Shown here one piece after another: positions 1-64,000 of a stretch of DNA of 64,000 bases. This DNA comes from Sphaerotilus hippei (GTDB lineage: Bacteria > Pseudomonadota > Gammaproteobacteria > Burkholderiales > Burkholderiaceae_C), in assembly GCF_003201595.1 (NCBI RefSeq), contig NZ_QJJS01000006.1, forward strand, positions 1-64,000. The letters are read 5' to 3'. Position numbers and translations under genes: made by a program. Position 1 is the first letter of the stretch, and every line of letters starts with the position of its first letter. The notes beneath the pieces were generated by a model. The model saw nothing but the letters and a program-made list of their open reading frames with translations, had not been told where the DNA came from and did not search any database.

Positions 1-1
1 C

Positions 2-67
2 CCGCCCGCCGAGGCTGAGGCAAACTACTACTGGCATCTCGCCGAGCAGGTCGCTGTCGCGGCCTGA
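2..67 (+). CDS. 3' end of an unidentified gene (partial)
   Basis: An open frame enters from the left edge and stops at TGA 65-67, leaving about 21 codons ending in YYWHLAEQVAVAA. It converges on the Fic gene, whose stop lies 124 bp away. The fragment is too short to assign to a family. It could also be a chance open frame, although codon third positions are GC-rich as in real genes here. Confidence 0.35.
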   Translation, partial: PPAEAEANYYWHLAEQVAVAA

Positions 68-190
68 CTTAAACCAACTGGCCTCCATGAAACCCGGGGC
101 GGTTCATTATTGCATTGCTTCCGACTGCGCGTCTGTGCTCTACGCGAAGGCACGCGCTCGCGGCAAATGCGACCTCTCAGAACGGGCCGG

Positions 191-1561
191 TTACCGACGC
201 CTTCCAGCGTCAATCCACCGCTGTGTCATGCCTCGGGCAAGGTTGTAACGGGCGCAGTTGTATTGCTCCAGGTGGTCCAACTCCGTGTGCGCGATGACCC
301 GTAACGCTGCTATGTCTGCTGCGTCCACGGGCACCTCCGAAAATGCGTTCTCCAGTGTCCGGCCGTAGAAGACGACGAACTGCATGAGCTCATTCAGGGC
401 CTGTCGGTAGCGTACCCGAATCGGGTCGGGGGCAGCCAGGGAGGCTCGCAGCACGCTGTACTTCTGAATCGAGCGACGGTAGATGAACTCGAACAGCTCC
501 ACGGCCGCAGCGACGTTGCGTTGCTCGTAGACACCGAGCATGGCCGTCGCGTAGTCCGTGCGCTCGACATCCAGGAACGACAGCGGCGCGCAGTTGTAAA
601 GCATGAGCGGCATGTTCGCGCTCAGGCGGCTTGTGCGTTTGTTGCCGTCCGAGAACGGCTGCAGGTACGCGATATGGACCCAAAGGAAGAATGCGGCCTC
701 CACAGGGTTGCGGATGTGGCGGACCTTGTCGACGATGGACGCCAGTGTTTCTTCCAGCAGCATGGGGATGTTGCTCGGGGAATAGACCGAGCCGTCGATG
801 TTCACCATGCGCCGGCGGATGCTGCCGATGTCCCGCGAGTCCTTCAGCAAGTCCCGCATCAACTTGGCCTGCAAGTCGACGATGACGGGCACCGTGATGC
901 CTTCGGTCGGCACGGCTTCAACCATGAACTCGATGGCGCTCTTGTGGTTGAGCAGCATCAGGGTGTCCTCGTCGATGGGGCCGGCTTGTTCCCCCAGCTC
1001 GAAGAGTGCCTGGGTGTCGAGCAAGCTCTTGTTGTTGCCCTCCAGGCGTGATGACGACCAGGACAGGTCAATCAGCAACTGCTCCAGAACTTCGCGGGCA
1101 TAGGTGCCGGCAGGTTGCTGGTCGCGGCTGCGACCAGCGTTGAACAAGTCCGTGGCCAGTTGCGGGGGCAGCAGGCTGGACTGGTTCGGGATGTAGTTGC
1201 CCACAAAACTGCTGTCGTAGCCCACAGGGGTACGAGTTCCCAGAGGCGCGCGAAGCGATTCGACCAATGACAGTGCAGCGGGCGACCATCGCAGCAGGCC
1301 GGATCCTGTTGCGGTGGGTTCGACCGAAACCACGGCTCCCAGTGCGGCTTGGGCTGCATCCGTGGCCAGGTAGCGCGTGGACCGGCCGTCCCCCAGCTTC
1401 TCCAGAAGGCCAGACGCCAGCAGGTCTCGCAAGGCCCGGTTGATGGTCGGCCGGGAAGACTGAAGGGCTTGCTCCAGCGCTCCAGGCTGTACAGGCGCGC
1501 CGGCGCCAAGGACCAGGCGCAGCAAGGCCTCGTGACGGGGCGAAAGGCTGGCAGCAGTCAT
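191..1561 (-). CDS. Fic/DOC-family protein with N-terminal winged helix and altered active site
   Basis: 456 aa. Residues about 1-70 look like a winged-helix DNA-binding domain, and the Fic fold follows. An inhibitory-helix motif of the [ST]xxxE[GN] type is at S170-G175 (SSRLEG), so inhibition would come from a helix preceding the Fic core. The core motif reads QPFSDGNKR at 301-309: Gln stands where AMP-transferring Fic proteins carry the catalytic His, while Phe303, Asp305, Gly306, Asn307, Arg309 and Arg312 are kept. Classical Fic enzymes move AMP or a related group onto Ser/Thr/Tyr; loss of the His makes that doubtful here. I infer a DNA-binding, ligand-sensing or residual-activity Fic regulator that acts on its own promoter. 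It stands alone, which suggests an accessory gene. Confidence 0.85.
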   Translation of the reverse strand: MTAASLSPRHEALLRLVLGAGAPVQPGALEQALQSSRPTINRALRDLLASGLLEKLGDGRSTRYLATDAAQAALGAVVSVEPTATGSGLLRWSPAALSLVESLRAPLGTRTPVGYDSSFVGNYIPNQSSLLPPQLATDLFNAGRSRDQQPAGTYAREVLEQLLIDLSWSSSRLEGNNKSLLDTQALFELGEQAGPIDEDTLMLLNHKSAIEFMVEAVPTEGITVPVIVDLQAKLMRDLLKDSRDIGSIRRRMVNIDGSVYSPSNIPMLLEETLASIVDKVRHIRNPVEAAFFLWVHIAYLQPFSDGNKRTSRLSANMPLMLYNCAPLSFLDVERTDYATAMLGVYEQRNVAAAVELFEFIYRRSIQKYSVLRASLAAPDPIRVRYRQALNELMQFVVFYGRTLENAFSEVPVDAADIAALRVIAHTELDHLEQYNCARYNLARGMTQRWIDAGRRR

Positions 1562-1570
1562 GGTTCAGGG

Positions 1571-1641
1571 AATCTTGTCAGTTGATGAGATAAGCGCCAA
1601 AATCTTGTCAATACAATAAGATTAGAGCTTAATCTTATCAA
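1571..1641 (-). promoter_or_regulatory. fic promoter with repeated operator half-sites
   Basis: Reading the minus strand, a -35-like TTGATA (1641-1636) and a -10-like TATTGT (1618-1613) are 17 bp apart. The spacer is occupied by a perfect 9-bp inverted repeat, ATAAGATTA at 1616-1624 and TAATCTTAT at 1630-1638, separated by 5 bp. The 10-mer TGAYAAGATT (minus strand) occurs three times at exactly 30-bp steps: 1631-1640, 1601-1610 and 1571-1580. The region is much more AT-rich than its surroundings. I infer an operator, most likely bound by the winged helix of the adjacent Fic protein. A second TTGACA lies at 1611-1606 without a good -10. Confidence 0.6.
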
Positions 1642-2422
1642 TCTGAGCGGTCGGCGACAAGAATCCGGCGCGCAAGTCCAGGTGAAAGGCTTGGGGGACT
1701 GCGGCTGCCGCGGTTCAGGTTTGCCGGCCCCACTCACCCCGAATGAACCGAACGCAGGTGGTTAGAGGTTCGCCCCTCTCCAGGCACCACATCCTTGGAC
1801 GCTTGGGTCAGTTCAGACAAGATGCCGCACGCCTGCGCAGAACGCGCGTCAAGAGGCCTTGATCTCTGAGCGTCTGGGGATGGACTTCACTCAGGCCGGC
1901 TGCTCCTGTCGAAGTGACGCCATGACTCCCCGCATCCGGCCCCTGGCTTTGAACAGTGGCCAACTACGGATGGGCCCATGATCACATGGGCCCCAACACC
2001 TTGTGACCGCGGCAAGGTGTGTGGCGTTCGCCCGTCCTGGGCACGTCGGCACTCGGGGGCACTGAAGGATGCCGTGGTCGCTCATCCGGATTGGTGCATC
2101 AATCGTGCGCTGGGCACGAAAAAATGCGGTGAACGCGCACCATTAGGCATCGGATGATGAAATCGTGCGGACATGGGTCGGCATGAATGCGTCGAAATGT
2201 GCCCAAGTCGTTGATCTGAAAGGATCTTGTCGATTCGGGCAGCGGATGGCCCCGGATTTGCTCACGCAGGCTGGTGTTCTTCGCTTCGGCCCCCATCGCA
2301 GCGATGCCACGCGATGCCCGGCGCGGCGTCAGCGACCCCGCGCCGACCCTGACGGCGGTCCGGCTGCAGCGCGTGACGGGGGCTGTCCCTTCTGGTCTGC
2401 CTTGCTTGTCGAGAGCCCTGTC
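1642..2422. other. gene-poor stretch between fic and the M20 peptidase
   Basis: About 780 bp with no coding frame that I can recognise. Short open frames exist on both strands, but their products look like random translations and have no good ribosome binding site. It contains one strong hairpin (1972-1993). With the Fic gene and its AT-rich promoter it forms what looks like an accessory or decayed patch at the left of the window. Confidence 0.5.
1972..1993. repeat. 9-bp perfect inverted repeat
   Basis: GGGCCCATG at 1972-1980 and CATGGGCCC at 1985-1993 are separated by ATCA. The arms form a very stable hairpin. No T-tract follows on either strand, so it is not a standard intrinsic terminator. 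No gene overlaps it. Confidence 0.5.
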
Positions 2423-3979
2423 ATGACGTCCGTCCTTCCGTCCTCCCGTTTCCTGCGTCGCCACCTGTTCGGCCTGGTCTGTGCCACCCTGGCCGGCACC
2501 AGTGGTGCGCAGCACGTCATCAGTCCGTCGCAGGCCGAGCAGTTCGCCCGGCAGAGCTTCCCGGCTTACCTGCAGTTCCTGTCCATGCCCGCTGATGCGG
2601 CCAAGCCGGCCGACATCCAGCGCAACGCCGCCTGGCTGCAGGAGGCCTTCGAGGCGCGGGGCTTTCGCACCCAGGCCCTGCCCAACGAAGGCAAGCCGGT
2701 GGTCTACGCCGAGCTGCCCGCCGGCCAGCCGGGCCGCAAGACGGTGCTGTTCTACATGCACTTCGATGCCCAGCCCGTGACGCCCTCCGAATGGCAGACC
2801 GACCCGTGGACGCCGACCCTGCGTGCCCGCGATGCGGCCGGCCAGTGGCAGACCCTGCCGCTGAGCAAGCTGAGCACCGACCCGATCGACCCCGAGTGGC
2901 GCGTGTTCGCGCGTGCCGCCGCGGACGACAAGGGCCCGATCATCATGTTCCTGGCCGCCATCGACGCGCTGAAGGCGGCCGGCCAGCTGCCCGAGGTCAA
3001 CATCAAGCTGCTGCTGGACTCGGAAGAAGAGAAGGGCTCGCCCCGGCTGCACAGCGTCATGGCGGCTCACCAGGCCCTGCTGCAGAGCGACGGCCTGATC
3101 GTCTACGACGGTGCCATGCCGGCCAGCAACCAGCCGGGCGTGAGCTTTGGCAACCGTGGCTCCATCCAGCTGGACCTGACCATGTTCGGGCCCTTGAGCG
3201 CGCAGCACAGCGGCCACCAGGGCAACGTCATTCCCAACCCGGCGCTGGGCCTGAGCCAGCTGCTGGCCACCATGAAGGACCAGGACGGCCGCGTCGTGAT
3301 CCCCGGCTTCTATGAAGGCGTCCACATCAGCGAGGCCGACAGGCAGCAGATGGCGCAGATGGCTCCGCCCCCGGGGGCCCTGGCCAAGCGCCTGGGCCTG
3401 GCCAGGCTGACGACCTTTGCGGCCAACCCGCTGGAGGCCGTGCAGTACCCCTCGCTCGATATTCTCGGCCTGAGCGCCGGCCAGGTGGGGGCCAAGGCGG
3501 CCAACGCCATCCCGGCCACGGCCGTCGCCAGCCTCAACATCCGCACCGTGCCCGAGACCCCGCCGGCCCGCATGCTGGGCCTGGTGCGCCAGCACCTGGT
3601 GGACCAGGGCGTGCACCTGATCGAGGGCGAGGTGCCCACGGCACAGGAGCGCAGCCAGTTCAGCCGGCTGGCCCGTCTCACGATGCTGGCCTACCCCAGC
3701 ACCTCGACCGCCGCCCGCGTGCCCATGGACTCGCCCCTGGCCCGCTGGGTGCTGCAGGGCGTGAAGGCCCCGAGCCGGATCGAGCCCGAGAAGGTGCGCA
3801 TGATCGGCTCGACCCTGCCGATGAGCGGTGCGGTCGACGTGCTCAAGATGCCCTATGTGGTGGTGCCCCTGGTGAACGCCGACAACAACCAGCATGGGGC
3901 CGACGAGAACATGCGCCTGGGCAACTACCTGGAGGGCGTGCGCACCATCGCGGCCATGCTCACCACCCGGCTGCCGTGA
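2423..3979 (+). CDS. secreted M20-family metallopeptidase
   Basis: 518 aa from ATG 2423. This start places a Sec signal peptide directly at the N terminus: RFLRR, a hydrophobic stretch of about 14 residues, then cleavage near SGA/QH (residues 28-30). Upstream in-frame codons give no plausible protein. The zinc-hydrolase signature of M20/ArgE/DapE/CPG2 enzymes is present: H113-x-D115, D168-D169-K-G and the catalytic E201-E202 pair. It likely removes an N-terminal acyl or amino acid group from small peptides in the periplasm; the substrate cannot be read from sequence. The downstream Lrp-type regulator follows with almost no gap and may control it. Confidence 0.85.
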   Translation: MTSVLPSSRFLRRHLFGLVCATLAGTSGAQHVISPSQAEQFARQSFPAYLQFLSMPADAAKPADIQRNAAWLQEAFEARGFRTQALPNEGKPVVYAELPAGQPGRKTVLFYMHFDAQPVTPSEWQTDPWTPTLRARDAAGQWQTLPLSKLSTDPIDPEWRVFARAAADDKGPIIMFLAAIDALKAAGQLPEVNIKLLLDSEEEKGSPRLHSVMAAHQALLQSDGLIVYDGAMPASNQPGVSFGNRGSIQLDLTMFGPLSAQHSGHQGNVIPNPALGLSQLLATMKDQDGRVVIPGFYEGVHISEADRQQMAQMAPPPGALAKRLGLARLTTFAANPLEAVQYPSLDILGLSAGQVGAKAANAIPATAVASLNIRTVPETPPARMLGLVRQHLVDQGVHLIEGEVPTAQERSQFSRLARLTMLAYPSTSTAARVPMDSPLARWVLQGVKAPSRIEPEKVRMIGSTLPMSGAVDVLKMPYVVVPLVNADNNQHGADENMRLGNYLEGVRTIAAMLTTRLP

Positions 3980-3990
3980 CCGCCCGCGCC

Positions 3991-4515
3991 ATGAGCGACA
4001 CCGACAAGGCTCCTGGAGGCGATGCCGACGCCGTGGTCCGTACCGGCGCAGGCCTCGATCCGCACGACCGCCTGATCCTCGACCTGCTGCGTGACGATGG
4101 CCGCCTCACCAGCCAGGAACTGGCCCGGCGGGTCGGGCTGTCGCCGTCGCAATGCTCGCGCAGGCGGCTGGCGCTGGAGCAGCAGGGGTTGATCCTGGGC
4201 TACCACGCCCAGCTCTCGCCGCGCGCCGATGGTGCGCCGCTGCTGAGCCTGATCGAGGTGAGCCTGGCACGCCAGGCGGTCGATGCGGTGCAGGCGCTGC
4301 TGCGTTTCGTGCGCGACGAGCCGCATGTGCGTGACATGTACAAGCTCACGGGCGATCACGACTACCTCATCAAGGCCGCCGTGGGTGATCTTCCCGCGCT
4401 CAATCGGCTGCTCAACAGCCTGTCCGCGCTGCCGGGCTGCGTGGCCCATCTGCAGACCTCGGTGGTGCTGGAGCGCATCAAGGAAAGCGGTCTGATGCTG
4501 CCGCTGGATCCATGA
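3991..4515 (+). CDS. Lrp/AsnC-family transcriptional regulator
   Basis: 174 aa. The N-terminal helix-turn-helix (DPHDRLILDLLRDDG, then LTSQELARRVGLSPSQCSRR) is followed by the RAM effector-binding domain that ends in HLQTSVVLERIKES. Lrp/AsnC proteins form multimers, bind small molecules, usually amino acids, and switch nearby genes. I chose ATG 3991; a GTG at 3976 in the same frame overlaps the peptidase stop (GTGA) and would add 5 residues. Co-transcription with the M20 peptidase suggests it senses an amino acid released by that enzyme; this is inference. Confidence 0.9.
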   Translation: MSDTDKAPGGDADAVVRTGAGLDPHDRLILDLLRDDGRLTSQELARRVGLSPSQCSRRRLALEQQGLILGYHAQLSPRADGAPLLSLIEVSLARQAVDAVQALLRFVRDEPHVRDMYKLTGDHDYLIKAAVGDLPALNRLLNSLSALPGCVAHLQTSVVLERIKESGLMLPLDP

Positions 4516-4539
4516 GCCGGGCGACGGGCGGCCGCGGGG

Positions 4540-6141
4540 TCAGCCGCCCGCCTTCCTCGGCATCAGGATGATCTGCACCAGCTGGTCACGCAGGGACTTC
4601 AGCAGCGTCAGCTCCTGGTCGCCGATGGCGAGGGAGCCGGCGTCGCGCCGGTCGGCGTAGACCAGCCCGACGGGCTGGCCGTGCACGGTCAGCGGCAGCA
4701 GCAGGAAGGTCTGGGCGGTGACCCGGCTGCGGAACCAGGCGGGCAGGTGCCGGGCGATCGACAGGTCGCTGGCGTCGGAGATCAGCGTGTCGGCGGCCTT
4801 GATCGACAGCAGGCCGAAGAGGTCCGAGGGCGGCGCCAGCGGCACGGTGAAGGTGGGCATCAGCACGCTGACCCGGTCGCCCTGGCCGTAGCGGCCGCGC
4901 AGCTGCGCCGGCGGGCCGGGCGTCCTCAGGCAGATCAGGATGCGCTGCAGCTCCAGCGTCTCGACCATCATGGTCATGTAGGCCTGCCAGAGCTGTTCGG
5001 CGGGCGTGCCGGCCCGCGCGAGGGCGTCGAGCTGCTTCATGCCCTGGTTCAGCGCCTGCTTGACGGCCTTGCGCCGGGCCGCGTCGCTGGTAGCCACGAG
5101 GGTGGAGCCGGTCTTGCCGGGAGGCTGCTTGCGCGGCAGGTCGAGCACCAGCGCCATGTCGTTCCACTGCCGCATCGAGGTCTCCAGCGTCTGGGCGATG
5201 GTGCTGTCGTCGATCGCCAGGCAGGTGCCCCAGCGGGCCACGAAGGCCAGTCCGTGGGCCTCGAGCTCCGGGCCGGGGGTCGCGTCGATGCACAGCCGGG
5301 CCAGCTCGTTGGCGGCGGTGCAGGTGACACGCAGCAGCTTGTCCATGCTGGCCGGCTCGTCCAGGTTGGCCGGCACCAGCGGCCGCAGCGCCGACTGCAG
5401 CGCCTCGGGCCAGCCCCACTGGCAGGCGATCTCCACGCCGAGCTCCTCGTAGGACAGGCCGAGCACCTCACGCTCCAGCCGTTCGGTGGCGAGCAGGTCG
5501 ACGGGGGCCGCGGGGTCAGGGGTGGCTTCGCGCTGCTCGTCCAGGCGCTGCTCGATGGTCTCGGCGTCGTCGGGGAAGTGCAGCCACGCCAGCATCGAGC
5601 CCAGGTTCTGGAACAGCGCGGTGACGTAGATGTTCTCCTCGAGCGCGCGCACCGGGCAGAGCTGGTGCGCCAGCGTGGCGGCCAGCAGGGCCAGGGCGAA
5701 TTCCTCGCGCACGCGGGCGCCGTCGCTGCCCTTGGGCAGCCGGTCGAAGAGCTGCAGCGAGGCCGCCAGCCGTCCGATCGCCTCGAAGCCCATCAGCGCG
5801 ACCGCCCGGGTGATCGTGGTGATCGAGCCCCCGCCCACCGAGTTGTAGAAGGCGGTGTTGATCAGCCGCAGCAGCTTGTTGGTGAGCGCGACGTCGTTGA
5901 GCACCTCGTCGGTCAGCACCCGCATGTGGGCCAGGTCGGAGCGGGTGACCTTCTGGATCGAGCGGATCGAGTCCTTCAGCGAAGGAAAGTCCTTGCGCTC
6001 GTGGATGCGGTTGAAGAGCCGCTGCAGCCGTGCTTCCCGGGCGGCGGCCTCGTCCTCGACCTCGCTGACCGGGTCGGCGGGGCGTGCCGGTGACGTGTCT
6101 TCGGTGCTGGTCGGGGTCGAGGGGACATCAGGCGCGCTCAT
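4540..6141 (-). CDS. HDOD-domain signalling protein
   Basis: 533 aa. After a charged, disordered N terminus (about 1-45), an HDOD domain spans about 50-260, recognisable by FPSLKDSIRSIQKV and by LLRLINTAFYNSVGGG followed by ITRAVALMGFEAIGRLA. The C-terminal part (about 360-530) has the look of a GAF-like sensor, with VGLVYADRRDAGSL near its end. HDOD proteins are HD-GYP relatives without catalytic metal ligands and act as scaffolds in signalling, motility or stress pathways. It lies downstream of pyrD on the same strand with a possible terminator between, so it is probably its own unit. Confidence 0.8.
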   Translation of the reverse strand: MSAPDVPSTPTSTEDTSPARPADPVSEVEDEAAAREARLQRLFNRIHERKDFPSLKDSIRSIQKVTRSDLAHMRVLTDEVLNDVALTNKLLRLINTAFYNSVGGGSITTITRAVALMGFEAIGRLAASLQLFDRLPKGSDGARVREEFALALLAATLAHQLCPVRALEENIYVTALFQNLGSMLAWLHFPDDAETIEQRLDEQREATPDPAAPVDLLATERLEREVLGLSYEELGVEIACQWGWPEALQSALRPLVPANLDEPASMDKLLRVTCTAANELARLCIDATPGPELEAHGLAFVARWGTCLAIDDSTIAQTLETSMRQWNDMALVLDLPRKQPPGKTGSTLVATSDAARRKAVKQALNQGMKQLDALARAGTPAEQLWQAYMTMMVETLELQRILICLRTPGPPAQLRGRYGQGDRVSVLMPTFTVPLAPPSDLFGLLSIKAADTLISDASDLSIARHLPAWFRSRVTAQTFLLLPLTVHGQPVGLVYADRRDAGSLAIGDQELTLLKSLRDQLVQIILMPRKAGG

Positions 6142-6191
6142 GCCCCCAGCCTAGCGGCTGCGGACCGTACCCAGGCTCGGAAGAAACGTGG

Positions 6192-6214
6192 AAAAAGCCC
6201 GTTCGTCAGCGGGC
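6192..6214 (-). terminator. weak intrinsic terminator at the end of pyrD
   Basis: On the minus strand a 5-bp GC stem (CGGGC at 6210-6214 on plus, GCCCG at 6197-6201) with an 8-nt loop is followed by five T residues (A-run 6192-6196 on plus). The pyrD stop codon lies in the loop. The stem is short, so termination may be partial. Confidence 0.4.
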
Positions 6215-7255
6215 CGTGGCGGCCTTCAGCGCCCGGGCGCAGTCGCCCACCAGGCCGGGGCCCTGGTAGATCAGGCCGGTGTAGACCTGCACCAGGTCGG
6301 CACCGGCCTCGAGCTTGGTGCGGGCGGCCGTGCCGCTGTCGACGCCGCCGACCCCGATGATCGGGTAGGCCGCGCCCAGTTCGGCCCGCAGCTGGCGGAT
6401 CACCCGGTTGCTGGCCTCGAACACCGGCCGCCCGGACAGGCCGCCGGTTTCCTGGGCGTGGGCCAGGCCCTGCACGGCCGACCGCTCGATCGTGGTGTTG
6501 GTGGCGATCACGCCGTCGATGCCGTTGTGGCGCAGCGTGGCGGCGATCACCTTGACCTGGGCCTCGTCGAGGTCCGGGGCGATCTTGACGAACATCGGCA
6601 CCTGGCGGCCGTGCTGGCCGGCCAGTGTCTGGCGTCGCGCCTGCAGGGCGCCCAGCAGCGCGTCCAGCGCGGCGTCGCTCTGCAGCGCGCGCAGGTTCTT
6701 GGTGTTGGGGCTGGAGATGTTGATCGTCACGTAGTCGGCGTGCGGGTAGACGCCGTCCAGGCAGATCAGGTAGTCCCGCTCGGCCTGCTCGATGGGGGTG
6801 GCCGCGTTCTTGCCGATGTTGAGTCCGAGCAGGCCGCCCGAGCGGCGAAAGCGCGTGGCCCGCTTCACGTTGGCCAGGAAGCTGTCCAGGCCCTCGTTGT
6901 TGAAGCCCAGCCGGTTGATCAGCGCCTGCGCGGCGGGCAGGCGGAACATGCGGGGTTTCGGGTTGCCCAGCTGGCCCAGCGGCGTGACGGTGCCGACCTC
7001 GATGAAGCCGAAGCCCATCGCGCCGAGGCCGTCGATGCAGCGCCCGTTCTTGTCCAGCCCGGCGGCCAGGCCGATGCGGTTCGGGAAACGCAGGCCGGCC
7101 ACGGTGACCGGGTCGTCGACGCGCGCGCGGGCCCACAGGCACTGCAGCGGCGTGTTCTGGAAGCGCGCGATCGAGTCGAGCGTCAACTCATGGGCCGCTT
7201 CGGGGTCCATGCCAAAAAGGAAGGGGCGGGCGAGGGCGTAAGGCACTGACGACAT
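6206..7255 (-). CDS. pyrD: dihydroorotate dehydrogenase (quinone), class 2
   Basis: 349 aa, the usual length for the membrane-associated class 2 enzyme. It oxidises dihydroorotate to orotate with FMN and passes electrons to quinone in pyrimidine synthesis. Seen: the N-terminal amphipathic segment ([18 protein letters not shown]), [10 protein letters not shown], the NISSPNT motif around the catalytic Ser, KIAPDL, IATNTT and the C-terminal phosphate-binding GVGGVDSG. The start ATG at 7255 fits the family N terminus; the frame is open further upstream, but that part opposes rpiA and does not look like protein. Confidence 0.97.
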
Positions 7256-7300
7256 AATCCGGCGATTGTCCCAGAGACTTCCCTGATCCCGTTCCTCAAC

Positions 7301-7963
7301 ATGACTCAAGACGAACTCAAGGCCCTGGTGGGCCAGGCGGCCCTGGCCTATGTCGTGCCCGGCAGCATCGTGGGCGTGGGCACCGGCTCCACCGTCAACC
7401 ACTTCATCGACGCGCTGGCCACGGTGCGCGACACCATCCGGGGCGCCGTCTCCAGCTCGGTGAAGAGCACCGAACGCCTGCTGGCGCTGGGCATCCCGGT
7501 GCTGCAGGCCGAGGAGGTCGACTCGCTGCCGGTCTACATCGACGGCGCCGACGAGATCGACGCCCGGGGCTGCATGATCAAGGGCGGTGGCGCGGCGCTG
7601 ACTCGCGAGAAGATCGTCGCCGACCTGGCCGAGCGTTTCATCTGCATCGCCGACGAGAGCAAGCTCGTGCCGGTGCTGGGCCGCTTCCCGCTGCCCGTCG
7701 AGGTGATCCCGATGGCGGCCACGCAGATCGCCCGCCGCTTCGCGAAGGCCTATGGCGCCCAGGCCGTGCTGCGCGCCGGGGTGGTGACCGACAACGGCAA
7801 CCACATCCTGGACGTGAGCGGCCTGTCGATCACCGATCCGCTGGCCATGGAGGCCGAGACCAGCGGCTGGCCGGGCGTCGTCACCGTGGGCATCTTCGCC
7901 CGCCACCGCGCCAGCGTCTGCCTGCTGGGCACGGCGGACGGCGTGCGCACGATCGCCTACTGA
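7301..7963 (+). CDS. rpiA: ribose-5-phosphate isomerase A
   Basis: 220 aa, typical length. It interconverts ribose 5-phosphate and ribulose 5-phosphate in the pentose phosphate pathway. Motifs seen: [13 protein letters not shown] near the N terminus, YIDGADEID with the catalytic acidic residues, [12 protein letters not shown], and the C-terminal [14 protein letters not shown]. It is divergent from pyrD (46 bp between starts) and overlaps the 3' end of the next minus-strand gene by 7 bp. Confidence 0.97.
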
Positions 7964-8763
7964 TCCGTCGCGGTCACGGTGGGGGCGGCGTCGATCTCGA
8001 GGCAGCCTTCCACCGTGGCGGCGAGCGAGGCGTAGAACGCGGTCGAGAACATCAGCGCCACCGGCATCGCCAGCAGCATGACCAGCTGCTGCAGGCCCAG
8101 CAGCGTCAGCAGGCCGCCCAGCAGCATCGACAGCGCCACGTCGGCACCGGCCCAGGCCAGCGCGTAGACCCCGAAGGCGCCCAGGTTGCGCCAGCTGGCC
8201 AGCGCGCTGGCGAACAGGGCCTTCGGGATGGCCATGTTTTCGCGGTGCACCAGCACCGGGGCATGCCAGAACAGCAGCGACAGCGGCACCATCAGCAGCG
8301 CCCGCAGCACCATGCTGCCCTGCAGGTCGCCGATCGCCGCCATCACCTCGGCTTCGGTGCGCTGGTCCTCGTCGCCGCTGCGCAGCACGTCCCAGGCGGC
8401 TTCCAGGCCCGGATCGACCAGATCGGCCAGCCCCAGCAGCACGAAGGCCAGCACCGCGTGCAGCGCGCCCAGCTTCAGCAGCCGCGGCCGTGCCGGCGAG
8501 CGCAGCGGCGCCAGCAGGTGGCCCAGGCTGGCCGGCTGGCCGGCCTGCAGGGCCTGCACCTCGTGCACCCAGCCGGCGGTCAGCAGCGGCAGCAGTGCTC
8601 CGACCAGCAGCGGGCCGATCCAGGGCATGCCCAGCAGCATGCCCATCAGCAGCATCGTCAACGCGAACTGGCCGCTGAGCGCCAGCGGGTGGCGCAGCAG
8701 CAGCATCACGCCACTCTTCATCCACAGCGCGCCCTCGCGGGCCGTGGCTCGGCGCAGTTTCAT
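7957..8763 (-). CDS. BPSS1780-family integral membrane protein
   Basis: 268 aa with about six hydrophobic segments: paired helices near residues 30-65, one near 100-118, one near 155-170, and two near 195-240. The opening ([18 protein letters not shown]) and overall layout match the uncharacterised BPSS1780 family found mainly in Burkholderiales. Function is unknown. It follows thrB on the same strand with 13 bp between them, so the two are probably co-transcribed. Confidence 0.8.
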
Positions 8764-8776
8764 CGGGGATCCTCGT

Positions 8777-9745
8777 TCAGCTCACACCATGCCAGGGGTT
8801 GGCGATGCGTTCGCGCAAGACGCGCTCGAAATGGGTCGGATCGTGCGGCTGCAGCATGCTGGCCTCGCGCGGCAGGTGGAAGTCCCACAAGCGCGAGATC
8901 CAGAAGCGCAGCGCGGCGGCCCGCAGCATCGCCGGCAGCAGGCGCAGCTCGTCGTGGGTCAGCGCCCGCTCGTCCTCGTAGGCCTGCACGAAGGCGGCGG
9001 CCCGCAGCTCGTCGAGCCGGCCGGTGGACAGGTCGATGCACCAGTCGTTCAGGCACACCGCCAGGTCGAACAGCCAGGCGTCGACGCCGGCGAAATAGAA
9101 GTCGAAGAAGCCGGTGAGCTTCTCGTGGCCGGGCAGGCCGTCGAACATCACGTTGTCGCGGAACAGGTCGGCGTGCACCGGGCCGCGTGGCAGCGCTTCG
9201 TTGGCCGGGGTCTCGGCCACCGAGCGCTGGAAGAACAGCTCGTCCTCGAGCAGCGTGCGCTGCTCCGGCGCCAGGTGCGGCAGCACGACCGGCACGGTCT
9301 CGATCCACCAGTCCAGGCCCCGCAGATTGGGCTGGTGCAGCGGGTAGTCGCGGCCGGCCAGGTGCATGCGCGCCAGCATGCGGCCGACCTGCTCGCAGTG
9401 CCAGCTGGCCGGCGCGAGCTGGCTGCGGCCCTGCAGGCGGTTGACCACCGCGGCGGGCTTGCCGCCCAGCCGGTGCAGGATCACGCCGTCGGCGTCGGCC
9501 TGCGGGTCGGGCACCGGGATCTCGCGCCGGGCCAGGTGCTTCATCAGCTGCAGGTAGAACGGCAGCTGTTCGAAGGTCAGCCGCTCGAACACGGTGAGCA
9601 CCCACTCGCCCCGGTCGGTGCTCAGGAAGTAGTTGGTGTTCTCGATGCCGGCGGTGATGCCACGCAGATCGGTCAGCGAGCCCAGCGACAGCCGCTGCGC
9701 CAGGGCGGCGGCTTCTTCGCGGGACACTTCAGTGAATACGGCCAT
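8777..9745 (-). CDS. thrB: homoserine kinase, choline-kinase-like type
   Basis: 322 aa. It phosphorylates homoserine on the path to threonine. This is the aminoglycoside/choline-kinase fold form, not the GHMP form: MAVFTEVSREEA start, ITAGIENTNYFL, the catalytic loop PVHADLFRDNVMFDG and FFDFYFAG. Length and motifs are standard for Burkholderiales and Pseudomonas. It is first of a probable two-gene unit with the downstream membrane protein gene. It is preceded by a DUF2782 gene on the same strand after an 89-bp gap. Confidence 0.95.
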   Translation of the reverse strand: MAVFTEVSREEAAALAQRLSLGSLTDLRGITAGIENTNYFLSTDRGEWVLTVFERLTFEQLPFYLQLMKHLARREIPVPDPQADADGVILHRLGGKPAAVVNRLQGRSQLAPASWHCEQVGRMLARMHLAGRDYPLHQPNLRGLDWWIETVPVVLPHLAPEQRTLLEDELFFQRSVAETPANEALPRGPVHADLFRDNVMFDGLPGHEKLTGFFDFYFAGVDAWLFDLAVCLNDWCIDLSTGRLDELRAAAFVQAYEDERALTHDELRLLPAMLRAAALRFWISRLWDFHLPREASMLQPHDPTHFERVLRERIANPWHGVS

Positions 9746-9834
9746 GACAGCTCAGTCTTGCGGAAGAGGGGGGTGACACGCGAGCGCGTCCTGCCCACGC
9801 CGGCCCGGGAGGCGGCGCGAGTGCGGCAATCGGA

Positions 9835-10158
9835 TCAGAAACGCAGCAGGGACCAGACCCGCTGGCCACCGACGCCCCGCGAGCCGGCGGCGTTGGTGCC
9901 CGGATCTCGGCCCCGGGTGCTGGGCACGATCTCGTAGTCGGGCAGCACCTGGTCGCCCTGCTTGGGGTGCACGGTGATGCGCTGCACCTCGCCTCGCACC
10001 CGCAGCTCCTCGACCACGACGGTCGGCTCGTCGATCACGGTGCGGCTCACCGCCGGTTCCCGGGTCACCGGCGTGGCCGTGATCGGGGGGGCGGCCAGCG
10101 CGGCCGCCGACAGGGTGCTGCCCAGACCGACCGTCAGGAAGGTGCGAAGGATTTTCAT
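9835..10158 (-). CDS. small secreted DUF2782-type protein
   Basis: 107 aa. Signal peptide at 1-23 (MKILRTFLTVGL, hydrophobic core, cleavage after ALA). The mature part contains VEELRVRGEVQRITVHPKQG and PDYEIVPSTRGRDPG, as in the DUF2782 family of short periplasmic proteins that often sits beside thrB and polA. No function is known. It is divergent from polA with 42 bp between start codons, so the promoters must overlap. Confidence 0.75.
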   Translation of the reverse strand: MKILRTFLTVGLGSTLSAAALAAPPITATPVTREPAVSRTVIDEPTVVVEELRVRGEVQRITVHPKQGDQVLPDYEIVPSTRGRDPGTNAAGSRGVGGQRVWSLLRF

Positions 10159-10200
10159 GCTCCGGATTGTAGGAGGCCGGACCGCGCCACAATCCTGCCC

Positions 10201-13059
<2,859 letters not shown>

Positions 13060-13081
13060 GCGCCGACGAGGAGCCCGCGAG

Positions 13082-13576
13082 ATGAGCCATGTCTCCCGCC
13101 TGGACCAGGCCCTGCGTGAGCTGCTGCGGCAGCGTCCGGTCGCCGCGCTGGGCACGATCGACGACGACGGGGCGCCGTTCGTGTCGATGGTGCCCTACGC
13201 CGTCGAGCCCGCCAGCGGGGCGCTGGTGCTGCACGTCAGCGGCCTGGCGGTGCACACCCGCCACCTGCGGCAGCGCCCGGCCGTCTCGCTGATGGTGATG
13301 GGGGCCGACGATGCGACCGAGATGGCGCAGGCGCTGCCGCGGGTGACGATCTCGGCCCGGGCCGAGACGCTGGAGCCCGGCAGCGAGGACGCCCGGGCGG
13401 CCGAGCGCGCCTACCTGGCGCGTTTCCCCGCGGCCGAGCTGATGACCGGCCTGCCCGATTTCCGCTTCGTGCGGCTGCAGGCCACGGCGGTGCGGCATGT
13501 CGCCGGCTTCGGGGCGGCCCGCTCGGTCGAGCCGCAGGCGCTGGCGGCGCTGCTGCGCCCGGACGCCGCCGACTGA
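13082..13576 (+). CDS. pyridoxamine-5'-phosphate-oxidase-like (HugZ-like) protein
   Basis: 164 aa of a split-barrel fold: LLRQRPVAALGTIDDDGAPFVSMVPYAV is the typical first strand pair, then LHVSGLAVHTRHLRQRPAVSLMVM. The family binds FMN or haem; HugZ-type members degrade or hold haem, others handle F420/FMN. The longer haem-binding C-terminal extension of full HugZ proteins is not present, so the ligand is uncertain. It begins 22 bp after polA and ends 21 bp before cho, so the three may be one transcript. Confidence 0.75.
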   Translation: MSHVSRLDQALRELLRQRPVAALGTIDDDGAPFVSMVPYAVEPASGALVLHVSGLAVHTRHLRQRPAVSLMVMGADDATEMAQALPRVTISARAETLEPGSEDARAAERAYLARFPAAELMTGLPDFRFVRLQATAVRHVAGFGAARSVEPQALAALLRPDAAD

Positions 13577-13597
13577 CGGGGTCCGCCCGCCGCCGCC

Positions 13598-14473
13598 ATG
13601 CACCTGCCGCGCCGCCGCCAGCCCGGTTTCGAGTCGGACCGGATCCACGAGTACCCGGTGCACCTGCGCGAGGCGATCGCCGACATGCCGGCCGCTCCCG
13701 GGGTCTACATCTTCCATGGCGACGACGAGCGGATGCCGCTCTACATCGGCAAGAGCGTCAACCTGCGCAGCCGGGTGCTGTCGCACCTGCGCAATCCGGA
13801 CGAGGCCCGCCTGCTGCGCCAGACCCGGCGCATCAGCCACATCCGCACCACCGGCGAGATCGGCGCGCTGCTGCTCGAGGCGCAGCTGATCAAGCGCCAG
13901 CAGCCGCTGCTCAACCAGAAGCTGCGCCGCAACCGCCAGCTCTGCTCGCTGCGCCTGCACGACGGGGTGCCGGAGGTGGTGCATTCCCGCGACATGAACT
14001 TCGCCACCGAGCCCGACCTGCACGGCCTGTTCTCCAGCCGCCAGGCGGCGCTGGAGCGCCTGCGCGACCTGGCCGACGAGCACCGGCTCTGTTACGGCGC
14101 GCTGGGGCTGGAGCGGCTGGTCCCGGGGCGGGCGTGCTTCCGGGCGATGCTGCACCGCTGCGGCGGCCTGTGCCGCGGCGACGAGGCCCCGCAGGCCCAC
14201 CACCAGCGGCTGCTCGACGGCCTGGCGCACCTGAGGGTGGCCTGCTGGCCGCATCCGGGCGCGATCGGCCTGGTCGAGCGGGATGGCGAGGACCTGCAGA
14301 TCCACGTGATCCGCAACTGGTGTTACCTCGGCAGCGTCACCGAAGCGTCGCAGGCGGCGGCGCTGGACCGTGTGGCCGCCGATTTCGACGCCGACGGCTA
14401 CCGCATCCTGTGCGGCCCGCTGCTGGGCGGGCAGGTCGAGATCATGGCGCTGCACGCCGGCGCGTCACTCTGA
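13598..14473 (+). CDS. cho: Cho-type excinuclease (UvrC N-terminal homologue)
   Basis: 291 aa. A GIY-YIG nuclease domain opens the protein: APGVYIFHG, LYIGKSVNLRSRV, HIRTTGEIGALLLEAQLIK. The region after it resembles UvrC's second part, with a Cys-rich patch (RACFRAMLHRCGGLC). Cho makes an alternative 3' incision in UvrAB-directed nucleotide excision repair, especially at bulky lesions. It lacks the C-terminal endonuclease and HhH domains of UvrC, as expected. It is the last plus-strand gene before a convergent tRNA gene. Confidence 0.9.
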   Translation: MHLPRRRQPGFESDRIHEYPVHLREAIADMPAAPGVYIFHGDDERMPLYIGKSVNLRSRVLSHLRNPDEARLLRQTRRISHIRTTGEIGALLLEAQLIKRQQPLLNQKLRRNRQLCSLRLHDGVPEVVHSRDMNFATEPDLHGLFSSRQAALERLRDLADEHRLCYGALGLERLVPGRACFRAMLHRCGGLCRGDEAPQAHHQRLLDGLAHLRVACWPHPGAIGLVERDGEDLQIHVIRNWCYLGSVTEASQAAALDRVAADFDADGYRILCGPLLGGQVEIMALHAGASL

Positions 14474-14517
14474 ACGGTTGGCCCGAAAATGTCGAACGGG
14501 ATGGCCGCAAGCGACCA

Positions 14518-14551
14518 AGAAAAAAGCCCAAGCAAATCGATTGCTTGGGCT
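14518..14551 (-). terminator. intrinsic terminator after tRNA-Ser
   Basis: A perfect 11-bp inverted repeat (AGCCCAAGCAA at 14525-14535, TTGCTTGGGCT at 14541-14551) with loop ATCGA. On the minus strand it is followed by CTTTTTTCTT (plus 14518-14526). It ends the serS-tRNA-Ser unit. On the plus strand there is no T-run after cho. Confidence 0.9.
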
Positions 14552-14556
14552 CATTC

Positions 14557-14644
14557 TGGAGGAGAGGGAGGGATTCGAACCCTCGGTACCTTGCGGTACG
14601 CCTGATTTCGAGTCAGGTACATTCGACCACTCTGCCACCTCTCC
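14557..14644 (-). tRNA. tRNA-Ser(CGA)
   Basis: The full cloverleaf is readable: acceptor GGAGAGG pairs with CCTCTCC, the D arm contains CAGAGTGGTCGAATG, the anticodon stem CCTGA/TCAGG encloses CTCGAAA (anticodon CGA at 14608-14610), a long variable arm GTACC-GCAA-GGTAC marks a class II tRNA, and the T arm is GAGGG-TTCGAAT-CCCTC. CCA is encoded (14557-14559 on plus). The discriminator base reads T rather than the usual G for serine tRNAs. It reads UCG codons. It sits 50 bp downstream of serS on the same strand. Confidence 0.97.
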
Positions 14645-14694
14645 GGTATCTTGCTGTGGTCTCGCCGTGAAGCGAAGACCGCTATTCTAAGGCA

Positions 14695-17055
<2,361 letters not shown>

Positions 17056-17056
<1 letters not shown>

Positions 17057-17508
17057 CACAGCACCCCGATCAGTTGCACCTCGAAGCTGACGGGCTGATC
17101 CGCCAGCGGGTGGTTGAAGTCGAACAGCGCCCAGTCCTGCTCGACCGGGCCGACCTCGCGCACCAGCCCGGCGTAGGAGCCCTGGCCGTCGGGGGTCGGG
17201 AACTGCACCACGTCGCCGACCTGGTACTGCTCGTCGGGATCGCCCAGCTCGCGCAGCAGCGCGAGCTTGACCCGCTGGATCAGCTCCGGGTTGCGCTGGC
17301 CGAAGGCCTCGCCCGCGGGCAGCTCGAAGACGGTCCGGGTGCCTTCCTCGAGGCCGAGCAGACGGCGCTCGATCGCCGGGGCCAGCTGGCCGGTGCCCAA
17401 CGAGAGCGTGGCGGGCTTGTCGTTGAAGGTGTTGACGATGGCGGCCCCGTCGGGGCCGGCGAGTCGGTAATGCAGGGTCAGGAAAGAACCCGGTTGAACC
17501 TGTGGCAC
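17056..17508 (-). CDS. fkpB: FKBP-type peptidyl-prolyl isomerase, SlpA-like
   Basis: 150 aa. FKBP fold with an inserted chaperone flap: LTLHYRLAGPDG, LGTGQLAPAIERRLLGLEEG and the IF-domain region QVGDVVQFPTPDG. These SlpA/FkpB cis-trans prolyl isomerases assist folding. The start is GTG 17508, the only start giving the family N terminus (VPQVQPGSFLTLHY), with AGGA about 9 nt upstream. It overlaps ispH by one base and shares its transcript. Confidence 0.92.
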
Positions 17509-17580
17509 GCGCTGTCCTGTTCTCGATAGACTGGCCGTGATTTTAGGCGCCAGCTCGTGTGCCACCTCGGGGAGCCCGTC

Positions 17581-18249
17581 ATGAAAGACCTGCCTGCGGC
17601 CTTGCGTCCGCGCGAGAAGCTGCTGTCCCACGGGCCCGCGGCGCTGGCCGATGCGGAACTGCTGGCCCTGCTGCTGCGCACCGGCGTGCGGGGCCTGGGG
17701 GTGCTGCAGATGGCCGAGCAGCTGCTGCAGCGCTTCGGCGGCGTCAGCGGGCTGCTGCGGGCCGAGGCGCCGGCGCTGGGCGCGGTCAAGGGCCTCGGGC
17801 CGGCCAAGCGGGCGGAGCTGCAGGCGGTGCTCGAGCTGGCGCGGCGGGCGCTGGCGGCCCAGCTGTCGCAGCGCCCGGTGTTCGACTCGCCCGCGGCCGT
17901 GCGCGACTACCTGAGCCTGCAGCTGGCCGAGCTGCCGCACGAGGTGTTCGCGGTGCTGTTCCTGGATGCGCAGCACCGGCTGCTGTCCTACGAGCCGCTG
18001 TTCCGCGGCACGCTGACGCAGACCAGCGTCTACCCGCGCGAGGTGCTCAAGCGGGCGCTGGCGCTCAATGCGGCCGCGGTGATCCTGGCGCACAACCACC
18101 CCTCGGGCGTTGCCGAGCCGTCCCGGGCGGATGAATACCTGACCCAGCAGCTGAAATCGGCCTTGGCCCTGATCGACGTGCGGGTGCTGGACCACCTCGT
18201 GGTCGGTCGCCAGGGCACGGTATCCTTCGCCGAACGTGGCCTGCTGTGA
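17581..18249 (+). CDS. radC: RadC-family JAB/MPN domain protein
   Basis: 222 aa. The N terminus [15 protein letters not shown] is typical and fixes ATG 17581 over an upstream GTG. A helix-hairpin-helix-like segment ([12 protein letters not shown] to [12 protein letters not shown]) is followed by the JAMM metal-site motif HNHPSG and DHLVVG. Once thought a repair factor, RadC's role is unproven. It is divergent from fkpB with 72 bp between starts. Confidence 0.95.
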
Positions 18250-18282
18250 ACCGGGCCGCGCCTTTTTTCGTCTGCCGCTGCC

Positions 18283-18987
18283 ATGTCCGCCGATTCCGCT
18301 TCTTCGTCCCGCGTTCGTCCTGCTTCGCCGGTGCTGCGCCTGTCGGGCCTTTCCGAGCTGCGGCAGGTGCGCCGCGAACTGCAGGAGCGGGCCCGCCGGC
18401 ACGAGGAGGAACTCGCCCGCCGTGCCGCCGAGGAGGCGGCCCGCCGCCGCGAGCACGAGCTGTTCGCCCGCCTGGTCGGTCCGGTCACGCCGCTGCGCGA
18501 GCACGACCGGGCGCAGATCGCCCGACCGCGCCCGGACCCGGTGCCCCGCCAGCGTGAGCTCGACGACCTCGAGGTGATGCGCTCGTCGCTGTCCGACGAG
18601 TTCGACGCCGCCTCGCTGATGGAGACCGACGACCAGATGTCCTACCGGCGCGAAGGGGTCGGGCAGGAGGTGCTGCGCAAGCTGCGCACCGGCACCTGGG
18701 CCGTGCAGGGCCACATCGACCTGCACGGCATGACCCGCGAGGTGGCCCGCGAGGCGCTGGTGCAGTTCCTGGGCCACGCGGGCAAGCGTGGCTGGCGCTG
18801 CGTGCGGGTGGTGCACGGCAAGGGCCTGGGCTCGCCCGGGCGGCAGCCGGTGCTCAAGGGCAAGGTGCGGGGCTGGCTGGTGCAGCGCCAGGAGGTACTG
18901 GCCTTCGCCCATGCGCTGGGCCACGACGGGGGCGCCGGTGCGCTGATCGTGCTGCTCGACTCGTCGACGCCGCGGCACGGCGGCTGA
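18283..18987 (+). CDS. Smr-domain protein
   Basis: 234 aa. A charged, probably helical N-terminal region (about 25-70, repeated RR/EE, coiled-coil-like) precedes a C-terminal Smr domain (about 145-234) with HIDLHGMTREVA, VRVVHGKGLGSPG and LKGKVRGWL. Smr domains, as in MutS2 and YdaL, nick or bind branched DNA or RNA. It begins 33 bp after radC on the same strand. It ends 33 bp before the convergent haemoglobin gene. Confidence 0.9.
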   Translation: MSADSASSSRVRPASPVLRLSGLSELRQVRRELQERARRHEEELARRAAEEAARRREHELFARLVGPVTPLREHDRAQIARPRPDPVPRQRELDDLEVMRSSLSDEFDAASLMETDDQMSYRREGVGQEVLRKLRTGTWAVQGHIDLHGMTREVAREALVQFLGHAGKRGWRCVRVVHGKGLGSPGRQPVLKGKVRGWLVQRQEVLAFAHALGHDGGAGALIVLLDSSTPRHGG

Positions 18988-19020
18988 GCGCTCGCCCCTC
19001 GCCCCGGCCTGCGTGCCGCC

Positions 19021-19449
19021 TCAGCGGTTGCGCATCCAGTCGGCGGTGCTGAAGAAGCTCTCGGTCAGCCGGTCGAGCAGCGGGGGCTGCACCCCCTGGT
19101 CGATCATGGCCTGGTGCATGCAGGCCACCCACTGGTCGCGTTCGAGGATGCCGATCGAGAACGGCAGGTGCCGCGCCCGCAGGCGCGGGTGTCCGAAGCG
19201 TTCGATGTAGTGCTGCGGCCCGCCCAGCCAGCCGCACAGGAACCAGAACAGCTTGTCCCGTGCGCTGTCCAGCGTCGAGCCGTGGGCCGCGCGCAGCTCG
19301 CGCAGGCCCGGCTCCAGGTCCATCAGGTCGTAGAAGCGGTCGACCAGCGCGCGGATGCGGGCTTCACCGCCGAGCATCTCGAACGGGGTCGGGCCGGCCG
19401 CTTCGGGTTCGTCGGCGTCGGGGGAGGAGGCGGCAGGGGTCGGGTTCAT
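19021..19449 (-). CDS. group II truncated haemoglobin
   Basis: 142 aa with a 20-residue acidic, proline-rich leader. The 2-on-2 globin core starts at FEMLGGEARIRALVDRFYDLM; the proximal His lies in GHPRLRARHLPF, followed by RDQWVACMHQAM with the conserved Trp of group II. These proteins bind O2 or NO and are tied to NO or peroxide detoxification. It follows the FlhG-like gene on the same strand after 67 bp. It fits with the H-NOX genes 19 kb away as another gas-binding protein. Confidence 0.92.
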   Translation of the reverse strand: MNPTPAASSPDADEPEAAGPTPFEMLGGEARIRALVDRFYDLMDLEPGLRELRAAHGSTLDSARDKLFWFLCGWLGGPQHYIERFGHPRLRARHLPFSIGILERDQWVACMHQAMIDQGVQPPLLDRLTESFFSTADWMRNR

Positions 19450-19516
19450 CTCGGCAGGGCCAGCGCAGCAGGGAGGATGTCCACCACTGTAGCGCCGTCC
19501 GGCCGGTCCCCTGCGG

Positions 19517-20341
19517 TCAGCGGCGGAAACTGGACGAAGGCAGTCGGCCGGCGACGTTCTGGATCGCCAGGGCCGCGGCCGAGCCCGGATAGGTCAGGGT
19601 CAGCAGCTTGCGGCGCTGCACCGCGTCGCGCACCGACGGATCACTCGGGATCTCGCCCATGAATTGCAGCTTGACGTCGCCACCACCGGCCGGCTTGACG
19701 AAGCGGCGGATCACGCTGGTGAGCTGCTGTGCCACCGCCTGGCCCTCGCCGGTGCGCTGCGACTGGTTGACCACCAGCAGCAGGTCCGTGCGGTTCTGCT
19801 GCGTGGCCAGCACCTTGATCGTCGCGTAGGCATCGGCCAGCGAGGTGGGCTCGGACGTGGCCACGACCAGCACGTCATCGGCCAGCGACAGCGCGTAGAG
19901 CACGACGTCGGAGATGCCGGCGCCGGTGTCGAGCAGCACCCGGTCGTAGTGCGGCCGCACGGTGTCGAGCAGCTGGCGCAGTTGCTCCTGGACCTCGGGC
20001 GTGAGCCGGGAGTATTCGACCAGGCCCGAGCCGGCGAGCAGCACCTGGAAACCGCCGGGGGCGTCGAGCAGCGCGTCCTTCAGCGTGGAGCGGCCGGTGA
20101 ACACGTCGTGCAGGGTGCTGCGTGGCTGCAGGTTCAGCACCACGTCGAGGTTGGCCAGGCCCAGATCGGTGTCGATGACCAGCACACGCTCGCCCCGGCG
20201 CGCCAGTGCGGCGGCCAGGTTGGCGCTGATCATGGTCTTGCCCACGCCACCCTTGCCGCTGGTGACGGCCATGATGCGTGCGCCCCCGCCTCCGGCAGGT
20301 CCTGCCGGTCGGGGGGAAGAAGAAGGCATCGGGGCGTTCAT
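19517..20341 (-). CDS. MinD/ParA-type ATPase, FlhG/FleN-like
   Basis: 274 aa. A Gly/Pro-rich leader of about 22 residues precedes the deviant Walker A TSGKGGVGKT, then DTDLGLANLDVVLNL and LLDTGAGISDVVLYAL. The family sets the number and place of flagella, usually beside flhF. Here flhF is not in view; instead the gene is translationally coupled (ATGA) to a diguanylate cyclase and sits opposite cheR-cheD-cheB, so a flagellar or cell-pole role is likely. Cellulose or chromosome ParA-like roles are less likely. Confidence 0.85.
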   Translation of the reverse strand: MNAPMPSSSPRPAGPAGGGGARIMAVTSGKGGVGKTMISANLAAALARRGERVLVIDTDLGLANLDVVLNLQPRSTLHDVFTGRSTLKDALLDAPGGFQVLLAGSGLVEYSRLTPEVQEQLRQLLDTVRPHYDRVLLDTGAGISDVVLYALSLADDVLVVATSEPTSLADAYATIKVLATQQNRTDLLLVVNQSQRTGEGQAVAQQLTSVIRRFVKPAGGGDVKLQFMGEIPSDPSVRDAVQRRKLLTLTYPGSAAALAIQNVAGRLPSSSFRR

Positions 20342-21102
20342 GAAGTGGAACTCGGTTCATCGGGCAGGAAGTCCGATGCGGGACTGAGCAGCAGGCCGCG
20401 CTCTTCGGCGCTGACCTGGGACTCGGGAGGGGTTTCCAGGCAGACGCGGTTGCGGCCCTGATGCTTGGCGAGGTAGAGCTGCCGGTCGGCGCGCTCCAGC
20501 CAGAGCGTGCAGCTCGAGCGCACCCACTGGGGCGCGTAGGAGCCGCCGATGCTGATGGTCACGCCCAGGCGCTGGTCGAGGCCGAGGTCGATCTCGAGGG
20601 CCTCGATGGCCCGCCGCACCCGCTCGGCCACCGCGTGGCCGTAGGCCGGCGGGCAGGCGGGCAGCACGGCGGCGAACTCCTCGCCACCGATGCGCGCCAC
20701 GGTGTCCATCGGCCGCACGCCCACCTGCAGCGCCTGCGCCACGCGCCGGATGACCTCGTCCCCGGCCGCGTGGCCGTAGCGGTCGTTGACCCGCTTGAAG
20801 TGGTCGATGTCGAGCAGCAGCAGCATCGCCACGTCGCCCGAGCGGGCGGCGCGGTCGGCCTCGCGCTCGAGCGCGGCCTCGAACTGGCGGCGGTTCAGCA
20901 GGCCCGTCAGCGGATCGCGGCTGGACAGGGTGCACAGACCGTCGACCAGACTCTGCATCCAGACATGGGGGTCCGACGCCGCCTCGGGCGGCCAGGCGTG
21001 GCCGGCGCGCTCCAGCAGCTGCAGCGCGGTGTCGAGCAGCAGGCCGTTCGGCCGCACCGGCTCGGCATCCGGCGGGCGAGGATCGGGTGGAGAGCGGGAC
21101 AT
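20338..21102 (-). CDS. diguanylate cyclase (GGDEF domain)
   Basis: 254 aa. The N-terminal 75 residues are an unrecognised, mostly soluble segment; the GGDEF domain starts at about SSRDPLTGLLNRRQFE. The active-site motif is intact as GGEEF and the product-inhibition site RPMD lies five residues before it, so it should make c-di-GMP and be feedback inhibited. No membrane segment is seen. It overlaps the downstream ATPase gene by 4 bp. c-di-GMP commonly switches cells from swimming to surface life, in keeping with the chemotaxis genes opposite. Confidence 0.92.
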   Translation of the reverse strand: MSRSPPDPRPPDAEPVRPNGLLLDTALQLLERAGHAWPPEAASDPHVWMQSLVDGLCTLSSRDPLTGLLNRRQFEAALEREADRAARSGDVAMLLLLDIDHFKRVNDRYGHAAGDEVIRRVAQALQVGVRPMDTVARIGGEEFAAVLPACPPAYGHAVAERVRRAIEALEIDLGLDQRLGVTISIGGSYAPQWVRSSCTLWLERADRQLYLAKHQGRNRVCLETPPESQVSAEERGLLLSPASDFLPDEPSSTS

Positions 21103-21355
21103 GAGGCGTAGCGAAGCAGGGCCGGTGATGTGGAATGGCGGATGGAAATGAAATTGTTCAGATTCAGTCTAGTGGCTCGACGTGGTCCATGGCTGGAAAT
21201 ATGACCGGTCTTTGCCGGACATCTTTGGCGACGGCGCCGTGACGATATCTCTCACACTGAATCCGGTCGCAACCCGGTTGCCGTCCACTCTTCCCTGTGC
21301 GCAGGGGCGTGGATGGTTCCCGCCTGATTTCCTCCTCACGGACTCCACAGTGAGC

Positions 21356-22213
21356 ATGCCCAACGTGACGCTTCCCACGCCCGCTGCCGATGCGCAGGCC
21401 CGCGAGTTCAGCTTCGATGCCCGGGATTTCTCCCGCGTGCGCCAGCTGATCTACCAGCGTGCGGGCATCAGCCTGCACGATCAGAAGCAGGCGATGGTCT
21501 ACAGCCGCCTGTCGCGCCGTCTGCGCGACACGGGGCACCGCTCGTTCGGCGACTACCTCAACTGGCTCGAGTCCACCTCCGGCGAGCAGGGCGAGCGTGA
21601 ATGGCAGGAGTTCATCAACTGCCTGACGACCAACCTGACCGCCTTCTTCCGTGAGGAGCACCATTTTCCGGTGCTGGCCGATCGGCTGTCCCGGCTCGGC
21701 CCGTCGCGCCCGATCCGCATCTGGTGCTGCGCGGCGTCGACCGGCGAGGAGCCCTATTCGCTGGCGATGTCGGCGGTCGAGACGCTGGGCGCCTCGGCGC
21801 CGGTGAAGATCCTGGCCACCGACATCGACACCAACGTGCTGCAGACCGCCCAGCGCGGGGTCTACGCGGCCGACGCCCGCGGGCTCGGCCCGGAGCGCCT
21901 GCGGCGCCACTTCCTGCGCGGCACCGGCAGCAACGCCGGTTTCATCCGTGTGCGCCCCGAGCTGGCCCGCATGATCGAGTACCGGCCGTTCAACCTCATG
22001 GGCGCCCAGTGGGCGCTCGGCGAGGCCTTCGACATCGTGTTCTGCCGCAACGTGATGATCTATTTCGATGCGCCGACCCAGCGCAAGGTGCTGGAGAACA
22101 TCCACCGGGTGCTGCGTCCCGAGGGGCTGCTGTTCGTCGGGCACTCCGAGAACTTCACCGACTCCCGCGACCTGTTCGAGCTGCGCGGCAAGACCGTCTA
22201 CCAGCGGGCCTGA
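21356..22213 (+). CDS. cheR: chemotaxis protein methyltransferase
   Basis: 285 aa from ATG 21356; GTG 21350 in frame is possible, and a longer open frame upstream has no family likeness. N-terminal CheR helix bundle (FSRVRQLIYQRAGISLHDQK) and a SAM methyltransferase domain with RIWCCAASTGEEPYSLAM and FDIVFCRNVMIYF. It methylates glutamates of chemoreceptors using SAM. First of a cheR-cheD-cheB run. The 253-bp gap to the diguanylate cyclase gene must hold divergent promoters; I could not identify them with confidence. Confidence 0.96.
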   Translation: MPNVTLPTPAADAQAREFSFDARDFSRVRQLIYQRAGISLHDQKQAMVYSRLSRRLRDTGHRSFGDYLNWLESTSGEQGEREWQEFINCLTTNLTAFFREEHHFPVLADRLSRLGPSRPIRIWCCAASTGEEPYSLAMSAVETLGASAPVKILATDIDTNVLQTAQRGVYAADARGLGPERLRRHFLRGTGSNAGFIRVRPELARMIEYRPFNLMGAQWALGEAFDIVFCRNVMIYFDAPTQRKVLENIHRVLRPEGLLFVGHSENFTDSRDLFELRGKTVYQRA

Positions 22214-22253
22214 GCGCCGCCTCCCCTTCACGACCGATTTCCAAGGATCCGCG

Positions 22254-22916
22254 ATGCTCGCCCCATCCTCCCTTCAGACCTCACCGCCCCGGACGGCCCG
22301 TCTCGAGAAGCTGCGCAACTCGCCGCGCAAGCCCGGCGAGGCCTCGTTCTTCTTCTACGACGCCTTCTTCAAGTCCGATGCCGTCAAGGTGCTGCCCGGC
22401 GAGTACTTCGTCTACGACGAGGACGTGCTGATCATGACCACGCTGGGCTCGTGCATCGCCGCCTGCCTGTGGGACCGGGTGGCGCGCATCGGCGGGCTCA
22501 ACCACTTCATGCTGCCCGACGCGGGCGCCGGCGCGATCGACGGGGGCCGCTACGGCTCGTTCGCGATGGAACTGCTGATCAACGAACTGCTCAAGCGCGG
22601 CGCGAACCGCACCACGCTGGAGGCCAAGGTGTTCGGCGGCGGGGCGGTCATCAGCGGCATGAACACGATCAACGTCGGCGAGCGCAACACCAAGTTCGTG
22701 ATGGAGTACCTGGCGACCGAGCGCATCCCGGTGGTGAGCAAGGACGTGATGGACGTCTATCCGCGCAAGGTCTGCTTCTTCCCGCACAGTGGCAAGGCCA
22801 TGGTCAAGCGCCTGGCGCCGACCAGCACCGAGATCGTCCAGGCCCTGGACCGTGAGGCGATCAATCGCACACGTGCCTCGACGGCCTCGTCCGGCGGCAC
22901 GGTCGACCTGTTCTGA
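22254..22916 (+). CDS. cheD: chemoreceptor glutamine deamidase
   Basis: 220 aa. The catalytic Cys is in [13 protein letters not shown], and the His follows in [10 protein letters not shown]; the C-terminal [16 protein letters not shown] is typical. CheD converts receptor glutamines to glutamates and tunes adaptation. An AAGGA site about 8 nt before ATG 22254 supports the start. The N-terminal 30 residues are longer than in Bacillus CheD, as is usual in beta-proteobacteria. It lies 40 bp after cheR. Confidence 0.95.
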
Positions 22917-22936
22917 ATCCGAGGAGAGCACCAGTC

Positions 22937-24040
22937 ATGCCCAAGACCCGAGTCGTGGTGGTCGACGATTCCGCCCTCGTGCGCAGCCTGCTGTCGGAGA
23001 TCATCAACCGCCAGCCCGACATGGAGTGTGTCGGCGCCGCGGCCGATCCGCTGGTGGCCCGCGAGATGATCCGCAACCTCAACCCGGACGTGATCACGCT
23101 GGACGTCGAGATGCCGCGCATGGACGGCATCGACTTCCTCGCCAAGCTGATGCGGCTGCGGCCGATGCCGGTGGTGATGGTGTCGACGCTGACCGAGCGG
23201 GGCGCCGACGTGACGATGCGCGCGCTCGAGCTGGGGGCGGTCGACTTCGTCGCCAAGCCCAAGATCGGCATCTCCGACGGCATGCGCACGCTGTCCGACG
23301 AGATCACCGACAAGATCCGCGTGGCTTCGCGCGCGCGCATCTCCCGGCTGGCGCCGGGTCCGTCGCACGGACCGTCGGCCACCAGCCATGCCGAACCCCA
23401 TCACCGCCCGCCGGCCCATTCGCCGTCGCTGGGCCGGGTGTCGACCGAGAAGCTGATCTTCATCGGCGCGTCCACCGGCGGCACCGAAGCCACCCGCGAG
23501 GTGCTGATGGCGCTGCCGCCGGACTCGCCCGGCATCCTGATCACCCAGCACATGCCGGCCGGTTTCACGCGCAGCTACTCGGCCCGGCTGAATTCGCTGT
23601 GCCGCATCGCGGTCAAGGAGGCGTCCGACGGCGAACGTGTGCTGCCCGGCCATGCCTACATCGCCCCGGGCGGGCTGCACCTGTCGGTCGAGCGCTCCGG
23701 CGCCAACTACATCGCCCGCGTCACCGACGGTGATCCGGTCAACCGCCACAAGCCCAGCGTCGAGGTGCTGTTCCAGTCGGCCGCCCGGGTGGCCGGCCGC
23801 AACGCGGTGGGCATCATGCTCACCGGCATGGGCGCCGACGGCGCGCGGGCGATGAAGGAGATGCGTGATGCCGGCGCCTACAACGTCGCGCAGGACGAGG
23901 CCAGCTGCGTGGTCTTCGGCATGCCGCGCGAGGCGATCAACGCCGGTGCCTGCCATGAGGTGCTGCCGCTCAAGCGCATCGCCGACCACCTGATGGAACA
24001 CCTGCGCAGCACCGCCGGGATGTCCACCAACCGGGTCTGA
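22937..24040 (+). CDS. cheB: chemotaxis response regulator methylesterase
   Basis: 367 aa. Receiver domain at 1-125 with DD at 10-11, phospho-acceptor D56 ([11 protein letters not shown]) and Lys in FVAKPK; a linker rich in Pro/His; then the methylesterase domain with GASTGG (Ser), TQHMPAGFT (His) and GMGADGA (Asp). It demethylates receptors when phosphorylated by CheA, which is not in the window. A clear AGGAGA site precedes ATG 22937. It ends the run and is followed by a strong terminator. Confidence 0.97.
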
Positions 24041-24066
24041 GCCGGCGCGGGCGCCCGCCTGATCGC

Positions 24067-24094
24067 AAAGGGGCTGCCGCGGCAGCCCTTTTTT
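24067..24094 (+). terminator. intrinsic terminator after cheB
   Basis: GGGCTGCC (24071-24078), a 2-nt loop and GGCAGCCC (24081-24088) followed by six T residues. AAA precedes the stem, so it can also work weakly for the convergent hemW gene. Confidence 0.92.
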
Positions 24095-24114
24095 CATCGG
24101 CGTCGCCCGCGGGT

Positions 24115-25371
24115 TCAGTCGGCCAGGAAGAGGCCCTGCAGGTCGTTGAGGAAGTCGAAACCCCGCGCGGTCGGCAGCACCGAGCCCGTGTCCCGCGTGA
24201 GCAGCCCCTTGGCCTGCGCCTCGGCCAGGCCGGCCTCGATGGCCGACATCGGCAGTCCCGTGCGCTCGCGGAAGAGCTGCAGCGGCACGCCTTCGCGCAG
24301 CCGCAGCGCGTTGAGCATGAACTCGAAGGGCAGGGCCTTGCGGCCGATCTCGTCCTCGTTGGACACCGCCGTGCCCTGGAAGGCGCGTTCCATGTAGGTC
24401 GACGGTTCGCGCCAGCGCACCTGGCGGATCACCCGGTGGGCGAAGCTCAGCTTGCTGTGCGCGCCCGCGCCGATGCCCAGGTAGTCGCCGAACTGCCAGT
24501 AGTTCAGGTTGTGGGTGCAGCGGTGGCCGGGCCGGGCATAGGCCGAGACCTCGTAGCGGTCCATGCCGGCCGCGCCGGTCAGGGCCACCACCTGGTCGAG
24601 CATGTCGCTGGCGCTGTCGTCGTCGGGCACCTCGGGCGGGTCGAGCGCAAAACGGGTGTTGGGCTCGATGGTCAGGTGGTAGAGCGACAGGTGCGGCGGC
24701 TGCAGCGCGAGCGCGGTGCGCAGGTCCTCGGCGGCCTCGGCCAGGCTCTGGCCGGGCAGGGCGTACATCAGGTCGAGGTTGAAGGTCTCGAACGCGTCGG
24801 CGGCCTCCTCGGCGGCGGCCAGCGCCTGGCCGCGGTCGTGCACCCGCCCCAGCGCGGCGAGGTGGCGGTCGTCGAAGCTCTGCACGCCCACCGACAGCCG
24901 GGTCACGCCGGCGGCCCGGAAGGCGCGGAAACGGTCGCGCTCGAAGGTGCCGGGATTGGCCTCCAGCGTGATCTCGCAGCCGGGCTGCAGCGGCATCAGC
25001 GTGCGGATGTCGCTGAGCAGGCGCTCGATGCCGTCCGGCGAGAACAGGCTGGGCGTGCCGCCACCGATGAAGATGCTGTGCACCGGCCGGCCCCAGACCC
25101 AGGGCAGCGCGGCCTCGAGGTCGTGGCGCAGCGCGTCGAGGTATCGGGCCTCGGGCAGCGCGCCCCCGCCCGCGACCTCGTGCGAATTGAAGTCGCAGTA
25201 GGGGCACTTGCGCAGGCACCACGGCAGGTGCACGTACAGCGACAGCGGGGGCGGTGCGCCCAGCTGCAGCGTGCCGGGGCGCAGGTGGCGCTGCAGCAGC
25301 TCGGCGGTGCCGGGGGCCGGGCGGTTCGGGTCGGCCGCACCGGCGGCGACCAGGCGGGGCAGTTCAGCCAA
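24115..25371 (-). CDS. hemW: radical SAM haem chaperone
   Basis: 418 aa. The radical SAM motif is CLRKCPYC (CxxxCxxC) preceded by LSYVHLPW-type sequence, and FIGGGTPSLF follows. HemW delivers haem to respiratory enzymes and is often mislabelled oxygen-independent coproporphyrinogen oxidase; the shorter length and lack of the HemN N-terminal extension favour HemW. It overlaps rdgB by 8 bp and is the last gene of the kinase-phosphatase-rph-rdgB-hemW unit. Confidence 0.93.
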   Translation of the reverse strand: MAELPRLVAAGAADPNRPAPGTAELLQRHLRPGTLQLGAPPPLSLYVHLPWCLRKCPYCDFNSHEVAGGGALPEARYLDALRHDLEAALPWVWGRPVHSIFIGGGTPSLFSPDGIERLLSDIRTLMPLQPGCEITLEANPGTFERDRFRAFRAAGVTRLSVGVQSFDDRHLAALGRVHDRGQALAAAEEAADAFETFNLDLMYALPGQSLAEAAEDLRTALALQPPHLSLYHLTIEPNTRFALDPPEVPDDDSASDMLDQVVALTGAAGMDRYEVSAYARPGHRCTHNLNYWQFGDYLGIGAGAHSKLSFAHRVIRQVRWREPSTYMERAFQGTAVSNEDEIGRKALPFEFMLNALRLREGVPLQLFRERTGLPMSAIEAGLAEAQAKGLLTRDTGSVLPTARGFDFLNDLQGLFLAD

Positions 25372-25996
25372 GGTGCCAGACCTCCCGCATCAGCTGCAGC
25401 AGCTGGGCCGCGGCCAGCGCGCGGTGGCTCTGGCGGTTCTTCTGCTCGGCCGACAGCTCGGCCACCGAGCAGCCCGACGCGGGCAGCCGCAGCAGCGGGT
25501 CGTAGCCGAAGCCGCCGGTGCCGCTGCGCTCGGTGCCGATCTCGCCCTGCCAGCGGCCGAAGGCCATCAGCGGCTCCGGATCGTCGGCCGAACGCACGGC
25601 CACCAGCGCGCACATGAAATGCGCCCGGCGGTCCGAGACGCCGTCCAGTGCGGCCAGCAGCTGGCGGTTGTTGGCCTCGTCCTGGCGTTCGCGGCGGGCC
25701 TCGCGTGCCAGGCTGGCGTCGAGCTCGAGCTCGGCGTAGCGGGCCGAATGCACGCCGGGTGCGCCCCGCAGCGCGCCCACGCACAGCCCTGAATCGTCGG
25801 CGATCGCCGGCAGGCCGCTGGCCGCCGCGGCATGTCGCGCCTTGGCCAGCGCGTTCTCGGCGAAGGTGATGTGCGGCTCCTCGGCCTCGGCGATGCCCAG
25901 GCTGCCCTGGGCCACCAGCTCGATGGCCAGTGGCTGCAGCAGCGCCTCGAGCTCGCGCAGCTTCTTGGCGTTGTTGGAGGCCAGCACCAGCTTCAT
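25364..25996 (-). CDS. rdgB: dITP/XTP pyrophosphatase
   Basis: 210 aa. HAM1-like fold: [18 protein letters not shown] at the N terminus, [20 protein letters not shown] and TGGFGYDPL, all family signatures. It removes deaminated purine nucleotides such as dITP and XTP from the pool. The start ATG overlaps the rph stop by 4 bp (ATGA), and its 3' end overlaps hemW, so the three are translated as a tight block. Confidence 0.96.
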
Positions 25997-26724
25997 GCCG
26001 AGACCCCCAGCACCTCGCGCTGGGCGGCGACCAGGTCGCGGATGCCCTGTTCGGCCAGCGCCAGCAGCCGGTCCATCTCGGCGCGGCTGAACGCGGCGCC
26101 TTCGGCCGTGCCCTGCACCTCGACAAAACCGCCCGAGCCGGTCATGACGACGTTCATGTCGGTGTCGCAGGCCGAGTCCTCGCTGTAGTCCAGGTCCAGG
26201 CGCGGCTGGCCGTCGACGATGCCCACCGACACGGCGGCGACGAAGTCGCGGATCGGCGAAGCGCTGATCCTGCCCTGCGCCAGCATCCAGCTCACCGCGT
26301 CGTGCGCGGCGACGAAGGCGCCGGTGATCGCCGCGGTGCGGGTGCCGCCATCGGCCTGCAGCACGTCGCAGTCCAGCGAGATGGTGTGCTCGCCCAGGGC
26401 GGCGAGGTCGAACACGCAGCGCATCGAGCGGCCGATCAGGCGCTGGATCTCCTGGGTGCGGCCGGTCTGCTTGCCCTTGGCCGCCTCGCGCGACGAGCGG
26501 GTGTGGGTGGCACGCGGCAGCATGCCGTACTCGGCCGTCACCCAGCCTTCGCCGGAGCCCTTCTTGTGCGGCGGCACCCGGTCCTCGACGGAGGCGGTGC
26601 ACAGCACCTTGGTGTGGCCGAACTCGACCAGCACCGAACCTTCGGCGTGGCGGGTGTACTGGCGGGTCAGGCGCACGGGGCGCAGGGCATGGGCGGCGCG
26701 GTTGCCGGGGCGGGCAGTGGACAT
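25993..26724 (-). CDS. rph: ribonuclease PH
   Basis: 243 aa, normal length. A phosphorolytic 3'-5' exoribonuclease that trims tRNA 3' ends. Seen: [70 protein letters not shown] and [17 protein letters not shown] with the metal-binding acidic residues. The RdgB gene follows with overlapping codons. An 82-bp gap separates it from the phosphatase gene upstream. Confidence 0.97.
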
Positions 26725-26806
26725 GGTGTCTTTCCTGGGCAGGGTGGATGGCCTGCAGCGGCGGTGGCGCGGATGCGCGCAGCCGCTGCGGCCGTGCCGT
26801 CCGGCG

Positions 26807-27721
26807 TCAGCTGCGCTTCTGCGCGCTGCGCCGGATGGCTTCGTTGATCTCGCGGATCGAGCGTTCGATCTCGGCGTCGTCGAGCAGGTCCTCGGCATTG
26901 CCCACGCCGCTGCCGGCCTGGATCGTCGAGGCGAAGCTGTCGGCCGCCAGCGTGTCGGTCTCGACGCCGGCGGGGCTGTCCTCGTCCTCGGCGGACTCCC
27001 ACTCGACGCTGATCACGGTGACATTGTCGCTGCGCTCGCCAGCGATGCGCAGCGCCTGCTCGACCAGGTCGGGGGTGGACTCGGAAATCGAGGCATTGGC
27101 GAGCACGGCGGTGATCGTCTCGTCGTCGATGCTGCCCCACAGGCCGTCGGAGCACAGCATGAAGCGGTCGCCCGGCTGCAGCAGCAGCGGCCCGACCGTG
27201 TCGACCACCGGCTTGCCCGGGCTGCCCAGGCAGGTGAACAGCACGTTGCGGTTGACCCGCTCCAGCAGCGCCGACTGTCCGCCCAGCGCGTCCTGCAGCT
27301 CGCTGTAGGAGTGGTCGCGGGTGCGGGCCATCAGCTTGCCGTTGCGCACCAGGTAGAGGCGAGAGTCGCCGCAGTGGGCCCAGTAGGCCTCGCGGCCCTG
27401 CAGCACGCAGGCGACGATGGTCGTGCGGGGCGTGTCGAGCAGCGCCCGCTCGGTGGCGTAGCGGATGAGCTGGTGGTGGCCGGCGAGGATGGCCTCGTTC
27501 AGGAAGCGGCGCGGATCCTTCAGCTGCGGCCGGGCGTCCCGCTGGAACATGCTGGCGAGGATCTGCAGCGACAGCTGCGAGGCGACCTCGCCTTCCGGAT
27601 GTCCGCCCATGCCGTCGGCCAGCGCGAACAGCCCCGAGGACCGGGTGTAGCAATAGCCCATCCGGTCCTCGTTCTTCTCCCGCCCGCCTCGGCGGCTGAT
27701 CTGGTAGACCGAAAAACGCAT
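26807..27721 (-). CDS. PP2C-type serine/threonine phosphatase
   Basis: 304 aa from ATG 27721. Metal-binding motifs are complete: NED at 17-19, LADGMGGH at 36-42, and [11 protein letters not shown]. The C-terminal 50 residues are acidic and outside the catalytic core. It should reverse phosphorylation by the kinase encoded 34 bp upstream on the same strand, a standard kinase/phosphatase pair of Burkholderiales. An open frame runs further upstream into the kinase gene but looks non-coding. Confidence 0.92.
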
Positions 27722-27755
27722 GCGCGACTGCCTGGCTGGTCGGATCGGGTCAGGC

Positions 27756-28724
27756 TCAGGCCTTGGCGCCGGTCTTGAGGTTTTCAAGCTGGAGCTTGAG
27801 GCGTTCGCTGAAGCTCAGCTTGGTGTAGCGGCGCTCGGTCTCGCGCGCCAGTTCCTTCTGCAGCGCGAAGACGCTCTGCGGCCGGGCGAGCGGGTCGATC
27901 GACATGCACCATTCGGTGACCTCGATCAGGTTGTCGGAGTAGACATTGCGCAGCCGCGACAGCGACAGGTTCAGCCGGTCCTTCTCGATGCGCTGCGGCG
28001 CGTCGTTGGGCGGATACCCCTGCATGCAGGCGTAGATGCAGGCGCCGATGGCGTAGATGTCGGTCCACGGGCCCAGCGTGCCGTCGCGGCGGTACATCTC
28101 GGGCGCGGCGAAGCCCGGCGTGTACATCGGCCGGATGAAGTTGCCTTCCTTGGACAGCACTTCACGCGCGGCGCCGAAGTCCAGCATCACCGCCTTGTTG
28201 TCGTTGGTGATGAAGACGTTGGCCGGCTTGATGTCCAGGTGCAGCATCTTGTGCTGGTGCACGATGCGCAGGCCGCGCAGGATCTCGTCGAACAGGCTGC
28301 GGATGGTCGACTCGCGGAAGACCTTGTCGCGCTTCAGGTCGCGCGCGGTGACGATGAAGTCCTGCAGGGTGTCGCCCTGCAGATAGTTCATCACCATGTA
28401 GACGGTCTCGTTCTCGCGGAAGAAGTTCAGCACCGAGACCACGCTCGGGTGCGAGATCTGCGCCAGCGAGCGGCCTTCCTCGAAGAAGCTCTTCAGCCCC
28501 AGCCGGTAGAGCGGCTGCTTCTCGGGCTTGACCCTCGGCACCAGTTCGCCGACCGGCCGTTCGGCCAGGGAGGATGGCAGGTATTCCTTCAGCGCCACCA
28601 GGCGTCGCTCGGCATCTTCAGCCAGGTAGACGACGCCAAAACCACCGGCGGCCAGCTTGCGAATGATCTGGTAGCCGCCGACCACGGTGCCGGGTGGCAA
28701 CGGGGCTGGTTTGGGCTTTGACAT
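27756..28724 (-). CDS. Hanks-type serine/threonine protein kinase
   Basis: 322 aa, one soluble kinase domain with no membrane segment or sensor. Gly-rich loop LAAGGFGVVY (24-33), ATP-binding Lys46 (VALKEY), catalytic loop HLDIKPAN with Asp164, DFGAAR, and the APE-like AAPEMY. The catalytic loop has Leu where eukaryotic RD kinases have Arg (HLD for HRD), common in bacterial kinases not controlled by activation-loop phosphorylation. It heads the operon with its phosphatase, rph, rdgB and hemW, and is divergent from the YicC-like gene with 28 bp between starts. Confidence 0.93.
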   Translation of the reverse strand: MSKPKPAPLPPGTVVGGYQIIRKLAAGGFGVVYLAEDAERRLVALKEYLPSSLAERPVGELVPRVKPEKQPLYRLGLKSFFEEGRSLAQISHPSVVSVLNFFRENETVYMVMNYLQGDTLQDFIVTARDLKRDKVFRESTIRSLFDEILRGLRIVHQHKMLHLDIKPANVFITNDNKAVMLDFGAAREVLSKEGNFIRPMYTPGFAAPEMYRRDGTLGPWTDIYAIGACIYACMQGYPPNDAPQRIEKDRLNLSLSRLRNVYSDNLIEVTEWCMSIDPLARPQSVFALQKELARETERRYTKLSFSERLKLQLENLKTGAKA

Positions 28725-28752
28725 AATCGTGTTTTGTTTGGCGAGAGTCGCA

Positions 28753-29676
28753 ATGGCAGTTTACAGCATGACTGGCTACGCCAGCGCCACGGTCAGTGGT
28801 GCGGATGGCCGGGGCGAGAATGGGGCCGCGGCCGGCCCGCGCAGCGCGGCGGTCAGCGTCGAGCTGCGGTCGGTGAACAGCCGGTTTCTCGACGTGGTCC
28901 TGCGCCTGCCCGACGAGTTCCGCTCGCTCGAGCCCGCGCTGCGCGAGCTGATGACCGCCGGCCTGCGCCGCGGCAAGGTGGAGCTGCGGCTCAACGTCGA
29001 GCGGGCCGGCGAGGCGGCCCAGGCCCAGCCCCAGCCCGAGCAGCTCAACGCCATCGCCCGGCTCGAGGGTTCGGTGCACAACTGGCTGCCGCAGGCCCCG
29101 CGCCTGTCGGTGTTCGAGGTGCTGCAGTGGTGCCGCAACACCGCGCCGGCGCTGCAGCTCGACGAGGAGGCGCTGCAGGCCGCCCGCGAGTGCCTGGAGC
29201 GCCTGCGCGAGGCCCGGGCCCGCGAGGGTGCGCGCCTGGTGCAGATCCTGATGGAGCGTGTCAGCGGGCTGCGCGAGCTGGCCGCCCAGGCCGCGCCGCT
29301 GCTGCCCGAGGTGGTGGCGCGCCAGCAGCAGCGTTTCCTGGAGCGCTGGAACGAGGCGCTCCAGAGCGCCGGTGCGGGCCAGGCGGTGCCGGCCCAGACG
29401 CTGGCCGAGCGGGCCCTGTCCGAGGCGGCGGCCTTCGCGGTGCGCATCGACGTGGCCGAGGAGCTCGGCCGCCTGGGCGCGCACCTCGACGAGATCACCC
29501 GCCTGCTGACCCGCGGTGGCGAGGTGGGCAAGCGGCTGGACTTCCTGATCCAGGAGCTGCACCGCGAGGCCAACACGCTGGGCTCCAAGTCGGCCGCGCT
29601 CGAGCTGACCCGCATCTCGGTCGACATGAAGGTGCTGATCGAGCAGCTGCGCGAGCAGGTCCAGAACATCGAGTGA
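28753..29676 (+). CDS. YicC/YloC-family endoribonuclease
   Basis: 307 aa. [10 protein letters not shown] start, [17 protein letters not shown] and the C-terminal DUF1732 block [27 protein letters not shown], then [17 protein letters not shown]. The family is a metal-dependent endoribonuclease involved in RNA decay. Residues about 15-25 are a short Gly/Ala insertion. It begins a run yicC-like, gmk, rpoZ, spoT, the usual beta- and gamma-proteobacterial order. Confidence 0.94.
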
Positions 29677-29692
29677 ACGAGCCGGAAGCACG

Positions 29693-30343
29693 ATGAGCAC
29701 GTCCCCCCTTCTTTCCGAAGCCATGGATTACCCTGGCAACCTCTACGTGATCGCGGCGCCCTCGGGCGCCGGCAAGTCCAGCCTGGTCAAGGCCCTGCTG
29801 GAGCTCGATGCCCGCCTGATGGTGTCGATCTCCCACACCACGCGACCCCCGCGCGGCCAGGAGCAGAACGGCCGCGAGTACTGGTTCATCTCTCCCGCGG
29901 AGTTCCAGGCCATGGTCGATCGAGGCGATTTCTTCGAGTGGGCCGAGGTGCACGGCAACCGCTACGGCACCTCGCGCGGGGCCATCGAGAAGCGCCTGAA
30001 GGCCGGCGAGGACGTCGTGCTCGAGATCGATTACCAGGGCGCGCTGCAGATCAAGCAGCTGTTCCGGCTGGCGGTGCTGATCTTCATCCTGCCGCCTTCG
30101 TGGGAGGAGCTGCGCCAGCGGCTGTGCCGCCGCGGCGAGGATGCGCCCGAGGTCATCGAGCAGCGCATGGTCAACGCGCGCCACGAGGTCGACCAGGCCC
30201 GGCACTTCGACTACATCGTCGTCAATGCCCTGTTCGAGACCGCCTTGTTCGACCTGAAGACCATCGTGCACGCGCAGCGGTTAAAATACGCTTCCCAGCG
30301 TCGCAGCCGTCCGGCTGTGTTTGACGCCCTCCAACTCTCCTGA
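29693..30343 (+). CDS. gmk: guanylate kinase
   Basis: 216 aa. Phosphorylates GMP to GDP. P-loop [14 protein letters not shown], then [32 protein letters not shown] and [13 protein letters not shown]. It starts 16 bp after the YicC-like gene. A position 10 codons downstream ([10 protein letters not shown]) is an alternative start that matches shorter family members. Confidence 0.97.
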
Positions 30344-30409
30344 GAGCGCCGGCATGGCGTGTCACCCGGTCGGGTGATGCGCCGTTCCTGTGCGGAAAGA
30401 TGTCCTGAC

Positions 30410-30613
30410 ATGGCCCGCATCACCGTCGAAGACTGCCTGAACAAGATCCCGAACCGCTTCCAGCTGGTGCTGGCGGCCACCTACCGGGCACGCATGCTGA
30501 GCCAGGGCCACGCCCCGAAGATCGAGACCAAGAACAAGCCGGGCGTGACCGCGCTGCGCGAGATCGCCGCCGGCCAGGTCGGCATCGAGATGCTGCGCAA
30601 GGTTCCGACCTGA
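30410..30613 (+). CDS. rpoZ: RNA polymerase omega subunit
   Basis: 67 aa, the common beta-proteobacterial length. [20 protein letters not shown] at the N terminus and [17 protein letters not shown] further on. Omega helps assemble RNA polymerase and carries part of the ppGpp site, which fits its position just before spoT. ATG 30410 is preferred over an upstream in-frame GTG-type start. Confidence 0.97.
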
Positions 30614-30695
30614 TCCTGGACGGATCGCCCGCCTCGGGGCCGAGAATCCGGCAACGAGGCAGGCGTACATCGCCGCGAGCAGCTAGAGTGACGTC

Positions 30696-33053
30696 ATGGT
30701 GTCACGTACAGCAGATGTTCTCCGTCGCATGTTCTTCCCGCCCTGGGCCAGCCGCAGCGGCGCCCGCCCGGATCCGGCCAAGCCGGAAGGAGAGGCCGGC
30801 GCTGCGGTCGCGCCCAAGCCGGCGCCTCCGGCCCGCGACCCGGTTCCCGGTGCTCATGGTGCCAGTGCCGCCTCCTTCGCCGCACTGACCGGCAAGCTCG
30901 ACTACCTCGACGAAGCAGACGTGCGCCGGGTGCGCGACGCCTACCGCTTCGCCGACGAGGCCCACCTCGGCCAGTTCCGCGCCAGCGGCGAGCCCTACAT
31001 CACCCACCCCATCGCGGTGGCCGGCCTCTGTGCCGACTGGAAGCTCGACGCCCAGGCCATCATGGCCGCGCTGATGCACGACGCGATGGAAGACTGCGGC
31101 GTGACCAAGCAGGAGCTGATCGAGCGTTTCGGCTCGCCGACGGCCGAACTGGTCGACGGCCTGACCAAGCTCGACAAGCTGCAGTTCCTGACCCGCGAGG
31201 AGTCCCAGGCCGAATCGTTCCGCAAGATGCTGCTGGCGATGGCGCGCGACGTGCGGGTCATCTTGATCAAGCTGGCCGACCGCATGCACAACATGCGCAC
31301 GATGACGGCCATGGCCGCCAGCAAGCGCGGCCGCATCGCCCGCGAGACGCTCGAGATCTACGCCCCGATCGCCCACCGGCTGGGCCTGAACCAGACCTAC
31401 CGCGAGCTGCAGGAGCTGTCCTTCCAGTTCCTGCGCCCCTGGCGCTACAGCGCGCTGTCCAAGGCCGTGCGCAGCGCGCGGGGCCACCGCCGCGACGTGG
31501 TCGAGCGGGTGCGCGTCGAGGTCGAGAAGGCCTTCGAGGAGGCCGGGCTGCCGGCCCAGGTCTACGGTCGCGAGAAGACCGTGCACTCGATCTACAACAA
31601 GATGCGCGACAAGCATCTGAGCTTTGCCCAGGTCAGCGACATCTTCGGTTTCCGGCTCGTGGTCAACACGCTGCCCGACTGCTACCTCGCGCTGGGCGTG
31701 CTGCACCAGCTGTTCAAGCCGGTGCCGGGGCGTTTCAAGGATTACATCGCGATCCCGAAGGCCAACGGCTACCAGTCGCTGCACACCATGGTCGTCAGCC
31801 CGGTCGGCACGGCGGTGGAGTTCCAGATCCGCACCGAGGCCATGCATGCGGTGGCCGAGGCGGGCATCGCCGCGCACTGGATGTACAAGACCCGCCAGGA
31901 CCACGAGGGCGCCGACAACCAGCACATCGGCACGATGTGGCTGCAGTCGCTGGTCGACATCCAGAGCGAGACCCGCGATTCCGCCGAATTCCTCGAGCAC
32001 GTCAAGATCGACCTGTTCCCCGAGTCGATCTACGTCTTCACGCCCAAGAGCAAGATCCTGGCGCTGCCGCGCGGGGCCACGCCGGTCGACTTCGCCTACG
32101 CGATCCACTCCCGCGTCGGTGACCACTGCGTGGCCGCGCGCGTCAACGGCGAGCCGGTGGCGCTGCGCACCGAGCTGCGCTCGGGCGACGTGATCGAGAT
32201 CGTGACCGCTCCGGCGGCCCGCCCGAATCCGGCCTGGCTGAATTTCGTTCGCACCGGCCGGGCCCGCTCGAAGATCCGCCACTACCTCAAGAACATGGAG
32301 GCCGAGGAGTCCTACGAACTCGGCCAGAAGCTGCTGGCCCAGGCGCTGCGCGCCGAAGGCCTGCAGCTGCCCACGGCCGAGGACGACGACATCGACGCCA
32401 ACAGCGTGCTGTGGCATGCGCTGGTGCGCTGGAGCGGCAACCGCAACCGCCGCGAGCTGATGGTCGACATCGGCCTGGGTCGCAAGATCGCCTCGATCGT
32501 CGCCAAGCGGCTGGCCAAGCTGATGGTCGACCAGGGCCAGCGCCCCGACGCGCTGACGCTGACCATGGGCCGCTACGCCACCGACAGCAACGCGCCGGCC
32601 CAGGGCACGGTGGTCATCGACGGCACCGAGAACGCCACGGTGCAGCTGGGCACCTGCTGCCGGCCGATCCCGGGCGATGACATCGTCGGCTACCTCGGCC
32701 GCGGCGAGGGCCTGACCGTGCACCGCGCCGAATGCACGGTCGGCAAGCGCCTGTTCGAGCGCGACAGCGAACGCTGGCTGACGGTGGAGTGGTCGGACCA
32801 CCCGGCCCGGGCCTTCCAGACCTCGGTGGCCGTGCTGGTGCGCAACGGCAAGGGCGTGCTGGCCGAGGTGGCCCAGGCCGTCAGCGTCGCCGAGGCCGAC
32901 ATCACCCACATCGACATGGACACCTCCCGCAGCGGCGAGACCAGCGAGCTCAAGCTGCTGCTGGCCGTGCGTGACCGCCAGCACCTGGCCGACGTGCTGC
33001 GCGTGCTGCGCCACCGGCCCTCGGTCGACAAGGTCTCGCGCGTCAAGTCCTGA
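30696..33053 (+). CDS. spoT: bifunctional (p)ppGpp synthetase/hydrolase, SpoT-type
   Basis: 785 aa. The HD hydrolase domain is intact (His128-Asp129 in LMHDAMEDCG), so it can degrade (p)ppGpp. The synthetase domain has R346-F-K-D (RxKD class of bifunctional enzymes) and IPKANGYQSLHT, EFQIRT. TGS (YVFTPKSKILALPRGATPVDFA), helical, Cys-containing (LGTCCRPIPGDD) and ACT domains follow. The N-terminal 55 residues are a Pro/Ala-rich extension. It controls the stringent response. The 3' end overlaps greB by 11 bp in convergent orientation. Confidence 0.97.
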   Translation: MVSRTADVLRRMFFPPWASRSGARPDPAKPEGEAGAAVAPKPAPPARDPVPGAHGASAASFAALTGKLDYLDEADVRRVRDAYRFADEAHLGQFRASGEPYITHPIAVAGLCADWKLDAQAIMAALMHDAMEDCGVTKQELIERFGSPTAELVDGLTKLDKLQFLTREESQAESFRKMLLAMARDVRVILIKLADRMHNMRTMTAMAASKRGRIARETLEIYAPIAHRLGLNQTYRELQELSFQFLRPWRYSALSKAVRSARGHRRDVVERVRVEVEKAFEEAGLPAQVYGREKTVHSIYNKMRDKHLSFAQVSDIFGFRLVVNTLPDCYLALGVLHQLFKPVPGRFKDYIAIPKANGYQSLHTMVVSPVGTAVEFQIRTEAMHAVAEAGIAAHWMYKTRQDHEGADNQHIGTMWLQSLVDIQSETRDSAEFLEHVKIDLFPESIYVFTPKSKILALPRGATPVDFAYAIHSRVGDHCVAARVNGEPVALRTELRSGDVIEIVTAPAARPNPAWLNFVRTGRARSKIRHYLKNMEAEESYELGQKLLAQALRAEGLQLPTAEDDDIDANSVLWHALVRWSGNRNRRELMVDIGLGRKIASIVAKRLAKLMVDQGQRPDALTLTMGRYATDSNAPAQGTVVIDGTENATVQLGTCCRPIPGDDIVGYLGRGEGLTVHRAECTVGKRLFERDSERWLTVEWSDHPARAFQTSVAVLVRNGKGVLAEVAQAVSVAEADITHIDMDTSRSGETSELKLLLAVRDRQHLADVLRVLRHRPSVDKVSRVKS

Positions 33054-33624
33054 GCGGCACCCCGCCGTCCGGCGTGGGGTAGCGCACCTCGAGCACTTCC
33101 AGGTGCTCGAGGCCGCCCGGCGTCATCAGCTGCACCTCGTCACCCTCGCGTGACTTCAGCAGCGCGCGGGCGATCGGCGAGACCCAGCTGACCTCGCCCT
33201 GCAGCGCATCGGCCTCGTCGATGCCCTTGATCGTGATCGTGCGTTCCTCGCCGTGCCGGTTCAGGTAGGTGACGGTGGCGCCGAAGAACACCTGGTCGCT
33301 GCCATGGTGGCTCGACGGGTCCGCGACCTCCGCGATGTCGAGCCGCCGCGTGAGGAAGCGGATGCGCCGGTCGATCTCGCGCAGCCGCTTCTTGCCGTAG
33401 AGGTAGTCGCCGTTCTCCGACCGGTCGCCGTTCTTGGCGGCCCACGACACCACCTCCACCACCCGCGGACGCTCGACGTCCAGCAGGTTCATCAGCTCCG
33501 CGCGCAAGGCGCGGTGGCCGGCCGGGGTCATGTAGTTGCGCAGGCCGGCGGGCAGGGCCGGCAGGGCACCGGCCTCCTCGTCGTCGTCGCCGGCATCGGG
33601 TTCGCGGGTGAAGGCCTTGCTCAT
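33043..33624 (-). CDS. greB: transcription elongation factor GreB
   Basis: 193 aa. The coiled-coil finger with its acidic tip reads NGDRSENGDYLYGKKRLREIDRRI, followed by the FKBP-like C-terminal domain (ATVTYLNRHGEERTITIKGIDEAD, VSWVSPIARALL). GreB rescues backtracked RNA polymerase by stimulating transcript cleavage. The YGKKRL form indicates GreB rather than GreA. The N-terminal 28 residues are an acidic extension. It is convergent with spoT. Confidence 0.95.
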   Translation of the reverse strand: MSKAFTREPDAGDDDEEAGALPALPAGLRNYMTPAGHRALRAELMNLLDVERPRVVEVVSWAAKNGDRSENGDYLYGKKRLREIDRRIRFLTRRLDIAEVADPSSHHGSDQVFFGATVTYLNRHGEERTITIKGIDEADALQGEVSWVSPIARALLKSREGDEVQLMTPGGLEHLEVLEVRYPTPDGGVPLRT

Positions 33625-33735
33625 CGTTTCTGTTCCGGGGGCATGGATTTCATTTTGCCGCGGGTGCGGGCGGCTGCCGCAAATGCTGCATTCGAGGGGG
33701 AGGGTGACGTTTTTTCTCTTTTTGGCGAGAATTCG

Positions 33736-33816
33736 GTCACACTTTGTCACATCCGGTCCTACAGGCAGGGGGGCGACTGCCGAAAAACCTCCCAAGTCGC
33801 CTTTTTTTGAATTCAA
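33736..33816 (+). promoter_or_regulatory. leader with terminator-like hairpin and palindrome ahead of the signalling cluster
   Basis: Two direct GTCACA repeats exactly 10 bp apart (33736-33741 and 33746-33751) are followed by GGCGACT (33772-33778) and AGTCGCC (33795-33801), a perfect 7-bp stem with a 16-nt loop, then seven T residues (33802-33808). The perfect palindrome TTGAATTCAA (33807-33816) overlaps the T-run. The hairpin looks like a plus-strand intrinsic terminator, but it lies 66 bp upstream of a plus-strand start codon with no plus-strand gene closer than spoT. I infer an attenuator or operator for the downstream cluster; a late stop for spoT read-through is the alternative. Confidence 0.55.
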
Positions 33817-33881
33817 CGTACCCGGAGACCGCGACCGTGAACCACCCCAGTTCGCCCGCCACTTTTTTGAGGGCCCCTGTC

Positions 33882-34523
33882 ATGTCCCGTCCCCATTTTG
33901 CTCAAGATCCTCTCGATCCCCTGCTGACCACACGTGAAGCGGCCATGCGACTGGGTGTTTCGCTGCGCACCGTGCAACTCTGGGTCGAGGCCGGCACGCT
34001 GCCGGCCGGACGCACCCCCGGTGGTCACCGGCGCATCCGCCTGTCCGCGGTCGAGGCGCTGGCCCAGCGCAGCGGCCTGCGTGCCGCGGCCCAGAGCCAG
34101 CAGCCGGCACCGCCCTCGTCGTCCGGCGTGGACGTGCTGCTGATCGCCGCCACCGTCGACCAACTGCAGCTGTGGAACGATGCGCTGCAGCCGCTGACCG
34201 CCTCGGTGACGCTGCGCGGCGCCAACAACGGCTACACCGGGCTGCTGCAGCTCGGCAACCGGGTGCCCGACCTGCTGGTCACCGACCTGGCCATGCCCGA
34301 CATCGACGGCTACGCGATGCTGTCGACGCTGTCGAGCATCCCGGAGTACGGTGCGATGCACACCCTGGCCATCACGCCGCTGACGCCCCAGGCGATCGCC
34401 GAGCGCGGCGGGCTGCCCGACCGGGTCCGCGTGCTGCACCACCCGGCGCCGGCGCAGGCGGTGCGCACCTGGATCGAGGGCGAGCTGGCCCGCCTGGGCC
34501 GGAGCCAGAGCGTGGGGGCCTGA
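33882..34523 (+). CDS. excisionase/MerR-type HTH protein with degenerate receiver domain
   Basis: 213 aa from ATG 33882; GTG 33837 is a longer alternative. Residues about 12-60 are a winged HTH of the BldC/excisionase type (TREAAMRLGVSLRTVQLW, AGRTPGGHRRIRLS). After an Ala/Gln/Pro linker comes a receiver-like domain (about 85-205). It keeps the phospho-site Asp (LLVTDLAMPDIDGY) and the Thr (LAITP), but the Mg-binding acidic pair at strand 1 is AA (VLLIAATV) and the strand-5 Lys is His (LHHPAP). It is therefore unlikely to be phosphorylated normally. It is 2 bp ahead of a kinase-like gene and probably partners with it. Confidence 0.75.
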   Translation: MSRPHFAQDPLDPLLTTREAAMRLGVSLRTVQLWVEAGTLPAGRTPGGHRRIRLSAVEALAQRSGLRAAAQSQQPAPPSSSGVDVLLIAATVDQLQLWNDALQPLTASVTLRGANNGYTGLLQLGNRVPDLLVTDLAMPDIDGYAMLSTLSSIPEYGAMHTLAITPLTPQAIAERGGLPDRVRVLHHPAPAQAVRTWIEGELARLGRSQSVGA

Positions 34524-34525
34524 CC

Positions 34526-35623
34526 ATGAACGACGCCTTCAGGATGCTGTTCGACCAGGTCAGGAGTGGCGTCGTCTGGGTGGGGCGCAACGGCCAGGTG
34601 CGTTATGCCAACAAGGCGGCCGTTCAACTCACCCCCTGCATGCTGGGCCGCCCGTTCATGGACCCGGTGGTGGACCGCCACATCAAGTCCGCCGTCGACG
34701 GCCTGGCGCCGCTGCCGTTCCAGTTCGAGCTGCGCACCCAGGAGGTCCGCCCCGACACGGTGAAGGCGGTGATCATTCCGGCCCCGGTCGGCAACGACCT
34801 GATGCTGGTGCTCAACAACGTCTCGGAGGAGCGCTGGTTCACCCAGGCCCTCGAGAACCTCATCCACTACATCGACGCCGAGATGTCCCGGCCGATCGAG
34901 CGGCTGGTGGCCGATCTGGCGGCCTTGCCGGGCGGCCTGGCCCTGCTGGAGCAGGGCCGTGGCCAGGATGCCGGCATGGCCGCCGATGCGGCGGCGCTGT
35001 CGGACCGGCTCGGGCGCCTGCGCGACCTGGTCAAGGTCTTCGGCAGCGGGGCCATCCAGTGCGACGACCGGCTGGTGATGTCGCAGGTGCTGCGCTCGGC
35101 GCTGGACCTGGTGGCGACCTCGCTCGACGAGCGCAACGTGACCGTCACCCTGACCGGGGTGCAGGAGGACCTGGCCGTCTACGGCAGCCCGACCTGGCTG
35201 CCTCGTGCGCTGGTCGAGTACCTCGACCAGGCGATCCGTTCGTCGGCCCGGGGCTCGGTGATCGAACTCTCGCTCAGCGGGGCCGGCACCCGCATCGTGC
35301 TGCGGTCGCGCAGCCGCGGGCTGTTCGTGTCGAACCAGGACCGCCGCAACGCCTACGTGCCTTTTGGCGTGGGCAGCGGTGCCGATCAGGCCCATCCGCG
35401 CATCGGCCTGGCGCTGGCGCGGTACGTGGTCGAGCAGCACGGCGGCTCGGTGCGCATCGACGATGAATACGACACGGTCGACTTCGTGCTGGAGCTGCCG
35501 GCGGGTGCACCTGCCGACCAGGGCGCCACGCAGCTGTCGATGGAGCAGGCCCAGCGTTATGCCCGCGACATGGCCCAGCTGATGGCGCGCAGCACGCAGC
35601 GCCGCGCGCCCAAGCCTGCCTGA
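34526..35623 (+). CDS. PAS-containing histidine-kinase-like protein without catalytic residues
   Basis: 365 aa. The N-terminal PAS domain (about 1-95: VWVGRNGQVRYANKAA) leads to a dimerisation helix in which the H-box reads EMSRPIERL: Arg122 stands where the phospho-accepting His is expected. In the ATPase-like half the N-box is DQAIRSS (Gln for Asn) and the DxGxG loop is missing (RSRSRGLFV), while the end (IGLALARYVVEQHGGSV) still looks like a kinase. I infer a pseudokinase that senses through PAS and signals by protein contact. It starts 2 bp after the HTH-receiver gene. The C-terminal 35 residues are a helical tail. Confidence 0.75.
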   Translation: MNDAFRMLFDQVRSGVVWVGRNGQVRYANKAAVQLTPCMLGRPFMDPVVDRHIKSAVDGLAPLPFQFELRTQEVRPDTVKAVIIPAPVGNDLMLVLNNVSEERWFTQALENLIHYIDAEMSRPIERLVADLAALPGGLALLEQGRGQDAGMAADAAALSDRLGRLRDLVKVFGSGAIQCDDRLVMSQVLRSALDLVATSLDERNVTVTLTGVQEDLAVYGSPTWLPRALVEYLDQAIRSSARGSVIELSLSGAGTRIVLRSRSRGLFVSNQDRRNAYVPFGVGSGADQAHPRIGLALARYVVEQHGGSVRIDDEYDTVDFVLELPAGAPADQGATQLSMEQAQRYARDMAQLMARSTQRRAPKPA

Positions 35624-35648
35624 GCAGGCCTTCCAAGGAAACATCGAC

Positions 35649-36032
35649 ATGACCCACCGCATCCTGATCGTCGAGGACCAGGCCGACATCCGCAAGCTGA
35701 TCCGCATGACGCTGGAGTTCGGCGAGTTCGAGATCCACGAGGCCCAGGACGGCGAGTCCGGGCTGAACAAGGCCAAGGCCGTCCGCCCGCACGTGATGCT
35801 GCTCGACGTGATGATGCCGGGCCTGCTGGACGGCTATCAGGTCTGCCAGCGCATCAAGCAGGATCCCGAGCTGCGGGACATCCAGATCATCATGCTGACC
35901 GCCCGCGGGCAGGCCACCGACGTGGCCATGGGCGAGAAGGCCGGCGCCGACGCCTACCTGGTCAAGCCCTTCAGTCCGCTGGAGCTGATCGATCGGGTCG
36001 AGGCCATCGTGGCCAGCCGATCGCCCGGCTGA
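35649..36032 (+). CDS. single-domain response regulator
   Basis: 127 aa, one receiver domain with all key residues: EDQ at strand 1, phospho-acceptor in LLDVMMPGLLDGY, Thr in IIMLTARG and Lys in YLVKPFSP. It has no output domain, so it acts by protein contact or as a phosphate relay or sink. The sequence MPGLLDGY contains two extra residues compared with the usual MPxxDG loop. It lies between the pseudokinase and the PAS kinase in the same cluster. Confidence 0.93.
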   Translation: MTHRILIVEDQADIRKLIRMTLEFGEFEIHEAQDGESGLNKAKAVRPHVMLLDVMMPGLLDGYQVCQRIKQDPELRDIQIIMLTARGQATDVAMGEKAGADAYLVKPFSPLELIDRVEAIVASRSPG

Positions 36033-36128
36033 GGGTCCGGGGACCTCCTGCATCTCGGCCTGGCGGCGCACTCGAGGGCGCCTGGAAGGGCCTCCGGCCG
36101 GTTGCGGTCATCGGATGAAGGAAACGAT

Positions 36129-38114
36129 ATGGATGTGTCGACGCTCACGCTGGGCCTGCTGATCGGCGTCGTGCTGACCTGGTTCGTGACGAGTCTGCTG
36201 CGCCTGCAGGACGACCGCCGCAGCCAGGCGGCGGCGCGTGCCAGTGGCGAGATCTTCACCGCCGCCATCGTCGAGGCCGCGCCGGACGCGATGGTCGCCA
36301 CCAACGCGGCCGGCGAGATCGCCTGGGCCAACGAAGCCAGCTCCAGCATCTTCGGGCGCAGCGGCGACGAGCTGCGCGGCCTGCGCCTGTGCGAGGTGCT
36401 GCCGGCCTTCGAAGGCCGGCTGATGGAGCGCTGGATGAGCGATCACGGCATCAACGGCCGGGTGATCGCCCACGAGACCGTGGGCCAGCGGGTCGACGGC
36501 ACCCGCTTTCCCTGTGCCGTCTCGGGCAGCGTGATGCGCCTCGGGGACGAGCGCTGCTTCACCTTCGTCGTGCGCGACACCACCGACAGCCGCTGGGCCG
36601 AGCAGGAACTGCTGCTGCGCGAGCGGGCCCTCGAGTCGGCGGCCGACGGCATCACCATCCTCAGCATGGAGCTGCCCGGCGAGCCGATCATCTTCGCCAA
36701 TCCGGCCTTCTGCGGCATCACCGGCTACAGCCACGACGAGGTCATCGGCCGCGCGTTCGGCTTCCTGTACGGCGACGGCCCCGACGCCCGCGCCGCGATG
36801 CAGGAGATCCGCCGTGCGATGGCGGCGCGCGTGGCCACCCGGGTCGTCGTCAGCCTGCTGCGCAAGGACGGCGTGCTGTCCTGGAACGAGCTGCGCCTGG
36901 CCCCGGTGGTGCGCGAGGACGGCCGCATGACCCATTACGTCGGCGTGCACGTCGACATCACCGAGCGCATGGCGCAGGAGGAGATGCTGCGCCTGCGCAC
37001 CGAGCGGCTCAACACCATCTTCGACCTGAGCCCCGACGGTTTCGTGGCCCAGGACGAGCAGGGGCTGGTGCGCATCGTCAACCCGGCGTTCGAGCGCATG
37101 ACGGGCCTGCCGGCCCACGAGCTGCTCGGCCAGTCGCGCGATCTTCTGGAGGATCGGCTGGCGGCCATCTGCCGCGGCACCGAGTCCGCCGACGCCGGTG
37201 CGGCGGGCGGCGACAGCCAGATGCTCGGGGAGGCTGGCGCCATGCCGGTCCGCACGTTCGGAGGCGAGCTGCTGCATCTGGCCTCGCCCGCACCCCGCAC
37301 GCTGCTGCGTCGGGTGCGGCGCAGCCAGGGCACCGGGCACGAGACGGTCATGTACTTCCGCGACATGACGCGGGAGTTCGAGGTCGATCGCATGAAGAGC
37401 GAATTCCTGTCGATGGCCGCCCACGAGCTGCGCACGCCGATGGCCAGCATCTTCGGATTCACCGAGCTGCTGCTGAAGCGCAAGTTCGACGAGGTCCGTC
37501 GCCAGGACATGCTCGCGACCATCCACCGCCAGGCGGGCGTGCTGGTCAACCTGGTCAACGAGCTGCTGGACCTGGCGCGCATCGAGGCCCGCCGCGGCAA
37601 GGACTTCCATCGCAGCGTGCAGCCCCTCGTGCCGATCCTGGAGAACACGCTGGCGGGCATCCTGGTGCACAACGATCCCCGCAAGGTGCAGGTGAGCTGG
37701 TCGGACGAGGACGCCGGGGTGCTGGTCAACGTCGACGCCGAGAAGCTGGCCCAGGCGGTGCTCAACGTGGTGTCGAACGCCTACAAGTATTCCAGCGACG
37801 GGGACATCGGCCTGCAGCTGCTGCGCCGCGACCATGACGGCATCGGCGTGTGCGTCACCGACCAGGGCATGGGCATGACGCCGGAGCAGCTGGGCCGCGT
37901 GTTCGAGCGTTTCTTCCGTGCCGACACCTCGGGCAACATCCCGGGCACCGGTCTGGGCATGACGATCGTCAAGGAGATCCTCGAGCTGATGGATGGCCAG
38001 GTCGAGGTGCACAGCGAGCACGGGCGGGGAACCCGCGTCACGCTCTGGCTGCGCACGGCGGCACCGGCCCCCGAGCCCGTGGGCGACCCGGCGCCTGCGC
38101 TGGCCCGGGCCTGA
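36129..38114 (+). CDS. membrane-anchored multi-PAS sensor histidine kinase
   Basis: 661 aa. One N-terminal membrane helix (about 6-25), PAS 1 (about 42-155), PAS 2 (about 165-290), PAS 3 (about 300-415), HisKA with His432 in MAAHELRTPM and a complete HATPase (NVVSNAYKYS, DQGMGMTPEQ, GTGLGM). PAS 2 looks like a LOV domain (ITGYSHDEVIGR, LRKDGVLSWNELRLAPV, YVGVHVDITER), but the flavin loop is GRAFGFLYG at 207-215: Phe210 replaces the adduct-forming Cys. Start ATG 36129 has an AAGGAAA site. Its HisKA segment is nearly identical in DNA to that of the HNOBA kinase downstream. Confidence 0.92.
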   Translation: MDVSTLTLGLLIGVVLTWFVTSLLRLQDDRRSQAAARASGEIFTAAIVEAAPDAMVATNAAGEIAWANEASSSIFGRSGDELRGLRLCEVLPAFEGRLMERWMSDHGINGRVIAHETVGQRVDGTRFPCAVSGSVMRLGDERCFTFVVRDTTDSRWAEQELLLRERALESAADGITILSMELPGEPIIFANPAFCGITGYSHDEVIGRAFGFLYGDGPDARAAMQEIRRAMAARVATRVVVSLLRKDGVLSWNELRLAPVVREDGRMTHYVGVHVDITERMAQEEMLRLRTERLNTIFDLSPDGFVAQDEQGLVRIVNPAFERMTGLPAHELLGQSRDLLEDRLAAICRGTESADAGAAGGDSQMLGEAGAMPVRTFGGELLHLASPAPRTLLRRVRRSQGTGHETVMYFRDMTREFEVDRMKSEFLSMAAHELRTPMASIFGFTELLLKRKFDEVRRQDMLATIHRQAGVLVNLVNELLDLARIEARRGKDFHRSVQPLVPILENTLAGILVHNDPRKVQVSWSDEDAGVLVNVDAEKLAQAVLNVVSNAYKYSSDGDIGLQLLRRDHDGIGVCVTDQGMGMTPEQLGRVFERFFRADTSGNIPGTGLGMTIVKEILELMDGQVEVHSEHGRGTRVTLWLRTAAPAPEPVGDPAPALARA

Positions 38115-38127
38115 ACGGAGCGCCGCC

Positions 38128-38685
38128 ATGTACGGATTCGTCAACCGGGGCCTGGAGCAGATGGTGACGGCCCGCGGGGGCCGGGAGGCCTGGCGGCGGG
38201 TGTGCCGGCGCGCGCACCTGGGCTCCGAGGGCTTCGTGTCCCTGCAGGTCTACCCCGACACGCTCACGCTGCGGCTGATCGACGCCGTCAGCGAGGAGCT
38301 CGAGATCAGCGGCGAGCGGGTGCAGGAGTCCTTCGGCGCGTACTGGGTGACCCACACCGCGCCGCAAGGCTATGGCGAGCTGCTGCAGCCCGCCGGCCGT
38401 TCCCTGTGCGAGTTCCTCGAGCAGCTCTCCCAGGTGCATCGCCGCGTCCGCGCCAGCGTGCCCGAGCTGGAGCTGCCGCTGATGGAGGTCGAGCGGCTGG
38501 CCCCCGCGGGGCACTGCCGTCTGCGCTGCTCGTCGTCCGCCGACGGGTTCACCGCGCTGGTGACGGGCATGCTGCGCGGGCTGGCCCAGGTCCTCGGCGA
38601 CCCGGTCGACATCGAGTTGCAGGAAGTCTTCACGACCGGTGGCCGCTGCCACACGGTCTTCATGGTTCGCAGGAGCATCTCATGA
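38128..38685 (+). CDS. H-NOX (haem nitric oxide/oxygen binding) domain protein
   Basis: 185 aa, a stand-alone H-NOX: MYGFVNRGLEQMV start, GYGELLQPAGRSLCEFLEQL and the C-terminal GMLRGLAQVLGDPVDIEL. His104 (LSQVHRRVR) aligns with the proximal haem ligand. The YxSxR motif that holds the haem propionates is changed: the equivalent positions are Cys134, Ser136 and Ala138 (RCSSSADGF). Bacterial H-NOX proteins sense NO or O2 and regulate a partner kinase or cyclase; the partner here is surely the next gene, coupled by a 4-bp overlap. Whether this protein still binds haem is open. Confidence 0.9.
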   Translation: MYGFVNRGLEQMVTARGGREAWRRVCRRAHLGSEGFVSLQVYPDTLTLRLIDAVSEELEISGERVQESFGAYWVTHTAPQGYGELLQPAGRSLCEFLEQLSQVHRRVRASVPELELPLMEVERLAPAGHCRLRCSSSADGFTALVTGMLRGLAQVLGDPVDIELQEVFTTGGRCHTVFMVRRSIS

Positions 38686-40265
38686 GTGGCTCACTCGTCG
38701 CCGATCGCGGCCCCGGGCTCAGTCCCGCGCAGCTGGTCCGCGCCTTTCCGTTTTTCATCCATGTCGACCGGTTCCTGGTGATCCAGTCCTTCGGTCCTTC
38801 GCTGCGCAAGGCGATGCGCGTGCTGCAGCCCGGCGTCAAGCTGGGGGCGCTGTTCGAGGCCCAGCAGCCGATGGACGCGTCCAATGCCGCGGCCTGGGCC
38901 GCCCATCCGGGCGAGCTGGTCACGCTGACCTCCCGCAGCGGCGGGGCGCTCACGCTGCGGGGCAGTTCCGAGCCGATGGAGGACGGGTCGTGGCTGCTGC
39001 TGGTCTCGCCGGTCTTTGCCGGGGTGTCCGAGATGGTGGCGCTCGGGCTGGAGTTCTCCGACATCGCCAAGCACGACGCCGCGGCCGACCTGCTGCTGGC
39101 GCGGCGCACCGTGGAGCTGTCGCTGGACGATGCCCGGCGCCTGGCCACCCGGCTGCGGGCCCGCACCCACCAGCTGGAGACCATCCTCGAGCTGAGCGCC
39201 GGCGGCGTGCTGTACTTCGACGCGACCGGCACCCTGATGCATTGCAACGAGGCGCTGGAGGCCACCCTCGAGATGCCGCGCGACGAGCTGATCGGCCGCA
39301 GCCTGGCGCAGGTCGACGAGGTGCTGGTGGCGATGCTGGCCCCGCGTGACCGGCGGCGCCAGATCCTGCAGCAGCTGGCGGTCTGCGAGGGCGGCGAGCC
39401 CGGCACGACCACCACCGTGCAGCTGCAGCTGCCGATGCACAAGACCGTGCAGATCCGCCATCGCACGAGCGCCGAGGGCGAGAGCGTCTTCTACCTCGTC
39501 GACATCACGCGGGAGACCGAGGTCGACCGCATGAAGAGCGAATTCCTGTCGACGGCCGCCCACGAGCTGCGCACGCCGATGGTCAGCGTCTTCGGTTTCA
39601 CCGAATTGTTGCTCAAACGTGAATATCCGCCCGAGCGCCGCCGCGAGATGCTCGAGACCGTGCACCGCCAGACCGGCGTGCTGGTGCACCTGGTCAACGA
39701 GCTGCTGGACCTGTCGCGCATCGAGGCGCGGCGGGGCCAGGATTTCCTGGTGCACGACCACGAGCTGATGGCCCTGGTCACCCATGCGGTCGACGGGCTG
39801 ATGGTGCCGGGAGATGGGCGCCAGGTCCGGCTGATCAACGACATGTTCGACCCGGCGCCGACCGTGCAGGTCGATGCCGAGAAGTTCGGGCTGGCGCTGA
39901 CGAACGTGCTGTCGAACGCCTACAAGTACTCGCCTGCCGGGGGCGAGATCACGCTGAGGGTGCGCCCGGCGGTGATGGGCGACCTGCCGGCCGTCAGCGT
40001 CGAGGTCGGCGACCAGGGCATGGGCATGAGCCCGGAGCAGCAGTCGAGGCTGTTCGAGCGCTTCTGGCGGGCCGATCCGTCCGGGCGCATTCCCGGGACC
40101 GGCCTGGGCATGTGCCTGGTCAAGGAGATCCTCGAGCTGCTGGGCGGACAGGTCGACGTGCAGAGCGCCATCGGGGTCGGCACGACGGTCTCGCTGACCC
40201 TGCCGTGCAGCGAGACCGTCCGCGCCGAGGTGATCCCCGTGGCCACCGTGATCGACATGGATTGA
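38682..40265 (+). CDS. HNOBA-PAS sensor histidine kinase, partner of H-NOX
   Basis: 527 aa, soluble. The N-terminal HNOBA domain (about 20-130: FPFFIHVDRFLVIQSFG, LQPGVKLGALFEAQQP) is the H-NOX-associated domain known from soluble guanylate cyclases and H-NOX-linked kinases. A short coiled coil (about 140-170) joins it to a PAS domain (about 170-280), HisKA with His294 (TAAHELRTPM) and HATPase (NVLSNAYKYS, GDQGMGMSPE, GTGLGM). It should be switched by the H-NOX protein, whose stop codon overlaps its start (ATGA). No cognate regulator with an output domain is fused or immediately next to it; the single-domain regulator at 35.6 kb is a candidate. Confidence 0.9.
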   Translation: MSGSLVADRGPGLSPAQLVRAFPFFIHVDRFLVIQSFGPSLRKAMRVLQPGVKLGALFEAQQPMDASNAAAWAAHPGELVTLTSRSGGALTLRGSSEPMEDGSWLLLVSPVFAGVSEMVALGLEFSDIAKHDAAADLLLARRTVELSLDDARRLATRLRARTHQLETILELSAGGVLYFDATGTLMHCNEALEATLEMPRDELIGRSLAQVDEVLVAMLAPRDRRRQILQQLAVCEGGEPGTTTTVQLQLPMHKTVQIRHRTSAEGESVFYLVDITRETEVDRMKSEFLSTAAHELRTPMVSVFGFTELLLKREYPPERRREMLETVHRQTGVLVHLVNELLDLSRIEARRGQDFLVHDHELMALVTHAVDGLMVPGDGRQVRLINDMFDPAPTVQVDAEKFGLALTNVLSNAYKYSPAGGEITLRVRPAVMGDLPAVSVEVGDQGMGMSPEQQSRLFERFWRADPSGRIPGTGLGMCLVKEILELLGGQVDVQSAIGVGTTVSLTLPCSETVRAEVIPVATVIDMD

Positions 40266-40371
40266 GCTGGACTTCACCTTTCTTTACGTCGGCGGCGAAG
40301 GTGTGCACAGGGGGCATGGCAAGCTCCTCGCATCGGGCTTGCGCCCCTGCCTCCTGACTGCCTGACCTGAG

Positions 40372-41079
40372 ATGCCCGCCCATTTGCTGTTGATCGACGA
40401 CGACGCCCGCCTGACCTCCATGGTGCGCGATTACCTGAGTGCTGCCGGCATGACCGTCAGCGTGGCCGGCGACCTGGCCCAGGGCCGGGCGATGCTGCTG
40501 CGCGAGACCTTCGATGCGCTGGTGCTCGACCTGATGCTGCCCGACGGGGACGGCCTGGACCTGACCCGCGAGCTGCGTGCCGATGCCCGCTGGCGCTCGC
40601 TGCCGCTGCTGATGCTCACCGCCAGGGGGGAGCCGATGGACCGCATCGTCGGCCTCGAGCTGGGTGCGGACGACTACCTGCCCAAGCCCTTCGAGCCGCG
40701 TGAGCTGCTGGCCCGCCTGAAGGCGCTGCTGCGCCGCACCGCGCCCCAGGGCGACGATGGCGTGCTGCGCTTCGGCCGGCTCGAGGTCGATCCGCAGGCC
40801 CGCCAGGTGCGCATCGGCGGCGAGCACTGCGACCTGACGAGCTACCAGTTCGACATCCTGATGGTGCTGGCCGGCAGCCCGGGCCGCGTGCTCTCGCGCG
40901 ACCAGATCATGGATGCGCTCAAGGGCCACCCGATGGATGCGTTCGACCGCAGCATCGACGTGCACGTCTCGCGCATCCGTTCGGCCATCGAGGACGATCC
41001 CAAGAACCCGCGCCGCATCCTGACGGTGCGCGGTGCGGGTTACGTGTTCGCCCGCAAGCAGGACGCCGAAGCGGCCTGA
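40372..41079 (+). CDS. OmpR-family response regulator
   Basis: 235 aa. Receiver with DDD at strand 1, phospho-Asp in LVLDLMLPDGDG and Lys in YLPKPFEPREL; the C-terminal winged helix contains LTSYQFDILMVLAGSPGRVLSRDQIMDALKG and IRTVRGAGY-type ending (LTVRGAGYVFA). It will bind DNA when phosphorylated by the kinase encoded next (TGATG overlap). A 106-bp gap separates it from the H-NOX kinase gene, so it may have its own promoter. Confidence 0.96.
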   Translation: MPAHLLLIDDDARLTSMVRDYLSAAGMTVSVAGDLAQGRAMLLRETFDALVLDLMLPDGDGLDLTRELRADARWRSLPLLMLTARGEPMDRIVGLELGADDYLPKPFEPRELLARLKALLRRTAPQGDDGVLRFGRLEVDPQARQVRIGGEHCDLTSYQFDILMVLAGSPGRVLSRDQIMDALKGHPMDAFDRSIDVHVSRIRSAIEDDPKNPRRILTVRGAGYVFARKQDAEAA

Positions 41080-42527
41080 TGCTCGCCGTGGCCGTCCGCA
41101 ACCTCTACCTGAACATCTACCTCACGGTCGTGGCCGTGCTGCTGGTCTTCGCCCTGGTGGTCGGCCTGGTGGTGCGCCACTACGCCATCGCCGAGCGCGG
41201 CCGCATCGAGACGGCCCTCGACGGCCGCGCCACGGCCTGGGCCGAGCTGATCGAGAAGGCGCTGCCGCCGGTCGACGGTCCGGTCGAGGCCCAGCGCACG
41301 GCCCTGCTGAGCTGGTCGCAGCGCCTGGGCCTGCCCCTGGCGCTGGAGGCGACCGGTGGCGAGCGCCTGGCGACGTCGCCGATGTTCGCCGAGGCGCAGC
41401 GCGAGGCCGACGGGGTGGCTGACATCGCCACGCGCATCGTGCTGAAGGACGGGCGTGTGCTGTGGATCGGCAAACCTTCGTTCCGTCTGCGCCGCCCGAT
41501 GTCCGAGCCGGGACCCGGACCGGGGCGGGGCGAGCCGGACGGTCGCGGGCCTGGGCGCGGTCCGGGTGACGGGTTCGGGCGCCTGCCCGGGCCGCTGCCC
41601 GGCCTGGGGCCGCGCTGGTGGCCGCGCGGCCCCTGGGTGGACATGGCGGCCCTGCTCGTGGCCCTGTTCCTGGCGGTGGCAGCGGGCTCCTACCCGGTGG
41701 TGCGCCGCCTGACCCGTCGCCTGGAGCGGCTCCAGCAGGGCGTCGAGACCTTCGGTGCCGGCCAGCTGGGCCATCGTGTGGCCGTCGACGGCCAGGACGA
41801 GGTGGCGGCCTTGGCCGAGAGCTTCAACCGCGCCGCCCAGCGGGTGGAGGACCTGGTGACTTCGAATCGATCCATGCTGGCCAATGCCAGCCATGAACTG
41901 CGTTCTCCGCTGGCCCGCCTGAAGATGGCGGTCGAGATGCTGGAGATCACGCCGGCCGAGCGCCGCGCCGATCTGCGCGACGAGATCGACCGCGACATCC
42001 GCGAGCTCGATGCGCTGGTGGAGGAGGTGCTGCTGGCCAGTCGGCTCGATGCCAGCACGGCGCTGGCCGAGGTGCCGGTGGAGCTGGCCGGTCTGCTGGC
42101 CGAAGAGGCGGCGCGGGTGGGGGCCGAGGTGGATCTGGAGGCCGCGGCCGCCCAGGTCCAGGTGCTGGGCGACGAGCGGCTGCTGCGCCGCGCGGTGCGC
42201 AACCTGCTGGAGAACGCGCACCGCTACGGCGGCGACGAGGTCCAGGCGCAGCTGCGCCTGACGGCGCCCGGGCAGGTCGAGATCGCGGTCTGCGACCGGG
42301 GCCCCGGGGTGCAGGAATCCCTGCGCGAACGCATCTTCGAGCCCTTCTACCGACTGCCCGGCCATGCCGAGCGGGCCGGCGGGGTGGGGCTGGGCCTGTC
42401 GCTGGTCCGCCAGATCGTGACCCGCCACGGCGGGCGGGTCTCCTGCGAGGCGCGTGAAGGCGGCGGCAGCCGCTTCGTCATCCGCCTGCCGCTTCAGGCG
42501 GCATCGGTGCCGTCCGCTGCGCCCTGA
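41079..42527 (+). CDS. HAMP-containing sensor histidine kinase
   Basis: 482 aa. Two membrane helices (about 12-33 and 189-208) enclose a periplasmic loop of about 155 residues. The last part of the loop (about 145-185) is almost only Gly, Pro, Arg and Asp (runs such as PGPGPGRGEPDGRGPGRGPG). HAMP, HisKA with His272 (NASHELRSPL) and HATPase (NLLENAHRYG, DRGPGV, GVGLGLSL) follow. It pairs with the OmpR-type regulator in front. The stimulus is unknown. Its 3' end overlaps the convergent DUF gene by 34 bp. Confidence 0.94.
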   Translation: MLAVAVRNLYLNIYLTVVAVLLVFALVVGLVVRHYAIAERGRIETALDGRATAWAELIEKALPPVDGPVEAQRTALLSWSQRLGLPLALEATGGERLATSPMFAEAQREADGVADIATRIVLKDGRVLWIGKPSFRLRRPMSEPGPGPGRGEPDGRGPGRGPGDGFGRLPGPLPGLGPRWWPRGPWVDMAALLVALFLAVAAGSYPVVRRLTRRLERLQQGVETFGAGQLGHRVAVDGQDEVAALAESFNRAAQRVEDLVTSNRSMLANASHELRSPLARLKMAVEMLEITPAERRADLRDEIDRDIRELDALVEEVLLASRLDASTALAEVPVELAGLLAEEAARVGAEVDLEAAAAQVQVLGDERLLRRAVRNLLENAHRYGGDEVQAQLRLTAPGQVEIAVCDRGPGVQESLRERIFEPFYRLPGHAERAGGVGLGLSLVRQIVTRHGGRVSCEAREGGGSRFVIRLPLQAASVPSAAP

Positions 42528-42940
42528 GTCCGGTCGCGCTCGCGGGCGCGTTCGGCATAACGGTTGAAGCGCCACGCGCTGCCTTCGCTGACGATGCGGT
42601 GCCAGGTGTCGCGTTTCTCGACCGGGCTCATGCGCGGCCAGTGCTGCACCTCCTCGAAGGTGCGCCCGCAGCCCTTGCACAGCGCATCACCCTGGGTGGT
42701 GGAGCAGATCGCGATGCAGGGCGCATCCGGCGTGCTGTCGTACCAGGCCATCCAGGCCTCGCGGGCCGCCTCGGACAGCTGCGCCTCGTCGCAGCGGGTC
42801 TCGTGCCGGTAGACCAGCAGGGCGTAGACCTCGGCCAGCGCGGCCAGGGGCGGGCACAGCGCCAGGCCGTCCGCGGTGGGGCTGCGGTGGCGCCACCAGT
42901 TGATGGCCGCCTCGATGTCGGTGATGTGGATGGCCGCCAT
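42494..42940 (-). CDS. DUF3717-DUF1289 fusion protein
   Basis: 148 aa. The N-terminal half (HITDIEAAINWWRHRSP, then LCPPLAALAEVYALLVY) is a DUF3717 unit, and the C-terminal half is a DUF1289 unit with four Cys in PCIAICSTTQGDALCKGCGRT, a probable metal or Fe-S site, plus the W-x-x-M-S-x-x-E-K ending. The two usually occur as separate small proteins in Burkholderiales. Function unknown. It is convergent with the kinase gene, overlapping it by 34 bp. Confidence 0.85.
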   Translation of the reverse strand: MAAIHITDIEAAINWWRHRSPTADGLALCPPLAALAEVYALLVYRHETRCDEAQLSEAAREAWMAWYDSTPDAPCIAICSTTQGDALCKGCGRTFEEVQHWPRMSPVEKRDTWHRIVSEGSAWRFNRYAERARERDRTQGAADGTDAA

Positions 42941-43062
42941 GGCTGATCGCTCGAAAGGGCATCGAGCATAACGCGGCGGCGGTGGCCGGATCCGCGGCGG
43001 GATCCGGGCTGGTCCCGGGCGGCGCAGGAAGTCCCTGGCCGTCCGAGGGGGATGTGCCGGAT

Positions 43063-43512
43063 TCAGCCGCGCGACATCAGGCTGCCCAGCACCTGCGGCA
43101 GCAGGGCGCCCAGGTCGGTGCCGGCGCTGGGGGCCTGTCCGTCCGGGGTCAGCGTATCGACCACCTGGGGCAGCCACTGGGCGAGCTGGCCGGCGGCGGC
43201 ACCGGGCTCGATGCCCAGCTGACCGGCGATCTGGCCGACCAGGTCGCTGCCCAGCACGCCTTGCAGCTGGTCGGCCGAGATCGGCAGGTTCTGTCCGCTC
43301 GACACCCACGAGGCGGCGACCTCTCCCAGGCCCCCTTGCTGGAACTTCTGCAGCAGGCCGCCCAGGCCTTCACTGCCCGGCTGGTTCAGCAGGTTCATCA
43401 CGACGCCGATCAGCGCGGCCGTGCCGTTGTTGTTGCCCCCGCCGAGCATGCCGCCCAGCTGACCTGCCAGCTGGCCACCCACTGCGCCGAGCACCGAATC
43501 AAACAAGCCCAT
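43063..43512 (-). CDS. YidB-family protein
   Basis: 149 aa, Gly-, Gln- and Leu-rich. MGLFDSVLGAVGGQLAG start, a short low-complexity GGGNNNG loop, then LLQKFQQGGLGEVAASWVSSG and ISADQLQGVLGSDLVGQIA, the YidB/DUF937 signature. The role is unknown. No signal peptide is seen. The start ATG 43512 is chosen because longer versions add no family likeness. Divergent from purN with 121 bp between starts. Confidence 0.88.
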   Translation of the reverse strand: MGLFDSVLGAVGGQLAGQLGGMLGGGNNNGTAALIGVVMNLLNQPGSEGLGGLLQKFQQGGLGEVAASWVSSGQNLPISADQLQGVLGSDLVGQIAGQLGIEPGAAAGQLAQWLPQVVDTLTPDGQAPSAGTDLGALLPQVLGSLMSRG

Positions 43513-43633
43513 GAAATTCCTCCAATTGGTGAGATGTTGCACGAGTGTACGGCCGCTCCATGGCACCGCGATGGCCGGCCCCGATGCGGTCGCTGCGGGC
43601 AAAGGGCCGGCAGGTCGCTACACTCGCGCACCC

Positions 43634-44260
43634 ATGAAACGCATCGTGATCCTGATTTCCGGCCGTGGCTCCAACATGGAGGCCATCCACCGCGCCTGCC
43701 TGGCCGAGGGCTGGCCGGCCTCCATCGTGGCCGTGCTGAGCAACAAACCGTCGGCGGCCGGCCTGGCCTGGGCCGCCGAGCGCGGGATCGACACGGTGGC
43801 GATCGATCACCGCGCGCATGCCGACCGCGAGGCGTTCGATGCGGCCCTGGCCGAGCAGATCGACCGCTACCAGCCCGACCTGGTCGTGCTGGCCGGTTTC
43901 ATGCGCATCCTGAGCGCCGGCTTCGTGCGCCGCTACGAGGGGCGCCTGCTCAACATCCACCCCTCCCTGCTGCCGTCGTTCCCCGGCCTGCACACGCACC
44001 AGCGGGCGATCGACGCGGGCTGCAAGCTCGCGGGCGCCACGGTGCACCTGGTCACCGCCGAGCTCGACCACGGGCCCATCGTGATGCAGGCGGCGGTGCC
44101 GGTGCTGCCCGGCGATGATGCCGACACCCTGTCGGCACGGGTGCTGGCGCGTGAGCACGTGATCTATCCACGCGCGGTCCGCTGGTTCGTCAGCGACGAG
44201 CTGGAGGTCCAGGGTGACCTGGTCCGCCACCGCCACGGCGAGCCCCAGTGGCTGGCCTGA
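43634..44260 (+). CDS. purN: phosphoribosylglycinamide formyltransferase
   Basis: 208 aa. Transfers formyl from 10-formyl-THF to GAR in purine synthesis. VILISGRGSNMEAI binds phosphate, NIHPSLLPSFPGLHTH holds the catalytic Asn-His, and HLVTAELDHGPIVMQ the catalytic Asp. Start ATG 43634 gives the family N terminus MKRIVILISGRG. It is followed after 19 bp by the RsmB-like gene, probably one transcript. Confidence 0.97.
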   Translation: MKRIVILISGRGSNMEAIHRACLAEGWPASIVAVLSNKPSAAGLAWAAERGIDTVAIDHRAHADREAFDAALAEQIDRYQPDLVVLAGFMRILSAGFVRRYEGRLLNIHPSLLPSFPGLHTHQRAIDAGCKLAGATVHLVTAELDHGPIVMQAAVPVLPGDDADTLSARVLAREHVIYPRAVRWFVSDELEVQGDLVRHRHGEPQWLA

Positions 44261-44279
44261 ACCCCAAAGTGAGTCTTCG

Positions 44280-45536
44280 ATGAATCCAAAGTCCCTGTTC
44301 GCGCTGTGCGAAGAACTGCTGCACGAGGTGCTGCGGTTCACGCAACCGGCCGATACGGTCGTCTCCGCCTTCTTCCGCCAGAACCGTTCGCTGGGCATGC
44401 ACGAGCGCCATGCGCTGGCCGAGACGGCCTACGCGGTGCTGCGTGAGCGCCTGAAGTACCAGTACCTTGCCAAGTCGGGCACCGGCGCCCTCGAGCGCCG
44501 GCTGGCGCTGCTGGCCTGGCAGGGCAGTGACAGCTTCCTGCGTGCGGCGGCGACGACCGCCGAGCTGAACTGGGTGACCACCGCCCGCCTGATCGACCTG
44601 TCGCGCCAGCCCGAGAACCTGCGCCACAACCTGCCGGAATGGCTGTCGGTGATGCTCAAGGAGCAGGTCGGCGACGCGTTCTGGCCGCTGGTCGAGGCGA
44701 TGGCCCAGCCCGCCGGGCTGGACCTGCGGGCCAACCTGCTCAAGAGCAAGCGCGAGGCCGTGCAGGCGGCGCTGGCCGCCGAAGGCATCGAGACCGAGGC
44801 GACGGCCTGGTCACCCTGGGGCCTGCGCGCCCGCGGCAAGCCCACGCTCAACCGCACCGAGACCTTCCTGCGCGGAGAAGTCGAGGTCCAGGACGAGGGC
44901 AGCCAGCTGCTGGCGCTGCTGACCGAGGCCAAGCGTGGCGAGATGGTGGTCGACTTCTGTGCCGGCGCCGGCGGCAAGACCCTGGCGCTGGGCGCGATGA
45001 TGCGCAGCACCGGGCGCCTGTACGCCTTCGACGTGTCGGCCCACCGCCTGGCCGCGCTCAAGCCGCGCCTGGCCCGCAGCGGCCTGTCCAACGTCTACCC
45101 GGCCGGCATCGCCCATGAGCGCGACGAGCGCATCAAGCGGCTGTCGGGCAAGATCGACCGGGTGCTGGTCGATGCGCCGTGCTCCGGGCTGGGCACGCTG
45201 CGCCGCAATCCGGACCTGAAGTGGCGCCAGTCCGCTCAGGCGGTGATCGAGCTCAATGCCAAGCAGGCCGCGATCCTGGACAGTTCGGCACGGCTGGTGA
45301 AGTCGGGCGGCCGGCTCGTCTATGCGACCTGCAGCCTGCTGCGCCAGGAGAACGAGGACATCGCCGCCGCGTTTTCCGCCGCGCATCCGGACTTCGAGCC
45401 GGTCGACGCGAGCGAGATCCTGGCGCGGCAGAAGGTGCCCGATGCCGAGTCCCTGGTCCATGAGGGCCACCTGCGCCTGTGGCCGCACGTGCATGGCACG
45501 GACGGCTTCTTCGCGGCGGTCTGGCAGCGGCGCTGA
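44280..45536 (+). CDS. RsmB/NOP2-family RNA m5C methyltransferase
   Basis: 418 aa. NusB-like helical N terminus, SAM site VDFCAGAGGKTLAL, first catalytic Cys in DAPCSGLGTLRRNPDLKW and second in YATCSLLRQEN, the two-cysteine signature of RNA m5C methyltransferases. It is shorter than E. coli RsmB and is the form common in Burkholderiales, so the exact target (16S rRNA C967 or another site) is not certain. Confidence 0.92.
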   Translation: MNPKSLFALCEELLHEVLRFTQPADTVVSAFFRQNRSLGMHERHALAETAYAVLRERLKYQYLAKSGTGALERRLALLAWQGSDSFLRAAATTAELNWVTTARLIDLSRQPENLRHNLPEWLSVMLKEQVGDAFWPLVEAMAQPAGLDLRANLLKSKREAVQAALAAEGIETEATAWSPWGLRARGKPTLNRTETFLRGEVEVQDEGSQLLALLTEAKRGEMVVDFCAGAGGKTLALGAMMRSTGRLYAFDVSAHRLAALKPRLARSGLSNVYPAGIAHERDERIKRLSGKIDRVLVDAPCSGLGTLRRNPDLKWRQSAQAVIELNAKQAAILDSSARLVKSGGRLVYATCSLLRQENEDIAAAFSAAHPDFEPVDASEILARQKVPDAESLVHEGHLRLWPHVHGTDGFFAAVWQRR

Positions 45537-45692
45537 ATCGGTGCAATATCCCTCGGTGCGAGGCGGCGTGGCCGGCTCGCACCCTGGGTCGTGCTCTAGA
45601 ATCTTGCACCCGCAGTACACCTTGATCAGCGATCGAGCCGACATTCGAGAGGCGTAGGGCGGAACCCGTGTCCGTATTCTGAGAGCCTTTTG

Positions 45693-46916
45693 ATGAATGA
45701 ACTTTCCCTGATCTGGTCCGCGGTGCTGGACTGGCTGTCGTATGGCGCCCTCGGTGCCAGTCCGTGGCAGGTGCTGCTGGTGACGCTGGTGTTCACCCAC
45801 ATCACCATCGCGGCCGTCACGATCTACCTGCACCGCTGCCAGGCCCACCGCTCGCTGGACCTGCATCCGCTGCCCTCGCACTTCTTCCGCCTCTGGCTGT
45901 GGATGACGACCGGCATGGTCACCAAGCAGTGGGTGGCCATCCACCGCAAGCACCACGCCAAGTGCGAGACCGTCGACGATCCGCACAGCCCGGTCACGCG
46001 GGGCATCAAGACCGTGCTGCGCAAGGGCAGCGAGCTCTATCGCGCCGAGGCCAAGGTCCAGGAAACCCTCGACAAGTACGGTCACAACACGCCGGACGAC
46101 TGGATCGAGCGCAACGTCTACACCCGCTACAGCTGGCAGGGCGTGGGCCTGATGATGGTCATCAACGTCGCGCTGTTCGGCGTCATCGGCGTGTCGGTCT
46201 GGGCGGTGCAGATGATGTGGATCCCCATCACGGCGGCCGGCATCATCAACGGCATCGGCCACTACTGGGGCTACCGCAACTTCGAGGCGGTCGACGCGTC
46301 GACCAACGTGTTCCCGTGGGGCATCATCATCGGCGGTGAAGAGCTGCACAACAACCACCACACCTACCCGACGTCGGCCAAGCTGTCCGTCAAGCCCTAC
46401 GAGTTCGACATCGGCTGGCTCTACATCCGCACGCTGGAGACGCTGGGCCTGGCCAAGGTCCGCAAGACGCCGCCGCTGCTGCGCACCGGGGTGATCAAGC
46501 CGGTGCCCGACGGCCAGACGCTCGAAGGCCTGATCGCCAACCGCTACGAGGTCATGGCCCGTTATGCCCAGGGGCTGCGCCAGAGCTGCGCTGACGAGCT
46601 GCAGCGCCTGAAGGCACAGGGCGGGCAGAACACCCAGCGCTGGTCGAACATGCGGCTGGCGCAGCGCTGGCTGCACCGTGACGCGGCCAAGATCCCCGCG
46701 GCCGTGCTGCCCCAGGTCGAGGCCGCCTGCGGTGCGAGCCCGACCCTGACCACGCTGGTGGCCATGCGCGAGGAGCTGCGCCTGATGTGGACCCGCACCA
46801 ATGTGTCGGCCGAACAGCTGGTGGTCGACCTGCAGGACTGGTGCGTGCGTGCGGAGCAGAGCGGCATCGCGGCCCTGCAGGACTTCGCGCGCACGCTGCG
46901 CTCCGTCCGCGCCTGA
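45693..46916 (+). CDS. membrane fatty acid desaturase (acyl-CoA delta-9 type)
   Basis: 407 aa. The three His boxes are complete: HRCQAHRSLD, HRKHH and HNNHH, ligands of the di-iron centre. Four membrane helices lie near 25-45, 58-75, 150-170 and 175-192. After the catalytic part a soluble helical tail of about 150 residues follows. It puts a double bond in membrane fatty acyl chains. Start ATG 45693; TTG 45690 is adjacent. The 156-bp upstream gap must hold its promoter, which I could not define. Confidence 0.93.
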   Translation: MNELSLIWSAVLDWLSYGALGASPWQVLLVTLVFTHITIAAVTIYLHRCQAHRSLDLHPLPSHFFRLWLWMTTGMVTKQWVAIHRKHHAKCETVDDPHSPVTRGIKTVLRKGSELYRAEAKVQETLDKYGHNTPDDWIERNVYTRYSWQGVGLMMVINVALFGVIGVSVWAVQMMWIPITAAGIINGIGHYWGYRNFEAVDASTNVFPWGIIIGGEELHNNHHTYPTSAKLSVKPYEFDIGWLYIRTLETLGLAKVRKTPPLLRTGVIKPVPDGQTLEGLIANRYEVMARYAQGLRQSCADELQRLKAQGGQNTQRWSNMRLAQRWLHRDAAKIPAAVLPQVEAACGASPTLTTLVAMREELRLMWTRTNVSAEQLVVDLQDWCVRAEQSGIAALQDFARTLRSVRA

Positions 46917-46932
46917 GTCCCGTTCATCCGCA

Positions 46933-46968
46933 AGCCCCCTGCGCCGGTGTCGGTGCAGGGGGCTTTTT
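46933..46968 (+). terminator. intrinsic terminator after the desaturase gene
   Basis: AGCCCCCTGC (46933-46942) and GCAGGGGGCT (46955-46964) form a perfect 10-bp stem with a 12-nt loop, and TTTTT ends at 46968. It may also act on the convergent gene at 46993. Confidence 0.93.
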
Positions 46969-46992
46969 CATGGCCGTTGCGCTCATCGGGCC

Positions 46993-48603
46993 TCATGCGG
47001 CCAGCAGCAGCGCCTGGTCCCTGCCGACGTCCCGGGCGATGGCATGCAGCAGCAGCGCGTCGTCGAAGGCCTCGAGCTCGAGCCGGGGCTGCTGCTGTTC
47101 GTCGGCCTGGTGCCGGGGCAGCAGCAGCTCGGCCAGCGTGTCCGCCGCGGTCGCTGGCCAGTTCGAGCAGATCGTCCGCATCAGCGGCTCGTCGGCCAGC
47201 AGGCCGTCCCCGGGCGGTCCAGTGCCTTCGTCCGTGAGCGTGGACCAGGCCGGAACCCGGACCTGGTAGAGCGCCTCCAGCTGGGCGCCGACCCGCTCGT
47301 GGTTGTCGGGTTGGTGCAGCGCCGCGTAGAGCTTCAGCAGGCGCATCAGCAGGGCGGGGTGCTTGGCAGGCCCTCGCTGCAGGGCCTGCTCCAGCAGGGC
47401 CACCGCGGCCCCAACATAACCCTCGGCGCTGATGCGGTCGACTTCAGCCAGCCACGGTCGCCGAGGTTCCGCATCGAGGGTCGATTGGCCGAAGTCGGCA
47501 TGGGCCCAGGTCGATCGGGCCAGCGCGATGTTGTCCCGGGACGGCTCCGGCGGCAGGGCCACGGCCGGCGGCGAGTCAGGCACTTCGGTGCTGGTCAGCT
47601 CGAGCGGGCTCGGCAGGGATCTGGGCGTGCTGGCGGTGAGGTCCGTGGTCGCGGCGGCGTGCGTCGTGGCCTTCATGGCGGTCGTGGGGGAGGGGCGTGG
47701 ACGCCTCGATGTCATCGACCCGGGACCGGTCGGGTCGAGATGGAATCGGCGCAGCCACTGGTCCCGCATCAGCGTGGCCAGCGCATGGCCGACCATCAGC
47801 GTGATGCCCAGGGCGGCCAGCCAGCCCCAGGGTTGCCAGTGCGAGGCCTCGTTGCGTTCGAGTCGATGGGTCAGTGCGGCGAGCTCGAGGCGATGGCGCT
47901 GCAGGTCCTGGCGCATGCCGGCGATGTCGCTGATCCACTCGTCGTGGCTGCCGGCCTGGAGTCGGGGTGCCGCTGCCGGAGGCGGGGTCGCGGTCAGGCC
48001 ATGCAGCGGTGCGGCAGACGGGGGCTTCGTGGCGTGGGCGTCGGGCTGGCCCGGGCCGGCGGACGGCCCGGGCGCAGTCTCCGGGGTGGTCGAGGCGGCC
48101 TCGGGCTTCATGGTCCTGAGGGTGGCGGCGCTGGCTGCGCGCGGTCCGGATGCGGGTGGTCGAGGCCGGCCGGCCCGGGCGGGTGACGTGGCCGCGGTGG
48201 GCCGGGGCGCCTGCCCGAGGATCGTGAAGTCACGTTCGTAAGGGGCGCCGCAGCGCATCTGCACCCGGACGATCACGACAGGCTCCTGCAGCGGGCCGGA
48301 GCTGCTCAGTCGCAGCCTCGCGGGCTCGTGATCGGTCTGGAAGGCCAGGTGCTCGACCCGCAGCCGGGTGGCGAATCGGTCGGGCTGCAGCAGTTCGGCG
48401 TCCAGGCAGCCGGGGTGCACGGGCTGGGCGGGACCGTCGAAGCTGCGGGCGCTGATCTCGAGCCGCAGCGGCTGGGCGATCGTGGCTTCGGTGCGGGTCA
48501 GCTCGAGGCTCTGTGCCGAGGCGCCGGCCAGGGGCAGCAGCAGGGCGAGCGTGGCGATCAGGAGGGTGCCGCGCGGCCGGGGTCGGCGAGGTCCGTCGTG
48601 CAC
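46993..48603 (-). CDS. FimV-like envelope protein, function unknown
   Basis: 536 aa. Start GTG 48603 with AGGAG 7 nt upstream. Signal peptide at about 12-31 (LLIATLALLLPLAGASA), a beta-rich domain (about 32-130), a Pro/Ala/Thr linker, one membrane helix near 258-275 (WGWLAALGITLMVGHALA), a second disordered linker and a C-terminal helical TPR-like region (LAEVDRISAEGYVGAAVALLEQAL, LLMRLLKLYAAL). The layout recalls FimV/HubP polar proteins, but I see no LysM domain, so the assignment is by architecture only. It stands alone between two terminators. Confidence 0.6.
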   Translation of the reverse strand: MHDGPRRPRPRGTLLIATLALLLPLAGASAQSLELTRTEATIAQPLRLEISARSFDGPAQPVHPGCLDAELLQPDRFATRLRVEHLAFQTDHEPARLRLSSSGPLQEPVVIVRVQMRCGAPYERDFTILGQAPRPTAATSPARAGRPRPPASGPRAASAATLRTMKPEAASTTPETAPGPSAGPGQPDAHATKPPSAAPLHGLTATPPPAAAPRLQAGSHDEWISDIAGMRQDLQRHRLELAALTHRLERNEASHWQPWGWLAALGITLMVGHALATLMRDQWLRRFHLDPTGPGSMTSRRPRPSPTTAMKATTHAAATTDLTASTPRSLPSPLELTSTEVPDSPPAVALPPEPSRDNIALARSTWAHADFGQSTLDAEPRRPWLAEVDRISAEGYVGAAVALLEQALQRGPAKHPALLMRLLKLYAALHQPDNHERVGAQLEALYQVRVPAWSTLTDEGTGPPGDGLLADEPLMRTICSNWPATAADTLAELLLPRHQADEQQQPRLELEAFDDALLLHAIARDVGRDQALLLAA

Positions 48604-48714
48604 GCTCGTTCTCCTGTCGGGATGCGGGCGTCCACTGTATGAGGCGGGTCCGGCGCCTGTCCATCACCGCCGCGGGTGCGCTCTTTTGGGGGTGTCGCGG
48701 ACTTTTTGGATGCA

Positions 48715-48753
48715 CCAAAGACAAGGCCCGCGGCGACGGAGTCGCGGCGGGCC
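48715..48753 (-). terminator. probable terminator of rpmB-rpmG
   Basis: Arms of 13 bases (48725-48737 and 48741-48753) pair at 12 of 13 positions around a 3-nt loop. On the minus strand TTGTCTTTGG follows, a broken T-run. It lies 24 bp beyond the rpmG stop. Confidence 0.65.
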
Positions 48754-48776
48754 CGGGTGACGAGGGTCAGGCTGGC

Positions 48777-48947
48777 TCAGCGCAGCTTGACTTCCTTGTA
48801 CAGGACATGCTTGCGCACCGTCGGGTCGAACTTCATGAATTCGAGCTTCTGGGGCGTCGTCTTCTTGTTCTTGTTGGTGGTGTAGAAGTGGCCGGTACCC
48901 GCAGTGGATTCCAGCTTGATCTTCTCGCGTCCGCCTTTTGATGCCAT
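48777..48947 (-). CDS. rpmG: 50S ribosomal protein L33
   Basis: 56 aa. [35 protein letters not shown] and the ending [12 protein letters not shown] are L33 signatures. The zinc-binding cysteines of C+ L33 forms are absent, so it is the zinc-free type. It follows rpmB by 17 bp, the standard rpmBG pair, and has a terminator behind it. Confidence 0.97.
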
Positions 48948-48964
48948 GGTCGTGACCCTCCGGT

Positions 48965-49198
48965 TTACAGTTCGCCGCGGGCGCGCAGATCGACGAGGAC
49001 CTGGTCAATGCCCACCTTGTCGATCAGTCGCAGCGCAGCGTTGGAGATGCGCAGGCGCACCCAACGGTTTTCGCTCTCGACCCAGAAGCGGCGGTACTGC
49101 AGATTCGGCAGCCAGCGACGCTTGGTTTTGTTGTTGGCGTGGGAAACATTGTTTCCCACCATCGGGCCCTTGCCCGTGACTTGACAGACGCGTGCCAT
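48965..49198 (-). CDS. rpmB: 50S ribosomal protein L28
   Basis: 77 aa. [32 protein letters not shown] and [13 protein letters not shown] are typical. Part of the large ribosomal subunit. Codons about 14-20 hold a perfect 9-bp inverted repeat (49139-49147 and 49151-49159, loop ATT), which could form a hairpin near the start of the message. First gene of rpmB-rpmG. Confidence 0.98.
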
Positions 49199-49506
49199 GA
49201 CGCTTCTCCAGACAGTGTTTCAACACGACAGCCAGAGCAGGCCTCTCAACCCCCCACGTCGCCGAGTGTCGCAGTGTGGTTGAAGCTAGGCGCAGGCAGG
49301 ATGCGGTTGCTGTCGTCGGCACCTGTTGGGTGCTGACGCCGTTCCCGAGTCCTGGATCGCGCCGCCGGCTTGATGGCTGTCCCTCCGGCTGCCTGACCCG
49401 CTCAGGTGTGAAAACACCGCCTGAGCGAACTTCGGCTGCCGGGACGTATTACGGCAAAACGAAGATTGTAGCCTGAAAGAACGTGCTTGTGCTACCGAGG
49501 CGCCGC
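49199..49506. other. intergenic region trxB to rpmB, with possible rpmB promoter
   Basis: 308 bp without a recognisable gene. On the minus strand TACAAT at 49470-49465 is a good -10 match; the -35 is weak. That would give an rpmB leader of roughly 260 nt. No clear terminator of trxB is seen here, so read-through from trxB is possible. Confidence 0.35.
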
Positions 49507-50541
<1,035 letters not shown>

Positions 50542-50713
50542 TCATGTAGAGTAGTAACGGATTGGCATGGCGCAACAGAGGGCGGTCAAAGCCCCGCGGA
50601 GCCGGAACAGGTCGAGCATCAACCTGACCTGGACATTGTAGGAAGTGTCGCTGTCGTCCGGCGCATGCCACTCCCAATGTCAACAATAGAAATATTCAAG
50701 CAGGAGTGCCTAC

Positions 50714-51385
50714 ATGGCGATGCTCTCGAACCTCGACCTGATCCGCCGTGTCCCCTTGTTTTCCATGCTCACCACCGAACAGGCGCAGACCATCGCCGAC
50801 GGCGTGATCAAGCGGAGATACCGGCGGGGCGAGATCATCGTGGAGCAGGGCCGCAAGTCCGATGCGCTGTTCATCCTGCTGAGCGGACGCGCACGCGTGA
50901 TCACCTCCGACGCGCGGGGCCGTGAAGTGATCCTGGCCGTGCTCGAGTCGGGTGATTACCTGGGCGAGATGAGCCTGATCGACAACGAGCCCCACTCGGC
51001 GACCGTGCGGGCCGAGGTGCAGACCGACGTGCTGGTGCTGGCCCGCTCGGATTTCGCGGCCTGTCTGCCCGAGAACTCCAGCCTGTCCTACGCCATCCTG
51101 CGCGGCCTCGTGTCGCGCCTGCGCAATGCCGACCGGCAGATCGAGTCCCTGGCCCTGCTCGATGTCTACGGCCGGGTGGCCCGAGCCCTGCTCGACATGG
51201 CGCAGGACGAGGAGGACGGCAGCAAGGTCATCCGCAGCAAGGTGTCGCGCCAGGACCTGGCCAAGGTCGTCGGCGCCTCGCGCGAGATGGTCAGCCGGGT
51301 GATGAAGGACCTGGAGGAGCGCGGCCTGATCGAGACCCAGGAGAACGGCTGGGTCAACCTGACCGAGCGGCTCACGACCCAGTGA
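50714..51385 (+). CDS. Crp/Fnr-family transcriptional regulator
   Basis: 223 aa. Cyclic-nucleotide-binding fold (about 10-125: [46 protein letters not shown]) and a C-terminal winged helix ([34 protein letters not shown]). No N-terminal Cys cluster is present, so it is not an oxygen-sensing FNR; the RxxS-type cAMP pocket is not clearly complete, so the ligand is unknown. A clean AGGAG at 50702-50706 precedes ATG 50714. Confidence 0.93.
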
Positions 51386-51464
51386 GCCTCGTGGCGCGGC
51401 GGACCGTGTCGCAAGTGGCAGGCCGCGGGTGCGGCGGGCACGGTCGATCGCAGAGAATGCGCGG

Positions 51465-53957
51465 ATGACCTATTCGCTTGGAACCCTACGCTCGGGCCGC
51501 TCCGGTGACCGCGCCGCGGCTGCGGCCGATGCCTCGCCGTCCCGGATCCCGTCCAGTCGCCGGCGGCTCCAGATCGGCCTGACCGTCGGCGCCGTGCTCT
51601 GGCTCGTCTGGTGTCTGGCGATGTTCACGCACCACCCCGCCGATGTCGCCTTCTCCACGTCCGGCATTCCGGGCGAGGCCGTGCACAACCGCGCCGGCGT
51701 GATCGGCGCCTGGTGGTCCGACATCTCCTACGTGCTGTTTGGCTACTCGGTCTGGTGGTGCGCGCTGTTCGCGCTGCGGGACTGGCTGGCCCTGCTGGCC
51801 GGACTGCTGCGCACCGCCCCCGAGGCGCCCCGGGTCGAGGCACCGGCGTCCTGGCGGCCCTGGGGCGTTCCATGGATCGGGCTCGCGCTGGTGCTGATCG
51901 CCAGCACCACGCTGGAGTGGACCCGGGTCTACCGGGTCGAGGCCGGTGTGCCCGGCTCCCACGCGGGCGGCGTGCTCGGCGCGATGCTGGGCCCGCAGTC
52001 GATGCACTGGCTCGGGTTCACGGGCAGCGGTGTCGTGGCGGTGGGCCTGCTGCTGCTGGGGCTGTCCTGGGCCTTCCGTTTTTCATGGCTGGTGCTGGCC
52101 GAGCAGATCGGCGAGGCCCTGGAGGGGCTGCGCCACCGGCGTGTCGAGCGCCTCGAGCGTGACGAGGACCTGCGCATCGGCCAGCAGGCCCAGCAGGAGC
52201 GTGAGCGTGTGGTCGACGACCAGCGCCGCGAGGAGGCCGCCACGCACGTGCCGCTGGTGATTGAGCGGGTGGTCGATCCGGAACCGCCGCCGCGGGTGCC
52301 TGCACCGGCGTCGTCTGCGCTGCCCGTGCCGCCGGCTCCGGTGGCCACGGTGCCCGTGCCCCCGCCGCGGCCGCCACTCGTGGTGCCGGCCCCCGTGGTG
52401 GCGCCGGTGCTGCAGCAGGTGGTCCGCGAGCCGGCGCCGCCGCCGTTCAGGGATTCGCAGGCCGATCCGGGCCGGCTGCCCCAGATCGATCTGCTGGACC
52501 CGCCGGCGCAGTTCGTCGAGACCGTGGCCACCGAGTCGCTGGAGATGACCAGCCGGCTGATCGAGAAGAAGCTCAAGGACTTCGGCGTCGAGGTCCGGGT
52601 GGTCGCGGCCATGCCCGGTCCGGTCATCACCCGCTACGAGATCGAACCGGCGACCGGGGTCAAGGGCTCCCAGATCGTCAACCTGGCCCGTGACCTGGCT
52701 CGGGCGCTGAGCCTGGTCTCGATCCGGGTGGTCGAGATCATCCCCGGCAAGAACTGCATGGCGCTGGAGCTGCCCAATGCGAAGCGCCTGACGATCCGCC
52801 TGTCGGAGATCCTCGGCTCGCAGGTCTACCACGACGCGACCTCGCAGCTGACCATGGGCCTGGGCAAGGACATCGTCGGTCATTCGGTGGTGGCCGACCT
52901 GGCCAAGATGCCTCACCTGCTGGTGGCCGGCACGACCGGCTCGGGCAAGTCGGTGGGCATCAACGCGATGATCCTCAGCCTGCTCTACAAGGCCGAGGCC
53001 AGCGACGTCCGGCTGATCCTGATCGATCCGAAGATGCTCGAGATGAGCGTCTACGAAGGCATTCCGCACCTGCTCGCTCCGGTCGTGACCGACATGAAGC
53101 AGGCGGCCAACGCGCTGAACTGGTGCGTGGCGGAGATGGAGCGCCGCTACAAGCTGCTCAGCAAGATGGGCGTGCGCAACCTCGCCGGCTACAACAAGAA
53201 GATCGACGAGGCCCGCGCCCGCGGCGAGCTGATCCCCAACCCGTTCAGCCTGACCCCCGAGCAGCCCGAGCCGCTCGACCGCCTGCCCTTCATCGTCGTG
53301 GTGATAGACGAGCTGGCCGACCTGATGATGGTGGTGGGCAAGAAGATCGAGGAGCTGATCGCCCGGCTGGCGCAGAAGGCGCGCGCCTGCGGCATCCACC
53401 TGATCCTGGCCACGCAGCGCCCCAGCGTGGACGTCATCACCGGTCTGATCAAGGCCAACATCCCGACCCGCATGTCCTTCCAGGTGTCGAGCAAGATCGA
53501 CAGCCGCACCATCCTCGACCAGATGGGCGCCGAGGCGCTGCTGGGGCAGGGCGACATGCTCTACCTCGCCCCCGGCACCGGCCTGCCCACGCGGGTGCAC
53601 GGCGCCTTCGTCAGCGACGACGAGGTGCACCGCGTCGTCGAGTACCTCAAGTCCCAGGGCGAGCCCAACTACATCGAGGGCATCCTCGAAGGTGGCGTGC
53701 TCGATGCCGACGGCAACGACACCAACGCCGAAGGCGGTGGCGGTGATGCCGAGTCCGATCCGATGTACGACCAGGCGGTGGCCGTGGTGCTGCAGAACCG
53801 TCGCGCGTCGATCTCGCTGGTGCAGCGCCACCTGCGCATCGGCTACAACCGTGCGGCCCGCCTGCTGGAACAAATGGAGCAGTCCGGACTCGTATCGGGC
53901 ATGGCGACCAACGGCAACCGGGACATCCTGGTGCCCGCCGCCCGCAACCCGGAATGA
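51465..53957 (+). CDS. ftsK: DNA translocase FtsK
   Basis: 830 aa. Four membrane helices in the first 210 residues, a Pro/Val/Ala-rich linker (about 270-340), alpha/beta motor domains with Walker [14 protein letters not shown] and [13 protein letters not shown], and the C-terminal gamma winged helix ([33 protein letters not shown]) that reads KOPS. It pumps chromosome ends through the septum and drives XerCD. Coupled to lolA by ATGA overlap. Confidence 0.96.
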
Positions 53958-54598
53958 ACCTCATGTCCTCCAGATCCCTGTCCCGACCGCTGCTGGCCTG
54001 CCTGACCGGCATCGTCCTGCTGACGGCGCATGCCGTCGCCCGTGCCGATGCCTCCGAGGCGCTGCGCCAGTTCGTCCAGACGGTGCAGAGCGCCCGCTCC
54101 GGCTTCACGCAGACCGTCAGCTCGCCCGATGGCGCGAAGAAGAAGACCTCCAGCGGCACCTTCGAATTCCAGCGCCCGAACCGCTTCCGCTTCGACTACA
54201 GCAAGCCCTACGAGCAGCAGGTCGTCGCCGATGGCGTGAAGGTCTGGATGTACGACCTGGACCTGAACCAGGTCACGGTGCGTCCCTACGACCAGGCGCT
54301 GGGCCAGACCCCGGCGGCGCTGCTGACCGGCGGCCAGCTCGACCGCGACTTCACGCTGCGCAACGAAGCCGACGAGGGCGGGCTGCAATGGGTGCTGGCC
54401 ACGCCCAGGGGCAAGGAAGGCAGCATCCGCCAGCTGCGCATCGGTTTCCGTGGCCGTGAGCTCGCCGCCTTCGAGATGACCGACGCCTTCGGGCAGCGTT
54501 CGCGGCTGGAGTTCACCCGCCTGGAGACGCAGGCCGCCATCCCCGCCGCCCGCTTCAAGTTCGTGGCGCCGGCCGGTGCGGACGTGCTGAACCAGTGA
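53954..54598 (+). CDS. lolA: outer-membrane lipoprotein carrier protein
   Basis: 214 aa. Signal peptide with cleavage near VARA/DAS (about residue 32). The mature half-barrel shows [37 protein letters not shown] and [15 protein letters not shown]. It ferries lipoproteins from LolCDE to LolB across the periplasm. It overlaps ftsK and rarA by four bases on each side, so the three are translationally coupled. Confidence 0.96.
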
Positions 54599-55968
54599 GC
54601 GACGTGGCCGACGACCTGTTCGGCGGCACGGCCGCCGATCCGCCCGCATCCGCGCGGGCGGGTGCCGGTGCCGGTGCCAGTGCCCACGACGCCCAGGTGC
54701 CGCTGGCCGAGCGGCTGCGGCCGCAGCACCTCGACGAGGTCATCGGCCAGCACGACCTGCTGGGCGAGGGCAAGCCGCTGCGTGTCGCCTTCGAGTCCGG
54801 GCAGCCTCACTCGATGATCCTGTGGGGCCCGCCGGGCGTCGGCAAGACCACGCTGGCGCGGCTGATGGCCGATGCCTTCGATGCCCACTTCATCCAGATC
54901 TCCGCGGTGCTCGGCGGTGTCAAGGACATCCGCGAGGCGGTCGAGGGCGCCCGGGTGGCGCAGGCGCGTGGCCAGCGCTGCATCGTCTTCGTCGACGAGG
55001 TGCACCGCTTCAACAAGTCGCAGCAGGACGCCTTCCTGCCGCACGTCGAGTCGGGCCTGTTCACCTTCATCGGCGCCACGACCGAGAACCCGTCCTTCGA
55101 GGTCAACTCGGCGCTGCTGTCGCGTGCCACGGTGCATGTGCTGCAGCCGATGTCGGACGAGGACATGCAGGCCCTGCTGCGGCGCGCCACCGAGGCGCTG
55201 GGTGCGGTGGCGCCGCTGCCGGCCGCGGCCGACCGGCTGATCGCCTATGCCGACGGCGATGCGCGGCGCCTGCTCAACACCTTCGAGAACGTGGTGCGCA
55301 TGCTCGGGGCCGTCCGCCCGATCGACGAGGCGGCGCTGGAGCGCAGCCTGGGTGCGCAGCTGCGCCGCTACGACAAGGGCGGCGAGCAGTTCTACGACAC
55401 CATCTCCGCGCTGCACAAGTCGGTGCGGGGCAGCCAGCCCGATGCGGCGCTCTACTGGTTCGTGCGCATGATCGATGGCGGGGTCGATGCCCGTTACCTG
55501 GCGCGTCGCCTGATCCGCATGGCCACCGAGGACATCGGGCTGGCCGACCCGCGCGCGCTGCGCATGACGCTCGACGCCGCCGAGACCTACGAGCGCCTGG
55601 GCTCGCCCGAGGGCGAACTGGCGCTGGCCGAGGCGGTGGTCTACCTGGCGGTCGCGCCCAAGTCCAATGCCGTCTATCAGGCCTACAAGGCCGTGCGCGC
55701 GCTCGTCAAGCAGGACGGCACCCGCCCGGTGCCGCTGCACCTGCGCAATGCGCCGACCGCGCTGATGAAGTCGCTCGACTACGGCCGTGACTACCGCTAC
55801 GCCCACGACGAAGAGGGCGCTTACGCGGCGGGCGAACGTTATCTGCCCGACGGCATGGATCCGGCGACACGCTTCTACGAGCCCGTGCCCCGCGGACTGG
55901 AGATCAAGATCGCCGACAAGCTGGCGCGGTTGCGGGCGCTGGACGAACAGGCTCGTGGTCGTACCTGA
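54595..55968 (+). CDS. rarA: replication-associated recombination protein A
   Basis: 457 aa. AAA+ ATPase of the clamp-loader type: LAERLRPQHLDEVIGQHDLL, Walker A WGPPGVGKTTLA, Walker B VFVDEVHRFNKSQQ, GATTENPSFEVN, then the MgsA C-terminal part (YWFVRMIDGGVDARYLARRL). It acts at stalled replication forks. The start is GTG 54595 overlapping the lolA stop (GTGA). The first 35 residues are Gly/Ala-rich and variable. Confidence 0.96.
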   Translation: MSDVADDLFGGTAADPPASARAGAGAGASAHDAQVPLAERLRPQHLDEVIGQHDLLGEGKPLRVAFESGQPHSMILWGPPGVGKTTLARLMADAFDAHFIQISAVLGGVKDIREAVEGARVAQARGQRCIVFVDEVHRFNKSQQDAFLPHVESGLFTFIGATTENPSFEVNSALLSRATVHVLQPMSDEDMQALLRRATEALGAVAPLPAAADRLIAYADGDARRLLNTFENVVRMLGAVRPIDEAALERSLGAQLRRYDKGGEQFYDTISALHKSVRGSQPDAALYWFVRMIDGGVDARYLARRLIRMATEDIGLADPRALRMTLDAAETYERLGSPEGELALAEAVVYLAVAPKSNAVYQAYKAVRALVKQDGTRPVPLHLRNAPTALMKSLDYGRDYRYAHDEEGAYAAGERYLPDGMDPATRFYEPVPRGLEIKIADKLARLRALDEQARGRT

Positions 55969-56137
55969 TCTGCCGGTCTCCAGGGCCTGAAACGAGTTGT
56001 TGCGACCTTCGTGCCGGCCTCCCCCGTCGGAGGGAGGCGGCGTGGCGCCATCCCCCGCTAGCATCGATCCCGAGTGCCCGGGACCTCACGCATCACGCAC
56101 CACATCCGGACCAGCGAGTCCGTTCAGGGAATGTCAG

Positions 56138-56929
56138 ATGAAAGTGCTCCTCGTCGATGACCACCCGCTGATCCTGGCGGCCATGCAGTCCGTCATGGCC
56201 CGGCTGGGCCCCCAGGTGGAGGCCACCTCGGTCGGTTCCGCCCGCGAGGCGAAGGCGCTGCTCGAGCGACAGGCCGACTACGACCTGCTGCTGCTCGACC
56301 TGCTGCTGGGCGACGCGAACGGCATCGATGTGCTGGTCGAGCTGCGGGACCGCTGGCCGGCGCTGCCGGTGGTCGTGGTCTCGGCCTCGGACCGGGCCAG
56401 CGACGTGATCCGTGCGATCGACGCGGGCGCGATGGGCTACGTGCCCAAGCGTGCGAGCAACGACATGCTGATCGAGGCCCTGCACCTGGTGATGTCCGGG
56501 GGGCTGTACATCCCGCCGATGGCGCCTTCCCTGAGCCAGCCGCCGTCGAACGCGCCGGTCCAGGTGGTCGGTCCGGCCGGTGCGATGGGGCCGGTGTCGA
56601 CCCGTTCCCTGTCGGCCATGGTCGAGATGGACGAGGTGGCGATGGACGAGGCGCGCGAGCCGCGCCCGGATGCGGCCGACCGGGCGAGCCTGGTGCCGCT
56701 GGAGTCGCTCGGCCTGACCCCGCGCCAGTGCGAGGTGCTGGCCCTGCTGCTGCAGGGCAAGGCCAACAAGGTGATCGCCCGGGAACTGGGCCTGTCGGTG
56801 GAGACCATCAAGGACCATGTGGCGGCCGTGCTGCGCAGCCTGGGCGTGAGTTCCCGGACCCAGGCGGTGCTGGTGGTCAACCAGATCCAGCAGACCCGCG
56901 GCGGAGCCATGCGCCTGATGCGGACCTGA
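56138..56929 (+). CDS. LuxR/NarL-type response regulator
   Basis: 263 aa. Receiver at 1-122 with DDH, phospho-Asp in LLLLDLLLGDANG and Lys in GYVPKRAS; a long Pro/Met/acidic linker (about 128-195), longer than the usual 20-30 residues; LuxR HTH at about 196-250 (LTPRQCEVLALLLQGKANKVIARELGLSVETIKDH). The kinase gene 23 bp downstream is the expected partner. Start ATG 56138 has AGGGA ahead. Confidence 0.93.
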   Translation: MKVLLVDDHPLILAAMQSVMARLGPQVEATSVGSAREAKALLERQADYDLLLLDLLLGDANGIDVLVELRDRWPALPVVVVSASDRASDVIRAIDAGAMGYVPKRASNDMLIEALHLVMSGGLYIPPMAPSLSQPPSNAPVQVVGPAGAMGPVSTRSLSAMVEMDEVAMDEAREPRPDAADRASLVPLESLGLTPRQCEVLALLLQGKANKVIARELGLSVETIKDHVAAVLRSLGVSSRTQAVLVVNQIQQTRGGAMRLMRT

Positions 56930-56952
56930 AGCCCCGGCGAGCAGGAGCAGCG

Positions 56953-58383
56953 ATGTCGAGCCTCCCTGTCGCGGTGGTCGCCGAGGCGCCGGACGCCGGT
57001 CTGGTCGGGCGGCTGGCGCCGCTGGTGCCGGACGGGCTGGTCGAGCTGCCGCTGTGGTGGGTCGTCGCCGGCCTGGTGCTGCTGATTGGTGGTGTCGGCA
57101 GCCTGGTGGGGTGGTCGCTGGCCCTGCAGGCCCGCTGCCGTCGGCTCGAGCACCGGCTGGCGCGCCAGCGGGAGCAGGCCCGTGCCGCCCACGCGAGTGC
57201 GGAGCAGGCGCGTGAAGTGGCCGAAGCGGCCCTGCAGGCCCGCACCCAGTTCTTCTCCGCCGCCAGCCATGACCTGCGCCAGCCGCTGCATGCGCTGGTG
57301 CTGTTTGCCGATGCCTTGCGCGAGCGGTGCCGCGACCCCGACGTGCTGCACCTGACCGGCGGCATCACCGATGCCGTCCGCGCGCTGGACGGCCTGTTCG
57401 ACGAGCTGCTCGACCTGACCTGGATCGACCATGGCGGGGTGGAGCTGCATCCGCAGTCGTTCCCGTTCGAGCGGGTGTTCGAGCGCCTGCGGCCGCACCA
57501 CGAGCCGGTGGCCTTCGACAAGGGGCTGGTGTTCGAGCTGCGCGGCGGGCGGCACTGGCTGCAGGCCGACGAGCAGGTGCTCGAGCGCATCCTGCGCAAC
57601 CTGGTGGCCAACGCGATCCGCTACACCGAGGACGGCGGGGTGCTCGTCACCTGCCGCCCGCGGCGCGGTCAGTTCCTGATTCAGGTCTGGGACACGGGCG
57701 TGGGCATCGCGCCGCAGGCGCAGGAGCGCATCTTCGACGAGTTCTACCAGGTGTCCGGCGAGCACCGGCTGGCCTCGCCCCACCGCAAGGGGCTCGGCCT
57801 GGGGCTGGCCATCGTCAAGCGGCTCGCCGGCCTGATGCAGGCCGACCTGCAGCTCTGCTCCAGGCCCGGCCAGGGCTCGGTGTTCAGCCTGACCGTGCCG
57901 GCCGGCCGGCCCCAGGAGGCGCCTTCGCCGCCGCCGGCGCAGGTCCGGCAGCAGGCGATGCTGACCTCGACCTCGCTGGTCGATCGTTGCCTCGTGGTGG
58001 TCGAGGACGACGAGGCCGTCCGGGCCGGTCTGACGCTGCTGCTGACCGGCTGGGGCGCCGACGTGATCGGGTTTCCTGACCTGGCCAGCGTCCAGGCCTG
58101 GGTCTCGCAGCCGTGCGTGCGCTGCCCGGATCTGCTGATCGTCGACCATGGCCTGCCGCAGCAGGTCACCGCACCGCAGGTCATCCGGCTGCTGCGCGAG
58201 CGTTTCCAGCCCGACCTGCCGGCCATCGTGATCACGGGGGAGGTGCCGCGACCGGATGGCGGCGGGGCAGCCCCTGCGGGCCATCACCTGCTGCGCAAGC
58301 CGGTGGCGCCGAACAAGCTGCGCGCCATGATCGCGGCCAAGCTGCCGCGCCGGCCGCCCGAACCCGCCCGGGCCGGTGCCTGA
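56953..58383 (+). CDS. hybrid sensor histidine kinase
   Basis: 476 aa. One membrane helix (about 36-56), coiled coil (about 60-95), HisKA with His106 (AASHDLRQPLHAL), HATPase (NLVANAIRYTEDG, DTGVGIAP, GLGLGLAI) and a C-terminal receiver (about 345-470) with EDDE, phospho-Asp in LLIVDHGLP and Lys in LLRKPVAP. The SHDLRQPLHAL form is common in kinases paired with LuxR-type regulators, as here. No sensory domain besides the membrane helix is seen, so the input is unknown. GCAGGAG precedes the start. Confidence 0.93.
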   Translation: MSSLPVAVVAEAPDAGLVGRLAPLVPDGLVELPLWWVVAGLVLLIGGVGSLVGWSLALQARCRRLEHRLARQREQARAAHASAEQAREVAEAALQARTQFFSAASHDLRQPLHALVLFADALRERCRDPDVLHLTGGITDAVRALDGLFDELLDLTWIDHGGVELHPQSFPFERVFERLRPHHEPVAFDKGLVFELRGGRHWLQADEQVLERILRNLVANAIRYTEDGGVLVTCRPRRGQFLIQVWDTGVGIAPQAQERIFDEFYQVSGEHRLASPHRKGLGLGLAIVKRLAGLMQADLQLCSRPGQGSVFSLTVPAGRPQEAPSPPPAQVRQQAMLTSTSLVDRCLVVVEDDEAVRAGLTLLLTGWGADVIGFPDLASVQAWVSQPCVRCPDLLIVDHGLPQQVTAPQVIRLLRERFQPDLPAIVITGEVPRPDGGGAAPAGHHLLRKPVAPNKLRAMIAAKLPRRPPEPARAGA

Positions 58384-58464
58384 GCGGGTCGGCCACCGCA
58401 TACAATCGACACCCCTGCAAGAACCCCGAGAGACTCGGCGGCGGCCCCGCTCGAGCGCATACCC

Positions 58465-59388
58465 ATGTCGATGGAAGACCGAGACGGCAAGATCTGGATG
58501 GACGGCGAGATGGTGGACTGGCGTGATGCCAAGATCCACGTGCTGACGCACACGCTGCACTATGGCTGCGGCGCGTTCGAAGGCGTGCGCGCTTACGACA
58601 CCGTCGACGGCACCGCCATTTTCCGCCTGCGCGAGCACACCGAGCGCCTGTTCAACAGCGCCAAGATCCTGCGCATGAAGATCCCCTTCACGATCGAGCA
58701 GGTCGAGGAGGCCCAGAAGGCGGTCGTGCGCGAGAACGGGCTGGCCAGCGGCTACCTGCGCCCGCTGACCTGGATCGGCACCGAGAAGCTGGGCGTCTCG
58801 CCCAAGGGCAACCGCATCCACCTGATGGTGGCGGCCTGGTCCTGGGGCGCCTACCTGGGCGAAGAGGGCATGCGGCGCGGCATCCGCGTCAAGACCTCCA
58901 GCTACACCCGCCACCACGTCAACATCACGATGACGCAGGCCAAGGCGGTGAGCAACTACACCAACTCGATCCTCGCCAACATGGAAGCGACCGACGACGG
59001 CTACGACGAGGCACTGCTGCTCGACGCCTCCGGCTTCGTCTCCGAAGGCGCGGGCGAGAACATCTTCGTCATCAAGAACGGCGTGGTCTACACGCCCGAC
59101 CTGTCGGCCGGTGCGCTCAACGGCATCACCCGCAACACCATCTTCCACATCTGCAAGGATCTGGGGCTGGAGGTGGTGCAGAAGCGCATCACCCGCGACG
59201 AGGTCTACATCGCCGACGAGGCCTTCTTCACCGGCACGGCCGCTGAAGTGACGCCGATCCGCGAACTCGACCGCATCGAGATCGGCATCGGCTCGCGCGG
59301 CCCGATCACCGAGAAGATCCAGAGCGCGTTCTTCGACATCGTCAACGGACGCAACCCCAAGTACGCCGACTGGCTCACCAAGGTCTGA
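58465..59388 (+). CDS. ilvE: branched-chain amino acid aminotransferase
   Basis: 307 aa. PLP fold type IV: WMDGEMVDWRDAKIHVLTHTLHYG start region, GCGAFEGVRAY, RLREHTERLFNSAKI, catalytic Lys in TMTQAKAVSNYTNS, and EGAGENIFVIKNG, FFTGTAAEVTPI. Makes or breaks down Val, Leu and Ile. It is followed 2 bp later by a small zinc protein gene, a pairing conserved in Burkholderiales. Confidence 0.97.
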   Translation: MSMEDRDGKIWMDGEMVDWRDAKIHVLTHTLHYGCGAFEGVRAYDTVDGTAIFRLREHTERLFNSAKILRMKIPFTIEQVEEAQKAVVRENGLASGYLRPLTWIGTEKLGVSPKGNRIHLMVAAWSWGAYLGEEGMRRGIRVKTSSYTRHHVNITMTQAKAVSNYTNSILANMEATDDGYDEALLLDASGFVSEGAGENIFVIKNGVVYTPDLSAGALNGITRNTIFHICKDLGLEVVQKRITRDEVYIADEAFFTGTAAEVTPIRELDRIEIGIGSRGPITEKIQSAFFDIVNGRNPKYADWLTKV

Positions 59389-59390
59389 CC

Positions 59391-59594
59391 ATGAGCGAAA
59401 AACAAGCTGTCGTCGAAGTCACCGCCCGCGACCTGCAGGGTCACGGCGTGGTGGCCTGCCCGAACCCGAAGATGGCGCTGTGGAGCACCCACCCGAAGGT
59501 CTACATCGACCTGAGCCACGCGGGCGAAGGCCGCTGCCCGTACTGCGGCACGGTCTATCGCCTGAAGGCCGGCGAGTCGCTGCACGCCCACTGA
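59391..59594 (+). CDS. small zinc-finger (NDUFS6-like) protein
   Basis: 67 aa. A CHCC zinc site: Cys in VVACPNPKMALW, His in WSTHPKVYIDLS and the pair CPYCGTVYRL. It resembles the zinc-finger domain of the mitochondrial complex I subunit NDUFS6. Function in bacteria is unclear. It is 2 bp from ilvE and 78 bp before waaF. Confidence 0.9.
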   Translation: MSEKQAVVEVTARDLQGHGVVACPNPKMALWSTHPKVYIDLSHAGEGRCPYCGTVYRLKAGESLHAH

Positions 59595-59672
59595 TCGCGT
59601 GATCCCCGGTTCCGGCCCGGCCGCCTGCGTGCGGCGCCATGTTCCGTCAGTGATGCACCCGGGCGCCCGGCG

Positions 59673-60701
59673 ATGAAGCGTGCACTGATCATCGCCCCGC
59701 AGTGGATCGGGGATGCGGTCATGAGCCAGCCGCTGGTGGCCGCGCTGGCCGCCCGCGGCGAGACCGTGACCGTGGCGGCGCTGCCCTGGGTCGCGCCGGT
59801 CTACCGTGCGATGGCGGGCGTGGCGGCGATCGTCGAGCTGCCGTTCGCGCATGGTCGCCTCGACTGGTCCGCGCGCCGCGCGCTCGGCCGCTCCTGGCGC
59901 GGTCACTTCGACGTGGCCTACGTGCTGCCCAACTCGCTGAAGTCGGCCCTGCTGCCGGTCTTCGCGGGCATGGCGCGGCGGGTGGGCTATCGGGGTGAAT
60001 CCCGCTGGTGGCTGATCAACGAGGCGCTGCCCAATCCCGGCCACCGCGGCCCGATGGTCGACTTCTACCTGGCGCTGGCCGATGGGCGTCCCCCCGCGGC
60101 CGGGTCGGTCGCACCGGCCCCCCGGCTGGTCATCGATGCGCCGCGGGTCACGGCGGCGCTGTCCCGGCTGGGCCTGTCGCCGGGTGGCTACTGGGCGTTT
60201 GCCCCGGGCGCCGAATACGGTCCGGCCAAATGCTGGCCCGCCGCGCACTACGCCCGGCTGGCCCGGCGCCTGATGGACGAGACCGGCCTGCCGGTGCTGC
60301 TGCTGGGTTCGGGCAAGGAGGCCGCACTGGCCGAAGGCATCGCGCAGCAGGCCGACGACGGCCGCGCCGGCACGGCGGTCCGCTGCCTGGCCCTGGCCGG
60401 CAAGACCTCGCTGGACGACGCGATGGCCGTCATCGCCGGGGCCCGTGGCCTGGTCAGCAACGATTCGGGGCTGATGCACGTGGCGGCGGCCTTCGGCCTG
60501 CCCCAGGTGGCGGTGTTCGGCTCGACCAGCCCGGAGCACACGCCGCCGCTGAATGCCCGGGCGGCGGTGCTGTGGCTCAAGGACGAGCTGGCGCTGGACT
60601 GCGCCCCGTGTTTCGAGCGCACCTGCCGCTATGGCCACACCCGCTGCCTGACCGAGGTCAGCCCCGAGCGGGTGCACGAGGCGCTGAAGAGCCGGCTGTG
60701 A
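59673..60701 (+). CDS. waaF: ADP-heptose:LPS heptosyltransferase II
   Basis: 342 aa, GT9 family. IIAPQWIGDAVMSQPLVAAL, YVLPNSLKSALLPVFAG, FAPGAEYGPAKCWPAAHYA and the sugar-nucleotide site LVSNDSGLMHVAAAFG, AVFGSTSPEHTPP. Adds the second heptose to lipopolysaccharide inner core at the inner membrane. The start MKRALIIAPQWIGDA fits the family. It is convergent with the anti-sigma gene. Confidence 0.95.
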   Translation: MKRALIIAPQWIGDAVMSQPLVAALAARGETVTVAALPWVAPVYRAMAGVAAIVELPFAHGRLDWSARRALGRSWRGHFDVAYVLPNSLKSALLPVFAGMARRVGYRGESRWWLINEALPNPGHRGPMVDFYLALADGRPPAAGSVAPAPRLVIDAPRVTAALSRLGLSPGGYWAFAPGAEYGPAKCWPAAHYARLARRLMDETGLPVLLLGSGKEAALAEGIAQQADDGRAGTAVRCLALAGKTSLDDAMAVIAGARGLVSNDSGLMHVAAAFGLPQVAVFGSTSPEHTPPLNARAAVLWLKDELALDCAPCFERTCRYGHTRCLTEVSPERVHEALKSRL

Positions 60702-60758
60702 GCGCACGGGGCGGGCGGGCCGTGTGCCCGTCGCGCCCACGCGGCCCGTCGGCCCGGC

Positions 60759-61436
60759 TCAGAGCTCGAGCTTGCCGGCCGACACCACCGGGCCGGTCGG
60801 CGCGCCGGTCGGAGAGCCCCCGGGGGGCTCGATGCTGACCGCGAACGCGGCCGTGCCCTGGAGCAGCTCCGCCCGCCGCACCGTGGTGGCGCCCTGTGCC
60901 GAGACCAGTCCCAGCGACCGCGGGGCACCCTGTGGTGGCACGGCCCACAGCTCCAGCGCCTGCGTCGCGCTCAGCGCCATGCCGCCCAGCGGCTTGAGCA
61001 CCAGGCTGCGGCCGTCGGCGCTGACGCTGGCGACGAAGGTGGCCGGACCCTGCTCGCTGTTCATCACCACCACGACGGGGGGCTGCACCGGTGCCGGCAG
61101 ACCGAGCGCGACCAGCAGCGCCAGGCTGCAGGCGCCCGCGGCGGCGCACAGGCCCTGCCACACCCTCAGGCGCTGCCACCAGGGCCCGGCCTCGCCGGAA
61201 GCGGGCGGCGCGAACAGCGTGGACTGGATGCCGGCCCAGACCCGCGGTGACGGCGGCACCGGCGGCACGCTGGCGGTCAGCGGCATCAGGCGATCCTGCC
61301 ATTGCCAGACCGCCTGGCGCAGGCCGGGGTGGGCCGGCAGCAGGCTCTCGAAGCGCCGCCGCGCGCCGCCGTGCAGGGTGCCCACGACGTATTCGGCGGC
61401 CAGGCGCTGGGCCAGTTCGGGACGGCTGTAGTCCAT
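60759..61436 (-). CDS. anti-sigma factor, RskA/ChrR-like
   Basis: 225 aa. Cytoplasmic N-terminal anti-sigma region (about 1-85: LAAEYVVGTLHGGARRRFESLL, LRQAVWQWQDRLMPL), one membrane helix (about 100-120) and a periplasmic RskA-type domain (about 128-220, with LELWAVPPQGAPRSLGLV). It should hold the ECF sigma factor encoded 4 bp upstream. Start ATG 61436. No zinc-binding HxxxCxxC motif is present, so release is likely by proteolysis. Confidence 0.9.
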   Translation of the reverse strand: MDYSRPELAQRLAAEYVVGTLHGGARRRFESLLPAHPGLRQAVWQWQDRLMPLTASVPPVPPSPRVWAGIQSTLFAPPASGEAGPWWQRLRVWQGLCAAAGACSLALLVALGLPAPVQPPVVVVMNSEQGPATFVASVSADGRSLVLKPLGGMALSATQALELWAVPPQGAPRSLGLVSAQGATTVRRAELLQGTAAFAVSIEPPGGSPTGAPTGPVVSAGKLEL

Positions 61437-61440
61437 GGGG

Positions 61441-62085
61441 TCAGGCCTTCGACACCGGCATGCGCACGACGGCCGCATCGCCCAGGCCCGCTCGCTCCAG
61501 GCAGCCGCGCAAGGCCTGCAGGCCCCGGCGCACCCAGCTCTTGACGCTGCCCAGCGGCTGCTTCAGGTGCTCGGCCACCTCGGCGTGGGTCAGGCCCTGG
61601 TAGAAGGCCAGCGCCAGGCTCTGTTTCTGGTCGGCGTTCAGCGTGCCCAGGCAGGTCTGCATCGCGCGCGCCTGCACGGCGCTGTCGAGCAGGTCCTGGG
61701 GGTCGGGGTCGGCGCTGGCAAAGTCCTGCAGCATGTCGTGATCGTCCTCTTCGTCGTGGCCGGCCCGGTGGCTGCTGAGGGTCTGCGGCTGCGTGTGCAG
61801 CCGGCGCAGGCTGTCGATGGCCCGGTGGCGGGCCACGCTCGACATCCAGGTCAGCGCCTGGGCCCGCTGGGCATCGAAGCTGCCCGCATGGCGCCAGAGG
61901 CTGACGTAGACCTCCTGCAGCAGGTCTTCCGCCAGGTCGTGTCGACGCTGGATACGCAGGATCACGCCCAGCAGATGCGCGCTGGTGCGCTCGTACAGCC
62001 GGGCGAAGGCCTGTCGGTCACCCAGCGCCGTGCGGGACAGCAGATCGGCGAGTTCCTGGGCGCGTTCGGCCGGTGGCTGGGGCAT
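61441..62085 (-). CDS. ECF RNA polymerase sigma factor
   Basis: 214 aa. Sigma region 2 (about 22-90: AFARLYERTSAHLLGVILRI, DLAEDLLQEVYVSLWRHA, ALTWMSSVARHRAIDSLR) and region 4 (about 140-200: LTHAEVAEHLKQPLGSVKSWVRRGL). Between them is an acidic linker with DEEDDHD. It is the first gene of the sigma/anti-sigma pair. It is divergent from purU with 80 bp between starts; an autoregulated promoter is expected but was not identified. Confidence 0.94.
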   Translation of the reverse strand: MPQPPAERAQELADLLSRTALGDRQAFARLYERTSAHLLGVILRIQRRHDLAEDLLQEVYVSLWRHAGSFDAQRAQALTWMSSVARHRAIDSLRRLHTQPQTLSSHRAGHDEEDDHDMLQDFASADPDPQDLLDSAVQARAMQTCLGTLNADQKQSLALAFYQGLTHAEVAEHLKQPLGSVKSWVRRGLQALRGCLERAGLGDAAVVRMPVSKA

Positions 62086-62165
62086 GGGGGGGGCGGAGGA
62101 TCGTGGGTGTGGATGATTCTAGGGGCGAGCGCCGGCCGGCGGGGCTGAATAGAATCCGGGCCACC

Positions 62166-63050
62166 ATGCCCATGTCCCGCGAATTCGTACTCACCCTGTC
62201 GTGCCAGGATGCCAAGGGCATCGTGCACGCCGTCTCGGGCCTGCTCTACCAGGCCGGCTGCAACATCATCGACTCCCAGCAGTTCGGCGATGTGCTCGGG
62301 GAGGACGCCACCGGGCTGTTCTTCATGCGGGTGCATTTCGACGCCCCGGAGCACCTGGCCGACGCCCCGACGCTCGAGCGCCTCTTCGGCCACGTGCGCC
62401 AGCAGTTCGCGATGCGCCTGCAGGTGCACGGACTGCAGCGCCGTCCGCGCCTGATGCTGATGGTCAGCCGGTACGGCCACTGCCTCAACGACCTGCTGTT
62501 CCGCTGGAAGAGCGGCCAGCTGGCGGTCGACATCCCCGCCATCGTCTCCAACCACCCCGACTTCGCCGACCTGGCGGCCAGCTACGGCATCGCCTTCCAC
62601 CACCTGCCGCTGGCCACGGGCAGCGGGGCGGCGGCCAAGCGTGAGCAGGAGCAGCAGGTCGAGGCGCTGTTCGCCCGCCACCAGATCGACCTGGTGGTGC
62701 TGGCGCGCTACATGCAGATCCTCAGCCCCGAGTTCTGCGACTTCCTGCAGGGCCGGGCGATCAACATCCACCACAGCTTCCTGCCCAGCTTCAAGGGCGC
62801 CAAGCCCTATTTCCAGGCCCACGATCGGGGGGTGAAGCTGATCGGTGCCACGGCGCACTATGTGACCCCGGACCTCGACGAAGGTCCGATCATCGAGCAG
62901 GATGTCGAGCGCGTCGATCACACCCTGAGCCCGGAGGACTACACCGCGGTGGGGCGTGACGTCGAATGTGTCGTGCTGGCGCGCGCCGTGCGCTGGCATG
63001 TCGAGCACCGTGTCCTGCTCAACGGCCGCAAGACCGTCGTCTTCCGCTGA
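62166..63050 (+). CDS. purU: formyltetrahydrofolate deformylase
   Basis: 294 aa. N-terminal ACT domain (about 5-85) and a formyltransferase-like C-terminal domain with SRYGHCLNDLLFRW, INIHHSFLPSFKGAKPY and YVTPDLDEGPIIEQDVERVDH. Hydrolyses 10-formyl-THF to formate and THF, balancing one-carbon pools and glycine. The domain is related to PurN at 43.6 kb. Start ATG 62166. Confidence 0.97.
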   Translation: MPMSREFVLTLSCQDAKGIVHAVSGLLYQAGCNIIDSQQFGDVLGEDATGLFFMRVHFDAPEHLADAPTLERLFGHVRQQFAMRLQVHGLQRRPRLMLMVSRYGHCLNDLLFRWKSGQLAVDIPAIVSNHPDFADLAASYGIAFHHLPLATGSGAAAKREQEQQVEALFARHQIDLVVLARYMQILSPEFCDFLQGRAINIHHSFLPSFKGAKPYFQAHDRGVKLIGATAHYVTPDLDEGPIIEQDVERVDHTLSPEDYTAVGRDVECVVLARAVRWHVEHRVLLNGRKTVVFR

Positions 63051-63063
63051 CCTCCTCTTCACC

Positions 63064-63513
63064 ATGCCGCGCCAGAAACCCCTGCAAGCGTCCCTGATGG
63101 CCACCCCGGATGACACCGAGGCCCAGTTCTACGAGGCGCTCCAGCGCGCCGATCTCGAGCAGGTGATGGCCGTCTGGGCCGATGACGAGGAGATCGCCTG
63201 CATCTCTCCGGGCGGTCCGCGCCAGATCGGGGCCGCCGCCATCCGCGGCGGCTTCGAGGAGATCTTCGCCCAGGGCGGCGTCAACGTGCGGGTGGTGCAG
63301 GTCCGCCGGGTGGTGGTGGGCGGCTGCGCCGTGCACCATGTGCTCGAGGAGGTGCGCGTGCCCACCGAGCAGGGCACGCATGCCGGCTACGTGGTGGCCA
63401 CCAACCTCTACGCCAAGACGACGCAGGGCTGGAAGCTGCTGGTGCACCACGCCAGCCCGGGCGGGCCTGCGGAGCTGCTCGAGTTCCGCGATCCGTCCGC
63501 CATCTTCCATTGA
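63064..63513 (+). CDS. SnoaL/NTF2-like protein
   Basis: 149 aa. One alpha+beta cone fold: EAQFYEALQRADLEQVMAVWADDEEIACISPGGP, GGFEEIFAQGG, LYAKTTQGWKLLVHHASP. These SnoaL-like proteins serve many roles; none is certain here. ATG 63100 is a shorter alternative. It begins 14 bp after purU and its stop overlaps the next start. Confidence 0.82.
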   Translation: MPRQKPLQASLMATPDDTEAQFYEALQRADLEQVMAVWADDEEIACISPGGPRQIGAAAIRGGFEEIFAQGGVNVRVVQVRRVVVGGCAVHHVLEEVRVPTEQGTHAGYVVATNLYAKTTQGWKLLVHHASPGGPAELLEFRDPSAIFH

Positions 63514-64000
63514 ACCGCCTCGCCGTCGAGTGGGCCGATGCCCCCTGGTGGCTGCCCGGCGGGCAGCTGCAGACGGTGTGGCCGGCCCTGCTGTCGCGCC
63601 ACCGGCTCGGCGAGGCGCCGCGCTGGCGGCGCCAGCGCTGGGATACGCCCGACGGTGACTTCATCGATGCCGACTGGCTGATCCCCGCCGGGCCTGCCGA
63701 GGCCGCGCCCGCACCGCTGATCGTGCTGTTCCACGGACTGGAGGGCAGCTCGGCCAGCCACTACGCCGTCGCCTGGGCCGACTGGGCGCAGCGCCACGGC
63801 CACGCGCTGGTGCTGCCTCATTTCCGGGGCTGCTCTGGCGAGATCAACCGCGCGCCGCGGGCCTATCACAGCGGTGACCATGTCGAGATCGGCTGGATGC
63901 TCGAGCAGGTGCGGCGCCAGCACGGGGCCGCGCCGGTGCTGGCCGTCGGCGTGTCGCTGGGCGGCAATGCGCTGCTGCGCTGGGCCCAGGAAGCCGGTCA
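63510..64000 (+). CDS. YheT-family alpha/beta hydrolase (5' part, runs off the edge)
   Basis: 163 codons are visible. The opening APWWLPGGQLQTVWPALLSR, then LIVLFHGLEGSSASHYAV, HFRGCSGEINRAPRAYHSGD and the nucleophile elbow GVSLGGN identify the YheT/ABHD family of lipid or ester hydrolases. No in-frame ATG is near; TTG 63510 overlaps the previous stop (TTGA) and is the likely start. The rest lies beyond the window. Confidence 0.88.
   Translation, partial: MNRLAVEWADAPWWLPGGQLQTVWPALLSRHRLGEAPRWRRQRWDTPDGDFIDADWLIPAGPAEAAPAPLIVLFHGLEGSSASHYAVAWADWAQRHGHALVLPHFRGCSGEINRAPRAYHSGDHVEIGWMLEQVRRQHGAAPVLAVGVSLGGNALLRWAQEAG

Follow-up and report, generated by a model that had tools for sequence, protein, structure and literature searches.

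A recurring cluster of six signalling genes in Sphaerotilus hippei with a pseudokinase linked to a single-domain receiver

Several described signalling systems resemble parts of the locus analysed here, which lies in a window of 64,000 nucleotides of Sphaerotilus hippei (positions 1 to 64,000 of contig NZ_QJJS01000006.1). The Hno systems of Shewanella and Vibrio (HnoX-HnoK-HnoB/HnoC/HnoD) have, like the window, a separate H-NOX gene beside a kinase which feeds receivers, and the passages on them in two papers describe one component, HnoD, with an inactive domain (PMC8738867, PMC8846402); in the window, by comparison, the kinase carries HNOBA and PAS domains, the partner role falls to a single-domain receiver that comes with a pseudokinase, and there is another kinase with PAS domains. 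In Caulobacter the PAS-bearing pseudo-histidine kinase DivL reads the phosphorylated form of its single-domain receiver partner DivK, according to the relevant part of PMC5361649. Among DNA-binding regulators, the sections of a 2025 review on atypical response regulators (PMC12632262) give CmrT and WhiI as proteins with receivers missing catalytic residues, CmrT adjoining normal two-component genes; the same sections define an atypical receiver by the lack of at least one of the residues D, DD, T, and K, and treat the switching of such pseudo-receivers as an open question. The nearest solved relative of the H-NOX protein in the window is Alr2278 of Nostoc (1.9e-31), which retains the Tyr-x-Ser-x-Arg motif where the window protein has Cys-Ser-Ser-Ser-Ala.

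Six signalling genes follow each other on the plus strand of the window, all present in the order which a previous sequence-only reading had given, and the genes spoT and greB form a conserved flank which marks the equivalent locus in relatives:

30696 to 33053: spoT
33043 to 33624, minus strand: greB
33882 to 34523, plus strand: HTH-pseudoreceiver, an HTH_17 (excisionase/BldC-like) DNA-binding domain with a pseudo-receiver (open reading frame, Pfam)
34526 to 35623, plus strand: psK, a pseudokinase with PAS domain and histidine kinase fold (open reading frame, Pfam, AlphaFold, Foldseek)
35486 to 35620, plus strand: C-terminal tail of psK (PxGAP...QAQxYAxDxAxLMAR), from conservation, with a predicted extra helix at residues 339-360
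35649 to 36032, plus strand: REC, a single-domain response regulator with canonical E-D-D-T-K residues (open reading frame, Pfam, homologues)
36129 to 38114, plus strand: PAS kinase, a histidine kinase with three PAS domains and intact catalytic boxes (Pfam)
38128 to 38685, plus strand: H-NOX (HNOB) protein (Pfam, AlphaFold, Foldseek)
38682 to 40265, plus strand: HNOBA kinase, a histidine kinase with HNOBA and PAS domains and intact catalytic boxes (Pfam)

The spacing in that reading, a gap of 2 bp between the genes of the HTH-pseudoreceiver and psK and an overlap of 4 bp (ATGA) between those of H-NOX and the HNOBA kinase, was found again, and its gene descriptions were nearly right, with the H-NOX start now placed at 38128. 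For greB the ATG at 33624 was chosen by comparison with shorter relatives, the open frame reaching 33816. The greB-HTH intergenic region, examined as a candidate operator, showed a few conserved blocks; no promoter-like sites were found in the region, and one terminator-like site lay inside the last gene, a count no higher than in shuffled sequences. A gene for an OmpR-type regulator is located at 40372, after the HNOBA kinase gene. Decay to pseudogenes is not favoured, as the frames are open, GC3 is 0.89-0.95 compared to 0.94 in spoT, and dN/dS is below 1 in the four genes tested, which are those ahead of H-NOX and the HNOBA kinase.

The sequence-only reading knew of no system combining an H-NOX/HNOBA kinase pair with a dead kinase and a DNA-binding pseudoreceiver. 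Within the order such combinations occur repeatedly, while no publication on them was found among the literature matches listed. From 42 psK loci examined, ten have an HNOB gene beside psK, in the family of the window and three others. The order HTH, psK, REC, PAS kinase, HNOB, and HNOBA kinase is complete in L256 and runs up to the contig end in L255, two genomes of one genus in a different family from the window, so that the co-occurrence in relatives of the two halves of the cluster is borne out. On the level of genomes, HNOB was found in 8 of 30 with psK and 19 of 369 others (p=3e-4), and in the order sample in 7 of 9 with psK compared to 25 of 340 others (p=9e-7), a test from which the false psK genome G559 had been dropped; its locus, L260, was also excluded from the psK counts because its kinase boxes are intact. 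The association of psK with HNOB is more than chance, and the six genes are a recurring signalling module and not a unique juxtaposition. In the genus, where twelve readable genomes were used and G158 (68% complete) was left out, psK and the PAS kinase are absent from this locus in nine, and H-NOX and the HNOBA kinase in eleven. When named genomes were scanned with REC, a single-sequence search for psK in the best 80 of 578 loci showed it beside REC only in a Rhodoferax MAG (L090, psK match of 89 bits) and weakly in L099 (17 bits); weak psK matches in five other loci were read as ordinary kinases or hybrids. The same kind of scan with H-NOX found no relative, and plasmid searches yielded two weak partial matches for psK and six alphaproteobacterial records for H-NOX.

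In Pfam, psK reaches 28.2 bits for HATPase_c (cut-off 26.4) and 20.3 bits for PAS_8, just below the cut-off of 21.8. Its description as a dead kinase holds, with alanine at the phospho-histidine position and no DxGxG. The latter motif is missing in all 42 psK proteins and the phospho-histidine in 40 of them, a histidine being present at the H-box column in G275 and L258. The psK proteins of the 42 loci represent a coherent family, and a dN/dS of 0.16-0.40 (derived from computed dN and dS) shows that purifying selection acts on psK. The AlphaFold model (mean pLDDT 74.4) matched histidine kinase folds of the PDB in Foldseek, among them DivL (4q20, TMt 0.67). With DivL the protein has in common the fold, a PAS domain, the lack of the phospho-histidine and, as judged by gene linkage, a cognate single-domain receiver. 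By sequence it is not an orthologue of DivL, as HK853 scores better in the PDB search (2.4e-18 compared to 4.5e-13), and it differs further in lacking DxGxG, in its conserved C-terminal tail, and in the linkage of its gene to REC and often to the HTH protein. This tail is the best conserved part of the family (mean information 2.64 bits compared to 1.87-2.21 elsewhere, 29 sequences); its helix is predicted at low pLDDT (about 49-71), and among the PDB profile matches listed none extends past position 329. Receiver phosphatase activity of kinases generally follows an ExxT/N rule. The active kinases carry ExxT after the phospho-histidine (HELRT), and a role of psK as receiver phosphatase is not favoured, since the window protein reads EMSR at this place and numerous other psK proteins have DLRD or a like sequence.

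The strongest link found is that between receiver and pseudokinase. A canonical REC lies immediately downstream of psK in 40 of 42 loci. In the bacterial family of the window it follows on the same strand in 33 of 35 loci, with spacings from -22 to +68 bp, and in other families it follows in all seven loci, with spacings from -3 to +161 bp. REC scores 95.2 bits for Response_reg, and its homologues have E/D-D-D-T-K in 34 of 38 cases, the remaining four having serine for threonine. Scaled to spoT, REC has changed less in those three species of the genus which have psK than in the nine psK-less ones (distance to the outgroup 0.66-0.82 compared to 0.85-2.09), a contrast of three with nine related genomes for which pairs with a spoT distance below 0.03 were skipped in the within-group means. 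Also greB is somewhat faster in the psK-less species (0.74-1.10 compared to 0.69-0.76), and upon scaling to greB the REC of psK-less G150 (1.00) falls within the range of the three (0.90-1.08). The pseudo-receiver showed no such rate split.

Pfam matches of the PAS kinase comprise three PAS domains, HisKA (66.5) and HATPase_c (91.9), and a hydrophobic stretch is seen by eye at its N-terminus; the HNOBA kinase has HNOBA (52.1 bits), HisKA (66.0) and HATPase_c (87.6) with intact H, N, and G1 boxes, as for a kinase paired with H-NOX. The phosphotransfer (DHp) helices of the two are 77% identical for the window pair and 96% for that of L256, compared to 30-38% identity to an unrelated kinase of L180, and are less alike in L186 (62%) and L254 (49%), with the L070 pair outside the comparison. 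In the kinase tree, in which 18 of 58 support values are below 0.7, the psK-linked PAS and HNOBA kinases fall within one part with their sensors intermixed, together with HNOBA kinases lacking psK (G376, G190, G256). Because of the similarity of these helices REC is probably the common target of both active kinases, as the sequence-only reading had suggested. Partner specificity is uncertain, because the DHp of a third kinase, on contig 15 of this genome (L229), is nearly as similar (113-120 bits compared to 129-130) and two further REC-like genes exist.

The HTH-pseudoreceiver gives 48.6 bits for HTH_17 and 29.6 for Response_reg, just below the cut-off of 30.2. Its receiver was rightly called dead: the acidic pair is Ala-Ala and the lysine a histidine, with aspartate (codon 34284-34286) and threonine kept, which makes it a pseudo-receiver. 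Of 41 homologues in the bacterial family of the window, 27 have a canonical receiver, and the receiver is likewise intact in L255 and L256 of another family; for this reason the dead form, found in all twelve readable genomes of the genus and two genomes of another, looks like a derived state. The same 14 loci are those which have greB, from 38 with an HTH-receiver gene. CmrT and WhiI differ in that the DNA-binding domain here is HTH_17/BldC-like and relatives with an intact receiver occur in like gene arrangements. An intact terminal receiver, as in a four-step phosphorelay, is thus lacking in this genus and present in 27 of 41 homologues. This distribution, and nine sister species which keep the HTH-pseudoreceiver without psK and the PAS kinase, make its place downstream of REC and psK doubtful. 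From the earlier logic, the step from the kinases to REC is therefore supported, and the step from REC to the psK/HTH pair is not in this lineage, where the HTH-pseudoreceiver persists at an unchanged rate without psK.

For H-NOX, 117.6 bits for HNOB (PF07700, cut-off 25.5), a model with pLDDT 92.5, and a TM of 0.90 to the Nostoc structure 2o09 place the protein in the fold family, and the proximal haem histidine is kept (His104, aligned to Nostoc His105). At the YxSxR haem-propionate clamp it has C-S-S-S-A (codons 38527-38541). The sequence-only reading, which named H-NOX/HNOBA kinase pairs as known NO or O2 sensors of other bacteria, had missed this loss of tyrosine and arginine. Fold and proximal histidine speak for such sensing, but canonical NO sensing and membership among haem sensors are uncertain because of the lost clamp.

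We propose, at slightly better than even chances for the model as a whole, a module with two sensors and one regulator in which psK is the dedicated partner of REC. The PAS kinase and the HNOBA kinase would share a DHp surface and both phosphorylate REC; psK, with a kinase fold but without phosphotransfer chemistry, would bind phosphorylated REC as DivL does with DivK, and may transmit the signal through direct protein contacts made by its PAS domain or the conserved C-terminal helix. Owing to the missing DxGxG and phospho-histidine we infer a DivL-like reader of phosphorylated REC, not a relay step. In most lineages examined the transcriptional output would likely be the HTH protein with its intact receiver; in this genus, where receiver chemistry is lost, that protein would be gated by contact or act as a constitutive regulator. 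The weakest step concerns the H-NOX of the window, which may have weak haem binding or none and might serve as a reporter of the redox state or as a fixed scaffold.

Two neighbouring systems might instead have met at the locus, a conserved core from the HTH gene to the PAS kinase and a separately working H-NOX/HNOBA pair which came to lie beside it in this species and acts, for example, on the OmpR-type regulator. The pair is at this locus in the window genome only, from twelve in the genus, and such kinases exist without psK (L206, L211, L219); nevertheless the ten psK loci with HNOB in four families, the shared gene order in L255 and L256, the genome-level co-occurrence and the 77% identity of the two DHp helices render this explanation unlikely. 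ChpT and Spo0B are phosphotransferases with a histidine kinase-derived fold without ATP chemistry. These features are common to psK, the gene of which sits between two receivers, so that the protein could carry the phosphoryl group from REC on to the HTH receiver as a genuine relay step; a phospho-acceptor histidine is missing in 40 of 42, however, and the HTH receiver here is without acidic pair and lysine, so this role was rejected as very improbable.

A stand-alone, phosphorylation-independent HTH regulator of the genus, sharing with REC and psK the locus but not the output, has a considerable chance of being correct, if somewhat below even. The gene is kept with greB in all twelve readable members, its HTH part is about 94% identical on average compared to 79-86% for greB, and receiver chemistry has been lost as far as an exchange of aspartate to asparagine in G376 and G251. 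Yet 30 of the 42 psK loci have an HTH-receiver gene at a distance of up to 9 kb, only 2 bp separate the genes here, and the phospho-aspartate is kept in 12 of 12 genus members. Somewhat less probable is that the H-NOX of the window is a normal haem sensor of NO or O2 despite its changed motif. Besides the proximal histidine and the predicted fold, it is in favour of this that the precedent for haem loss through motif loss is weak: the alpha subunit of soluble guanylate cyclase is free of haem, and its moth form is without YxSxR, but according to the relevant part of a review (PMC8196705) the motif loss was only assumed to be the reason, and structures have an N-terminal extension filling the haem pocket, which the window protein, counted from its ATG, does not have. 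Against it, full-length HNOB proteins outside the cluster keep the tyrosine in 20 of 20 and the arginine in 19 of 20 cases, and the relevant part of a 2011 study (PMC3212528) assigns haem binding in soluble guanylate cyclase to a motif of Y135, S137, and R139. A further and rather improbable reading is an order-wide module in which the phosphoryl signal ends on REC and is read by the psK family, this lineage having drifted toward contact-only signalling with a transcription factor whose receiver is dead, a kinase that is dead as well, and an H-NOX that no longer depends on haem and may sense redox via Cys130, Cys134, and Cys174.

If the two-sensor module with psK as partner of REC is true, psK and REC would add to DivL and DivK another example of the same logic that is not orthologous to the first, and as the receiver partner is nearly obligate, its binding by psK can be tested directly. 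Nature offers a series for such work, with like arrangements having an intact receiver (27 of 41 in the family, and also L255 and L256) or a dead one (this genus and another), HTH-receiver loci with and without the pseudokinase, and H-NOX loci of one kind that either keep or lack the haem clamp. Since in this species key chemistry has been lost from the HTH gene switch and from the gas-sensor protein too, beside a dead kinase, the cluster is a good test case for information transfer by dead signalling proteins.

Six signalling genes follow one another on the plus strand of the window, in the order proposed by the sequence-only reading and in agreement with open reading frames and Pfam domains:

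33882-34523, plus strand, HTH-pseudoreceiver (HTH_17 with a dead receiver)
34526-35623, plus strand, pseudokinase (PAS with a histidine-kinase fold)
35649-36032, plus strand, canonical single-domain receiver (REC)
36129-38114, plus strand, three-PAS kinase
38128-38685, plus strand, H-NOX (HNOB protein)
38682-40265, plus strand, HNOBA kinase

They are preceded by spoT and greB and followed by an OmpR-type regulator and a HAMP kinase, in a genome of 4.43 Mb with one HNOB gene and 45 HisKA matches. Among the matches listed, the closest REC relatives in named genomes belong to Rhodoferax, Aquabacterium and Acidovorax MAGs, which accords with a placement in Burkholderiales. The gap between greB and the HTH gene (about 33690-33881) holds a few blocks conserved over 12 genus members, including an invariant TCACA.

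When the pseudokinase protein was searched against 150 family genomes, relatives at 27-34% identity and (near) full length were found in six besides that of the window. Among 399 family genomes, a profile built from nine pseudokinases (A1) matched 34 places in 30 genomes with 104 bits or more, scores below this threshold falling to 86 bits and then to ordinary kinases; with G152, a genome of the window's genus, this amounts to 35 family loci. A profile of 29 sequences (A5) matched 10 of 349 genomes sampled from the order, eight of them outside the family. All eight loci were fetched and one was excluded for its intact kinase boxes, which left seven and a set of 42 pseudokinases. The DxGxG ATP box is kept in none of these and the histidine of the H-box is missing in 40; for the window protein the earlier call of a catalytically dead kinase holds. 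At the two exceptions (L180 of genome G275, 6887-8023, and L258, 8293-9381) a histidine occupies the phospho-His column and the ATP boxes are degenerate. The strongest conservation, above that of the kinase core, lies in a C-terminal tail, PxGAP...QAQxYAxDxAxLMAR, which is modelled with low confidence as an extra helix. A short second frame at L181 (genome G340, 8724-8972), between pseudokinase and REC, matches the pseudokinase with 41 bits and is perhaps a duplicated tail. The structure model matches histidine-kinase structures, a DivL fragment being top by target-normalised TM (0.67) among the 50 listed; by sequence comparison the protein is nearer to HK853 than to DivL.

In 33 of the 35 family loci REC shares the strand of the pseudokinase and starts -22 to +68 bp from its end; G340 (+769) and one of two pseudokinase copies in G133 depart from this. 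Within 9 kb of the pseudokinase, 33 loci have a same-type kinase scoring 180 bits or more, 24 an HTH-receiver gene and six HNOB. The seven loci of other families contain REC and kinase throughout, the HTH-receiver gene in six and HNOB in four; at 22 control HNOB loci without pseudokinase (stretches of 8.9 to 20 kb) the counts were zero for REC and the HTH-receiver and three for the kinase. Locus L256 repeats the exact six-gene order with spacings close to those of the window, L255 from the same genus follows it as far as an HNOBA domain, where its contig stops, and L186 differs by an inserted HD-domain gene and an inverted HTH gene. The two halves of the cluster thus co-occur in relatives, as the sequence-only reading had asked of the neighbourhood, and judged from these loci the pairing of pseudokinase and REC is near-obligate and the six-gene order recurrent. 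HNOB was found in 27 of 399 family and 32 of 349 order genomes, namely in 8/30 with pseudokinase versus 19/369 others (p=3e-4) and 7/9 versus 25/340 (p=9e-7), respectively. The two samples have a few genomes in common, independence does not hold among related genomes, and the counts leave out the divergent, profile-only HNOB of G234.

At five pseudokinase loci an HD-domain gene (HD_5) lies directly 3' of REC:

L071, 10398-11159
L186, 10327-11073
L183, 7290-8081
L253, 7043-7855
L254, 7518-8321

The protein of L186 carries HHExxDGxGYP, and the arrangement suggests a cyclic-di-GMP phosphodiesterase as output of such loci. Solute-binding protein genes (SBP_bac_3; Phosphonate-bd) are located inside L180 (10725-11552) and L074 (10027-10869), which suggests that the module may also accept other inputs. 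Pseudokinase-less HTH-receiver genes adjoin a single-domain receiver and a kinase at L083 (G044, 7355-8062) and L088 (G048, 14967-15611).

The full receiver catalytic set, with Ser or Thr at the Thr position, is found in 27 of 41 aligned family HTH-receiver proteins. Throughout the window's genus (12 readable genomes) the acidic pair has become Ala-Ala/Ser and Lys has become Gln or His, Asp and Thr being kept, which bears out the pseudoreceiver assigned to the HTH protein; in G376 and G251, of another genus, the Asp is lost too. These 14 dead-receiver loci are exactly the greB-bearing ones among 38 with an HTH-receiver gene. Pseudokinase and PAS kinase occur in three of the 12 genus members, H-NOX/HNOBA at the same locus in one. 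The nine pseudokinase-less species cluster in a spoT tree (weak support, 0.615) next to pseudokinase-bearing lineages including the outgroup genus, which favours loss. Their REC/spoT distance to the outgroup is 0.85-2.09 versus 0.66-0.82 in the three pseudokinase-bearing species, whereas the pseudoreceiver/spoT distance is without such a split (3.0-4.2 versus 3.4-3.9). For greB, too, the nine show a somewhat higher rate (0.74-1.10 versus 0.69-0.76); when REC is scaled to greB, eight of them still exceed all three. From these rates REC seems to depend on the pseudokinase and its kinase, and the HTH protein is apparently independent of both. In the logic proposed earlier, with REC acting on a pseudokinase/HTH pair, the link between REC and the pseudokinase is the best backed, and a position of the HTH protein downstream is doubtful.

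In the 75 residues surrounding the phospho-His, the PAS and HNOBA kinases of the window share 77% identity; the pair of L256 shares 96%, and its helix following the His is the same in both. The likeness is uneven, with 62% at L186 and 49% at L254; an unrelated kinase at L180 reaches 30-38%. In a ranking covering 30 of the 45 HisKA places of the window's genome, the kinase of L229 came next (113-120 bits), followed by values of at most 43 bits. In a tree of 63 kinase domains (27 of 58 supports at least 0.9, 18 below 0.7) the pseudokinase-linked PAS and HNOBA kinases are intermixed, the HNOBA kinase of G275 pairing with the PAS kinase of G276, for example; HNOBA kinases without pseudokinase and the L229 kinase also fall among them. 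Intermixing and phospho-His-region likeness suggest one kinase type with exchangeable sensors, which would address REC where REC is present.

The nearest solved relative of the window H-NOX is Nostoc Alr2278. In the window protein the proximal His is retained, Tyr and Arg of the haem-propionate clamp YxSxR are changed to Cys and Ala, and the fold is predicted to be intact (pLDDT 92.5; TM 0.90). Sequencing error is a possible origin of this change, which is read from one genome of the species. The motif was surveyed in 27 of 29 HNOB places from the family search and in the profile-found G234. Away from pseudokinases (22 proteins, two too short to judge) His and Tyr are kept in 20/20 and Arg in 19/20; of the six near family pseudokinases three are intact and that of the window is altered, while the motif is missing from G140 and G234, the location of their proximal His being unsure. 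All four cluster proteins from other families are intact. The loss need not mean loss of haem, since the absence of haem from the alpha domain of soluble guanylate cyclase was once attributed to such changes and structures indicate an N-terminal extension, according to PMC8196705. A haem-free H-NOX of Vibrio cholerae is described in PMC7108781 as able to sense oxidation via cysteines; the window protein contains Cys130, Cys134 and Cys174. At another locus, two genus members have partial HNOB matches to the first half of the domain:

L204, 6906-7403, 25.7 bits
L205, 6693-7334, 23.5 bits

No paper on this gene combination was among the literature matches listed, most subscription journals lying outside the search; the nearest known kinds are Hno systems, DivL-DivK and pseudo-receivers. 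As read from their motifs, both kinases and REC are intact and the pseudokinase is dead, while the HTH receiver is dead in the window's genus and the H-NOX altered. The PAS kinase and the HNOBA kinase would both phosphorylate REC, the pseudokinase would read the phosphorylated receiver, and the output would probably be based on contact.
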